From contig NZ_JADGHZ010000010.1 in the NCBI RefSeq assembly GCF_019683595.1, positions 1 to 45,024 of the forward strand: a stretch of DNA of 45,024 bases. The letters run 5' to 3'. The notes beneath the pieces were generated by a model. That model saw only the letters and a list, made by a program, of their open reading frames with translations, did not search any database and was not told the origin of the DNA. The translations under genes and the position numbers were made by a program. The stretch comes from Sphaerobacter sp. (GTDB lineage Bacteria > Chloroflexota > Chloroflexia > Thermomicrobiales > Thermomicrobiaceae). This document shows, piece after piece, positions 1 to 45,024 of this stretch; positions within the stretch are counted from its first letter, which is position 1, and the number at the start of each line of letters is the position of its first letter.

Positions 1-891
1 CCGGTGCAGCACCGCCGCCGCCACGATGGCCGCCACCGGCACCCCGATCACCCCCGCGACGCCCGCCATCGCCCCCTCGCGCAGGCCGAGGCCGCCCGGC
101 AGCGGGGAAGCCAGCCCGACCAGGAGCGGCAAATTGGCCAGGAGCAACAGCTCGACCGGGCCAAGCGTTAACCCGACCGCCCGAGCGCCGAGCCACACCG
201 CGGCGACGTTCATTCCCCAGTAGGTCGCGGTCAGTACCAGCACCGGCGCCCAGCGGCCGCGGTCGGCGGCCAGCATCCGCCCGCTCGCCACCACGCGCTC
301 AACGAAGCGCCCGGCGTAGCGCCGCGCGATCAGGACGGCCACCCCAACGCCGCCCAGCGCGACCGCCCCGCCCGCAAGCACCGCCGGCCACGACGGGCCG
401 TCCAACGCACCGATCCAGGCGAGTGCGGACGGACCCGCCAGCGCCAGCCCCACCACCGCGCCGAGTGCCAGCGCCGCCGCGTCCAGCACCTGCTCCGCGG
501 CCAGCGTCGGCAGCGAGCGGCCGAACCCGACGTCGTGGAGCTGGCGCGCCAGCACCCCTTTGACCGGCGAGCCGGCGTACCCGGGAACCGCGTAGTTCAC
601 CAGCGAAGCGGTCACGGTCATCTCCACCGCGTGCGGTAGCGGCACGTCGGCCGCGACGGCGCGCAGCATCGTCTGCCAACGGCGGGCATGAACCACCGGG
701 AGCGCCACCCCGACTCCCAACAGCACCAGCAGCGGCCCCGGCCGGGCATCGCCGATGGCCCGCGCGACGGCCCTCGCCTGGCCGCTAGCCAGCAACGCCA
801 CGACCGCCACGGCGAACGGGCCCCACACCAGCAGGAGCGATCGCCAGCGTGGGCGCGGCCCTCCGGCTGCCCGCGTCGCCTCACCGCTCAT
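1..891 (-). CDS. Flippase-like / LPG synthase-type TM protein (partial)
   Basis: This is an integral membrane protein whose 3' end lies outside the window; 297 codons are visible. The translation begins MSGEATRAAGG and has repeated hydrophobic segments (for example LLLVWGPFAVAVVALLASG and PLLVLLGVGVALPVV). It also carries the family-like pattern NYAVPGYAGSPVKGVLARQ near residues 97-115 and PLPGGLGLREGAMAG near the visible end. Such NY-PG and P-GG-G-RE motifs are typical of the UPF0104 / lysylphosphatidylglycerol-synthase membrane domain, proteins linked to lipid or glycolipid translocation. Its ATG (891-889) overlaps the TGA of the upstream glycosyltransferase as ATGA, which implies translational coupling and a shared role in making or moving a glycosylated lipid. 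No soluble aminoacyl-transferase domain is visible. The family call is good, but the substrate is unknown. Confidence 0.8.
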   Translation of the reverse strand, partial: MSGEATRAAGGPRPRWRSLLLVWGPFAVAVVALLASGQARAVARAIGDARPGPLLVLLGVGVALPVVHARRWQTMLRAVAADVPLPHAVEMTVTASLVNYAVPGYAGSPVKGVLARQLHDVGFGRSLPTLAAEQVLDAAALALGAVVGLALAGPSALAWIGALDGPSWPAVLAGGAVALGGVGVAVLIARRYAGRFVERVVASGRMLAADRGRWAPVLVLTATYWGMNVAAVWLGARAVGLTLGPVELLLLANLPLLVGLASPLPGGLGLREGAMAGVAGVIGVPVAAIVAAAVLHR

Positions 892-2069
892 GCCTCCCGC
901 TCCCGCACCACCGAGCGCCCTGCCCGTCGCGCCAGCACCGGGCTCAGCATGTCGCTCAGCCGCGCCGCCAGTGCGTCGATGCTCCCCGTTGCCAGGAACG
1001 CGGCGCGCGCACCCGCGCCGAGCGTCCGCCGCCGCTCCGGGTCGCGCAGCGCACGGATCGCGTCCGCCAGCGCCGACGGGTCGCCGGCCGGCACGAGCAG
1101 CGCGGACACGTCGTGCTGCAGCACCTCGCGGATCGCCGGGCCATCCCGTGTCACGATCGCGGCACCCATCGCCATCGCCTGGAACACCTTATTCGGCACC
1201 ACCCGTGCAGCCTTGTCGGTGTCGCCGAAGATTCCCAGGACAACGTCCGCGGCCGCTATGCGCTCGGGCAGCTCGGTGAACGGCACCCAGTCGCGGAATT
1301 CGATCGAATCCAGCCCCAGACGCTCGGCCATCGCCCGCGTCTCGGCCACAAGCTGCCCCACACCGATCATCTCGAACCGCACGTCTTCACCGCGCAGGAG
1401 CGCCGCGGCTTCGACGATCGTCGAGACGCCGTGCAGCGGCGTGTACTTGCCGTAGAACAGCACGCGGAGCGGACCACTAGGTGGCGTGACGATCTCGCGG
1501 GGGTGGAAGAGCCGATCATCGGCGCCCACCGGCACCACCGCGATGCGCGCCGGGGACACACCGAACCGGTCGACCAGATAGTCCCCGTTCTGCGGCGTAT
1601 CGACGAGGATCAGGTCGGCGAACCTCAGCGCGGCCCAATCCAGCGCCGCGATGGCTCGCGCCGCGAGAGTCCCGGCCCGCACCAGCCCGCGATCCTCGAC
1701 CAACGTGTCAGTCAACGTCACCAACGGGTTGAAAACCACGGGGCGCCCGCGGAGCCGCGCCAGCGGCCCCAGCGCTAGCATGTCCCCCTGCCCGATGTAT
1801 CCGAAGATCACCGCGTCGGCGTCTGGCAGCCGCCGGATGAGCCGCAGCGCGAGCCGCGCGTAGGCCCACAAGAGCCTCGCTCCGAGCCGGGCCAGCGAGC
1901 CGGGTCGGAGGAACCCGCCGGTCTTGTCGCGTGTCCGCTCGAAGACCGGGACGTGGATCTCCTCCACATCGTACCCCGCCCGGCGCAGCGCCGCGATCGT
2001 CAGCGCGTTGCGTGGGTAGTCTCGCTCGTAAGTGCCGACGCAGAGCAGCCGCGCCGCAGGCTGGCTCAT
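888..2069 (-). CDS. GT4-type glycosyltransferase
   Basis: This 393-aa protein has the two-Rossmann (GT-B) layout of family 4 glycosyltransferases, which move a sugar from a nucleotide-sugar donor to an acceptor. The N-terminal half opens with LLCVGTYERDYPRN. The C-terminal donor domain starts near residue 190 (LRVLFYGKYTPLHGV) and contains VVPNKVFQAMAMGAAIVTRD followed by GPAIREVL and VPAGDPSALADAI, the usual E/Q-x7-E-like donor region. In this protein the first acidic residue is a Gln (FQAMAMG), a tolerated variant. A strong ribosome site (GGAGGGGAAGGGG) precedes the ATG. The gene is coupled by an ATGA overlap to a flippase-like membrane protein, so it likely acts in cell-envelope glycolipid or polysaccharide synthesis at the cytoplasmic face. 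The sugar and acceptor are not deducible. Confidence 0.88.
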   Translation of the reverse strand: MSQPAARLLCVGTYERDYPRNALTIAALRRAGYDVEEIHVPVFERTRDKTGGFLRPGSLARLGARLLWAYARLALRLIRRLPDADAVIFGYIGQGDMLALGPLARLRGRPVVFNPLVTLTDTLVEDRGLVRAGTLAARAIAALDWAALRFADLILVDTPQNGDYLVDRFGVSPARIAVVPVGADDRLFHPREIVTPPSGPLRVLFYGKYTPLHGVSTIVEAAALLRGEDVRFEMIGVGQLVAETRAMAERLGLDSIEFRDWVPFTELPERIAAADVVLGIFGDTDKAARVVPNKVFQAMAMGAAIVTRDGPAIREVLQHDVSALLVPAGDPSALADAIRALRDPERRRTLGAGARAAFLATGSIDALAARLSDMLSPVLARRAGRSVVREREA

Positions 2070-2165
2070 CGCGCCCCTTCCCCTCCAGCGGCCCCCGCGA
2101 TTATACGGCCCTCGCGGAGCCCGGTCAGGAGCGCCCCGCGGAGGACGCTGAGCCAGCGGCCGGCG

Positions 2166-3506
2166 TCAGTCCCGCGCGTCGTTGAGCGCGGCGGCGAAGG
2201 CGTCCACGAACGCCTCGACCTCCGGCACGCCCATCGGCGTCGAGAGGCAGCCGAAGAGCGCCGGGGTGATGAAGATGCCGCGCCCCATGAGCGCCTCGTG
2301 GACGCGCCCGACGAAGGCGCGCTCCTCCGCCGTGAGGATACTGTTCCGGTAGTCCGCCAGCGGTCGTTGGTGCAGGTGGATGTGGAACAGCGAGCCGTGC
2401 CCGGTCGTCTGCCCCGGCACGCCCGCCTCCCGCAGCACCTCGTCGATGCCCGCCCGCAACTGCTGCCCCAGACTAGCAAGCCGGTCGAACTCGGCCGGTG
2501 TCAGCTTGCGCATCGCCGTCAAGCCAGCGACCATCGTCACGGGGTTGGCGTTGAACGTCCCCCCGTGCGGCGCCCGCGGCGGTCCGCCCGTCGGGTCGAA
2601 GACCGCCATCACCTCGGCGGATCCTCCCACCGCGCCAACCGGGAAGCCACCGCCGATGATCTTCCCCATGGCCGTCAGGTCGGGAGTGACCCCGAGCACC
2701 GACTGCATCCCGCCGTAGTCCGCACGCAGCGAGATGACCTCGTCGAAGATCAGCACGATGCCGTAGGCGCGGGTGATCTCCCGCAGCCGCTGGAGGAATG
2801 CCGGTTCCGCTGGGTGCAGCCCGAGGCTGCGCGGGTTCGGGTCGATCAGCACCGCAGCCAGCTCGTCCCGGTGCCGCTCGATCAGCCGCTCGGTCCCATC
2901 GATGTCGTTGAAGGGGAGAATCACCACCGAGTCTAACACCGCCTGCGGCGTACCGGCGGTATAGGGCGTTGCGACCGGCAACCCGTCGTCCCCATGCTCT
3001 CCGCTGGACTGCGTGCTCACCTCCGCGAAATCGTACGAACCGTGGTAGCAGCCGTCGAACTTCGCGATCCGCGGCCGTCCGGTATAAGCCCGTGCCGCCT
3101 TGATCGCCATCATCACCGCCTCGGTACCCGAGTTGGTGAAGCGCACCTGCTGCAGCGACGGCACGCGCTCCGTGAGCAGCTCGGCGAGGGCGATCTCGTG
3201 TTCCGTCGGCATCGCGAAGGCGACACCGTCCGCGAGCTGGCGGATAACCGCCTCGTTGATGTCCGGGTCGGCGTGCCCGTGGATGAGCGCGGTGTAGTTG
3301 TTGACGAAGTCGAGCCGTTCCTCACCGTCGGCGTCGACGATCACCGCGCCGCGGCCGCGCGCCGCGTAGGGCGGGTAAGGTGCACTGTAGACGGTCGTGC
3401 GGGTGTTGCCTCCAGGGAGTACCCGGCGGGCTCGCTCGAACAGATCCGCCGCAGCCGATCCCGGCTCCCGGTAGACGTTTCCGCCTCGCTGGCTGCCGCT
3501 GCTCAT
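2166..3506 (-). CDS. Class III PLP aminotransferase (GSAM-like)
   Basis: This 446-aa enzyme belongs to the class III (ornithine/GSA type) PLP aminotransferases. Visible hallmarks are the N-terminal VLPGGNTRTTVY, FTNSGTEAVMMAIKAAR (phosphate-binding region), DGCYHGSYD, LIFDEVISLRADYGG with the PLP Asp, and MGKIIGGGFPVGA with the Schiff-base Lys near residue 282. The arrangement resembles glutamate-1-semialdehyde aminomutases, but the gene sits alone, without heme genes, so a generic aspartate-aminotransferase-family or amino-acid racemase/mutase role is equally possible. The ATG at 3506 was chosen because GGGGAGG lies 5-7 nt upstream; a longer in-frame start at 3539 lacks such a site. The 96-nt gap to the downstream glycosyltransferase shows no clear terminator. 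Confidence 0.88.
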   Translation of the reverse strand: MSSGSQRGGNVYREPGSAAADLFERARRVLPGGNTRTTVYSAPYPPYAARGRGAVIVDADGEERLDFVNNYTALIHGHADPDINEAVIRQLADGVAFAMPTEHEIALAELLTERVPSLQQVRFTNSGTEAVMMAIKAARAYTGRPRIAKFDGCYHGSYDFAEVSTQSSGEHGDDGLPVATPYTAGTPQAVLDSVVILPFNDIDGTERLIERHRDELAAVLIDPNPRSLGLHPAEPAFLQRLREITRAYGIVLIFDEVISLRADYGGMQSVLGVTPDLTAMGKIIGGGFPVGAVGGSAEVMAVFDPTGGPPRAPHGGTFNANPVTMVAGLTAMRKLTPAEFDRLASLGQQLRAGIDEVLREAGVPGQTTGHGSLFHIHLHQRPLADYRNSILTAEERAFVGRVHEALMGRGIFITPALFGCLSTPMGVPEVEAFVDAFAAALNDARD

Positions 3507-3760
3507 GGCGACCTCCCCTGCGACTGATGCCACGCTCACGGTCCTGCGTGCGCGCCATGCTACGCCGGAGCGGCGTCTCGGTCAACGAGCCCATCCCTGA
3601 CGACCGCATCGTAACGTGTGGGACCAAGGGCTCACGGGTCGCGCACCTGCCCACCCGTCATCGGGGTAGCCCATCGAGGGCCGGCACGGGAACTGCAGGG
3701 AGTGCACTGCATGACCGACACCGACGCTTCCCGCTGCGCGATCACCAGCGGAAAGCACGA

Positions 3761-3789
3761 AGCGGGGGCGCGACGTGCGCGCCCCCGCT
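3761..3789 (-). terminator. Hairpin terminator of groSL
   Basis: A perfect 12-bp inverted repeat (AGCGGGGGCGCG, 5-nt loop ACGTG, then its complement) starts about 30 nt after the groL stop. The following bases on the minus strand are only mildly T-rich, so it is a stem-dominated terminator or mRNA-stabilising hairpin. The rest of the 314-nt stretch 3507-3820 shows no gene or other structure I can support. Confidence 0.65.
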
Positions 3790-3820
3790 CTGGTGTCTGA
3801 CGTTGCCGTCGGGTCGGCGA

Positions 3821-5449
<1,629 letters not shown>

Positions 5450-5504
5450 TCATACCCTCCCTCGCGGATTTCCGCGAAAGCTACTCACGCCGATCGGGCA
5501 GCCG

Positions 5505-5810
5505 CTACTCGACGACCGCCAGGATGTCCTTCTCGCTGAGGATCAGCAGCTCCTCGTCGTCGACCTTCAGCTCCGTGCCCGCGTACTTCGCGAACAGCAC
5601 GTGGTCGCCAACCTTGACGTCCATCGGAATGCGCTTCTCGCCGTCCTCATCGAACCGGCCCGGACCCACCGCCAGCACCTCACCGCGCTGCGGCTTCTCC
5701 TTGGCCGTATCCGGAAGGACGATCCCGCTCTTGGTCACTTCCTCACGCTGCACCGGGCGCACCAACACCCGGTCCCCGAGCGGCCGGACCTGCGTTTTCA
5801 CACTCGCCAT
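5505..5810 (-). CDS. groS: Co-chaperonin GroES (Hsp10)
   Basis: This 101-aa co-chaperonin forms the heptameric lid of GroEL. Recognisable features are the N-terminal strand [17 protein letters not shown], the mobile loop [17 protein letters not shown] that contacts GroEL (with the IVL tripeptide), the [10 protein letters not shown] segment, [18 protein letters not shown], and the C-terminal [17 protein letters not shown]-type end. Length is normal. It is first in the groS-groL operon, with a G-rich ribosome site (GAGGGAGGTACC region) upstream of the ATG at 5810. A consensus promoter and a CIRCE operator lie about 70-130 nt upstream, so it is expected to be heat-induced through HrcA. Confidence 0.99.
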
Positions 5811-5876
5811 CCTCGAGGTACCTCCCTCTGACGAACGCGGCGGGTCACGCCGCCGCCCTTCTCCTGCGTCTCCAGT

Positions 5877-5903
5877 TTAGCACTCTCGGCTCGTGAGTGC
5901 TAA
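5877..5903. promoter_or_regulatory. CIRCE operator (HrcA binding site)
   Basis: The element TTAGCACTC - 9 nt - GAGTGCTAA is a perfect match to the CIRCE consensus. It lies just downstream of the groS -10 box, around the expected transcription start, so HrcA bound here would block groSL transcription until heat shock. No hrcA gene is inside the window. Confidence 0.98.
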
Positions 5904-5911
5904 CTGAGCGT

Positions 5912-5940
5912 ATCTTAGCCAAGACGTGTGAAACCTGCAA
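5912..5940 (-). promoter_or_regulatory. groSL sigma-70-type promoter
   Basis: Reading the minus strand, TTGCAG (5940-5935), a 17-nt spacer and TAAGAT (5917-5912) form a good housekeeping promoter directly upstream of the CIRCE operator. This is the standard geometry for HrcA repression. Confidence 0.82.
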
Positions 5941-6188
5941 GGGGCACTGTGCCGAGTCTGCCGACCCGCACGTCGCTTCCTCAGCAATGCATCACCCCGC
6001 CCGGCCTGTTCGTCCACCTGCACCCCCGAAACCTGGGCGCTGGCATCCCGTCGCCGCTCGGTGATCCCGACCAGGCGGAGGGTACGCGCGGGAACCCGAT
6101 GCGGCATAATCGACGCGTTCCAGTCCCTGTGCCGGTGCCCGGGCGCAGAGGACGCCGGCTGAGCGTTGAACCTGGAGGAGGATCGAGC

Positions 6189-7358
6189 GTGACGTACCAC
6201 TTCGCAGCCCGTGTCACCAGCATGCAGCCCTCACCGACGATCGCCGTCTCGGACCGCGTCCGAGCGCTCCGTCAGGAGGGTCACGATGTCCTCGACCTGG
6301 GCGGCGGTGACCCAGACTTTGCCACCCCCGAACACATCTGCCGCGCCGCCGCCGAGGCCATGGCCCGCGGCGAGACGCACTACGTCGCCAGCGCCGGCAT
6401 CCTCCCGCTGCGCCAGGCCATCGCCCGCAAGCTCCGCGACGAAAACGGGATCGACGTCGACCCCAGCCAGATCATCGTCACGCCGGGCGGGAAGTCCGCA
6501 CTCTTCTCCGCCATCCTGGCCCTGGTCGGACCCGGCGACGATGTGGTCATGTTCGACCCCGGCTGGGTCTCGTATGAACCGATGACCACCATCGCCGGCG
6601 CCGGAATCGCCCGCATTCCGCTCGATCCGGCCGACAACTACCGCATCACCCGCGAGGTTATCGAGCCGCACCTCACGCCCAACGCGCGGGTGCTCATCGT
6701 CAACAGCCCCAACAACCCGACCGGGCGCGTCCTCACCCGTGAGGAGCTGGAGGTGGTGGCCGCCATCGCGCAGGAGCGCGACCTGATCGTCATCTCGGAC
6801 GAGATCTACGAGAAGATCGTCTACGACCACCACCAGCACATCAGCATCGCGACGCTGCCCGGGATGGCCGAGCGCACCATCACCGTCAACGGCTTCTCCA
6901 AGGCCTACGCGATGACCGGCTGGCGACTCGGCTACCTGGCCGCGCCCGCGCCGATCATCAAGCAGGTGGCCAAGATCCACAGCCACTCGGTCACCTGCGC
7001 CACGTCGTTCGCCCAATACGGCGCGGTGGCTGCCCTCGAAGGACCGCAGGGCTTCATCGACACCATGGTCGAGGCCTGGGACCGCCGTCGCCGCCTGATC
7101 TCCTCCGGCCTGAGCGCGATCAAGGGCGTGCACTGCCCGCTGCCGGAGGGCGCCTTCTACGCCTTTGCCGACGTGAGCGGCACCGGGATGACCGGCCAGG
7201 AGGTGGCGCGCCTGCTCATCGACGAGGCGCGGGTCGGCGTCACCCCCGGCGATGCCTTCGGCGAGGTCAGCGCGAAGCACATCCGCCTCAGCTTCGCCAA
7301 CTCCGACGACATCATCGAGCGCTCCCTGGAGCGCATCACGCGCGTCCTGGGCGGCTAA
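6189..7358 (+). CDS. Class I/II PLP aminotransferase (aspartate type)
   Basis: This 389-aa PLP enzyme of fold type I is probably an aspartate or related amino-acid transaminase of subfamily I-gamma. Seen in the protein are LRQEGHDVLDLGGGDPDFATP (substrate-binding N-terminus), GKSALFSAI (cofactor phosphate contact), NSPNNPTGRV (PLP ring Asn), SDEIYEKIVYD (Asp/Tyr to PLP), and NGFSKAYAMTGWRLGYLA with the Schiff-base Lys near residue 238. IRLSFANSDD provides the C-terminal carboxylate-binding Arg. I chose the GTG at 6189 because GGAGGAGG stands 7 nt upstream; an in-frame extension to 5928 has no ribosome site and runs into the groSL control region. It is monocistronic, with a perfect hairpin 40 nt after the stop. 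I see nothing firm in 5941-6188 apart from a weak CATAAT at 6105-6110. Confidence 0.92.
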   Translation: MTYHFAARVTSMQPSPTIAVSDRVRALRQEGHDVLDLGGGDPDFATPEHICRAAAEAMARGETHYVASAGILPLRQAIARKLRDENGIDVDPSQIIVTPGGKSALFSAILALVGPGDDVVMFDPGWVSYEPMTTIAGAGIARIPLDPADNYRITREVIEPHLTPNARVLIVNSPNNPTGRVLTREELEVVAAIAQERDLIVISDEIYEKIVYDHHQHISIATLPGMAERTITVNGFSKAYAMTGWRLGYLAAPAPIIKQVAKIHSHSVTCATSFAQYGAVAALEGPQGFIDTMVEAWDRRRRLISSGLSAIKGVHCPLPEGAFYAFADVSGTGMTGQEVARLLIDEARVGVTPGDAFGEVSAKHIRLSFANSDDIIERSLERITRVLGG

Positions 7359-7398
7359 CCAGGCCACCCACCAGCCGCGCGACCGGGCAACCACGATA

Positions 7399-7427
7399 GA
7401 AGCGGGCGTCGTGTTGACGCCCGCTTC
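7399..7427 (+). terminator. Hairpin terminator after aminotransferase
   Basis: A perfect 12-bp stem (GAAGCGGGCGTC, loop GTGTT, complement GACGCCCGCTTC) lies 41 nt past the aminotransferase stop. There is no long T-run after it. Confidence 0.65.
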
Positions 7428-7441
7428 GTCGTCCCCGGGGG

Positions 7442-7470
7442 TTGCCAAACTAATATCATTAGTTTATGAT
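7442..7470 (+). promoter_or_regulatory. Promoter with palindromic operator in its spacer
   Basis: TTGCCA (7442-7447), a 17-nt spacer and TATGAT (7465-7470) form a strong sigma-70-like promoter for the hydrolase-tetR pair. The palindrome AAACTAATATCATTAGTTT (7447-7465, two perfect 8-nt arms around ATC) fills the spacer and touches both boxes. A further half-site TATTAGTT follows at 7478-7485. Its position and symmetry are what one expects for an autoregulatory TetR operator; the regulator is encoded second in this operon (8252-8824). Confidence 0.82.
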
Positions 7471-7533
7471 TGAAGCGTATTAGTTCCAGAGCGCGGACGA
7501 GACGTCCCGCCGATCCCCCGGAAGGGAACGCAC

Positions 7534-8262
7534 ATGAAGGTCACGACCCACGGCGACTACCTCATCCAGGTGACCCGCTGGCCGGTCCTGTTCCCGGTCA
7601 ACGTCTATCTGGTCCGCGAGGACGACGGGTTTACGCTGATCGACACCGGCGCCAACGGCAGTGGGCCGGGCATCCTGGCCGCCGCAGCCGCGCATGGTGA
7701 AACCATTCGCCGCATCGTGCTCACGCACGCCCACTCCGACCACGTGGGCGCGCTCGACCAGCTCCGCGGCGCGCTGCCCGCTGCCGAGGTGCTCATGACC
7801 GATCGCAGCGCCCGGCTGCTCCAGGGTGAAAGGACGCTCGAAATCGACGGTGAAGTCGTAGCCATCCCCGGCCGGTGGCCGCGCCGCGTAACCCGGCCGA
7901 CGCGCACCATCGCGCCAGGAGACCGGATCGGCTCGCTCCAGGTCATCGCCGCGCCCGGCCACGCACCAGATCAGGTTGCATTCCTTGACACACGGGACCG
8001 CACGCTCATCGCCGGGGACGCTTTCCAAACGCGGGGCGATGTCGCCGTCTCGGGTACGATCGTCCCCACGTTCCCGTTCCCCTCGATCTTTACCTGGGAC
8101 AAGGATGCGGCCCTCGACTCTGCGCGGCTGCTGCGGTCGCTCGAGCCGTCGCGGCTGGCGACCGGTCACGGTCCCGTGTTGGAGGATCCGCTCCCCGCGA
8201 TGGACCGCGCCATCGCCGTAGCCCAGCGCAAGCTGGCGGATAGGGTTGCGCATGGCGCCTAG
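7534..8262 (+). CDS. Metallo-beta-lactamase-fold hydrolase
   Basis: This 242-aa protein of the MBL superfamily has the metal-binding signature THAHSDHVG (His65, His67, Asp69, His70), a second-ligand region APGHAPDQVAFLD (His near 147), the bridging Asp in LIAGDAFQ (near 167) and the final ligand in LATGHGPVLED. This is a complete dinuclear site, so hydrolase activity is likely (lactonase, thioesterase or glyoxalase-II-like). The substrate cannot be read from sequence. It starts with VTRWPVLFPVNVYLV, typical of the YflN/quorum-quencher-like branch. The ATG at 7534 has GGAAGGGAA upstream. Its 3' end overlaps the start of the tetR gene by 11 nt, so both are made from one promoter containing a palindromic operator. 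This suggests an inducible function whose substrate or a relative may be the TetR ligand. Confidence 0.9.
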   Translation: MKVTTHGDYLIQVTRWPVLFPVNVYLVREDDGFTLIDTGANGSGPGILAAAAAHGETIRRIVLTHAHSDHVGALDQLRGALPAAEVLMTDRSARLLQGERTLEIDGEVVAIPGRWPRRVTRPTRTIAPGDRIGSLQVIAAPGHAPDQVAFLDTRDRTLIAGDAFQTRGDVAVSGTIVPTFPFPSIFTWDKDAALDSARLLRSLEPSRLATGHGPVLEDPLPAMDRAIAVAQRKLADRVAHGA

Positions 8263-8824
8263 ACCGGGACTGAGCCGCGACCTCATCGTGAAGACCGCCG
8301 CCGATCTCCTGGACGAGGCGGATGGGCGGGAGGTGACGCTCGGCCAGATCGCCGCGGCGCTGGGGGTGCGCACGCCGTCCCTCTACAACCACATCGACGG
8401 CCAGGACGATCTGCTACGTGGGCTGGCCGTGTTCGCCGTGCGGGAGCTCGGCGCCCGCATCTCGCGCGCGGCGATCGGCCGCACCGGGGAGGACGCCATC
8501 CTCGCCATCGGACACGCCTACCGGCAGTTCGCGCACGAGCGTCCCCGGCTCTACCAAGCCTCGCTGCGTGCGCCGGACCCGGATCATCAGGCGCTCATTG
8601 ATGCCAGCGAGGAGATCCTGGATGTCCTGAGGCTGGTGCTCAAGCCGTACCAGCTCTCCCCCGAGGATCAGATCCACGCCATCCGCGGTCTGAGGAGCCT
8701 GATGCACGGCTTCGTCTCACTGGAGTTGGCTGGTGGCTTCGGCCTTCCCGTCGACATCGACGAAAGCTACCGCCGCCTCCTCACGGGGTTCATCCGCGGA
8801 CTCCAACGCGAAGGGGGCGCCTAG
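8252..8824 (+). CDS. TetR-family repressor (WHG-type C-terminal domain)
   Basis: This 190-aa one-component regulator has an N-terminal helix-turn-helix: SRDLIVKTAADLLDEADG, then VTLGQIAAALGVRTPSLYNH, the recognition helix ending in the characteristic LYNHI. The C-terminal ligand/dimer domain contains YRQFAHERPRLYQASLRAP, typical of the TetR_C_33 (WHG) group. The ATG at 8252 (AGGG 6 nt upstream) overlaps the end of the hydrolase gene, giving translational coupling; a TTG two codons earlier is less likely. It probably represses its own operon by binding the palindrome at 7447-7465. The operon ends directly in the repeat region at 8824-8981. Confidence 0.92.
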   Translation: MAPRPGLSRDLIVKTAADLLDEADGREVTLGQIAAALGVRTPSLYNHIDGQDDLLRGLAVFAVRELGARISRAAIGRTGEDAILAIGHAYRQFAHERPRLYQASLRAPDPDHQALIDASEEILDVLRLVLKPYQLSPEDQIHAIRGLRSLMHGFVSLELAGGFGLPVDIDESYRRLLTGFIRGLQREGGA

Positions 8825-8981
8825 TGCGTGGTGCGTGTTCCGTGTTCCGTCGTCCGTGCGCAGTGGCGGGGACACGCTCGACCGGTCCGCCGTCAGACCG
8901 ACAACCCGCCTCCACGCAAAACCCAAGACGCATCACGCAACCCGGATCACGGATCACGCATCACGCAACACGCACCACGAC
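8824..8981. repeat. Dispersed inverted repeat, copy A (TTCCGTG / CACGCA family)
   Basis: The whole convergent gap between tetR and the Nif3-like gene is made of short reiterated words: GTGCGTG and TTCCGTG on the left, and CACGCA, GGATCACG and CACGCACCACG on the right. The ends form an imperfect inverted repeat (8827-8844 against 8962-8979, 17 of 18 pairs). A 22-nt run at 8828-8849 (core GTGCGTGTTCCGTGTTCCG) is identical to 35142-35163. I read it as a non-coding dispersed repeat that may also serve as a bidirectional transcription end. Confidence 0.75.
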
Positions 8982-9809
8982 TCACAGCCCGCTCATGCGC
9001 ACCACTTCGACACCGCGCTCTTCCAGCGCCTGGACGTAGCGGTTGATGCCGACGAGGTCGCTGGCGATGTGGCCGGAAACGATGAGGTTCCCACCACCCT
9101 CGCGGCGCAGGCGCTCCGCCTCCTCGGGAGCGATGTGGATGTAGAGGACCGTCCGCACGCCGTGGTCGAAGTAGGCGCGGGCAACGGCGTACCCGCCGTT
9201 CGTCCCCGCCCCGTGCACCACCGCGATCTTGCCCAGGGGCTGATCCACCGCGCCGACCGGGACCATGATCCGCGTCGCCGCGCCGGCAAACTCCGGCAGC
9301 GTCATGAGCGCGTCGATCGCGTCCTGCACCCGCGCCTCGTCCCCCAACGGCTCGACCGCCTCCTGGATGGTCTTGACCATGATCCGTCGTCCGACCTCGT
9401 CCAGCGGCAGGTGGATATTGAGGAACGGCATCTGGAGGAGACGCGCGACCGACGGCGTGTGGTCGTGGTTGGCGCTCTGCGCGCGGAGCAGTGAGCGGGT
9501 GAGCAGCCCCTGGATGGCGTCGCGGGCCGCGGTGGCCGGGACGCCATACTCCACCATCAGCTCAACATGGCGTGTGAGAACCTCGGGAAAATTGAGCGTT
9601 GCGCTGCCACCGGCCGGGTGGTGGGCGATCACCCCGTCGCAGCCCAACTCCCGCGCCAGGAGCAGCTCCGCCGGGCCGATATCGATGCCCATCATCACGC
9701 GCTTGAGGCCCGATCCCTCGACGTAGACCGCGCTGTCGGCGGGCAACGTCCGCATCTCCGCCATCTCGAGCGCGATATCGACCAGTTCTGCGGTGCTCAA
9801 CCCGGCCAT
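8982..9809 (-). CDS. Nif3-like (DUF34 / YbgI family) protein
   Basis: This 275-aa protein belongs to the Nif3/YqfO/YbgI (DUF34) family of toroidal, di-metal-binding hexamers, annotated elsewhere as GTP cyclohydrolase I type 2 homologues but of uncertain biochemistry. Visible family features are the N-terminal ELVDIALEMAEM, the metal-binding GCDGVIAHHPAGG (His-His), a variant NHDHTPS, VVHGAGTNGGYAVARAYFDHGV and the late ligand region IVSGHIASDLVGINRY. It lacks the PII-like insertion seen in longer homologues, so it is a short-form member with some divergence. The ATG at 9809 follows GCGGAGGCGTGC. It appears monocistronic, convergent with the tetR operon, and its 3' end runs into repeat copy A. 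Confidence 0.82.
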   Translation of the reverse strand: MAGLSTAELVDIALEMAEMRTLPADSAVYVEGSGLKRVMMGIDIGPAELLLARELGCDGVIAHHPAGGSATLNFPEVLTRHVELMVEYGVPATAARDAIQGLLTRSLLRAQSANHDHTPSVARLLQMPFLNIHLPLDEVGRRIMVKTIQEAVEPLGDEARVQDAIDALMTLPEFAGAATRIMVPVGAVDQPLGKIAVVHGAGTNGGYAVARAYFDHGVRTVLYIHIAPEEAERLRREGGGNLIVSGHIASDLVGINRYVQALEERGVEVVRMSGL

Positions 9810-9948
9810 GCACGCCTCCGCTCACTTCACCCCAATGGACACGCCGCGCCGAAGCCTCAGCTGCGCGCGCCATTCTACGCAGGTGCAGCGACAGGGGCAA
9901 TTGATCGAGCCGGATCGAGCAGGAGAGCGTCTGAGCCGGGCGACGCGC

Positions 9949-10254
9949 TCAGGCCTGCATCGCCTCGCGTGCCTGAACCTTGTGCCACTCGGGCCTGCCA
10001 TCGTCCATGGACGACCGGTTCAAGGGCTCGCGCGTCTGCCGGAAGGGCGGCGTTTCATGCCAGCGCTCCCAGTCGTCGCGGGAGCGCCAGGTGCCGACCA
10101 CAACCCGCTTGTTCGGCTCGTCCTCGGGGATGAGCAACTGGGTATCAACCCATCCCGGCTGTTGCTTCGCGGCACGCAACCGCTCCTCGAACGCTCGGTC
10201 CCACTCCTGCTCCTGGCCGGGCTTGAGGGTTGTCTCGGTGATGACGGTCATCAT
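9949..10254 (-). CDS. Antibiotic biosynthesis monooxygenase (ABM)-domain protein
   Basis: This small 101-aa protein has a ferredoxin-like ABM/dimeric alpha-beta barrel pattern. It opens MMTVITETTLKPGQEQEWDRAFEERL, continues with PGWVDTQLLIPEDEPNKRVVVGTW and SRDDWERWHETPPFRQTREPL. Such proteins act as small cofactor-free oxygenases, heme-binding proteins or simply stress-associated dimers, so no reaction is assigned. The ATG at 10254 has GGAGGTAGGTGG just upstream; an in-frame extension to 10389 is rejected because it is Arg/Gly-rich and overlaps the divergent selD promoter. It is transcribed away from selD. Confidence 0.72.
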   Translation of the reverse strand: MMTVITETTLKPGQEQEWDRAFEERLRAAKQQPGWVDTQLLIPEDEPNKRVVVGTWRSRDDWERWHETPPFRQTREPLNRSSMDDGRPEWHKVQAREAMQA

Positions 10255-10376
10255 GGTCCACCTACCTCCATCGCCAGACCGTTCGGACCGTTCCCGGCCG
10301 CTGCCGGGTGTCTCGGTGACGCCAGCACGATCGGTACCACTCCGAGCACGCCGTGCGACACCGGCCGACGGGAAGG

Positions 10377-10405
10377 TTGAGCCGGGCACGCGTGTTGGCT
10401 ATGAT
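10377..10405 (+). promoter_or_regulatory. selD operon promoter
   Basis: TTGAGC (10377-10382), a 17-nt spacer and TATGAT (10400-10405) predict a start near 10412 and a leader of about 70 nt. The leader begins with a 7-bp hairpin (GTTCGGC, loop GCGGT, GCCGAAC; 10417-10435). It has a second possible short stem GACCC/GGGTC (about 10446-10463) before the ribosome site GGAAGG at 10467-10472. Confidence 0.75.
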
Positions 10406-10481
10406 CGGGCCATGTGGTTCGGCGCGGTGCCGAACAAGCGGCGATGACCCGCGTTGTCAGGGTCCTGGAAGGAAAGCCACC

Positions 10482-11534
10482 GTGCAGTCTCGCGACGAGA
10501 TTCGCCTTACGACACTGGCGAGCTGCGCTGGTTGAGCGTCCAAGATGGGCCCAGAGGCCCTGGCGCAGGTGCTGCGTCCGCTCACTCAGCTCAGTGACCC
10601 CAACCTGATCGTCGGGCTCCAGACCAGCGATGACGCGGCTGTCTATCGCCTGAGCGACGACCTTGCCTTGATCCAGACGGTCGATTTCTTCACGCCTGTG
10701 GTCGACGACCCGTACATCTACGGCGCTATCGCCGCGGCCAACTCCATGAGCGACGTGTACGCTATGGGGGGTACGCCGCTGTTTGCCCTGAACATCGCCG
10801 GCTTCCCCGACAACGTGCCGCTCGACGTGCTGCAGCGCATCTTCCAGGGGGGCGCCGACAAGGCTGCCGAGGCCGGGATAGTCATCGCCGGAGGACACAC
10901 CGTCACCGACAACGAGCCGAAGTACGGCCTGGTCGTCACCGGCACGATCCGTCCCGATCGGGTTGTGACCAAGGCCGGCGCCCGACCAGGCGACGTGCTC
11001 TATCTCACCAAGCCGCTCGGCACCGGCGTCATCACCACCGCGCTCAAGGCCCAGGCGGCGGACCCGGCCGACGTGGACGAGGCCGTGGCGTCGATGCTCA
11101 AGCTCAACCGCGCCGCCGCGGCCCTGATGCAGCAGGTCGGGGTCAACGCCTGCACCGACATCACCGGCTTCGGAATGCTCGGCCACGCCACCGAGGTTGC
11201 GCAGAAGAGCGGCGTGCGCCTCGTCCTGTCGGCGGGGCAAATGCCGTGGCTCCCCGGCGCCGAGCGCTACGCCGCGGAGGGACGCCTCCCCGGCGGGGCG
11301 CGGCGCAACCGCGCCTTCTACGGCGAGGGACCGGAGAGCATCCTCGAGATTGCCCCTGGCATCCCGGAGACGACGCTGGACCTCCTGTTCGACCCCGAGA
11401 CCTCGGGAGGCCTGCTCATCGCGGTCCCGGGCGACCGGGCGCAGGCGCTGGAGCAGGCGTTCGCCGCGGCTGGTGAACCGCTCTGGCGGGTGGGCTCGGT
11501 CGAGGAGGGGCACGGGCTCCTCCTGCTGCCCTGA
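10482..11534 (+). CDS. selD: Selenide, water dikinase with selenocysteine at the active site (TGA recoded)
   Basis: SelD makes selenophosphate from selenide and ATP, the selenium donor for selenocysteine and selenouridine. The usual start would be called at the ATG at 10545, but that leaves out the catalytic N-terminus. Reading from the GTG at 10482 (GGAAGG upstream) gives a protein beginning MQSRDEIRLTTLASCAG, then TGA at 10533-10535, then ASKMGPEALAQVLRPL. Aligning the essential Lys (Lys21 here, Lys20 in E. coli) places the TGA codon at E. coli Cys17, the catalytic residue that is Sec in many SelD proteins. With Sec18 the protein is 350 aa, the normal family length. Other motifs are DDAAVY, TVDFFTPVVDDP, AANSMSDVYAMGG, AGGHTVTD and DITGFGMLGH. 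It is followed 5 nt later by rsmA. Confidence 0.93.
10533..10560 (+). promoter_or_regulatory. Candidate bacterial SECIS hairpin after the selD UGA
   Basis: Immediately after the UGA (10533-10535) the mRNA can form GGGCC (10547-10551), loop CAGA (10552-10555), GGCCC (10556-10560). This may be extended across a bulge by CCA (10540-10542) with TGG (10561-10563). The apical loop lies about 17-20 nt after the UGA, in the distance range known for bacterial SelB-dependent SECIS elements. The structure is short and GC-rich sequence forms hairpins easily, so this is suggestive only. Confidence 0.5.
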
Positions 11535-11539
11535 GTGGG

Positions 11540-12433
11540 ATGGAGGGGCGTGTGCGGCGGCGGGAACGGCCCCGGCATCGCGGAGAGCGCGAGCGCACCG
11601 AGCCGACATTCCGCGACCTGCTGGACGAGATCGGCGTCCGGCCGAGCAAGGCGCTCGGCCAGAACTTCCTGCACGACACTCGGATCGTCCAGCGCATCGC
11701 GGACGTCGCCGAGCTCGGTCCCGACGACCTCGTCGTCGAGGTCGGTCCCGGCCTCGGCATCCTCACCCGCGAGCTGGCGCGCCGCGCGGGCACGGTGATC
11801 GCCGTCGAGCTCGACACGCGCCTCGCCGCCCACCTGCGTGCGTCGCTTGAGGCGGAAAACGTGCGCATCGTCGAGGGCGACATCCTCGACCTGAATCTCG
11901 GAGACCTCGTCGGAGGGCGACCCTACCACGTGGTCGCCAACCTCCCATACTCCGTCGCAGCGGCCGTCATCGAGCACGTGCTGGAGAGCGATCACCGCCC
12001 CGGCCGCATGGTCGTCATGGTGCAGCGCGAGGTGGCCGAGCGGATCGTTGCTCGCCCGCCGGAGATAAGCGTCCTCGCCGTTGCCGTGCAGTTCTATGCG
12101 GAGCCCCGCATCGCCTTCCGCGTCGGTCCGGGAGCCTTCGTGCCACGCCCGCGCGTCGACTCTGCCGTGCTGCGCCTGGATCTGAAGCCGGACCCGCCGC
12201 TCTCCGGCGCCGACCGGGCAGCCTTCTTCACCCTCGTCCGCGCCGGGTTCTCTCAGCGACGAAAGCGGCTCGCGAACGCCCTGGCCGATGCGCTGGGCGT
12301 ACCGAAGAGCGTGGTCGAGGAGCGACTGGCGGCCGCGGGCATCGACCCCGATCGCCGTGCCGAAACGCTCTCGGTGGAGGAGTGGCTTGCCGTGCAGCGC
12401 AGCTTCGGAGCGCAGCCGAGTGACGTCGATTGA
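11540..12433 (+). CDS. rsmA: 16S rRNA (A1518/A1519-N6)-dimethyltransferase
   Basis: RsmA (KsgA) dimethylates two adjacent adenines near the 3' end of 16S rRNA during late small-subunit assembly, using SAM. The 297-aa protein shows ALGQNFLHD (N-terminal RNA/SAM motif), VVEVGPGLGILTREL (motif I), VIAVELDTRL, VEGDILDL, and the catalytic NLPYSVAAAVI (motif IV, NLPY), followed by VMVQREVAERI and FVPRPRVDSAVL. The C-terminal helical part (AGFSQRRKRLANAL) is complete. The ATG at 11540 lies 5 nt after the selD stop; a GTG at 11552 behind GGAGGGG is an alternative start, and the extra N-terminus is Arg-rich. It overlaps ispE by 14 nt, an rsmA-ispE order common in many bacteria. Confidence 0.97.
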   Translation: MEGRVRRRERPRHRGERERTEPTFRDLLDEIGVRPSKALGQNFLHDTRIVQRIADVAELGPDDLVVEVGPGLGILTRELARRAGTVIAVELDTRLAAHLRASLEAENVRIVEGDILDLNLGDLVGGRPYHVVANLPYSVAAAVIEHVLESDHRPGRMVVMVQREVAERIVARPPEISVLAVAVQFYAEPRIAFRVGPGAFVPRPRVDSAVLRLDLKPDPPLSGADRAAFFTLVRAGFSQRRKRLANALADALGVPKSVVEERLAAAGIDPDRRAETLSVEEWLAVQRSFGAQPSDVD

Positions 12434-13316
12434 GCTGGCCGCCCCTGTCCGCCTGCGCGCACCGGCCAAGGTGAACCTCGGGCTGGAGGTCCTCACCCGG
12501 CGCCCTGACGGCTACCACGACGTCGTCACGATCCTGCAGAGCGTGAGCCTCTTCGACACCATCGACCTGCTCCCCGCCCCGGCGCTCCGCTACACGCCGC
12601 TGGAGGGGCTGGAGCGAGAGTCGGACCTGCTCTGGCGCGCAGTCCGGCTGGCCGAGACAACATTCGGCGTACGCCTTCTGGCCGAGATCCGGCTGCAGAA
12701 GCACATCCCGCTCGCGGCGGGCCTAGGTGGCGGCAGCAGCGACGCCGGCACCCTCCTCGGCGCCCTCGCCTTCCTCGCCGGCATCCCGATCGACGAGATG
12801 GAACGCGCCGCCGCGGCGCTGGGCAGCGACGTCCCCTTCTTCGTCCGCGGCGGGACGGCCCTGGCCACCGGGACCGGCACCGACCTGACCCCCCTCGACG
12901 CGACGCCCAATGCCTGGTTCGTCATCGTCGTCCCAGACCTCGTCATCCCGGCGAAGACGGCCGCCCTCTACCGCGCGCTGACGCCGGACCAATTCACCGA
13001 CGGCACCGCCACGCGGCGCCTGGCCGCCGCGCTGGCACGTGGCGAGACCCTCGACACCAGACTCATGCGCAACGCCTTCACCCCCGTCCTCCGTCAATGG
13101 GACGCGGTCAGCCGAGCAATCGACGCCCTCCATGCGGCGGGCGCGCCGGTCGTTCTGCCGAGCGGCGCCGGGCCGTCGGTCTTCACCGTTGTTCCGACCC
13201 AGGCCGCCGCGATCGCCATGGCCGACCGCCTTCCGACCGGGACCGGGCGAGTCCACATTTGCACCACGGTCGCCAGAGACCCCAACGAGGAAATCCTGCG
13301 CGCAGTTCGGGGGTGA
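12420..13316 (+). CDS. ispE: 4-diphosphocytidyl-2-C-methyl-D-erythritol kinase
   Basis: IspE phosphorylates CDP-methylerythritol with ATP in the MEP (non-mevalonate) isoprenoid pathway. This 298-aa GHMP-family kinase shows APAKVNLGLEVLTRRPDGYHDV at the N-terminus (conserved Lys/Asn and the DGYH motif), the ATP-binding PLAAGLGGGSSDAGTLL near residues 95-111, LGSDVPFFVRGGTALATG, and the C-terminal VLPSGAGPSVFTVV. The GTG at 12420 was chosen; it sits inside the end of rsmA (14-nt overlap), with GGAG 8 nt upstream, and places the GHMP domain at the right distance. It is the last clear member of the selD-rsmA-ispE transcript. A new promoter appears downstream before the next gene. Confidence 0.97.
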   Translation: MTSIELAAPVRLRAPAKVNLGLEVLTRRPDGYHDVVTILQSVSLFDTIDLLPAPALRYTPLEGLERESDLLWRAVRLAETTFGVRLLAEIRLQKHIPLAAGLGGGSSDAGTLLGALAFLAGIPIDEMERAAAALGSDVPFFVRGGTALATGTGTDLTPLDATPNAWFVIVVPDLVIPAKTAALYRALTPDQFTDGTATRRLAAALARGETLDTRLMRNAFTPVLRQWDAVSRAIDALHAAGAPVVLPSGAGPSVFTVVPTQAAAIAMADRLPTGTGRVHICTTVARDPNEEILRAVRG

Positions 13317-13364
13317 ATCGGTGTCTCCGCGCAGGATCCGGCGCTACTCTCCTCGAGTACGAGA

Positions 13365-13393
13365 TTGACGATCACCACGTCAGCGCATATGCT
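13365..13393 (+). promoter_or_regulatory. Promoter of the YhaM-like gene
   Basis: TTGACG (13365-13370), a 17-nt spacer and TATGCT (13388-13393) match a housekeeping promoter. The expected start is near 13400, about 34 nt before the GTG at 13434. Confidence 0.72.
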
Positions 13394-13433
13394 ACGTGGA
13401 CCGACTGTGGGTCAAGTGGAGCGGTAGACATCA

Positions 13434-14441
13434 GTGCAACACCACGCGCTTGACTTCGCCACCCTTGTGGTGGGGCAGGTCGTCGAGGGTATTGCGCTCG
13501 CCTTTCGCGTAGAACGGCGACACAAGAGAGGCGGCGAGCCTTTCCTGGAGTTCCGGCTGCGCGACAAACAGCTCCGTGAGGTACGGGCCGTCAAGTGGGA
13601 CGTGGTGGACGGCGAGGAATACACCTGTCCGACGTTGCTCTACGTGGCCGCAACCGTCAAGGAATATCAGGGCAAGCGCGAACTGCACGTCACCGAGTGC
13701 GAAGTGTGCAACGGCGACATCGCCCCCTACCTCCCCGGCCCCTACCGGAACGATAATCTGGCGGAGTTCTGGGATCTCGTGGATACCCTCCGCGACCGTA
13801 GTCTGACCGCGCTGCTCGAGCGCGCGGTTGAAACGTTTTCCGATTTCCTGACGTCACCCGCCAGCGCCAAGTACCACGGCGCCTACCGCGAGGGGCTGCT
13901 GGAGCACAGCGTCAACGTCGCGCGCATCTGCGACGCGGCCGCCTCGCTGTATGCCGGCGCCGTCGATCGCGACCTGCTCATCGCCGGGGCATTGCTCCAC
14001 GACATCGGCAAGGCCGGTCTGCACCCGGTCCACGCGCCGGACCAGGTGCACCCGGATGAACGGCTTTTCGGTCACGTACTCCGCGGGGTTCGCATGGTCG
14101 AGGACCTCCTCGCGATGGCGGATGACATCGACGACGAGCGGCAGGCAGGTCTCCTGCACCTCATCGCGAGCCACCACGGTCAACCGGAGTGGGGCGCCGC
14201 CGTGCGCCCGGCCACGATTGAAGCCTGGATCCTACACCACGCCGATCAATTGGATGCCTGCGTTACCGGCGCCCGTGATCTGCTCCGCGCCGCGAACCCG
14301 GACGACGGATGGGTCTGGTTCCCGATGCGGGAGTCTCTGCTGCGGGTGCCAGCCACGAATGCATCATCCCACCCGGACGGGCCCGAGAGATGGGATCCGT
14401 TTCTCAACTCTCGGGACGACCCTGAGGACGTTCCGTTCTGA
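13434..14441 (+). CDS. YhaM-like 3'-5' exoribonuclease (OB fold + HD domain)
   Basis: This 335-aa protein has the architecture of the YhaM/CMG1 exoribonucleases. The N-terminal OB-fold-like nucleic-acid-binding part (about residues 8-95) includes FLEFRLRDKQLREVRAVKWD, the strand pattern seen in YhaM. It is followed by an HD phosphohydrolase domain with GLLEHSVNVARIC (first His), LLIAGALLHDIGKAGL (HD pair), and HLIASHHGQPEWG, then AWILHHADQLDA. Metal ligands all appear intact, so activity on RNA (or single-stranded DNA) 3' ends is likely. The start is a GTG at 13434 with a modest GGAG site. Its last 38 nt overlap the convergent thioesterase gene. It could share some read-through with the ispE operon but has its own promoter. 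Confidence 0.85.
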   Translation: MQHHALDFATLVVGQVVEGIALAFRVERRHKRGGEPFLEFRLRDKQLREVRAVKWDVVDGEEYTCPTLLYVAATVKEYQGKRELHVTECEVCNGDIAPYLPGPYRNDNLAEFWDLVDTLRDRSLTALLERAVETFSDFLTSPASAKYHGAYREGLLEHSVNVARICDAAASLYAGAVDRDLLIAGALLHDIGKAGLHPVHAPDQVHPDERLFGHVLRGVRMVEDLLAMADDIDDERQAGLLHLIASHHGQPEWGAAVRPATIEAWILHHADQLDACVTGARDLLRAANPDDGWVWFPMRESLLRVPATNASSHPDGPERWDPFLNSRDDPEDVPF

Positions 14442-14883
14442 AATACACCGATTCCCACGCCGCCTGCTGCTCGTCGGAGACGCGGACGAACGTGCCCGTG
14501 GCGCTGACGAGCACCGCGCCCTCACGGTCCCTGATCTCGCCGCGAGTCTCGACCATGCGGCCCCGGTCGCGGACCACTTCCGCGATGACCTCCACCGGCT
14601 GCTCGACCGGCACGGGCCGACGGAATCGCATCTCCATCCGCGCCGTCACCGCCAACCGGCCGTCGGCCAGCACGGCCCAGCTCATCGCCTCGTCCAGGAC
14701 AGTCGACAGGATGCCGCCGTGGGTCATGCCGAGGTAGCCCTCGTGCTCGCGCGCCGGGGTGAACGTGCCCCGCACACCCGCCTCTCCATGCCGGTAGAAG
14801 GCAAGCCGCAGACCGATGGGGTTCTTCTCCCCGCAACCGAAGCATCCATGATCGACCACCGTATTGACCCGCTCGGACTGCAC
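14404..14883 (-). CDS. PaaI-type hotdog thioesterase
   Basis: This 159-aa protein has the hotdog fold of the PaaI/YbgC-like acyl-CoA thioesterases. It opens with CFGCGEKNPIGLRLAFY, the CxxC-GxxNPxGL header of the subgroup. It contains the catalytic-helix motif YLGMTHGGILSTVLDEAM (HGG, and Asp/Glu on the central helix), then LAVTARMEMRFRRPVPV and EVIAEVVRDRGRMVETRGEI. It probably hydrolyses an acyl-CoA; the acyl group is unknown. The GTG at 14883 has AGGAGG 4 nt upstream; a neighbouring GTG at 14886 is also possible, and an ATG at 14991 would add a poorly conserved stretch. Its 3' end overlaps the convergent exoribonuclease gene by 38 nt. Confidence 0.85.
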   Translation of the reverse strand: MQSERVNTVVDHGCFGCGEKNPIGLRLAFYRHGEAGVRGTFTPAREHEGYLGMTHGGILSTVLDEAMSWAVLADGRLAVTARMEMRFRRPVPVEQPVEVIAEVVRDRGRMVETRGEIRDREGAVLVSATGTFVRVSDEQQAAWESVYFRTERPQGRPES

Positions 14884-14894
14884 CACTCCTCCTC

Positions 14895-14920
14895 TGCTGC
14901 GCTCACTTGCTGCGCTCACT
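14895..14920 (-). repeat. 13-nt tandem duplication in thioesterase leader
   Basis: TGCTGCGCTCACT occurs twice back to back, directly before the ribosome site AGGAGG (14893-14888) of the minus-strand thioesterase gene. Further upstream in the same leader there is a CGGGCG/CGCCCG stem. I could not match the leader to a known riboswitch or T-box. Confidence 0.55.
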
Positions 14921-15154
14921 GGATCGCCGCCGGCCCGTTGATCCCGTCTCCTTGCGGGGAAGCGAACCGGCCCAGAGCGGGCGATGCCCAACGCCCGCGC
15001 TGCGGCGATTCTACCCAGGCATCCCGAATCGGCGCTCCGATCCCGGTTCGAGCCGGGAAGAACTCATGACGGCCCTGTAATCCCCGGGCCACCGGTAGTA
15101 CGATTGCCGCGCCGGCGGCACGCACCCACGTGCCGCTCATGCTGATCCGACGAA

Positions 15155-15184
15155 TTGACAGGTGTGCGACATGCTTCTTAGAAT
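15155..15184 (+). promoter_or_regulatory. Promoter of the PASTA kinase gene
   Basis: TTGACA (15155-15160, perfect consensus), an 18-nt spacer and TAGAAT (15179-15184) lie directly upstream. Transcription should start near 15191, leaving a short leader that contains the GGGGAGG ribosome site. Confidence 0.88.
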
Positions 15185-15208
15185 TGGCCGCCGGGGAGGT
15201 TCCATCTG

Positions 15209-17080
15209 GTGCAAGCACGGGCCTTGAATGGGCGCTACCGCCTCGACGAACGCATCGGCGAGGGCGGGATGGCGGTCGTCTACCGCGGCTACGACCTGGT
15301 CCTCAACCGGGTGGTGGCCGTCAAGGTGCTGCGCGACCAGTACATCTCCGACAGCAACTTCCTGCGGCGGTTCGAGCGCGAAGCGCAATCGGCAGCGCGT
15401 CTCTCTCATCCCCACATCGCCAACGTGTACGACGTCGGGCAGGACGGTCATACCCGCTACATCGTCATGGAGTACGTCGACGGCCCCAACCTCAAGGAAC
15501 TCATCCGCCGCCAGGGGCCTTTCTCCGTCGACGGCGCCGCCTTCATCATTCGCCAGGTGGCCGAAGCGCTCGACTATGCCCATGCCCACGGCCTCGTCCA
15601 CCGCGACATCAAACCCCAAAACATCCTCGTCGACCAGGACGGCCACGTGAAGGTGGTCGATTTCGGCATCGCCAAGGGCTTGAGCGACGCCAACTTGACC
15701 GAGGACGGCACCGGCATGGGCACCGTCCACTACGTGTCGCCCGAACAGGCGCGCGGCGCGCAGGCGACGCCGGCTTCCGATGTCTACGCCACCGGCGTCG
15801 TCCTCTACGAGATGCTCACCAAGCGCCTCCCGTTCGAAGCCGACACCCCGGTCGGCGTCGCGATGCAACACGTGAGCGCCAGCCCGCCACCACCGCGCCA
15901 GTTCAACCCGGCGATCCCGCCGGAAGTCGAAGCGATTGTCCTCCGCGCGCTCGCCAAGAACCCCGCCGACCGCTACCCGAGCGCCGGGGCGCTGGCCGAC
16001 GCGCTCGACCACTGGGAACGGGCAGGCACGGCTGACAGTGAGGCGACCCGCGTGATCGCCACGGCACCCGCCGCGGTCGACAGGCCGCCCCGCCGGGCCG
16101 CAACGGCTGTCCCTCCAGGCCGGACGGGTCGCGGCGCGCCGCCCCCGCCGCCTGCGCGGAATCAGGCATTCCGCGACGATGTGGGATGCGTGACCTGGCT
16201 GATCGGCTCGGCCATCCTGATCGGCCTCGTCGGGCTCGTGGTCCTGGTCTTCAACGTCGGCGATTTCGGTTTCTTCGAACCATCCAACCAGCCGACCCCG
16301 ACCGCGACCATGCCCGCCGCTGTCGCCAGCCCGACGACCGGATCAACGCCGACCAGCACTGCCACGGCGACCACCCCGGCCACGCCGAGTCCGACAGGAA
16401 CGCCGGGCACGCCCACACCGACCCCCTCACCGACGCCGGAGATGGCCACCGTGCCATGGTTGATCGGCTCCACCGTCGACCAGGTGGAGGAGACGGTCAA
16501 CGGCTTGGGATTCACGCTGGTCGAGGAGCGGGTCTACGACAACGTCGAGCCGCCCGGCACGATCATCGACCAGGAGCCACGAGCTGGGGAGTCGGTCCCG
16601 AAGGGGACTCAGATCCAGGTCAAGGTCAGCCGCGGCCCCGAGTACATTTCGCTCCAGAGCGTGGTCGGTCTACCGCGGGCTCAGGCACGCCAGCAACTCG
16701 AGCAGCTCGGGCTGACGGTCAACGAGGTCGAGGAGGGCAGCGCGACCGTGCCGCGCGGGAACGTCATCCGCACGGATCCGCCGTCCCAGGTCGCGAACGG
16801 CGGCACGGTCACGCTCTACATCAGCGTCGGCGACCAGATCCAGGTGCCCGATGCCTTCGGGCAGCCCTACCCGCAGGTCGTCGCTGCCCTGGAGAACGCG
16901 GGATTCGTCGTCGAATCGGTGGTCCCGCAAACGTGCGAGCAGATCCAGCAGTCGGCACCTGACTTCGACTGCCAGAACCTCGCGGATGGCGCTGTGGTCA
17001 GCGCGACCCTGGCCTGGGGCTCATGGGTGCCGCGCGGGTCAAGCATCGCCATCGCTTACTACGACGCCGGCGACGACTAG
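15209..17080 (+). CDS. Membrane Ser/Thr protein kinase with PASTA repeats (PknB/PrkC type)
   Basis: This 623-aa receptor-like kinase senses the cell wall and phosphorylates proteins on Ser/Thr. The kinase domain (about 10-270) has the glycine loop GEGGMAVVYRG, the ATP Lys39 in VAVKVLR, catalytic HRDIKPQN (Asp133), DFGIAK (Asp151) and GTVHYVSPEQARG, so it looks active. A Pro/Arg-rich linker leads to one membrane helix (about 328-350, TWLIGSAILIGLVGLVVLVF). After a Thr/Pro-rich stalk (about 355-410) come three extracellular PASTA repeats (about 412-476, 478-543, 545-623), known to bind muropeptides or lipid II. The GTG at 15209 has GGGGAGG upstream. A second gene starts 2 nt after its stop, so they form an operon. 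No PP2C phosphatase is adjacent. Confidence 0.95.
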   Translation: MQARALNGRYRLDERIGEGGMAVVYRGYDLVLNRVVAVKVLRDQYISDSNFLRRFEREAQSAARLSHPHIANVYDVGQDGHTRYIVMEYVDGPNLKELIRRQGPFSVDGAAFIIRQVAEALDYAHAHGLVHRDIKPQNILVDQDGHVKVVDFGIAKGLSDANLTEDGTGMGTVHYVSPEQARGAQATPASDVYATGVVLYEMLTKRLPFEADTPVGVAMQHVSASPPPPRQFNPAIPPEVEAIVLRALAKNPADRYPSAGALADALDHWERAGTADSEATRVIATAPAAVDRPPRRAATAVPPGRTGRGAPPPPPARNQAFRDDVGCVTWLIGSAILIGLVGLVVLVFNVGDFGFFEPSNQPTPTATMPAAVASPTTGSTPTSTATATTPATPSPTGTPGTPTPTPSPTPEMATVPWLIGSTVDQVEETVNGLGFTLVEERVYDNVEPPGTIIDQEPRAGESVPKGTQIQVKVSRGPEYISLQSVVGLPRAQARQQLEQLGLTVNEVEEGSATVPRGNVIRTDPPSQVANGGTVTLYISVGDQIQVPDAFGQPYPQVVAALENAGFVVESVVPQTCEQIQQSAPDFDCQNLADGAVVSATLAWGSWVPRGSSIAIAYYDAGDD

Positions 17081-17082
17081 CC

Positions 17083-17985
17083 ATGGCCGCGTCGCCGCCC
17101 GCCACGCCGCCAGCCACACGGGTGCCACATACCGGATGGCTGAGCGCGCCCGTGTCGTGGCGGTCCGCAGCCCTCGTCCTCGTGCTCGCGATCCTAGCCG
17201 GCCTCGGCATCGGTTGGGCCGGAGCGGGGTGGGATAGTAGCGACCGGCTCAGCGTCGGCAACACTGGGAATCGTCTCAGCACCCTCATCCGCGTTGACGG
17301 CCGGACCGTCGTGATTGGCGGCAGCGAGTGGCAGGACGAGTTGGCCGAATTCGTCGACCGCTCAACCCTGCCGTGGCAGCGGCACGTGCACCTGCTCGTC
17401 GTTCCGGCTGCGGATGACGACCCGGCCCTCGGTGCCCTCGCGCTGGTCGAACGTGGAACGGTCGGGGCGGTCGCCGTCCTGGGAACACCAGGCGCGGAGC
17501 CGGTCTGGACCCGGCTGGAGCGTGCCGCCCGCGACCAGGGGATCGAAATCCGCTACCTCACCGGCACCCAGCGCATCAGTCTCGGCGGAAACCGGGAGCT
17601 TCTGCTCGCCGCTGCGTCCGGGCCGGACGCCAACCTGGGTGCCTACGCGGTGCTGTTGCGCTACGGGGACGTCCGGGTGCTCATCGCCCACGGTGGGAAG
17701 GAAGTAACCGACGCCACCCGGGCGTGGCTCCCGGTGGAGGGGGAGATCGCCGCGTTCGTCCAGCTCGGAGCCGGTGACCAGCGCCCGGACCAGCGGGCTG
17801 CGGTCCTGCTGCGTCCCCGCCCGCAGCGCTCCGGGGATGTGGCCGGCGAGCCACCCCAGGCGCGATTCGTCGCGGAGCTCGATCGCGGCGAACGCCTCAC
17901 GATCAACCTGGAGTCCAAACGCCTGCGCCTGCCGCTCGACTCGCTCACCCCGGTGGCTCAGTCGACACCGCCCGCGGGCAGGTAG
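17083..17985 (+). CDS. One-pass membrane protein with degenerate MBL-like domain
   Basis: This 300-aa protein starts 2 nt after the kinase stop and is surely co-transcribed. Residues about 25-55 (WRSAALVLVLAILAGLGIGW) form a single N-terminal membrane helix; the remainder is probably extracellular. The soluble part reads like a metallo-beta-lactamase / ComEC C-terminal fold: NRLSTLIRVDGRTVVIGG, HVHLLVVPAADDDPALGAL, AVAVLGTPGAEPVW and AVLLRYGDVRVLIAHGG. The metal-binding HxHxDH motif is absent, so it would be a non-catalytic relative. The function is unknown; given its neighbour it might be a kinase substrate or partner at the wall. The fold assignment is tentative. Its 3' end overlaps the convergent hydrolase by 28 nt. 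Confidence 0.6.
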   Translation: MAASPPATPPATRVPHTGWLSAPVSWRSAALVLVLAILAGLGIGWAGAGWDSSDRLSVGNTGNRLSTLIRVDGRTVVIGGSEWQDELAEFVDRSTLPWQRHVHLLVVPAADDDPALGALALVERGTVGAVAVLGTPGAEPVWTRLERAARDQGIEIRYLTGTQRISLGGNRELLLAAASGPDANLGAYAVLLRYGDVRVLIAHGGKEVTDATRAWLPVEGEIAAFVQLGAGDQRPDQRAAVLLRPRPQRSGDVAGEPPQARFVAELDRGERLTINLESKRLRLPLDSLTPVAQSTPPAGR

Positions 17986-18734
17986 CGCACGAACCAATCA
18001 CGCGCAAGGCGCGCGACCGCTTCCAGCGCGCCCGGCTCCTCAAAGAGGTGGGTGGCGCCCGGCACGATCTCGAGCCGCTTCTCACCCGGCAACGCGGCCA
18101 GCGCCGCCTCATTCAGCGGGATGACGGGTGTGTCCAGCTCGCCGACGATCAGCAGCGTCGGCGCCCGCACGCGCCGCAGGGCATCTCGGGCGAGGTCCGG
18201 CCTGCCGCCACGCGAGACGACCGCCCGGACCGTGCTCGGCAACTGCGCCGCAGCGACCAGCGCCGCCGCGGCTCCGGTACTGGCACCGAAGTAGCCGATG
18301 CGAAGGTGGCGCGTCTCCGGCTGCTCCCGGAGCCACCCTGTAGCGCCGACAAGCCGTTCCGCCAGCAAGCCGACATCGAAGCGCAGCGCGCCGGTGCGGC
18401 GGTCGATCGCCTCCTCCTCCGGAGTCAGGAGGTCGATGAGGAGCGTGCCCAGCCGTGCCACGTGTAGTTCTCCGGCGACGAAGCGGTTGCGCGGGCTAAA
18501 CCGGCTACTGCCGCTGCCGTGGGCGAAGAGCACCAGGCCCCGCGCCCGCTCGGGAAGCGTGAGGGTCCCGGCCAGGGAGACGGCTCCACTTGGAACGGTG
18601 ACCTCGCGGCTCCACGCCGCGGGCTCAGCCAGACGTGCCTCACCGTCCGGTTCCTCAGCGCGTTGATCGCCCTGCTGCTCCTGGTCATCGAATCGTTCGT
18701 CGCTCACGCTTCGTCCATCCCGGTGGTAGCTCAC
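17958..18734 (-). CDS. Alpha/beta hydrolase (dienelactone-hydrolase-like)
   Basis: This is a roughly 250-aa serine hydrolase of the alpha/beta fold. Visible features are GLVLFAHGSGSSRFSPRN (oxyanion-hole region), LLIDLLTPEEEAIDRRTGALRFD, the nucleophile elbow IGYFGASTGAAAAL (G-x-S-x-G), the acid in LLIVGELDTPVIPLNE and the catalytic His in VPGATHLFEEPGAL, so the triad is complete. Proteins with exactly this pattern are often found next to or fused with phosphoribosyltransferase domains, but no such domain is present here. The substrate is unknown. The N-terminus is Asp/Glu/Gln-rich and the start is uncertain: the GTG at 18734 is reported and the GTG at 18707 is an alternative. The 3' end overlaps the preceding convergent gene by 28 nt. 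Confidence 0.82.
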   Translation of the reverse strand: MSYHRDGRSVSDERFDDQEQQGDQRAEEPDGEARLAEPAAWSREVTVPSGAVSLAGTLTLPERARGLVLFAHGSGSSRFSPRNRFVAGELHVARLGTLLIDLLTPEEEAIDRRTGALRFDVGLLAERLVGATGWLREQPETRHLRIGYFGASTGAAAALVAAAQLPSTVRAVVSRGGRPDLARDALRRVRAPTLLIVGELDTPVIPLNEAALAALPGEKRLEIVPGATHLFEEPGALEAVARLARDWFVRYLPAGGVD

Positions 18735-18782
18735 CTCGCCCAGGATGGAGCATGCAAAGGGTGTACCGGCAAGAACGGTGTA

Positions 18783-18808
18783 GGCCCCGGCGGTGGACCA
18801 CCGGGGCC
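18783..18808 (-). terminator. Hairpin after M20 amidohydrolase
   Basis: GGCCCCGG, a 10-nt loop and CCGGGGCC lie 22 nt downstream of the amidohydrolase stop on the minus strand. A nested CGGTGG/CCACCG pairing is an alternative. The bases that follow (TACACCGTTCTTG) are only partly T-rich. Confidence 0.55.
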
Positions 18809-18830
18809 AGCGGTGCGTCGAGTAGTGGGA

Positions 18831-20045
18831 CTAACCGCGTGCGGCGCGCTCGCGCTCGAAGGCGAGCCCGATCTCAGCGCGCAGTGCCGCGTCGGTCAGC
18901 ACGTCGAGCCCGGTCAGCGCCAGCGCCTTGGCCACCGTCAGCGTGTTGGCGTAGCCCATCTCGCTGTCGGCCGCCTCAACCACTTCCTGCGAGTGCCAGG
19001 TGATCACCCGGTCGACGATCGGATAGCTCGTCTCCACCGAGGGCACCTCGTAGCTCACATTCCCCCAGTCGGTCGAGCCCTTGCCCGGCTCCACCTTCGG
19101 GTCGGGGAGCTGGAGACCCAGGTCGTCGAGGTGCTTCTTGATGCGCCGCGCCAGGGGGTAGTTGGTGATCATGTCGTAGTACGGCTCTTCCGAGTACTCG
19201 AAGCTGAGCCGCGCGCCGGTCATCGAGGCCGCGCCCTCGGCGATGGCCCGGACCTTCTCCACCAACTCCTTCATGTAGGCGCGGGTCGAGGCGCGCACCA
19301 GGAACGACCCCTCCGCGTAGTCGGGCACGACGTTCGGCGCCTGCCCGCCCTGGGTGATGATCCCGTGGATGCGAGCGTCGTCCAGGATGTGCTGCCGCAG
19401 CGCGTTGATCCCGTTGAAGGTCTCGATCAGGGCATTGAGGGCGTTGATGCCGTTGTGCGGATCGGCCGCCGCGTGCGCCGCCTTCCCGTGGAAGGCGATC
19501 TTCACACCCTGGCAGGCCAGCGCCTGACCGCTGCCCTCCAGGTACGGCACCGCGGCCTCACTGGTGCCCGGGTGCGCCCCCATGGCCGCGTCAAGCCCGG
19601 AGAAGACACCGGCGCGGGCCATGATGACCTTGCCGCCGATGGCCTCTTCGGCCGGCGTGCCGAAGACCGACACCCGCCCGCCGACGTGTGGCAGCGCGGC
19701 CGCCAGCCCGATCCCGGCCCCAATCCCGGCGATCGCGATCAGGTTGTGCCCGCAGCCGTGCCCGACACCCGGCAGGGCGTCGTACTCCGACAGGTAGCCC
19801 ACATGGGGGCGCCCCTCGCCCGTGCTGGCGTGGAAGGCGGTCGGCAGGTCAGCCACACCGCGCTCCACCGAGAATCCGCGCTCGGCCAGGAAATCGGCGC
19901 AGGCCGCGCTCGCCTTCACTTCTTGCAGCGCGATCTCCGGGTTGGCGTGGATGAACTTCGACAGCGCGATCAGGTTGTCCCGCTCGGCGTCGATCTTCGC
20001 CAGGATCGCCTCGCGAGCGGCCTCCAGATTACCGGTCGTGCTCAC
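18831..20045 (-). CDS. M20 family amidohydrolase (AbgB / PM20D2-like)
   Basis: This 404-aa di-zinc peptidase/amidohydrolase resembles aminobenzoyl-glutamate hydrolase subunit B and the PM20D2 dipeptidases. Signature segments are LSKFIHANPEIALQEVKAS (substrate entrance), YLSEYDALPGVGHGCGHNLI (metal ligands and bridging residue), FGTPAEEAIGGKVIMARAG (catalytic Glu pair), the dimerisation-domain part FHGKAAHAAADPHNGINALN, and VEPGKGSTDWGNVSYEVPS near the C-terminal ligands. It likely splits an N-acyl or dipeptide amide bond in the cytoplasm. The GTG at 20045 has GGGAGGGGAG just upstream; a longer start at 20060 is less likely. A hairpin follows the stop. It stands alone, divergent from the GNAT gene. 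Confidence 0.92.
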   Translation of the reverse strand: MSTTGNLEAAREAILAKIDAERDNLIALSKFIHANPEIALQEVKASAACADFLAERGFSVERGVADLPTAFHASTGEGRPHVGYLSEYDALPGVGHGCGHNLIAIAGIGAGIGLAAALPHVGGRVSVFGTPAEEAIGGKVIMARAGVFSGLDAAMGAHPGTSEAAVPYLEGSGQALACQGVKIAFHGKAAHAAADPHNGINALNALIETFNGINALRQHILDDARIHGIITQGGQAPNVVPDYAEGSFLVRASTRAYMKELVEKVRAIAEGAASMTGARLSFEYSEEPYYDMITNYPLARRIKKHLDDLGLQLPDPKVEPGKGSTDWGNVSYEVPSVETSYPIVDRVITWHSQEVVEAADSEMGYANTLTVAKALALTGLDVLTDAALRAEIGLAFERERAARG

Positions 20046-20297
20046 GCACTCCCCTCCCATCCATCAGAGATTCGAACCGCTGATCCTCCCGGAACTATAC
20101 GCGGTATGGCGCACTTGTGCACTATCCCGTCCCCTTGTTCCGACAGGCACGACGGATACGGCAGTGTCCGCGGTGCGGTCCCCCGGATGCCTCCTCACGG
20201 CGGGCAGTGCCCGAACGTCGCGCAGGCCGGTAGAATGGGCCGCACCGCCGGGTGCGCCGGGCGCCGGCGTGGCAATGGAGAGGGAGTGTGGAGACGG

Positions 20298-20792
20298 ATG
20301 ACGACGCCAACCGTAACGGTGCGGCCGGGCAGGTTCGAAGACGCCGCGACCGAGGCAGCGCTTAACCGGGAAGCCGGATGGTGCTGGGACGAGGAGAACC
20401 TGATCGTCGAGTACCACGACGACGCTTACGAGCCCAGCTCCGTCCTGGTGGCTGAGGTCGATGGCCGCGTGGTGGGCAAGCTGGAACTGTTCATCGGGGC
20501 CAAGGCCAAGCACGGGCGCTTCGGCGTGATCCGTCGCTTCGTGGTGCACCCCGACTTCCGCGGCCAGGGGATCGGGCGAACCCTGCTCAATGCCGCCACG
20601 GAGCACGCGCGCGCTCAGGGCTGCTCCTTCATCGAGTTGAGCGTCGACGTCACCAACCCGATCGCGCACGCCTTCTACGCCCGCGAGGGGTTCGTCGAGG
20701 ATCGCGTCGAGGTGCTGATGCGGAAGTCGCTCGACGGCAAGCCCCACGCGTCGCTCTACGCGGCGCAGCGGACCGAGTGGGAGCAGCGCTAG
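20298..20792 (+). CDS. GNAT family N-acetyltransferase
   Basis: This 164-aa acetyl-CoA-dependent acetyltransferase contains VTVRPGRFEDAATEAAL at the N-terminus and SSVLVAEVDGRVVGKLELFI (strand 4). The CoA-binding motif A is RFVVHPDFRGQGIGRTLLNA (R/Q-x-x-G-x-G/A pattern), followed by FIELSVDVTNPIAHAFYAREGF (motif B). These define the fold but not the acceptor, which may be a small molecule or protein N-terminus. The ATG at 20298 has GGAG four nucleotides upstream. It converges on the CvpA-like gene with only a 15-nt gap and no clear terminator. Confidence 0.9.
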   Translation: MTTPTVTVRPGRFEDAATEAALNREAGWCWDEENLIVEYHDDAYEPSSVLVAEVDGRVVGKLELFIGAKAKHGRFGVIRRFVVHPDFRGQGIGRTLLNAATEHARAQGCSFIELSVDVTNPIAHAFYAREGFVEDRVEVLMRKSLDGKPHASLYAAQRTEWEQR

Positions 20793-20807
20793 CGCGGGGG
20801 GATCGTC

Positions 20808-21719
20808 CTACAGGATCCGCCCACAACGCGGGCAGTAGACCTCCGCCTCGCTGACATCGGCGTGGCAGTAGGGACACGTGCCGTCCGACACCGGCACGTG
20901 CGATTCTTCCCGCGGCGTGGTCTGGATCTGGATCGTCTCATGCGCGTCCCGCAGCAACGCGGTCGCCTCCGCATCGAGCCGGGCGCCGCCTGAGCGGGAC
21001 GCGTCGCCATCCGCCTCCGAGATCCGTACCGGCCGGGTCTCCTCCGCGGCACGCACCGGGACGGTCGGCGGCTCGGTCTTGTACACGGCCGTCGCCTCGT
21101 CGTTGAGCGACGACGGCACACGCGGCGGGAAGGCCCGCGTCGTCGGCGGTTCGATCTCTGGATAGGGCTCGGGCGCCTCCTCTTCCTCGACCTCAACGTA
21201 GCCGCCCCGGCCGAACAAGGCCAGGACGATCACGATCGGCAGGAAGACCACCGCTGCCACCAGCAGCACCCAGCCGATGCCGGTCGCGAGGAACTGCGCC
21301 ACCACCGCGCGCTCCAGGAACGCCGGATTCTCAGCCGAGAGCAGGTAGAAGCGGATGTCACGCAGCGCGTAGCTCAGCAGCAGCGTGCCGTTCGCCCCCG
21401 CCACAAGCGCCCCGAAGACGCGGGCGACCCATCCCGGCCGCGGCATGGGCAGCGCCGCGCCGGCACCGTAGCCAAGCAGGAACGTGCTGCCGATCAGGAA
21501 CAAGACGGCGACCATGAAGGCGCCACCGGACTCGCGCAGGCCGGTCATATTCGCCAGGTCGGCGCCCCATGGGCCGGCCCACGACTCGGCCAGTGCGGCC
21601 CCGAAGAGGATGCCGAGGGTGACCAGCACCTCGCGCTGCACCCCACGCCAGAACCCGATCGGCACGAACAACGCGATGAGAATCAGCAGCAGAATGTCGA
21701 GCAACAGGTAGACGTTCAC
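20808..21719 (-). CDS. CvpA-like membrane protein with C-terminal zinc ribbon
   Basis: This 303-aa protein has an N-terminal half of several membrane helices (VYLLLDILLLILIALFVPIG, AFMVAVLFLIGSTFLLGYG, AQFLATGIGWVLLVAAVVFL and nearby). A pattern FWRGVQREVLVTLGILFG recalls the CvpA / colicin V production family. Then comes a long acidic and Thr/Pro-rich cytoplasmic linker (about 190-280). It ends in a zinc ribbon, CPYCHADVSEAEVYCPRCGRIL (C-x2-C ... C-x2-C). I read it as a membrane scaffold or regulator; no enzyme motif is visible. The GTG at 21719 (AGGGAG 8 nt upstream) puts the first helix at the very N-terminus; the upstream extension to 21836 is polar and unlikely. It is divergent from the PHP-domain gene. 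Confidence 0.72.
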   Translation of the reverse strand: MNVYLLLDILLLILIALFVPIGFWRGVQREVLVTLGILFGAALAESWAGPWGADLANMTGLRESGGAFMVAVLFLIGSTFLLGYGAGAALPMPRPGWVARVFGALVAGANGTLLLSYALRDIRFYLLSAENPAFLERAVVAQFLATGIGWVLLVAAVVFLPIVIVLALFGRGGYVEVEEEEAPEPYPEIEPPTTRAFPPRVPSSLNDEATAVYKTEPPTVPVRAAEETRPVRISEADGDASRSGGARLDAEATALLRDAHETIQIQTTPREESHVPVSDGTCPYCHADVSEAEVYCPRCGRIL

Positions 21720-22009
21720 GGTTGTGGCTCCCTGGTTCGCGGCGGAGAGTTCAGTCGTTGAGCAGCGCTCGGGGAACGAGAGCGGACCGGATTTCTCCTC
21801 AAAACGAGACCGCGAGCACCTGCGCTCGGCGGTCATAGCGGCCCTGCGTCGCCCTACCGGTACCGGATACCGCCGCTAGATTGTAGCACGCGGACTTTCG
21901 GGCGGTGCGAGGCATCCGCCCCTATGATATGCTTTCGGTGCGGGGTCAGGCCGTGGGACGAGCGATTCCACCACGGCCTGTCGTGTATCAACACATTGTC
22001 AGGAAGGGG

Positions 22010-23836
22010 GTGCCAGTATCACCCTTGGCTAGAAGCAGACGTCCTCGCCAGCGTCCCGCGGAACCTCAGGAACGCCAGGATCTCGCCTGGCGGACGATGG
22101 ATCTCCACATCCATACCCCCGCCTCTGCCGACTATCAGGAGCAGGGTGTCAGTTTCGTCCACCTCTTGCAGCGGGCCGAGGCTCGCGGCATCGATATCCT
22201 CGCGTTCACCGATCACAACACGGTCCGCGGCTGGGCGCGCATGTGGCGAGAGATTGAGGACCTGGAACTCCTCGAAGCCCTCGGACGACTTGAACCGGAG
22301 GAAGAAGCGCTCCTCGCGGAATACCGCCGGCTCCTGAACAAGATGCTCGTCCTCCCTGGCTTCGAGTTCACCGCGACCTTCGGGTTCCACATCCTGGCCA
22401 TCTTCCCGCCCGACACCTCGATTCGGAAGATGGAGCACATCCTGCTGACCCTCGGCATCCCGGAAGAAAAGCTCGACCAGGGGAGCAGCGAGGTCGGCGC
22501 GACGACCGAGGTCCTCCAAGCCTACGAGATCCTGCACGAGGCCGGCGCGCTGGTGATCGGCGCGCACGTCAATTCGACACACGGCATCGCCATGCAGGGC
22601 TTCCCCTTCGGAGGCCAGACGAAGATCGCCTATACCCAAAGCCCGTACCTGCACGCGCTCGAGGCTACCGACCTCGACAACACCTCGCGGCGGAGCACCG
22701 CGCGCTTCTTCAACGGCACCAAGCCGGAGTACCCGCGCCGGATGCACGTCATCCAGGGGTCCGACGCGCATCGACTCACGCGCGACCCGGAGCGCGAGAC
22801 GAACCTGGGCATCGGCGATCGCATGACTGAGGTCCTGTTGGGAGAACTCAGCTTCGAGGCCCTCAAGGCCGTCTTCGAAGGCGACGACTTCTCCCTGTTC
22901 CGTCCCCACCGCCCGTCGGAGGCCCCGTACGACTTCGTGCTGGCCGCCCGGGAGGAGGGGAACAACATCGTTCAGGCGTTCCACCCGCGCCTGCCCAGCC
23001 GGCGGTCGAAGTCGAACGCTGTGCTGAAGGATGTGGTGGCCTTCGCCAACACCAACGGCGGCACGATCTTTATCGGGCTGGACGCCAAGCCCGACGGTGA
23101 GATCAACGGCGTGGCCAACGCCAAGCAAGCCGCCGAGACCCTCCGCAACGACATCGCCCGCTTCATCACTCCGCCCCCGGCTGCCACGGTTGATGTCCAT
23201 ACGATTGAGGACAAGGATGTCCTGGTGGTCACGGTGCCGCAGGGCCAGGACAAGCCCTACGCGCTCCTCACCGGCGAGATCCTGCTCCGGCAAGAGTCGG
23301 AGACAAGCGTGGCCATGCGCGACGAGATCATTCAGATGGTGCGCGCCGCACTGGAGGCACGACGGGAAGCCGCGGCCGGGGCCGCTGCTGCGGGCGAGAC
23401 AGTGGCGTCCGACGATTCGCCCGCACTGCCGTCTGAGTTGAGCGACGACGAGGCGGAGGCGCGACTCCCACGGACGGGGGTCGAGATCGTGGCGTCCGAG
23501 ACCCGCGACGGCGTCATCTACCACTCGATGCGCGACCTGCGCAACCGCAAGGTCGTGCAGAACGTGACGCGAGACTCGGCGCGGCGACTCTGGCGCTATG
23601 CTATTACACAGAAAGAGTCGAACCCGATCGATCCCGAGAAGATCCGCTGGCACGGCCCGCTCGGCTTCATCAAGGCCCACAAGCAGCGGGACGGCAGCGT
23701 GCGCTACGACCTGGCCTACCGGCAGAACGGCCACGTGCGCGTCTTCTACGGCGTGACCGAAGAGGGTATCGACGACGACTGGCGCGTGGCGATTCAAACA
23801 GCCACCGGGAAACCGGTGGAAGCCGCGACGGCCTGA
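22010..23836 (+). CDS. PHP-domain phosphoesterase fused to AlbA_2-like DNA-binding domain
   Basis: This protein of about 608 aa joins two modules. Residues about 28-300 are a PHP domain: MDLHIHTPAS (first HxH), ILAFTDHNTVRG, LPGFEFTATFGFHILAIFP, VIGAHVNSTHG and VIQGSDAHR (late Asp-His). This is a near-complete trinuclear-metal site, as in PHP phosphoesterases. Residues about 310-450 match the AlbA_2 (Schlafen-type) domain: NAVLKDVVAFANTNGGTIFIG, the Gly-rich GLDAKPDGEINGV, and YALLTGEILLRQESETSVAM. A C-terminal part of about 100 aa (from GVEIVASETRDGVIYHSMRD) is unassigned. The start is uncertain: the GTG at 22010 (AGGA 5 nt upstream) is preferred, and the ATG at 21929 or GTG at 21905 are in frame. 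The 290-nt gap upstream has only a weak TATGAT at 21923-21928. Function is inferred to act on nucleic acid or nucleotide phosphates. Confidence 0.78.
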   Translation: MPVSPLARSRRPRQRPAEPQERQDLAWRTMDLHIHTPASADYQEQGVSFVHLLQRAEARGIDILAFTDHNTVRGWARMWREIEDLELLEALGRLEPEEEALLAEYRRLLNKMLVLPGFEFTATFGFHILAIFPPDTSIRKMEHILLTLGIPEEKLDQGSSEVGATTEVLQAYEILHEAGALVIGAHVNSTHGIAMQGFPFGGQTKIAYTQSPYLHALEATDLDNTSRRSTARFFNGTKPEYPRRMHVIQGSDAHRLTRDPERETNLGIGDRMTEVLLGELSFEALKAVFEGDDFSLFRPHRPSEAPYDFVLAAREEGNNIVQAFHPRLPSRRSKSNAVLKDVVAFANTNGGTIFIGLDAKPDGEINGVANAKQAAETLRNDIARFITPPPAATVDVHTIEDKDVLVVTVPQGQDKPYALLTGEILLRQESETSVAMRDEIIQMVRAALEARREAAAGAAAAGETVASDDSPALPSELSDDEAEARLPRTGVEIVASETRDGVIYHSMRDLRNRKVVQNVTRDSARRLWRYAITQKESNPIDPEKIRWHGPLGFIKAHKQRDGSVRYDLAYRQNGHVRVFYGVTEEGIDDDWRVAIQTATGKPVEAATA

Positions 23837-23842
23837 CCCGCA

Positions 23843-23906
23843 CTCCCCGGTGACGGGGAGACCACGTGGAATCGACGGCGAGGCCGGCCCTGGTGGGCCG
23901 GCCTCG
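23843..23906 (+). terminator. Double hairpin terminator after the PHP-AlbA_2 gene
   Basis: CTCCCCG-GTGA-CGGGGAG (23843-23860) is followed by a perfect 12-bp stem CGAGGCCGGCCC, loop TGGT, and its complement (23879-23906), then TTGTCTGCTT. The second is a convincing intrinsic terminator. It may serve both the PHP gene and, in the opposite direction, the fixC end. Confidence 0.82.
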
Positions 23907-23990
23907 TTGTCTGCTTCGAAAGCGCCGGCATTTCGGCGAAGCGGCCGTACCTCCAGGCCCGGAGCCGACCGGATGCAGGTGATTCCGCCC

Positions 23991-25289
23991 CTACCGCAGG
24001 AGGCGCAGCGCGCCGACCGCGTCGCCGAGCGTCCGCCCCACCGGGAACCCATCGCGCAGGATGCGCAGGATCTTCCCCTGCTTCACCCGCTTCGGGTCGT
24101 CGTCCACGGTCAGGTACTCGCGCATCGCCCGCGACAGCACCTCCGGCACCTCGTTCAGCAGCCAGGGCCGGGCGTGGGCGAACGGCGTGACATTGCGGAT
24201 GGTGTAAAGATCCTGGAGCACGAAGCTCTCTTCGAGCAGCTCCTGATACCGGCTCAACCCCACCGCCGAGAAATCCCCGGCCGCCTTCGCTTCGATGATC
24301 GCCTCAGCGGCGAGCTTGCCGGAGATCATGGCGAAGTTCGAGCCCTCGCGGTTGATCGGGTTGAGCAGCCCGGCAGCGTCCCCGACCACCACCGCGCCGT
24401 CGGTGAAGAGGCGCGGCATCGCGTGCCAGCCGCCTTCCGGGATCAGGTGCGCCGAGTACTCGACCAGTTCCCCGCCTTCGAGCATCGGCGCGATGCACGG
24501 GTGGGCCTTGAAGTCGTTCAGCATGTCGCTGACGTTCCGCCCGGTCTCGATGAGATCGGAAAGCAGCGCGCCGGTGCCAATCGAGATCGTGTCCTTGTTG
24601 GTGTAGATGAACCCGTAGCCGAGGAGACCCTTCGTCGACCGGCCGAAGATCTCCATCGCGACGCCCAGCCCGCTCGGAACGTTGAACCGGCGCTCGATCT
24701 CCTCTTCGGACAGCCGGATCAACTCCTTGGCGACCAGCGCCTGCTGGTCCGGCTTCCACTCGCGGTGCAATCCGGCTTTCTGTGCCAGGAGCGAGTTGGC
24801 GCCGTCGGCCAGCACCACCACATCGGCACGGAGGTCGCCCTCCTCCTCCCCGGTGCGGACGCCGTCGATCTTGCCGTCTTCCCAGATGAGGTCTTCCACC
24901 ACCATCTGAGTGATGATGAACGCGCCCTCCTCTTCGGCCTTGGAGGCGAACCACTGGTCGAATTCGCCGCGCATGACGCTGAACGAGTTGTACGGCTCCT
25001 TGGCGAATTCCTGCGTGCGGTAGGTGACGCCGAGGGCGCTGTCGTCGGTCAGAAGCATGTAGCGCTGCTCAATGATCGCGCGCTCCAGCGGCGCCTCGCG
25101 CCAGAACTCGGGCACCAGCTCCTCGGTCGGCTGGCGGTAGAGGATGCCGCCCATGACGTTCTTCGCGCCGGGGTACGCGCCGCGCTCGATCACCACGACC
25201 TCCAGCCCGGCACGCGCCAGCGTCAACGCGGCCGCCGTGCCGGCCGGCCCGGCCCCGACGACGATGACGTCAACTCGCTCGTCCTGCAT
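23991..25289 (-). CDS. fixC: FixC/ETF-quinone oxidoreductase-like flavoprotein
   Basis: This 432-aa FAD-dependent oxidoreductase belongs to the FixC / geranylgeranyl reductase / ETF-QO superfamily and passes electrons from the electron-transfer flavoprotein towards quinone. It has the dinucleotide-binding VDVIVVGAGPAGTAAALTLA at residues 6-25, ERGAYPGAKNVMGGILY (FixC signature), VVVLADGANSLLAQKAG and GAVVVGDAAGLLNPINREGSNFAMISG (second FAD contact). The C-terminal iron-sulfur domain of true ETF-QO is absent, which is normal for FixC, yet no fixX ferredoxin gene follows. The ATG at 25289 has GGAGGAG directly upstream. It is last in the minus-strand etfB-etfA-fixC order, with a hairpin between etfA and fixC. 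Confidence 0.9.
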   Translation of the reverse strand: MQDERVDVIVVGAGPAGTAAALTLARAGLEVVVIERGAYPGAKNVMGGILYRQPTEELVPEFWREAPLERAIIEQRYMLLTDDSALGVTYRTQEFAKEPYNSFSVMRGEFDQWFASKAEEEGAFIITQMVVEDLIWEDGKIDGVRTGEEEGDLRADVVVLADGANSLLAQKAGLHREWKPDQQALVAKELIRLSEEEIERRFNVPSGLGVAMEIFGRSTKGLLGYGFIYTNKDTISIGTGALLSDLIETGRNVSDMLNDFKAHPCIAPMLEGGELVEYSAHLIPEGGWHAMPRLFTDGAVVVGDAAGLLNPINREGSNFAMISGKLAAEAIIEAKAAGDFSAVGLSRYQELLEESFVLQDLYTIRNVTPFAHARPWLLNEVPEVLSRAMREYLTVDDDPKRVKQGKILRILRDGFPVGRTLGDAVGALRLLR

Positions 25290-25320
25290 CGCTCCTCCGC
25301 CCTACGTTCCCTTCTGGGTG

Positions 25321-25341
25321 GGGCGGGTTGGGAACCCGCCC
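25321..25341. repeat. Intra-operon GC hairpin between etfA and fixC
   Basis: GGGCGGGTT, loop GGG, AACCCGCCC is a perfect 9-bp stem in the 66-nt etfA-fixC gap. It could stabilise the upstream message or lower fixC expression. From memory, similar GGGCGGGTT...AACCCGCCC units recur in Chloroflexota genomes; no second copy is seen in this window. Confidence 0.6.
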
Positions 25342-25355
25342 TATCCCGGTCTCCT

Positions 25356-26354
25356 CTAGCCGCCGCGAACCGCGCGCAGCTTCTCCGTCAGCTTCGGTGC
25401 GATCTCCTGCACGTCGCCCACAATGCCGAAGTCGGCCATCTTGAAGATCGGCGCGTCGGGGTCGCGGTTGATCGCGACGATCGTCTCCGACCCGCGGATC
25501 CCGACCGTGTGCTGGACCGCGCCAGAGACGCCCAGGCCGATGTACAGCTTCGGCGCGATCGTCTTGCCGGTCTGGCCGACCTGCTCATAGTGCGGGCGCC
25601 ACCCGAGGTCGGTCACCGCGCGCGTCGCGCCGACCGCCCCGCCGAGCACCGCGGCCAAATCCTCGGCCAGCTTGAAGTTGGCAGCCTCACCCAGGCCACG
25701 GCCGCCGACGACGACCACCTCGGCCTGCTCCAGGTTGCTCGGCCCGGCCTCCGCCTGCACCAGATCCTTGACCGTCACCCGGATCTCGCCGGGCGCGAAG
25801 CTCAGCTCCAGCGGCGTCGTCTCCGCCGTCCGGCCGGGTTCCAGCTCGGGCGCCTCGAAGGCCCCGGCATGGATCGTGGCGAAGGTCAGCCCGTCCCCGG
25901 CGGCCCGCACCTCGGTCAGCACCTTGCCCTGGTAGACCGGGCGCGTGCCAACCCAGGCGCCGTCCTGCCGCCCAATCCGGATGCAGTCCACCAGGTACGC
26001 CGCGTCGCGCCGTGTCGCCAGGAACGGCGCCAGATCCCGCCCGCCGGTCGTCCCGGCCAGCAGTACGAGCGCCGGCCCCGTGGCGTCAATCGCCGCGTCG
26101 ACAGCCTTGGCGTAGGCATCGACGGTGAAGGCCGCCAGCTCCGGCGCATCGGCGACCAGCACCCGATCCGCGCCCAGGGCCGCTGCCTCGCTGGCGGCTG
26201 CATCGAGCCCGCTGCCCAGCACCACCGCCGCGAGCGACCCGCCGGTCTCACTCGCCAGCGTCCGGCCGATCCCGAACAACTCCCGAGACGTGTCCCGAAT
26301 GGCGCCATCCCGCGTCTCGACGACCAGGAGGACGCCGCTCGCTCCGTTCGTCAC
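25356..26354 (-). CDS. etfA: Electron transfer flavoprotein, alpha subunit
   Basis: This 332-aa FAD-binding ETF subunit (EtfA/FixB) accepts electrons from acyl-CoA dehydrogenases together with EtfB. The N-terminal half is the Rossmann-like domain (GVLLVVETRDG, VLLAGTTGGRDLAPFLA). The C-terminal FAD domain is unmistakable: VVVGGRGLGE, GWRPHYEQVGQTGKTIAPKL and YIGLGVSGAVQHTVGIRGS, then IVAINRDPDAPIFKMADFGI, near residues 225-315. Length is standard. It begins 33 nt after etfB and is followed by fixC, in the same operon as the upstream acyl-CoA genes or close to it. Confidence 0.97.
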   Translation of the reverse strand: MTNGASGVLLVVETRDGAIRDTSRELFGIGRTLASETGGSLAAVVLGSGLDAAASEAAALGADRVLVADAPELAAFTVDAYAKAVDAAIDATGPALVLLAGTTGGRDLAPFLATRRDAAYLVDCIRIGRQDGAWVGTRPVYQGKVLTEVRAAGDGLTFATIHAGAFEAPELEPGRTAETTPLELSFAPGEIRVTVKDLVQAEAGPSNLEQAEVVVVGGRGLGEAANFKLAEDLAAVLGGAVGATRAVTDLGWRPHYEQVGQTGKTIAPKLYIGLGVSGAVQHTVGIRGSETIVAINRDPDAPIFKMADFGIVGDVQEIAPKLTEKLRAVRGG

Positions 26355-26387
26355 CGCTGTTCCTCTCTCCGCTCCGTGAGCCGGGCA

Positions 26388-27155
26388 TCAGACCAGCTTG
26401 CGCTCCTGCAGGAAGGCCACCAATTGATCCACGGCGCTGTCAGCGTCGACATCCTTGAGGATGATGCCCTCGGCCGTCTCCTCCTCAACGAAGAGCTGCC
26501 CCCAGCTCACCCGGGACTGCGCCGCGTCGTCCGCGAGGCCGAGATCAGCCGCGCTCTTCGCCTCTGTCGGCTTGCGCCGGGCGGCCATGATGCCCTTGAG
26601 CGAGGGATAACGCGGCTCGTTCAGCCCGCTGAGAGCGCAGAGGATGGCCGGCGGCGCCAGGTCGATCACCTGCCGCCCGTCTTCGATCTCGCGCTGCACC
26701 GTGAGCCGCCCGTCCTGCTTCTCGAGCGCCACCACGTTGCTCACCACCGGCACGTCGAGCAAGGCCGCCAGCGCCGGACCGACGGACCCGGTGCCGCCGT
26801 CACTCGTCTCCTGGCCGACCAGGATCAGGTCGAACCCTTCGGCGCGCAGCACCGCCGCCAGCGCCTTCGCGGTGACGGCGCTGTCCCCGGAGGCCAGCGC
26901 CGCGTCTTCGACCACGATGGCCCGGTCCGCACCCATCGCCAGACAGCGGTTCAGCGTCTCCCGCGCTTGCCCCAGGCTCACCGCGACGATCTCAACGTCG
27001 CCCTGCTGCTCCTTGATCTGGATGGCCGCCTCCATCGCGTGCAGGTCGTACTCGTTGGCGACCTGCGGCGTGCCGGACTGGATATCGCCCGCGCGCGGGT
27101 CGAAGCGGACCGCGTTCGGGTCCGGCACCTGCTTCACCAGGACCACGATCTTCAA
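26388..27155 (-). CDS. etfB: Electron transfer flavoprotein, beta subunit
   Basis: This 255-aa EtfB/FixA subunit binds AMP (or a second flavin in bifurcating types) and docks acyl-CoA dehydrogenases. Seen are MKIVVLVKQVPDPNAVRFD at the N-terminus, NEYDLHAMEAAIQIKEQ, AMGADRAIVVED, and the signature LILVGQETSDGGTGSVGPAL with LAALLDVPVVSNV. It ends in the recognition-helix region VDQLVAFLQERKLV. The start codon is TTG (27155-27153), supported by GGAGG 7 nt upstream and by the exact family N-terminus. It leads etfB-etfA-fixC, 71 nt downstream of the enoyl-CoA hydratase gene. Confidence 0.97.
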   Translation of the reverse strand: MKIVVLVKQVPDPNAVRFDPRAGDIQSGTPQVANEYDLHAMEAAIQIKEQQGDVEIVAVSLGQARETLNRCLAMGADRAIVVEDAALASGDSAVTAKALAAVLRAEGFDLILVGQETSDGGTGSVGPALAALLDVPVVSNVVALEKQDGRLTVQREIEDGRQVIDLAPPAILCALSGLNEPRYPSLKGIMAARRKPTEAKSAADLGLADDAAQSRVSWGQLFVEEETAEGIILKDVDADSAVDQLVAFLQERKLV

Positions 27156-27226
27156 GCAACTACCTCCACCTAGTCATCAGGCCACCGCCGTTCGTCGTAC
27201 CCGAAACGGCCACCGGCCGCGGGTGT

Positions 27227-28000
<774 letters not shown>

Positions 28001-28122
28001 CGTCGCTCGCCTCCCGTCCCGCGACGACTTGCGCCGCCGCCACAAGGTCACGGTCGATCGCACCCCGCGCGGCGTCCGTGGCCGCGCGCTCGAGCACGTC
28101 CCGCGCCGCCTCCACAGGCAAA

Positions 28123-28152
28123 GAGGGGCGCGGCATCGCGCCAGCGCCCCTC
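28123..28152 (-). terminator. Hairpin between acyl-CoA dehydrogenase and enoyl-CoA hydratase genes
   Basis: GAGGGGCGC, a 12-nt loop and GCGCCCCTC form a perfect 9-bp stem 11 nt after the dehydrogenase stop on the minus strand. With no T-run after it, it may be a partial terminator or an mRNA 3'-end stabiliser rather than a full stop. Confidence 0.5.
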
Positions 28153-28162
28153 CCCGTTCGCC

Positions 28163-29377
28163 TTACGATCGCGATGCGACTTCGCTCTCCCAGGCCTGGG
28201 CCGGCGGCTGTGGGCAGCGCAGCGGCCGGTCGGTCCGGTAGCCGAGCGCATAGCCCGCCTGAATGAGCTGGTGGATCTCCCGCGTGCCCTCGTAGATGAC
28301 GGCGCCGCGCGCGTTGCGCATGTAGCGCTCGACCGGGTACTCGTTCGAATAGCCGTAGGCGCCGTGGATCTGGATGGCGTCGTTGGCGGCTTCAAAAGCC
28401 CGGTCGCAGGCGAACCACTTGGCCAGCGACGTCTCGCGGGTGTTCCGGATGCCGCGGTTCTTCAGCTCTGCCGCCCGCATCACCAGCAGCCGCGAGGCTT
28501 CCTCGCCCGCCACCATGTTGGCGATCATCTGCTGCACGAGCTCGAACTTCCCGATCTCCTGGCCGAACGCCTCCCGCTCGTGGCAGTACTTGATGCTGGC
28601 CTCCTTGGCGGCGCGGATGAGCCCGACCGCACCGGCGGCGACGGTGAAGCGGCCCTGGTCGATCGCGCTCATGGCGATCTTGAAGCCTTCACCCTCTTCG
28701 CCGATCCGGTTCTCGACCGGCACTCGCACGTTCTGGAAGTTGATCCACCCGGTATCGCCGGCGCGCACGCCGAGCTTGCCCTTGATCGATCCGGTGGTCA
28801 GCCCCTCCATACCGCGCTCGACCACCAGCGCGATCAAACCGTGATGCTTCTTGCTCGGATCGAGTGTGGCGAAGACGAGGAAGTGGTCGGCGGTGTTGGC
28901 CAGCGAGATCCACATCTTCTCGCCGTTGAGGATGTAATAGTCGCCGTCGCGCACCGCACGGGTCTGGATATTCCCGGCGTCCGAGCCCGCGCCCGGTTCA
29001 GTCAGGCCGAACGTGGCGAGCTTCTCACCCTTCGCCTGCGGCACGAGCCAGCGCTGCTTCTGCTCCTCGGTGGCCCACTGGTGCAGCGTCAGGCTGTTGA
29101 GCCCGACATGCACGCTCATCACCACCCGGAGGAACGTGTCGACGGCCTCGAGCTCCTCACACGCCAGGGCGAAGCTCACGTAGTCGAACCCGCCACCGCC
29201 GTACCGCTCGGGGATCGGCAGCCCTAGGATGCCGAGGCTTCCCATCTTATAGAGGACTTCCGGGTGGTACTCGCCCTTGGCGTCCCACTCCTGGATGTAG
29301 GGCGCGACCTCGCGCTGCGCGAACTCGCGCACCATGTCGCGGACCTGGATCTGTTCGCTGGTATATTCAAAGTCCAT
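28163..29377 (-). CDS. Acyl-CoA dehydrogenase
   Basis: This 404-aa FAD enzyme catalyses the first step of acyl-CoA beta-oxidation and delivers electrons to ETF. It shows the three-domain family layout: the N-terminal helical part (MDFEYTSEQIQVRDMVREFA), the middle beta domain with the FAD/substrate motifs FGLTEPGAGSDAGNIQTRA and GEKMWISLANTADH, and the C-terminal helical domain with REAFGQEIGKFELVQQMIAN. Near the C-terminus RGAVIYEGTREIHQLIQAGY carries the catalytic-base Glu (YEGT). The chain-length preference cannot be told. The ATG at 29377 has GGGAGG six nucleotides upstream; the extension to 29446 is out of character. It has its own promoter with an embedded palindrome. Confidence 0.97.
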   Translation of the reverse strand: MDFEYTSEQIQVRDMVREFAQREVAPYIQEWDAKGEYHPEVLYKMGSLGILGLPIPERYGGGGFDYVSFALACEELEAVDTFLRVVMSVHVGLNSLTLHQWATEEQKQRWLVPQAKGEKLATFGLTEPGAGSDAGNIQTRAVRDGDYYILNGEKMWISLANTADHFLVFATLDPSKKHHGLIALVVERGMEGLTTGSIKGKLGVRAGDTGWINFQNVRVPVENRIGEEGEGFKIAMSAIDQGRFTVAAGAVGLIRAAKEASIKYCHEREAFGQEIGKFELVQQMIANMVAGEEASRLLVMRAAELKNRGIRNTRETSLAKWFACDRAFEAANDAIQIHGAYGYSNEYPVERYMRNARGAVIYEGTREIHQLIQAGYALGYRTDRPLRCPQPPAQAWESEVASRS

Positions 29378-29454
29378 CAACGCCTCCCGGCACTGCCTAC
29401 GCGCATCGCATACGCGCGCGCCTGCGCGCGTCCCTTCCCCCCACAACCGGCCGC

Positions 29455-29484
29455 AGTATAGGGAACCCTATGCGAACGGGTCAA
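29455..29484 (-). promoter_or_regulatory. Acyl-CoA dehydrogenase promoter overlapping a palindrome
   Basis: On the minus strand TTGACC (29484-29479), an 18-nt spacer and TATACT (29460-29455) form a strong promoter. The palindrome ATAGGG-AA-CCCTAT (29458-29471) covers the -10 box and the adjoining spacer, a typical repressor operator position. The start would be near 29448, about 70 nt before the ATG. The rest of the 283-nt gap to the divergent zinc-ribbon gene shows only a strong but apparently unused AGGAGG at about 29590-29595. Confidence 0.8.
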
Positions 29485-29660
29485 GCACAGCATCCGTGAG
29501 GACGCGCGCACCTCACCTGTGCAAACGGCCGCGCCATCTGTATCATTGCCGCCGCCCTCCGACGGACGTTGCGAGGGTTTTCGCTTGTTAGGAGGCACGG
29601 TGACCTGCACGCGGCGGGACAGCCGTGCATCGCATCTCAGTGCACGAGTGTTAGGGGATC

Positions 29661-29939
29661 ATGGGTCAACCGGAATCACGCAACACGCTCACTCGCTACT
29701 GCAAGTCCTGCGGCGAACTAGTCCAGGTAGACGGTTTCGTGGACGACCGCTACGTCCTCTGCGCCCGCTGCGAGATCTGGGCAGCCGGGCGCGGTTTGAA
29801 TCAGTTCCACGCACGCGCGACGCAGGCCGTCGATGACCACTACGAGCCCACCGAGCGCGAGCGGCAGTGGTGGCAGTTCCTCTCGTGGCTGATCGCCACC
29901 GGGCGACTGAGCGTCGGCCCCAACGAAGGGGCGCGCTAA
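29661..29939 (+). CDS. Small zinc-ribbon protein
   Basis: This 92-aa protein of unrecognised family has a four-cysteine zinc-ribbon knuckle pair: CKSCGELVQVDGFVDDRYVL then CARCEIW (C-x2-C, 17 residues, C-x2-C, residues about 14-37). The rest is polar with a tryptophan-rich segment RERQWWQFLSWLIATG. It could bind nucleic acid or a partner protein; no enzyme motif is present. The ATG at 29661 has AGGGG close upstream. It stands between divergent acyl-CoA dehydrogenase and convergent GYD genes, and is followed by an 11-bp hairpin. Confidence 0.68.
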   Translation: MGQPESRNTLTRYCKSCGELVQVDGFVDDRYVLCARCEIWAAGRGLNQFHARATQAVDDHYEPTERERQWWQFLSWLIATGRLSVGPNEGAR

Positions 29940-29992
29940 CCTCGCTGAACACCCCCACCCGCAGTACCGAGCCAACGGAAACGCGACATCGA

Positions 29993-30022
29993 GGAGCCGG
30001 GCCTGATGCACGGCCCGGCTCC
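29993..30022 (+). terminator. Hairpin after the zinc-ribbon gene
   Basis: GGAGCCGGGCC, loop TGATGCAC, and GGCCCGGCTCC form a perfect 11-bp stem about 54 nt past the stop, without a T-run. A second stem TTGCCGC-ACAG-GCGGCAA at 30187-30204 lies just downstream of the convergent GYD gene. I see nothing else in 29940-30207. Confidence 0.55.
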
Positions 30023-30207
30023 GCACTCCCGACGCTTCGGCACGCTCGCGAGCCCCGGTGTTCCGGACGCGGCGGCGGTCGGCGTCGAGGCTTCCGTCAC
30101 GCTGCTATGGCGCTGCGTCGTTTGGAACCGACGTCTCCCGCATTCCTCTCTCGTCGTCCTTCGCGGAAGCGGAGCGCTCTCCCGCATTGCCGCACAGGCG
30201 GCAACGG

Positions 30208-30501
30208 TTACGGGACCTTCTGCAGGATCCGCTGCATCTCCTCGGCAGAGAAGGCGCGCAGCGTCTCCGTGCGCACATGCCCCTGCGATGCAATCGCCAC
30301 CGCGAGCGCCGTCGCGGTCTCGTCGTCAGGCATCTCGGCAACACCTACGACATCGTGACTGCCGAGCGTCCAGTAGATCGTGCTCAGATCGCCGCCCATG
30401 CTCTGGGCGAGTTGTTGCGCATGGCGTGCACGGTCGACCGTGGACTTGGCGCTCTTGACGCCCTGCTCGGTCCAGCTTATCAGCAGCACGTAGGTCGGCA
30501 T
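30208..30501 (-). CDS. GYD-domain protein
   Basis: This 97-aa protein has the small dimeric alpha-beta-barrel-like GYD fold. It opens MPTYVLLISWTEQGVKSAKS, has STVDRARHAQQLAQSMGGDL, then STIYWTLGSHDVVGVAEMPD, the segment that gives the family its usual G-x-YD wording (here GSHDVV). It closes ETATALAVAIASQGHVRTET. The biochemical role of the family is not established. The ATG at 30501 (GGTGG 4 nt upstream) is preferred over an in-frame extension to 30651 that is poorly structured. A short hairpin follows the stop. Confidence 0.8.
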   Translation of the reverse strand: MPTYVLLISWTEQGVKSAKSTVDRARHAQQLAQSMGGDLSTIYWTLGSHDVVGVAEMPDDETATALAVAIASQGHVRTETLRAFSAEEMQRILQKVP

Positions 30502-30657
30502 GGGACCACCCTTCTGACGTTGCAAGCCTGGGATGCGGGTGATCGGTGAGGTGCGAGAGTCGTCGGTTATGTTTAGTGTAACACGGGCACCCGCACGGTG
30601 GAACGCGCGGGGTCGGCCGGAGCAGCCCGGTCCGGGCAGGTCGCCCGACACGCCACA

Positions 30658-32394
<1,737 letters not shown>

Positions 32395-32416
32395 GCTCCC
32401 CTCCCGCCCTGCGGTG

Positions 32417-35101
32417 TCAGCGACTCGGGTTGGCGCCTCGCAGCCGCGCCTGCTGCTCGAAGAGCCAGTCGAGCGCCTCCCGCGGCGTGAGCGTCGTCAG
32501 GTCCAGGGAATCAAGCGCGCGAGCCAGGCGCTCGGCTTCCGACAACGCCGGCGTGAAGCCGTCGAGCCTGAGCTGGTACGGCAATCCATCCTCGGCGACC
32601 CGGGGAGCCGTCGTATCTCGCTCAGCCGGGCCAGCAGACGGTGCAGGTCGCATTTCTGTCAACCCCGCCAGCACGGACTCGGCCCGCTCCGCCACCCAGG
32701 GCGGGAGCCCAGCCAGCCGCGCCACCTGGATGCCGTACGCTCGGTCGGCCGGCCCCGGCCGCACGGCGTAGAGGAAGATCACGCGCTCGTCCGTCTCCAA
32801 CGCCGCCAGGTGGACGTTCGCCACATCCGCGAGACGCTCCGCCAGCGCGGTCAGTTCCAGATAGTGGGTTGCGAAGAGCGTGCGCGCCCGCACCCGGTCG
32901 TGGAGATCCTCCAGCACCGCCTGCGCGATCGCCAGCCCGTCCTGCCTGCCGGTCCCGCGCCCGACCTCATCCAAAATGACCAGGCTGCGCTCGGTCGCCT
33001 GGCGCAGGATGGTAGCCGTCTCCAGCATCTCGACCATGAACGTACTTGACCCGCCCGCCAGGTCGTCCTGTGCACCGACGCGGGTGAAGATCCGGTCGAC
33101 CAGCCCGATCCGCGCTCGCTCGGCGGGGACGAACGAACCGATCTGCGCCAGGAGGACGATCAGCGCGACCTGCCGCAGGTAGGTGCTCTTCCCGCCCATG
33201 TTCGGCCCGGTAACGACCAGCACGCGCGGCGCCTCGCCACCGAGACGGCAGTCGTTCGCGATGAACGCCTCGCCCTCAAGGCTCGCTTCCACCACCGGGT
33301 GACGCCCGCCCACGATCTCCAGCGTGGCGCTGTCCTCCAGCGCCGGCCGCGTCCACCCGCCCCGGTCGGCGACCACCGCCAGGGACAGGAGCGCGTCGAG
33401 TAGCGCCAGCCGGTTCGCCGTGGCCAGCAGCCGCCCGGTGGCCGCGGTCACGTCGCGCGTCAGCCTCGCCAGCGCCGCGCGCTCGAGGGCGGCGATCTCC
33501 TCATCCGCGGCCAGGATGCGCGCCTCCGCCTCCTTCAACGCCGCGGTCACGTAACGCTCGCCTGTCGCCACCGTCTGCTTGCGCACGTAGTCGCCGGGCA
33601 CCCGCGCCAGGTTGGGTCGCGTCACCTCGATGTAGTAGCCGAAGACCTTGTTATAGCCGACCTTCAGCGACTTGATCCCGGTTCGCTCCCGCTCCCGCCG
33701 CTCCAGTCCGGCCAGCCAGCGGCGGGTCGCCATGGCGCCGTCCCGAGCGGCGTCCAGCTCGGCCGAGAACCCGGCGCGGATCCGGGCCCCATCCTCCGGG
33801 TCGTCTTCCACGGCCGCTTCGACCAGCGCCAGTACGTCGGCGCACGGGTCGATCTCGTCCGCGAAGGCAGCCAGCGCGGGGTCACCGCTGACGCGGAGCG
33901 ACGCCAGGATCGGCGAGACGGCGCGCAGCGCCCCGCCCAAGGTGAGGAAGTCCCGGGCGGTGCCCAGCCCTTGCGTCACCCGCCCGACCAGTCGCTCCAG
34001 GTCGCCCACACCCCCCAGCGACGAGATGATGGCCGCTCGCAGCGTCGGACGCGCGACCAGGCCGGCGACAACCGCCTGCCGCCGCTGCAGCTCGGAGAGA
34101 TCCCGCAGCGGCTGGCCCACCAGCCGGCGCAAGGTCCGGGCGCCCATCGCGGTTCGGGTCTCGTCGAGCACACCGAGCAGGCTCCCGCGTGTGCCGCCGG
34201 TCCGCAGGCTGCGGGTCAACTCGAGATTGCGGCGCGTCGCCGCGTCGAGCCCCACCCAGCCATCGGTGGACTCCGTCCGCAATCCGGTCAGCAGCGGCAA
34301 GAGCGCCGGGTTGGTCCGCTCCAGGTACGCCAGAATCGCCCCAGCGGCCGCGATCGCCGCGGGCCGATCTTCACAGCCGAACGGCACCAGCGAGCGCACG
34401 CCGAGGTGTCGGATGAGTTCCGCCCGCGCCCGCGCCGGCTCGAAGCGCCAGTGCTCCATCCGCGTGCGGTGTGCGACCTCGACGTCATCGGCGCGCCCGT
34501 CGTCCGGCACCAGGCACTCGGCCGGGTTGAGCCGCGCCAGTTCCTCGGCGAGCTGATCGCGCGCACGCGGCCCGGACAGCTCCGTCACCGCGAACTCGCC
34601 GGTGCTTACGTCCGTCCAGGCCAGTCCAATCCGGTCGCCGAGCGGGCAGATCGACGCCAGATACCGGTTCTCACCCTCCGGGAGGAGCGCCGCCTCGCCG
34701 ACCGTTCCCGGGCTCAGCACGCGCGTGACGGCGCGCTCGACCAATCCCCGGCCCGGCTCGCTGACCTGTTCGGCGATCGCGATGGTGTGCCCGTGTGCCA
34801 GGAGACGTGCCAGGTAGTGGTTCAGCGCATGGTACGGGATGCCGGCCATCGGCACCCGACCGTTCCGCCCGAAGCTGCGCGAGGTCAGCGTGATGCGTGC
34901 GTCGCGGGCCACAACGCGGGCGTCGTCGTCGAACGCCTCGTAGAAGTCGCCCATGCGGTAAAGGAGGATGGCGTGGGGGTGCTGTGCCTTCAGGTCGAGG
35001 TACTGCCGGCGCGACGGCACGAGATCGGACGCGCCGGACCGTCCCCTGCCCGCCGCCCGGCTGCGAACCGTCTTCCCCTGCCGCGCCGAACCCTGTGCCA
35101 T
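32417..35101 (-). CDS. mutS: DNA mismatch repair protein MutS
   Basis: This 894-aa MutS1 ATPase finds base mismatches and loops. Domain I holds ILLYRMGDFYEAFDDDA (the mismatch-stacking Phe and Glu of F-x-E), RITLTSRSFGRNGRVPMAGI and HYLARLLAHGHTIAIAEQ. Later come the core lever/clamp, and the ATPase with Walker A TGPNMGGKSTYLRQVA, the signature DLAGGSSTFMVEM and Walker B LVILDEVGRGTG. The usual GRGTSTYDGLA reads GRGTGRQDGLA here, a local variation. The helix-turn-helix dimer part AGLPPWVAERAESVLAG is present. The ATG at 35101 sits 7 nt from a TATAAT box, so the message is probably leaderless. It is followed closely by mutL. Confidence 0.97.
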   Translation of the reverse strand: MAQGSARQGKTVRSRAAGRGRSGASDLVPSRRQYLDLKAQHPHAILLYRMGDFYEAFDDDARVVARDARITLTSRSFGRNGRVPMAGIPYHALNHYLARLLAHGHTIAIAEQVSEPGRGLVERAVTRVLSPGTVGEAALLPEGENRYLASICPLGDRIGLAWTDVSTGEFAVTELSGPRARDQLAEELARLNPAECLVPDDGRADDVEVAHRTRMEHWRFEPARARAELIRHLGVRSLVPFGCEDRPAAIAAAGAILAYLERTNPALLPLLTGLRTESTDGWVGLDAATRRNLELTRSLRTGGTRGSLLGVLDETRTAMGARTLRRLVGQPLRDLSELQRRQAVVAGLVARPTLRAAIISSLGGVGDLERLVGRVTQGLGTARDFLTLGGALRAVSPILASLRVSGDPALAAFADEIDPCADVLALVEAAVEDDPEDGARIRAGFSAELDAARDGAMATRRWLAGLERRERERTGIKSLKVGYNKVFGYYIEVTRPNLARVPGDYVRKQTVATGERYVTAALKEAEARILAADEEIAALERAALARLTRDVTAATGRLLATANRLALLDALLSLAVVADRGGWTRPALEDSATLEIVGGRHPVVEASLEGEAFIANDCRLGGEAPRVLVVTGPNMGGKSTYLRQVALIVLLAQIGSFVPAERARIGLVDRIFTRVGAQDDLAGGSSTFMVEMLETATILRQATERSLVILDEVGRGTGRQDGLAIAQAVLEDLHDRVRARTLFATHYLELTALAERLADVANVHLAALETDERVIFLYAVRPGPADRAYGIQVARLAGLPPWVAERAESVLAGLTEMRPAPSAGPAERDTTAPRVAEDGLPYQLRLDGFTPALSEAERLARALDSLDLTTLTPREALDWLFEQQARLRGANPSR

Positions 35102-35107
35102 GCAGGC

Positions 35108-35135
35108 ATTATACGCAAGGTCCCCGGCGAGTCAT
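35108..35135 (-). promoter_or_regulatory. mutSL promoter giving a leaderless start
   Basis: TATAAT (35113-35108) is a perfect -10 box on the minus strand, with ATGACT (35135-35130, four of six consensus bases) 16 nt upstream. The A of the mutS ATG is the seventh base after the box, the usual +1 position. No ribosome-binding site is possible in the remaining 6 nt. Confidence 0.7.
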
Positions 35136-35140
35136 CGGGA

Positions 35141-35237
35141 GGTGGTGCGTGTTCCGTGTTCCGCGTTCCGTCCGTCTCCCCTCTCCCCTGGTGGGAGAGG
35201 GGCCGGGGGTGAGGGGGACGCACCACGGAACACGCAT
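35141..35237. repeat. Dispersed inverted repeat, copy B, with internal GAGAGGGG hairpin
   Basis: The left flank is the 22-nt run shared with copy A (35142-35163, core GTGCGTGTTCCGTGTTCCG). The right flank repeats it inverted (TGCGTGTTCCGTG at 35146-35158 against 35224-35236, 13 perfect pairs). Between them is CCCCTCTCCC-CTGGT-GGGAGAGGGG (35178-35202) plus CCGGGGGTGAGGGGG. The inner unit resembles the CCCTCTCCC/GGGAGAGGG hairpins scattered through many GC-rich genomes. It fills the gap between birA and mutS. Confidence 0.75.
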
Positions 35238-35250
35238 TAGCCAGCGCGCC

Positions 35251-35787
35251 TCACCCTGCCAACCCGGGCACGCGTTCCAGGTGCCGCAGGATCGCGCGCA
35301 GCAGCGCCTCGCGGTCATGCTCGCGGCCTGTGGCGATGAGGAGGCTGGTGGCGGTCGGGACCGGAAGGAGATCCTCGGGGAGGTTCACATTCAATCCGAT
35401 GCCGATCAGCAGGTAGTCGAGGTGATCGCCGCGGATACTGGTCTGGACCAGAATCCCGGCGACTTTCTTGCCATCGATGAGCAGGTCGTTCGGCTCTTTG
35501 ATGGTGGGCTGGACGCCGGTTGCCTCCGCGACGGCCGCAGCCACGCGCTCGCCAATGTCCCGCAGCAGCGTGGGTGACTGGGCCACGGCGAGCGGCGGGC
35601 GGAAGAGGGCGGTGAACAGCAGGCAGGTGCCGGGCGGCGCCAGCCACACCCGGCCCATGCGGCCACGGCCGGCCGTCTGCTCCTCGGCGACGACGACCGT
35701 CCCGACCGGGGCGCCTCGTCCAGCCAGGTCCGCGGCCACGTCCATCGTCGAGGTGACCGTGGTGCGCCGCTCGATGCGCCACTCCAC
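35251..35787 (-). CDS. birA: Biotin--protein ligase, C-terminally short
   Basis: This 178-aa class-I biotin protein ligase (no N-terminal DNA-binding domain) attaches biotin to carboxylase carrier domains. Visible are STMDVAADLAGRGAP, the biotinyl-AMP-binding AEEQTAGRGRMGRVWLAPPG, KEPNDLLIDGKKVAGILVQ (family KWPND, here with Glu for Trp) and GIGLNVNLP, then ATSLL and REALLRAILRHLE. The chain stops there: the rest of the catalytic domain's last helix region and the SH3-like C-terminal domain (roughly 60-70 residues) are missing, just where repeat copy B begins. It may be active but impaired, or a recent truncation. The GTG at 35787 starts 1 nt after the stop of the CNNM-type gene, so it is translationally coupled. 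Confidence 0.85.
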   Translation of the reverse strand: MEWRIERRTTVTSTMDVAADLAGRGAPVGTVVVAEEQTAGRGRMGRVWLAPPGTCLLFTALFRPPLAVAQSPTLLRDIGERVAAAVAEATGVQPTIKEPNDLLIDGKKVAGILVQTSIRGDHLDYLLIGIGLNVNLPEDLLPVPTATSLLIATGREHDREALLRAILRHLERVPGLAG

Positions 35788-35788
35788 G

Positions 35789-37063
35789 TCAGGCCGCTCC
35801 GGCTTCTTCGCCCAGCGCGGTGCCGTCCTCGCGCACGCGTACCACCCGGAGCTTGCGGATCCGGTGGTGTTCGACGGCCTGTACCTCGATCAGCAGGCCA
35901 TCAGCCTGAAGCGACTCCCCGGCTTTCGGGATCCGTCCGAGCCGTTTTTGCACGAACCCGCCGATCGTGCCGGTCTCCCCTTCGGCAAACTCGGTCTCGA
36001 AGATGTCGGCGATCTCGTCCACCGCGATCCGGCCGTCAACGATCACCTCTTCGGCCCCCAGTCGCTCGATCAGCGGCGTCTCGCGGTCGTACTCGTCCTG
36101 GATCTCGCCGACGATCTCCTCCAGGATGTCCTCGATCGTGACCAGGCCGGCCGTTCCACCGTACTCGTCGACGACGATGGCGATGTGCACCTTCGCCTGG
36201 CGCATGTCGCGCAGCAGCTCGTCCACATGCTTCGACTCCGGCACGAAGTAGGCCGGGCGCAGAAGGTCGAGCAGCTTGACCCCAGTCGCCTCCTCGTTCA
36301 CGAACCGGAGCAGGTCTTTGGCGTAGATCACGCCGACGATCGAGTCGATCGAGTCGCGGTAGACCGGAATACGGGAGTGACCGGCCGAGCGGGCCAGATC
36401 CACGACCTCCGCAATCGACATGTCCTGCGGCGCCGCCACGATGTCGAGCCGGGGAACCATGATCTCGCGGACCGTCGCCTCTTCCAGGCCGAGCACCCCG
36501 CTGATCATCTCCTGCTCGTCCTCTTCGATGTCCAGGTCGCCGTTCCCGCCGTCATGCGCCTCGCCGATATCCTCGCCGTTCCCGGCCTCGGCCTGCGGGC
36601 CGCGCCGGAGCAGGCGAATGATGAGGTCGGCCACCGCCGTCAGGGGCCAGACCGCACCCGCGAGCACCATACTGAGCCGGTTCAGGCGGCGCGACTCCTC
36701 CCGTTGCTCGCTGGCAGTCAGCGCGCCCGGCAGCACCCGACCGGCAACCACCAACGCGATCGTCCCGACGACGAGCGCCAGCAACAGGCCGTAGCCGGGG
36801 AACTCGCGGGTGAAGACGCGCGTGAGCATTGCCCCGGCGACGAGCGCCGCGAGCAACTGGACAAGGGTCATCGTCGAGCGGATCAACTGGGGATGCTCGA
36901 TGAAGGACTGGACGCGGTGGGGACTGGTTCGCTCCTCGATCATCTCGCGGAGCGTGACGCGATTCACCGCCGCGAGGCTCGCTTCAACGAACGCAGCCAG
37001 TGTCAGCACCAGAAGCGCCACACACGCAACGGCTAACTCTATCCAACTACTATCGGTACTCAA
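35789..37063 (-). CDS. CNNM/CorC-type transporter (hemolysin C family)
   Basis: This 424-aa protein has an N-terminal DUF21/CNNM membrane domain (about 1-150) with helices such as LAVACVALLVLTLAAFVEASL, LVQLLAALVAGAMLT and LLLALVVGTIALVVAGRVLP. A cytosolic CBS pair (about 190-310) follows: VREIMVPRLDIVAAP, HSRIPVYRDSIDSIVGVIYA, KVHIAIVVDEYGGTAGLVTI. It ends in a CorC/HlyC domain (about 330-410: GRIAVDEIADIFET, GTIGGFVQKRLGRIPKAGES). Such proteins export or regulate magnesium or cobalt; the old name hemolysin is misleading. The start is TTG at 37063 with GGAG 10 nt upstream. It is upstream of birA in an operon. Confidence 0.92.
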   Translation of the reverse strand: MSTDSSWIELAVACVALLVLTLAAFVEASLAAVNRVTLREMIEERTSPHRVQSFIEHPQLIRSTMTLVQLLAALVAGAMLTRVFTREFPGYGLLLALVVGTIALVVAGRVLPGALTASEQREESRRLNRLSMVLAGAVWPLTAVADLIIRLLRRGPQAEAGNGEDIGEAHDGGNGDLDIEEDEQEMISGVLGLEEATVREIMVPRLDIVAAPQDMSIAEVVDLARSAGHSRIPVYRDSIDSIVGVIYAKDLLRFVNEEATGVKLLDLLRPAYFVPESKHVDELLRDMRQAKVHIAIVVDEYGGTAGLVTIEDILEEIVGEIQDEYDRETPLIERLGAEEVIVDGRIAVDEIADIFETEFAEGETGTIGGFVQKRLGRIPKAGESLQADGLLIEVQAVEHHRIRKLRVVRVREDGTALGEEAGAA

Positions 37064-37092
37064 ACCCCCTCAACTCCTGGGATCCCCTCCGG

Positions 37093-37163
37093 CCGGAGCC
37101 CCCATAGCTCTCCTGGCTCCGGACGCCGATCGGTCGTCCCGATCGGTGGCGGGGTTGCCCCGC
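37093..37163 (-). terminator. Cluster of hairpins after prs
   Basis: Between the prs stop and the CNNM gene lie three perfect stems: GCGGGG-TTG-CCCCGC (37149-37163, nearest to prs), CCGATCGG-TCGTC-CCGATCGG (37126-37146) and CCGGAGCC-14 nt-GGCTCCGG (37093-37122). At least one probably ends the glmU-prs message. The gap contains no gene. Confidence 0.6.
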
Positions 37164-37183
37164 AGGGTGTCGCCCGGCGCGCA

Positions 37184-38122
37184 CTACGTAAACAGCGCGC
37201 TGATGCTGAGGTCCTTATGGATTCGCATGATCGCCTCGGCGATCAGCGGCGCTACGGTCAGGACCTCAACCTTGTCGGACGACACCCCTTCCGGTAACGG
37301 TAGCGTGTCGGTCACAAAAACCTTCTCGATCGGTGACTCCTGGATCAGCCGCATTGCCTCCCCGGCGAAAACCCCATGCACGGCCGCCGCACGCACGCTC
37401 CGCGCGCCGCGCGCCAGAAGTGCATCAGCAGCCTTCACGAGCGTCACGCCGGAGGAGATCATGTCGTCCACGATGACCGCGTGGCGGCCTTCCACGTCGC
37501 CGACCATCTCCAGCACCTCGGCCCGCTCCGGCCCTGGCCGCTGCTTGGAGATGATGGCCAACGATCCACCGGTGCGCCGCCGGAACTCCTCGGCACGGGC
37601 CACGCTGCCCGCGTCCGGGCTCACCACGACCAGATCGTCCAGCCCGAGCCGCCGGAAGTGCGCCGCGAGGATCGGCGTCGCGCGGAGGTGGTCCACCTGG
37701 ATGTCAAAAAAGCCCTCAATTGCGGGGGAGTGCAGGTCCATGGTCAGGATCCGGTCCGCGCCGGCCGTCACCAGCAGGTTGGCGACCAGCTTGGCGCTGA
37801 TCGGCTCGCGGCCGGACGTCTTCTTCTCCTGCCGCGCGTAGGCGTAGTACGGGATCACGGCCGTGATCCGCGCCGCCGAGGCGCGCCGCAGCGCGTCCAG
37901 GATGACCAGCAACTCCATCAGGTTCTGGTTCACCGGCCGGCTCATCGTCTGGATGACGAAGACATCCGAGCCGCGGACGTTCTCCTCCAGCTTGACCCGC
38001 GTCTCGCCGTCTCTCCACGACCCAACGATCGCCCGCCCCAGCGGTGCCTCAAGCTCGCTCGCGATCCGGTTCGCGAGCGCTGGGCTGGAATTCCCGGCGA
38101 AGACCTGCAGCCGGCCGTCCAT
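37184..38122 (-). CDS. prs: Ribose-phosphate pyrophosphokinase (PRPP synthetase)
   Basis: This 312-aa class I PRPP synthetase makes PRPP from ribose-5-phosphate and ATP for nucleotide, His and Trp synthesis. Sequence marks are VFAGNSSPALANRIA, FRDGE-like SWRDGETRVKLEENVRG, VIPYYAYARQEKKTSGREPI (ATP-binding flexible loop), MDLHSPAIEGFFDIQVDHL (metal and regulatory region), SPDAGSVARAEEF and the PRPP motif AVIVDDMISSGVTLVKAA. Length is standard. It starts 6 nt after glmU's stop, and the ribosome site lies in the end of glmU, so glmU-prs is one operon, as in many Firmicutes-like genomes. Confidence 0.98.
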   Translation of the reverse strand: MDGRLQVFAGNSSPALANRIASELEAPLGRAIVGSWRDGETRVKLEENVRGSDVFVIQTMSRPVNQNLMELLVILDALRRASAARITAVIPYYAYARQEKKTSGREPISAKLVANLLVTAGADRILTMDLHSPAIEGFFDIQVDHLRATPILAAHFRRLGLDDLVVVSPDAGSVARAEEFRRRTGGSLAIISKQRPGPERAEVLEMVGDVEGRHAVIVDDMISSGVTLVKAADALLARGARSVRAAAVHGVFAGEAMRLIQESPIEKVFVTDTLPLPEGVSSDKVEVLTVAPLIAEAIMRIHKDLSISALFT

Positions 38123-38128
38123 CCCTGT

Positions 38129-39523
38129 CTACCTCTCCCCCGCGTCCTGCGTCCGGCGCGATAGCGTCCGCGCCGGCACTCCTGCCACCGTCTCCCCGGG
38201 CGCCACGTCCCGGAGCACCACGGCCCCGGCTCCGGTACGCGCCCCGGACCCCACCGTCACCGGCGCCCGCAGCATCGTATCCACCCCGATGAAGGCGCCG
38301 TCCCCGATCACCGTTCGGTGCTTGTCTCGCCCGTCGTAGTTCGCCGTGATCGTCCCGGCACCGATGTTCACGTCTCGCCCAAGCTCGGCGTCGCCCAGGT
38401 AGCTGACATGCCCGACGTGCGTCCCGGAACCGACCACGGTGTTCTTCATCTCCACGTAGTTGCCAATGTGGACGTCATCCGCCACCCGCGTGCCAGGCCG
38501 AAGGTGGGTATACGGCCCGACATGGACCCGCGCCCCGATCTCCGACTCCTCGATCACTGAGGCCAGCACTTCGCTCTCCGGCCCCACCCGCGCGTCGCGG
38601 AGAATCGCCTGCGGCCCGATGCGCGCGCCCTCCCCGATCACCGAGGCTCCACTGATGGTCGTGAACGGCTCAATCCGGGCGTCAGGTGCGATCTCCACCG
38701 TGTCGTCGATGAAGGTGGTCGCCGGATCGACGATGGCCACCCCGGCTCGCATCAACCGCTCGTTGATCCGCCGCCGGATGATCGCCTCGGCCGCCGCCAG
38801 CTCTACCCGGTCGTTCACACCGTGCGCGACGTCCGGCGACGCGACGACCGAGACAACCGGTGGGTCCGGCTCCCGTGCCGTTGCCGCCATCGCCACCAGC
38901 GATGTCAGGTAGTACTCCCCGACCGCGCTCCGCGGCACCTTGGGCAGCGCCTCCTCGAGCCAGTCGCGCCGGTAGCAGGAGATCCCACTGTTGATCTCGA
39001 CCGGGCCGTCGTAGCGGCTGTCGTCTTCCTTGGCCTCGATCACCCCGACGATGCGCCCGCCCTCGCGCCGGAGCCGACCATACCCGGCGGGATCATCGAC
39101 CCGCGCGGTGAGCAGCGTCACGAGCGCACCGGTCTGGATAGCGGTGTCGACCAGCTCGCTCACGGCGTCCGGCGAGAGGAGGGGATGGTCGCCGAAGAGG
39201 ACCACCACGTGGCGGACTTCCGGCCGCAGCAGGGGCAGCGCCTGCGCCGCGGCGTGGCCGGTGCCCAGCGGCTCATGCTGCCAGGCCACCTCGCAGCCAG
39301 ACGGCAAGCGCTCGGCCAACCCCGCCTTCGCGGGACTCAACACGACGATCGTCTGCAATGGGGTAAGGGGTTGGATCGCGCGGAGGACGTAGTCGATGAC
39401 GGGGCGCCCGGCGAGGGGCTGCAGCTCCTTCGGGATACGCGACTTCATGCGCGTACCCAAGCCCGCGGCGAGGATAACCGCGGCGACTTGTGACTGCGCT
39501 CTGCCTGTTTCGTCCGAGTTCAC
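38129..39523 (-). CDS. glmU: Bifunctional GlcNAc-1-P uridyltransferase / GlcN-1-P acetyltransferase
   Basis: This 464-aa GlmU makes UDP-GlcNAc for peptidoglycan. The N-terminal pyrophosphorylase domain has VAAVILAAGLGTRMKSRIPK (the family G-x-G-T-RM-x-S motif, followed here by IPKELQPLAG), VVLFGDHPLLSPD (Asp metal site) and INSGISCYRRDW. The C-terminal left-handed beta helix (about 250-455) shows hexapeptide repeats such as IGEGARIGPQAILRDARVG, then HVGPYTHLRPGTRV, KNTVVGSGTHVGHVSYLGDA (acetylation His region) and NIGAGTITANYDGRDKH. The start is a GTG at 39523 with weak ribosome-site complementarity, so the start is less sure than the identity. It lies 60 nt downstream of tRNA-Gln and immediately before prs. 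Confidence 0.98.
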   Translation of the reverse strand: MNSDETGRAQSQVAAVILAAGLGTRMKSRIPKELQPLAGRPVIDYVLRAIQPLTPLQTIVVLSPAKAGLAERLPSGCEVAWQHEPLGTGHAAAQALPLLRPEVRHVVVLFGDHPLLSPDAVSELVDTAIQTGALVTLLTARVDDPAGYGRLRREGGRIVGVIEAKEDDSRYDGPVEINSGISCYRRDWLEEALPKVPRSAVGEYYLTSLVAMAATAREPDPPVVSVVASPDVAHGVNDRVELAAAEAIIRRRINERLMRAGVAIVDPATTFIDDTVEIAPDARIEPFTTISGASVIGEGARIGPQAILRDARVGPESEVLASVIEESEIGARVHVGPYTHLRPGTRVADDVHIGNYVEMKNTVVGSGTHVGHVSYLGDAELGRDVNIGAGTITANYDGRDKHRTVIGDGAFIGVDTMLRAPVTVGSGARTGAGAVVLRDVAPGETVAGVPARTLSRRTQDAGER

Positions 39524-39547
39524 TGCCGCCCGACGCCTGACGATGCA

Positions 39548-39566
39548 GGGCGGTACGGTTCCGCCC
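39548..39566 (-). terminator. Possible hairpin end of tRNA-Gln transcript
   Basis: GGGCGG, a 7-nt loop and CCGCCC lie between the tRNA 3' end and glmU. It might end or help process the tRNA message, or the tRNA may be cut from a glmU-prs transcript. No T-run follows. Confidence 0.35.
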
Positions 39567-39582
39567 CGGCGCCTAAATCCGG

Positions 39583-39653
39583 TTGGCGGGCCAGGATTCG
39601 AACCTGGAACAAAGGCTCCAAAGGCCCTTGTGATACCATTTCACCACCCGCCA
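39583..39653 (-). tRNA. tRNA-Gln (anticodon UUG)
   Basis: The 71-nt minus-strand sequence folds as a cloverleaf. The acceptor stem TGGCGGG/CCCGCCA is perfect, with discriminator A, and the D-arm region is GTGGTGAAATGGTATCAC. The anticodon stem AGGGC/GCCTT encloses the loop CTTTGGA (39617-39623), giving anticodon TTG. The T-arm is CCAGG-TTCGAAT-CCTGG. The U1-A72 pair is typical of tRNA-Gln. The 3' CCA is not encoded. Confidence 0.95.
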
Positions 39654-39674
39654 ACAGCCGCTAGCGCACGTCTA

Positions 39675-39704
39675 ATGGTACCGGCCTGCAACGCGCCGTG
39701 TCAA
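39675..39704 (-). promoter_or_regulatory. tRNA-Gln promoter
   Basis: TTGACA (39704-39699, perfect consensus), an 18-nt spacer and TACCAT (39680-39675) predict a start near 39668, about 15 nt before the tRNA 5' end. This promoter may also drive glmU-prs by read-through. Confidence 0.85.
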
Positions 39705-39843
39705 GGAACGCCGCACCCGGACAGGCCGCGTGGCCGGTCGATCCGTGACTGGCGTACTGGACGAGAGGGTGCCTCGACGCCGCGCTCAGCGGCAAAGCGA
39801 CCACCGACCCAGGCAACCACCACCTACCGCTGTCCATAAGCAC

Positions 39844-39857
39844 TGTCCGATCGGACA
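39844..39857. promoter_or_regulatory. 14-bp perfect palindrome in divergent intergenic region
   Basis: TGTCCGATCGGACA lies between the tRNA-Gln promoter and the TPM-domain gene, about 120 nt before the latter's ATG. It could be an operator; no matching regulator is adjacent. The rest of 39705-39964 holds a TTGACC at 39874 and TATGAT at 39904 that are spaced too far apart (24 nt) for a confident promoter. Confidence 0.4.
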
Positions 39858-39964
39858 CGCGCTGCCCGTCCCATTGACCTGGCCCAGTGCCGTCGTGGCA
39901 GCCTATGATGTACACGGAACCTTTCACGGTTCCGCGCACCGGCTCCAAGGACAAGGGGGTCCAT

Positions 39965-41521
39965 ATGCGCACCACTGCCCGAGCCATCCGGCGCCTCACC
40001 TGGGCCGCCATGATCGTTTCCCTGTTGCTGCTCCTTGCCAGCCCGACCATCGCGGCGACCGAGTACGGCGAACCAGTGCCCGGGCAACACATCTACGACA
40101 CCACGGGCCTGCTCACCCCTGACGAGATCGCCGACCTGGAGAGCCGCGCTGCCGCGGTCGAGGCCGCCGGCGCGCCCGTCGTCGTCTACCTCCAGGCCCG
40201 CGACGCCTCCCGCAGTGAGACCGAGGCCGATGCCCGCAATCTCATGGACGCCTGGGATGTGCAGTCGGCCCCCGGCGCCCACGACGGCGTCGTCCTGTTC
40301 TTCAACCTCAAACCCGACAATCTCCGCCGCGGCGAGGTGTTCATCTACGCCGGGGAGAAGCATTTCGATGGTGGCAACCTGCCGCAGGCGGAGCTGCAGC
40401 GCATCATTGACGAGGAGATGCTGCCCCTGCTCCGGGACAACCAGACGGCGGCCGGGATCGGGGCCGGGCTGGACGCCATCGCCCACTCCCTCACCTACGG
40501 CCCACCGCCGCCGCCACCCCCATCCCGGTTCGAACGCATCGCGCAGGATCTGACCGAGGGAGTATTCAGCCTTGCCAACATCGTCTCGGCAGCGTTCGCT
40601 GCGCTGATCTTTGCCATCGGCCTTGGCCGCTACCGGGAACGGCCGGTTGCGCGCGGCGCCGCTATTCCCACGACGATGCCACCTTCCACCCACCCGCCTG
40701 CTGTGGCCGGTGCCCTTGTTGACGGGCACATCATGGACTGGCACCTCGAGGCAACCCTCATCGACCTGGCGAATCGCGGGGCACTTGCCATCGAGCCGGC
40801 CGGCGAGAAGAAGGTGCAGGTCCGGCTGCTCGACCGGAGCCTGCTCCGCACGCCGTACGAAGTCGCCCTCTGGGAAGCGCTCGAAGTCAGCAGCGCTGGG
40901 GAAGGCCTCGTCACCGCCGAGGAGCTTCGCTCCTCGCGCTCAAAATGGGGACGAGCGAGAGACGAGCTCCGCAAGCAACTGGAGAATGAGGGATTCTACG
41001 CGCCGAACCCCGGCGCGCGACGACGCCCTCTGTACCTTGCCGCCGCAGTCGGGTTCCTCCTGACCGTCATCGCCGCGGTGCTTGCGGGCGGAGCCCAACA
41101 GCCGCTGGCCGGGATCGGCGCCGGGCTCCTCGGCGTCGCGTCGCTCGTCACCCTCATCCTCGGCGCGAATATCCGCGACACCACCGAGTACGGCGAGGCC
41201 GAGGCCGCCGCCTGGCGCGGCTACAAGGAAGGCATCACCTCCGCTCGGAAAGACCGCGCCGCCGTCCTCGACCTTGACGAGGTACTCCCCTACGCAGTCG
41301 CCTTCGGCGTGGTCGACTCGCTCGACGACCGCCTGAAGGAGGCCAGCGACGCCGGCTACCAGCCTGCCTGGTTCAACGCCACCCTGCACACGGGCTCGAC
41401 CGGGGGCTTCTACCCCTACTGGGTCGGGTTCCACACTGCCGTCTCACCGCCGTCCTCATCCTCCGGCGGCGGAGTCGGCGGCGCTTCGGCTGGTGGCGGC
41501 GGCGCGGGAGGGAGCTTCTAG
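39965..41521 (+). CDS. TPM-domain / DUF2207-like membrane protein
   Basis: This 518-aa protein has a signal-like N-terminal helix (residues about 12-30, AAMIVSLLLLLASPTIAA). An extracytoplasmic TPM-type domain follows (about 38-160: HIYDTTGLLTPDEIADLESR, APVVVYLQARDAS, DGVVLFFNLKP, FIYAGEKHFDGGNLPQAELQ). After a poly-Pro spacer come a membrane helix near residue 200, a middle domain MDWHLEATLIDLANRGALAI typical of DUF2207 proteins, two more helices (RPLYLAAAVGFLLTVIAAVL and neighbouring segment) and an Asp-rich stretch. The C-terminus is Gly-rich (GGGVGGASAGGGGAGGSF), as often seen in this group. The role is unknown; TPM domains are linked to repair or assembly of membrane complexes. The ATG at 39965 has AGGGGG upstream. 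Confidence 0.85.
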   Translation: MRTTARAIRRLTWAAMIVSLLLLLASPTIAATEYGEPVPGQHIYDTTGLLTPDEIADLESRAAAVEAAGAPVVVYLQARDASRSETEADARNLMDAWDVQSAPGAHDGVVLFFNLKPDNLRRGEVFIYAGEKHFDGGNLPQAELQRIIDEEMLPLLRDNQTAAGIGAGLDAIAHSLTYGPPPPPPPSRFERIAQDLTEGVFSLANIVSAAFAALIFAIGLGRYRERPVARGAAIPTTMPPSTHPPAVAGALVDGHIMDWHLEATLIDLANRGALAIEPAGEKKVQVRLLDRSLLRTPYEVALWEALEVSSAGEGLVTAEELRSSRSKWGRARDELRKQLENEGFYAPNPGARRRPLYLAAAVGFLLTVIAAVLAGGAQQPLAGIGAGLLGVASLVTLILGANIRDTTEYGEAEAAAWRGYKEGITSARKDRAAVLDLDEVLPYAVAFGVVDSLDDRLKEASDAGYQPAWFNATLHTGSTGGFYPYWVGFHTAVSPPSSSSGGGVGGASAGGGGAGGSF

Positions 41522-41578
41522 CTGACGTGTCACGGCGGAAATCCTCTCCTGCCACGTTCCTCCAGTAACATCGAGCAA

Positions 41579-41610
41579 GAACCACCCGGGACGCTTGTCC
41601 CGGGTGGTTC
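41579..41610 (+). terminator. Terminator after TPM-domain gene
   Basis: GAACCACCCGGGAC, loop GCTT and its exact complement form a 14-bp stem 58 nt after the stop, the strongest hairpin in the window. The remaining 218 nt to the next gene contain two copies of CGTACCAT (near 41704 and 41727) but no clear promoter. Confidence 0.78.
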
Positions 41611-41828
41611 GGTCTCGACGTGAACACACCACCGGGGAGTCGGTCGGTGCTCCAGCCATTCAGCACATGGCGGGCATCGGTCTCAAGCGCACCCCATACC
41701 CGCCCGTACCATACTTCAGGACCTGCGTACCATTCTCCCTGCGGACGGCTGGCCGTACGCTCCAGACACGACGTGCCTGCTAGGCGCGTGCGTCGAGCGC
41801 TCGCGTCGTCAATTTCGGGAGTTGTGCC

Positions 41829-42917
41829 ATGCCGTTGCCGCCACCCCAGACCAAAGAGTTCGCACTTCGACTGGAGACGTTGGCCGCTGATTGCCGCGCG
41901 GAATTGGAGGAAGGCTCCAAGGCGCTGCAGGAGATCGCCCTCCTCGTCAACCAGACGGCCAGCGAGGTGGATCGCCTGAGCCAGCGGGAGCTGCAACTCG
42001 CCAATCGCGTCCGCGAGATGGACGCCAACCTGGAGTCCTATGCTCGCTCCGACATCCGCGACATGCTCCGCGCCGCTCACGACGTCGAGCTCCGGCTGCT
42101 CATGATGCGCAGCCAGCTCGAACAACTCCAGGAGCGGGAGCGGACCATCCGCGACCATCAGGACCGGCTGCGCACCCTGGTCGAACTGGCCGAAACCTAC
42201 CTGACCATGCAGGGCAGCCGGCCGGGTGCGGGTGACATGCGAACCCGCGGCCTCCGCAACGGCACCACGGTTGCACTCCCGACCGTGCCATTCGCTGACA
42301 TCATCCAGGCCCAGGAGGACGAGCGGCTGCGCCTGGCCCAGCGCGTCGTCGACGGCCCGGCCCAGGCGCTCGCCAACGTGCTGTTGCAGGCCGAGGTCTG
42401 CGAGCGTCTGATGGAGCGGGACCTGGAGCAGGCCCGCACCGAGCTTGCAGAACTGCGCCGCATCGCCGCGGAAGCCCTGGCCCACTCTCGCCGCATGCTG
42501 CTGGAACTGCGCCCGGTGGTGCTGCGCGAACTCGGTGTCGTGCCGACCCTGCGTCGCTACCTGACCCAGGTCAGCCGCAATCGGCCGATCGAGGGCCACA
42601 TCGACGGTCCAGACCACGACGGGGACCTGGCAGAACCGGTGCGCCTCGCCCTCTACCGCCTCCTGCAGGAGGCGATCGCCGCGGCGGTGGCCGACGACGG
42701 TGTCCAGGCAATCGACATCGACGTCCGCTACGAGGACGCCCAGGTGACCGCCCGCATCGAGGTCCGCGGACAGGGGCTCGAGCGTAACCAAACCCTGCCG
42801 CGCTTGCGCACTGACGAGACGGTGCAGCGCCGTCTCGACCACCTCGGTGCTGAACTGCACTTCGAGCCGGTGGACGACACGGCAACCCGTCTAGCCTTGG
42901 TCATCCCCCTCGCGTAA
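41829..42917 (+). CDS. DegS-like sensor protein lacking the phospho-accepting His (pseudokinase)
   Basis: This 362-aa soluble, coiled-coil-rich protein is built like DegS/LiaS-type histidine kinases. Residues about 60-130 (YARSDIRDMLRAAHDVELRL, MMRSQLEQLQERERTIRDHQ) match the DegS sensor helix region. Then comes the HisKA_3 dimerisation part QEDERLRLAQRVVDGPAQAL, where family members read RELHDGxAQ. The His position is Val174 here. The C-terminal HATPase-like region (LYRLLQEAIAAAVADDG) lacks the N-box Asn, and VRGQG stands where D-x-G-x-G is expected. It therefore probably neither phosphorylates nor binds ATP normally, and may act as a scaffold or antagonist. No DegU-like regulator is in the window. 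It precedes the Flp pilin genes by 269 nt. The ATG at 41829 is preceded by GGGAGTTGTGCC. Confidence 0.82.
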   Translation: MPLPPPQTKEFALRLETLAADCRAELEEGSKALQEIALLVNQTASEVDRLSQRELQLANRVREMDANLESYARSDIRDMLRAAHDVELRLLMMRSQLEQLQERERTIRDHQDRLRTLVELAETYLTMQGSRPGAGDMRTRGLRNGTTVALPTVPFADIIQAQEDERLRLAQRVVDGPAQALANVLLQAEVCERLMERDLEQARTELAELRRIAAEALAHSRRMLLELRPVVLRELGVVPTLRRYLTQVSRNRPIEGHIDGPDHDGDLAEPVRLALYRLLQEAIAAAVADDGVQAIDIDVRYEDAQVTARIEVRGQGLERNQTLPRLRTDETVQRRLDHLGAELHFEPVDDTATRLALVIPLA

Positions 42918-43186
42918 CCGCGGGGATGGTACCAACGATCGCGCTGATGAGGACCAACGGTTCATTGTACTACGTCTCCCCAACCCTTAATGTTGCACCT
43001 AGATAGTCCGGATCCATTCTCGATGGTACCGAGCATGGAGGCAGGAATTCCGGATCGGGAACTGCCGCACACGAAGGGAGGGAGACAATAGGGTTCCGGT
43101 TAGGGTTCCGGATCTAGATCTCGTGTCCCTGAGTGCATTAGTTCGAGTCGTTTCATCCGGTATTCATTCATCATAGGAGGGATGAA
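42918..43186. other. AT-richer intergenic region with short repeats before flp
   Basis: This 269-nt stretch is visibly less GC-rich than its neighbours. It contains three copies of TCCGGATC (about 43010, 43048, 43108), two GATGGTACC words (about 42927, 43022), a tandem TAGGGTTCCGGT-like pair (about 43089-43112) and the palindrome GATCTAGATC. It presumably holds the pilin promoter and binding sites, though no box pair is clear enough to call. The flp ribosome site AGGAGGG ends it. Confidence 0.55.
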
Positions 43187-43390
43187 ATGGTCGAGTACGT
43201 CAAGTCCCTGTACGGCCTCTACGTCGACGAGGACCAGTTCGAGGGCCAGGGCCTGGTCGAGTACGCCCTGATCCTGGTGCTCATCTCCGTCGTCGCGATC
43301 GCCGTTATGGCTACGCTCGGCGGCAAGGTCAAGGGCGTCTTCAAAACCGTCAGCGACACCATGAACACGGCGCCGGGCGGCGGCAGCTAG
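43187..43390 (+). CDS. Flp/Fap type IVb pilin (67 aa)
   Basis: This 67-aa pilin precursor of the tad (Flp) type would be cut by a prepilin peptidase and built into a thin adhesive pilus. After a 20-residue leader (MVEYVKSLYGLYVDEDQFEG) comes the class IVb signature QGLVEYALILVLISVVAIAV, with Glu at +5 and Tyr at +6 after cleavage at Gly20. A short polar tail KVKGVFKTVSDTMNTAPGGG completes it. The ATG at 43187 is behind AGGAGGG. No tad secretion ATPase or peptidase gene is in the window. The following hairpin separates it from a second pilin gene. Confidence 0.93.
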   Translation: MVEYVKSLYGLYVDEDQFEGQGLVEYALILVLISVVAIAVMATLGGKVKGVFKTVSDTMNTAPGGGS

Positions 43391-43410
43391 AATCCCCGAG
43401 TCGTCGGAAC

Positions 43411-43445
43411 GGAACGGCCCCGTGCCTGCTGGCCGGGGCCGTTCC
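43411..43445 (+). terminator. Hairpin between the two pilin genes
   Basis: GGAACGGCCCCG, an 11-nt loop and CGGGGCCGTTCC form a perfect 12-bp stem 20 nt after the first pilin stop and 29 nt before the second pilin start. It could be a partial terminator that makes the first pilin more abundant. Confidence 0.68.
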
Positions 43446-43474
43446 CCTGTAAGGCACCGGAAGGACGGACGCCG

Positions 43475-43648
43475 ATGGACAACAACCCAGAACGGCAAGC
43501 CGGTGCGCACGACGGCCAGGGCTTGGTCGAGTACTCACTGATCCTCGTCTTCATCGCGGTCGTCGCGGTGGCGGCCCTGATCGCGCTCGGTCCGATAGTC
43601 CAGGCCGCGTACCAGCAGGGGATCGACGCCCTCAACTATACGCAGTAG
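43475..43648 (+). CDS. Second Flp/Fap-type pilin (57 aa)
   Basis: This very short gene encodes a 57-aa protein starting MDNNPERQAGAHDG, then the pilin signature QGLVEYSLILVFIAVVAVAA followed by LIALGPIVQAAYQQGIDALN. The G-Q-G-L-V-E-Y site (cleavage after Gly14, Glu+5, Tyr+6) and the hydrophobic helix match the type IVb family and closely echo the first pilin, so it is a divergent paralogue and not an artefact. GGAAGGACGG lies upstream of the ATG at 43475. Its tail is shorter than the first pilin's. It might be a minor pilin of the same structure. A hairpin terminator follows. Confidence 0.88.
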   Translation: MDNNPERQAGAHDGQGLVEYSLILVFIAVVAVAALIALGPIVQAAYQQGIDALNYTQ

Positions 43649-43687
43649 GGCACAGGCCCTTGCCCAAGCATCCTTACGCAACACAAG

Positions 43688-43709
43688 CGCGGCGGCTGTG
43701 GCCGCCGCG
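43688..43709 (+). terminator. Terminator after second pilin
   Basis: CGCGGCGGC, loop TGTG and GCCGCCGCG (9 perfect pairs) are followed by TCTCATTCTC, a reasonable T-rich tail. It ends the pilin transcript and faces the convergent glycosyltransferase-like gene. Confidence 0.75.
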
Positions 43710-43734
43710 TCTCATTCTCGGCCCCTCACCTAGG

Positions 43735-45024
43735 TCAGCACCCCGCCGCGTCGCCCGCGACCAACTGGATCGTCCCGCGCGACAGATCGACAACGTTCGC
43801 ACCCGGCGGTACGTCACGTAGCAGTAGCGGGGCTCCGCCCTGCAGCGCGACCGATTTCCACTCAGCACGATCCGGCACCCACCCGACCAGCAGCTCGTCC
43901 AGCACCGCTACCCGCCGCGCACCGTCCAGCGGCACAAGCCGGCAGGCGATCGCCTCCTTGTCGACCCGGTACGACCAGTCCCCGCCCCGGGCTTCGTAGA
44001 GCGCCCCGCGCGCCGCGGACTCGCTTCCGGTCAACCCCACCACCCGGTACTCGCGCAGAACCCAGACGGCCGTCTGGAACGATCCGCCCTCCGACACCCG
44101 CGCCAGCACAACCGTCTCCGCGGGCGGTCGCGTCGCTAGCTCAGCCCGGACCATTCGCCACGCCGCCTCGTTGTCGTGCAGTCTCGCCAGGCCGGCCCAG
44201 GAGAGCACCAGGCTCACAATGACGCACGTCACCAGCACCGGCGCTGGCCGACGGCTCGCCACCACATCCGGCCACGCACCAGCGACCGCGAACAGCGACA
44301 GCAGCAGCAACGGCGGTACAACCAACAGGATGTAGCCGATTTGGCCGAAGTGGACCAGCGCGAAGGTGAGCGCCGCCGGGGCGACCCACAGCCACAGCAT
44401 CACGGCCCGGGCCGAGATGCGCCGCGGCCGCCGCCGAACCAGCGCGACCAGGGCGACCAGGAGCACCAAGTGTATTGCTGCCAGCAACGTGGTGAGGAAG
44501 AGCCCGAAGTTCTCCACCCACCCATCCACCGCCCCGCTGAGGAGCGCCGTTTTCCCGCCAGCGATCTCACCTTGTCGCCGGGCGAGCTCGAGGTAGGTTC
44601 CGACCCCGCCGCTCAGCACCACCAGCGGGACCAGCCAGGTCAACACGACGAGCCCGGCGACGCCGAGCGCCAGCGCGCGGTTGCGCCAGCCGAGCCGGAG
44701 GAGGCCAAAGAGGAAGACCGGGGCCAGTAGCGTGAGCATCGTCGGACGGAATCCGCCCGCCACCGCGACGGTGAGCGCCAGCCAGACCGCACCGCGAGTG
44801 CACGGTCGCGTGTAGCTCTCCCAGGCGGCCAGCGCGACAAGCACCGCCCCGGCCGCTTCGATCGCATACGGCAGCGCCAACTCGCCGTGAAGCCAGAACA
44901 TCGGGTTCACGGCCAGCAGGACGCCTGCCCAGAGCCCGACCGCCGGGCCCCCCATGACCGTGCCCAGCCGGACGACACCCCACACCGCCACCACGCTCGC
45001 CAGCACGCTCAGCAGCACCAGCGC
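43735..45024 (-). CDS. Polytopic membrane glycosyltransferase-like protein (5' end missing)
   Basis: At least 430 codons are visible and the frame is open at the window edge, so the N-terminus is missing. The protein has many membrane helices (LSVLASVVAVWGVVRLGTVM, VGLWAGVLLAVNPMFWLHGE, PTMLTLLAPVFLFGLLRLGW, LVLLVALVALVRRR and others) and then a C-terminal soluble domain of about 160 residues (from HDNEAAWRMVRAELATRPPA). The layout, with the remark VNPMFWLHGELALPYAIEAA, resembles GT-C / PMT_2-type lipid-linked sugar transferases, in which the catalytic acidic residues lie in the N-terminal loop outside the window. The sugar and acceptor are unknown. It converges on the pilin genes; glycosylation of pilin is a possibility only. 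Confidence 0.72.
   Translation of the reverse strand, partial: ALVLLSVLASVVAVWGVVRLGTVMGGPAVGLWAGVLLAVNPMFWLHGELALPYAIEAAGAVLVALAAWESYTRPCTRGAVWLALTVAVAGGFRPTMLTLLAPVFLFGLLRLGWRNRALALGVAGLVVLTWLVPLVVLSGGVGTYLELARRQGEIAGGKTALLSGAVDGWVENFGLFLTTLLAAIHLVLLVALVALVRRRPRRISARAVMLWLWVAPAALTFALVHFGQIGYILLVVPPLLLLSLFAVAGAWPDVVASRRPAPVLVTCVIVSLVLSWAGLARLHDNEAAWRMVRAELATRPPAETVVLARVSEGGSFQTAVWVLREYRVVGLTGSESAARGALYEARGGDWSYRVDKEAIACRLVPLDGARRVAVLDELLVGWVPDRAEWKSVALQGGAPLLLRDVPPGANVVDLSRGTIQLVAGDAAGC

Follow-up and report, generated by a model that had tools for sequence, protein, structure and literature searches.

A three-part PHP-AlbA_2 fusion protein of Chloroflexota, probably a stress-linked nucleic-acid processor

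We found that a gene from a Sphaerobacter sp. encodes a conserved bacterial protein in which domains of two nucleic-acid-cutting superfamilies, PHP and Schlafen, are combined and followed by a C-terminal domain (CTD) for which Pfam has no name. This Chloroflexota fusion enzyme is probably a stress-linked nucleic-acid processor; the link to stress is drawn because in many relatives the gene stands in a row with stress-protein genes. The account that we favor, tentatively and at somewhat less than an even chance, is that of a vertically kept, metal-dependent phosphodiesterase that would trim or cut single-stranded nucleic acid, most likely RNA, under protein-damaging or oxidative stress.

The gene lies at 22010..23836 (+ strand) of the window, by which we mean the whole stretch of 45,024 nucleotides that was analyzed, part of a 3.9 Mb draft genome. 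It encodes 608 amino acids from a GTG start and has orthologues across Chloroflexota. The reading frame around it is open from 21905. In L070, the corresponding locus of a Sphaerobacter metagenome-assembled genome (MAG), a stop codon lies eight codons 5' of the same GTG, and the purine-rich stretch CAGGAAGGGG (22000..22009, + strand) is found immediately 5' of the GTG in both sequences. Because of the upstream stop codon and the shared stretch, which would serve as a ribosome-binding site, the GTG start is supported, and 22010..23836 is a genuine open reading frame. The protein is 97% and 86% identical to its orthologues in two congeneric genomes (G001 and the MAG with L070, respectively), and identity across the order is 50-60%. 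The PHP metallophosphoesterase domain (residues 22-300; 22073..22909) is followed by the AlbA_2 (Schlafen-type) domain (residues 308-447; 22931..23350), a low-confidence linker (residues about 451-482; 23360..23455) and the CTD of ~115 amino acids (residues 485-599; 23462..23806), all on the + strand. The segment that holds the linker, 447-485, is variable in length, with 17-87 amino acids in relatives.

The PHP metal site had been described as apparently intact in the original prediction, and comparison of orthologues bore this out. The window protein has the motifs H33/H35, D68-H69-N70, E119, H127, H186 and D252-A-H254, with H33, H35, D41, D68/H69, E119, H127, H186, D252 and H254 as the ligands. 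The metal positions were unchanged in 76/76 aligned orthologues, apart from D41, which is aspartate in 72 and cysteine in 4. They were also kept in 31/31 diverse sequences from the phylum, again except for D41 (29/31), and an additional glutamate, E218, was invariant in all 76 orthologues. The metal site described in PMC5636811 is a trinuclear site of nine residues, with one cysteine among the ligands. The Pfam PHP model (PF02811) matched only at E 2.4e-4, under the Pfam cut-off. The fold is present: the predicted structure had a pLDDT of 97-98 across much of the core, and comparison by VIA gave Z scores of 12-19 with many PHP structures. For structure comparison against the PDB, each AlphaFold model was run once in Foldseek and once in VIA.

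The middle region had been called AlbA_2-like, and failure to fold in this way had been named beforehand as an outcome that would refute the prediction. The fold was confirmed by structure comparison, and the sequence motif that goes with nuclease activity is gone. PF04326 matched residues 333-433 (23006-23308) at E 2e-19 (70.7 bits, cut-off 25.3) and was found in 31/31 members of set A2. In VIA the domain resembled DIP2311 (Z 12.1, 133 residues aligned, 3.1 A) and the Schlafens (Z 9-10; SLFN14, 9.9), so that the domain shares its fold with prokaryotic AlbA_2 proteins such as DIP2311 and with the core of SLFN5, SLFN11 and SLFN14. The Pfam match in the window protein begins at profile position 15, and the ExxxxEFK motif ahead of that position is missing. 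In a sample of 61 genomes, the matches in fusion proteins started at position 15-20 in 9/9 cases, whereas those in other AlbA_2 proteins started at position 1-4 in 30/37. When fusions were aligned with 21 non-fusion proteins (those of the 37 with a fetched locus), they carried G(P/A/N)xIVQxFHE where the others have GESxxxEFK. The two glutamates and the lysine of this motif were present in 19 of the 21 other proteins and in 0/76 fusions, in which the lysine position is never lysine; the window protein has N318, A323 and H325.

The corresponding residues of SLFN11 are E209, E214 and K216, with the numbering placed on the ExxxxEFK motif by us. These residues are reported to be essential for cleavage, the E209A, E214A and K216A mutants to be inactive, and Schlafen members that lack one such residue, for example SLFN5, to be nuclease-deficient (PMC9482658). 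The fusion thus differs from the Schlafen core in having lost the equivalents of these residues, and also in carrying a single AlbA_2 copy behind a PHP domain. We predict from the alignments that the AlbA_2 domain of the fusion is nuclease-dead, and because of the missing residues we rejected the reading of an active Schlafen RNase. They likewise count against the translation control suggested in the original prediction, as far as this would depend on an RNase of the Schlafen type. Since these residues are lost, catalysis should rest on the PHP domain. A solved protein, CbCash (PDB 9ylu), matches the AlbA_2 profile across most of the domain (7e-7); a literature search for a paper on it found none.

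The CTD, which could not be placed at first, was modeled and searched, and it still has no Pfam family. Modeled in isolation it gave a confident structure (pLDDT 92.1, pTM 0.86), in which the elements follow one another as b-b-b-a-(b)-b-b-b-a. Searches of Pfam gave no consistent family match, Foldseek at E 0.001 found nothing in the PDB or in a viral library, and sequence searches for a relative with a solved structure found none. The best VIA score against the PDB was Z 4.7 over 48 residues. The lack of a PDB match does not prove a new fold. Three candidate assignments were rejected. The topology suggested a DUF1508/YegP-like repeat, but when profiles were compared, no more than 5 to 10 columns matched (E about 0.2). 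The twofold appearance (b3a-b3a) is one of topology only, as comparison of one half with the other gave E 0.28. A match to PadR in 17/76 members (best E 0.0045) was put down to chance because beta structure predominates in the model.

The CTD is a discrete modular unit, because it occurs in tandem in Chloroflexales and is joined to a different domain in another genome. Chloroflexales-type copies of the gene (frames of 771-813 amino acids) carry the CTD twice, the second one matching the window CTD at about 1e-6 to 1e-8 and the profile at 1e-8 to 1e-12. In genome G414 (L215:1786-3315), the same CTD (104.6 bits) and an NYN domain (4.7e-32) share one reading frame; the NYN domain, a PIN-like nuclease, takes the place of PHP-AlbA_2, and about 200 amino acids in the middle have no Pfam assignment. 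This was the only full-length NYN-CTD protein among 199 genomes of the class. Separate CTD-only genes were also considered and rejected: the short frames in G035, G558, G467 and G451, the frameshifted one in G472 and the broken one in G469 are fusion genes at contig ends or in broken frames.

We identified matches at 1e-10 or better in 67 of 400 Chloroflexota genomes. By our reading of the table, 62 of these have the three-part fusion, one copy each; several of the genes are listed as two adjacent pieces, and that of G062 is divided between two frames of a single contig. The five others are a PHP-SMC/TrlF protein (G067), PHP-only proteins (G266 and G325), a PHP-AlbA_2 protein (G420) and the NYN-CTD protein of G414. 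An independent search with the CTD found 63/400 genomes, the same 62 and G414. At the level of the order, a clear fusion was present in 30/61 genomes, and the copy in G035 is cut at a contig end. Among genomes of GTDB species, 593 candidate stretches contained at least 456 relatives. The best 80 of these were all titled as Chloroflexota groups, except for one 'Rubrobacter' MAG (L147), the titles being the depositors' own. Neither the 72,556 plasmid records nor the 50,697 phage records contained a full-length relative, and IMG/VR gave two short PHP-only matches and none to the CTD; the reading as phage or plasmid cargo was rejected for want of a full-length copy in these records. In the Chloroflexota sample, the family is chromosomal and single-copy. 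We found no description of this family in family libraries or in a literature search on the fusion, its surroundings and related proteins that left aside preprints and most subscription journals, in keeping with the view that this is not a well-described family. In G632, from another class (L320:259-2046 and 2130-2927), the three-part fusion is directly preceded, in the same orientation, by a gene for a protein that by eye looks HD-GYP-like.

The genes around the fusion were counted by tblastn with the neighbors found in one locus, L130, as queries against the best 80 of the at least 456 loci. These loci are mostly from MAGs and are phylogenetically non-independent, and the denominators are the loci with enough sequence. 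In L130, genes for Hsp20 (6592-7002), Lon (7016-9628), a lone receiver without an output domain (REC; 9631-9987), the PHP fusion (10028-11785) and a MogA-type molybdopterin protein (11789-12295) are separated by gaps of 13, 2, 40 and 3 bases. Within the best 80 loci, Lon was directly upstream and in the same orientation in 54/72 testable cases, REC was upstream in 52/78 (together with Lon in 42), Hsp20 was in the cluster in 42/66, the MogA-type protein was downstream in 33/71, and thiol peroxidase (TPx) was in the cluster in 9/59. Clustering of the open reading frames in the same set gave the same commonest neighbors (Lon in 51 loci, REC in 43, Hsp20 in 34 and MogA in 25; the next in 14). The tight co-directional order Hsp20-Lon-REC-PHP gene is found in Anaerolineae-type genomes. 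The phospho-acceptor D52 of the receiver is kept in 51/52 sequences and its lysine in 52/52, and the lone receiver is a good candidate for a regulator of the PHP gene product. The distances between PHP proteins correlate with those between the Lon proteins (r 0.82; 1326 pairs from 52 loci), as expected for joint inheritance, although shared species history alone would give the same. The survey of neighbors proposed with the original prediction led to a Lon linkage that extends across a phylum in which little genetics has been done.

The linkage has limits within the phylum. Lon (46% identical) is directly upstream in G217 and G357, which belong to another family of the window's own class. It does not adjoin the gene in the window's lineage (4/4 testable loci, L070, L071, L073 and L091; also L166-L169) or in Chloroflexales-type loci (5/5, L150-L154), and the window genome has two Lon proteins, both elsewhere. 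A heat-shock CIRCE box was sought 5' of Hsp20 in 39 loci and none was found; the best candidate had 6 mismatches, and shuffled sequences did equally well. The divergent neighbor of the PHP gene in the window (20808..21836, - strand) encodes a membrane protein that resembles CvpA and carries a zinc ribbon at its C terminus; the region has a relative of this protein in 11/14 Thermomicrobiales-type loci.

In the account that we favor, the PHP domain with its full metal site would be the catalytic part. The AlbA_2 domain, with a Schlafen fold and without the cleavage residues, would bind nucleic acid or position it for the PHP domain, and the CTD would be a second, modular recognition domain. In Anaerolineae-type genomes the tight gene order suggests joint production of the protein, Hsp20, Lon and a receiver competent to accept a phosphate, and in cluster-bearing genomes its level or activity would probably be tied to proteotoxic stress. 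We infer the nuclease activity, the co-transcription, the stress control and the choice of RNA as likeliest substrate. The preference for RNA over DNA is a weak one, drawn from the Schlafen relatives and the one NYN fusion. DNA is the main rival substrate, and it is the one used by Ppl and Endonuclease Q (EndoQ). Both the PHP domain and the AlbA_2 domain are acidic (median net charge -6 and -4, respectively), which speaks against a strong nucleic-acid binder. The absence of an adjoining Lon gene in the window's lineage and in Chloroflexales-type loci, together with the lack of a CIRCE box, counts against the account as well.

A bolder form of this account, possible but on balance unlikely, is a phylum-level stress ribonuclease or end-processing enzyme, with one Lon-Hsp20-receiver-PHP operon, a dead Schlafen module that would hold the substrate, and a CTD that would serve in nucleic-acid recognition and that an NYN nuclease would have borrowed too. 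If true, protein quality control in Chloroflexota would be wired to nucleic-acid processing, and the nuclease would be gated by Lon or by the receiver. Even short of this, the protein offers a newly defined domain and a Schlafen part in what is predicted to be a natural nuclease-dead form, and the gene order turns an annotation that would otherwise read merely PHP domain protein into a concrete hypothesis of stress-coupled processing.

A role in DNA damage is the strongest of the other explanations, though we consider it rather unlikely. The PHP domain would nick or trim damaged DNA in the manner of EndoQ or PolX, the AlbA_2 domain and CTD would recognize DNA structure, and Lon, TPx and Hsp20 would reflect oxidative and heat damage. 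EndoQ is the best structural match to the PHP domain (5zb8, Z 19.4, 224 residues aligned, 3.2 A; then TM0559, 17.2, and RNase AM, 15.8), and the DNA-bound EndoQ structure 7k30 was also among the matches. In PfuEndoQ, D6, L7, H8, H10, E76, H84, H139, E167, S191, D192, A193 and H194 are listed as conserved or important (PMC4357722). All 12 of the residues given there have counterparts in the window protein at similar spacing (D31 to H254, with the extra glutamate E218 for E167), invariant or nearly so, by a correspondence that we assigned from motif and spacing. By sequence, the nearest relative is Ppl, which is described as a 3'-5' single-stranded DNA exonuclease with a PHP exonuclease domain (PMC12904381). 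TPx, as noted, is part of the cluster in a minority of the loci. Against this explanation, the four-cysteine zinc finger of EndoQ is missing (there is no cysteine among the 608 residues), the C-terminal half differs, no EndoQ family model was among the NCBIfam matches, and no repair gene was recognized among the commonest neighbors.

The PHP domain could instead hydrolyze a small molecule. Many PHP proteins act on nucleotides, and the enzyme would then be a phosphatase or phosphodiesterase of a nucleotide (pAp or a signaling nucleotide), with the AlbA_2 domain and CTD as sensors. Weak matches to models of 3',5'-nucleoside bisphosphate phosphatase (5e-5) and RNase RNM (2e-6), and the similarity to the AMP-bound structure 2yb1 (VIA Z 13.5), agree with this explanation. 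RNase AM (RNase RNM/YciV) shares the PHP fold and motifs with the fusion but is shorter and lacks both the AlbA_2 domain and the CTD. We judge a small-molecule substrate to be less probable still than damaged DNA: the PHP domains closest in sequence, those of TrlF and Ppl, belong to nuclease-ATPases, and a domain of nucleic-acid-binding type is attached in all 62 of the fusion genomes among the 400 sampled.

The same similarity to TrlF/Ppl bears on the suggestion, also made originally, of anti-phage defense, which we regard as improbable. TrlF and Ppl combine a PHP domain with an SMC/AAA-type ATPase, and Ppl is anti-phage. Theirs is the nearest curated PHP domain along its whole length (matched by 38/38 members, at best with 1.3e-31 and 4.9e-27; NF045780, 3e-28, and NF042955, 2e-20, for the window protein), with the PHP part of NCBIfam TrlF covering residues 27-291 at E 1.8e-27. 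On the TrlF-type PHP profile, short ordinary PHP proteins of the same genomes span about 7-100 and the fusions about 1-277; among the matches listed for the sampled genomes, only fusions and true TrlF proteins covered the PHP part from end to end with a score of at least about 95 bits. The full-length TrlF/Ppl cut-offs were not reached (96.5 bits vs 350, and 74.1 vs 1000), only the PHP part matching; the fusion has AlbA_2 and CTD in place of the ATPase. Moreover, it is a single-copy chromosomal gene with conserved Lon/Hsp20 synteny and distances that track those of Lon, and it is absent at full length from the phage and plasmid records. A defense role is thus unlikely for the three-part family, while its PHP cousins, Ppl and the G420 protein, are or may be defense proteins. 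The G420 protein (L220:1846-4008; L321:8346-10508) is a distant PHP-AlbA_2 protein of 721 amino acids with an unrelated C-terminal half, flanked by frames that by eye look recombinase-, HNH- and NERD-like, and is perhaps a defense-type cousin.

Least probable is a mainly non-catalytic adaptor, in which the AlbA_2 domain and CTD do the conserved job and the PHP domain is a scaffold: one genus, g39, fits it, and the remaining aligned orthologues all have the metal site strictly conserved (76/76). In g39 (G201 and G436; L217:1887-4103 and L218:695-2473) nearly all the PHP ligands are lost and the AlbA_2 domain and CTD are retained. Although MAFFT did not place the first motif with certainty, the loss of HxHTPAS and TDHN is plain to see, and g39 has a predicted, natural, catalytically dead version of the fusion. 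With the other two domains kept, this loss implies that catalysis is not always needed and that the function may be partly non-catalytic.
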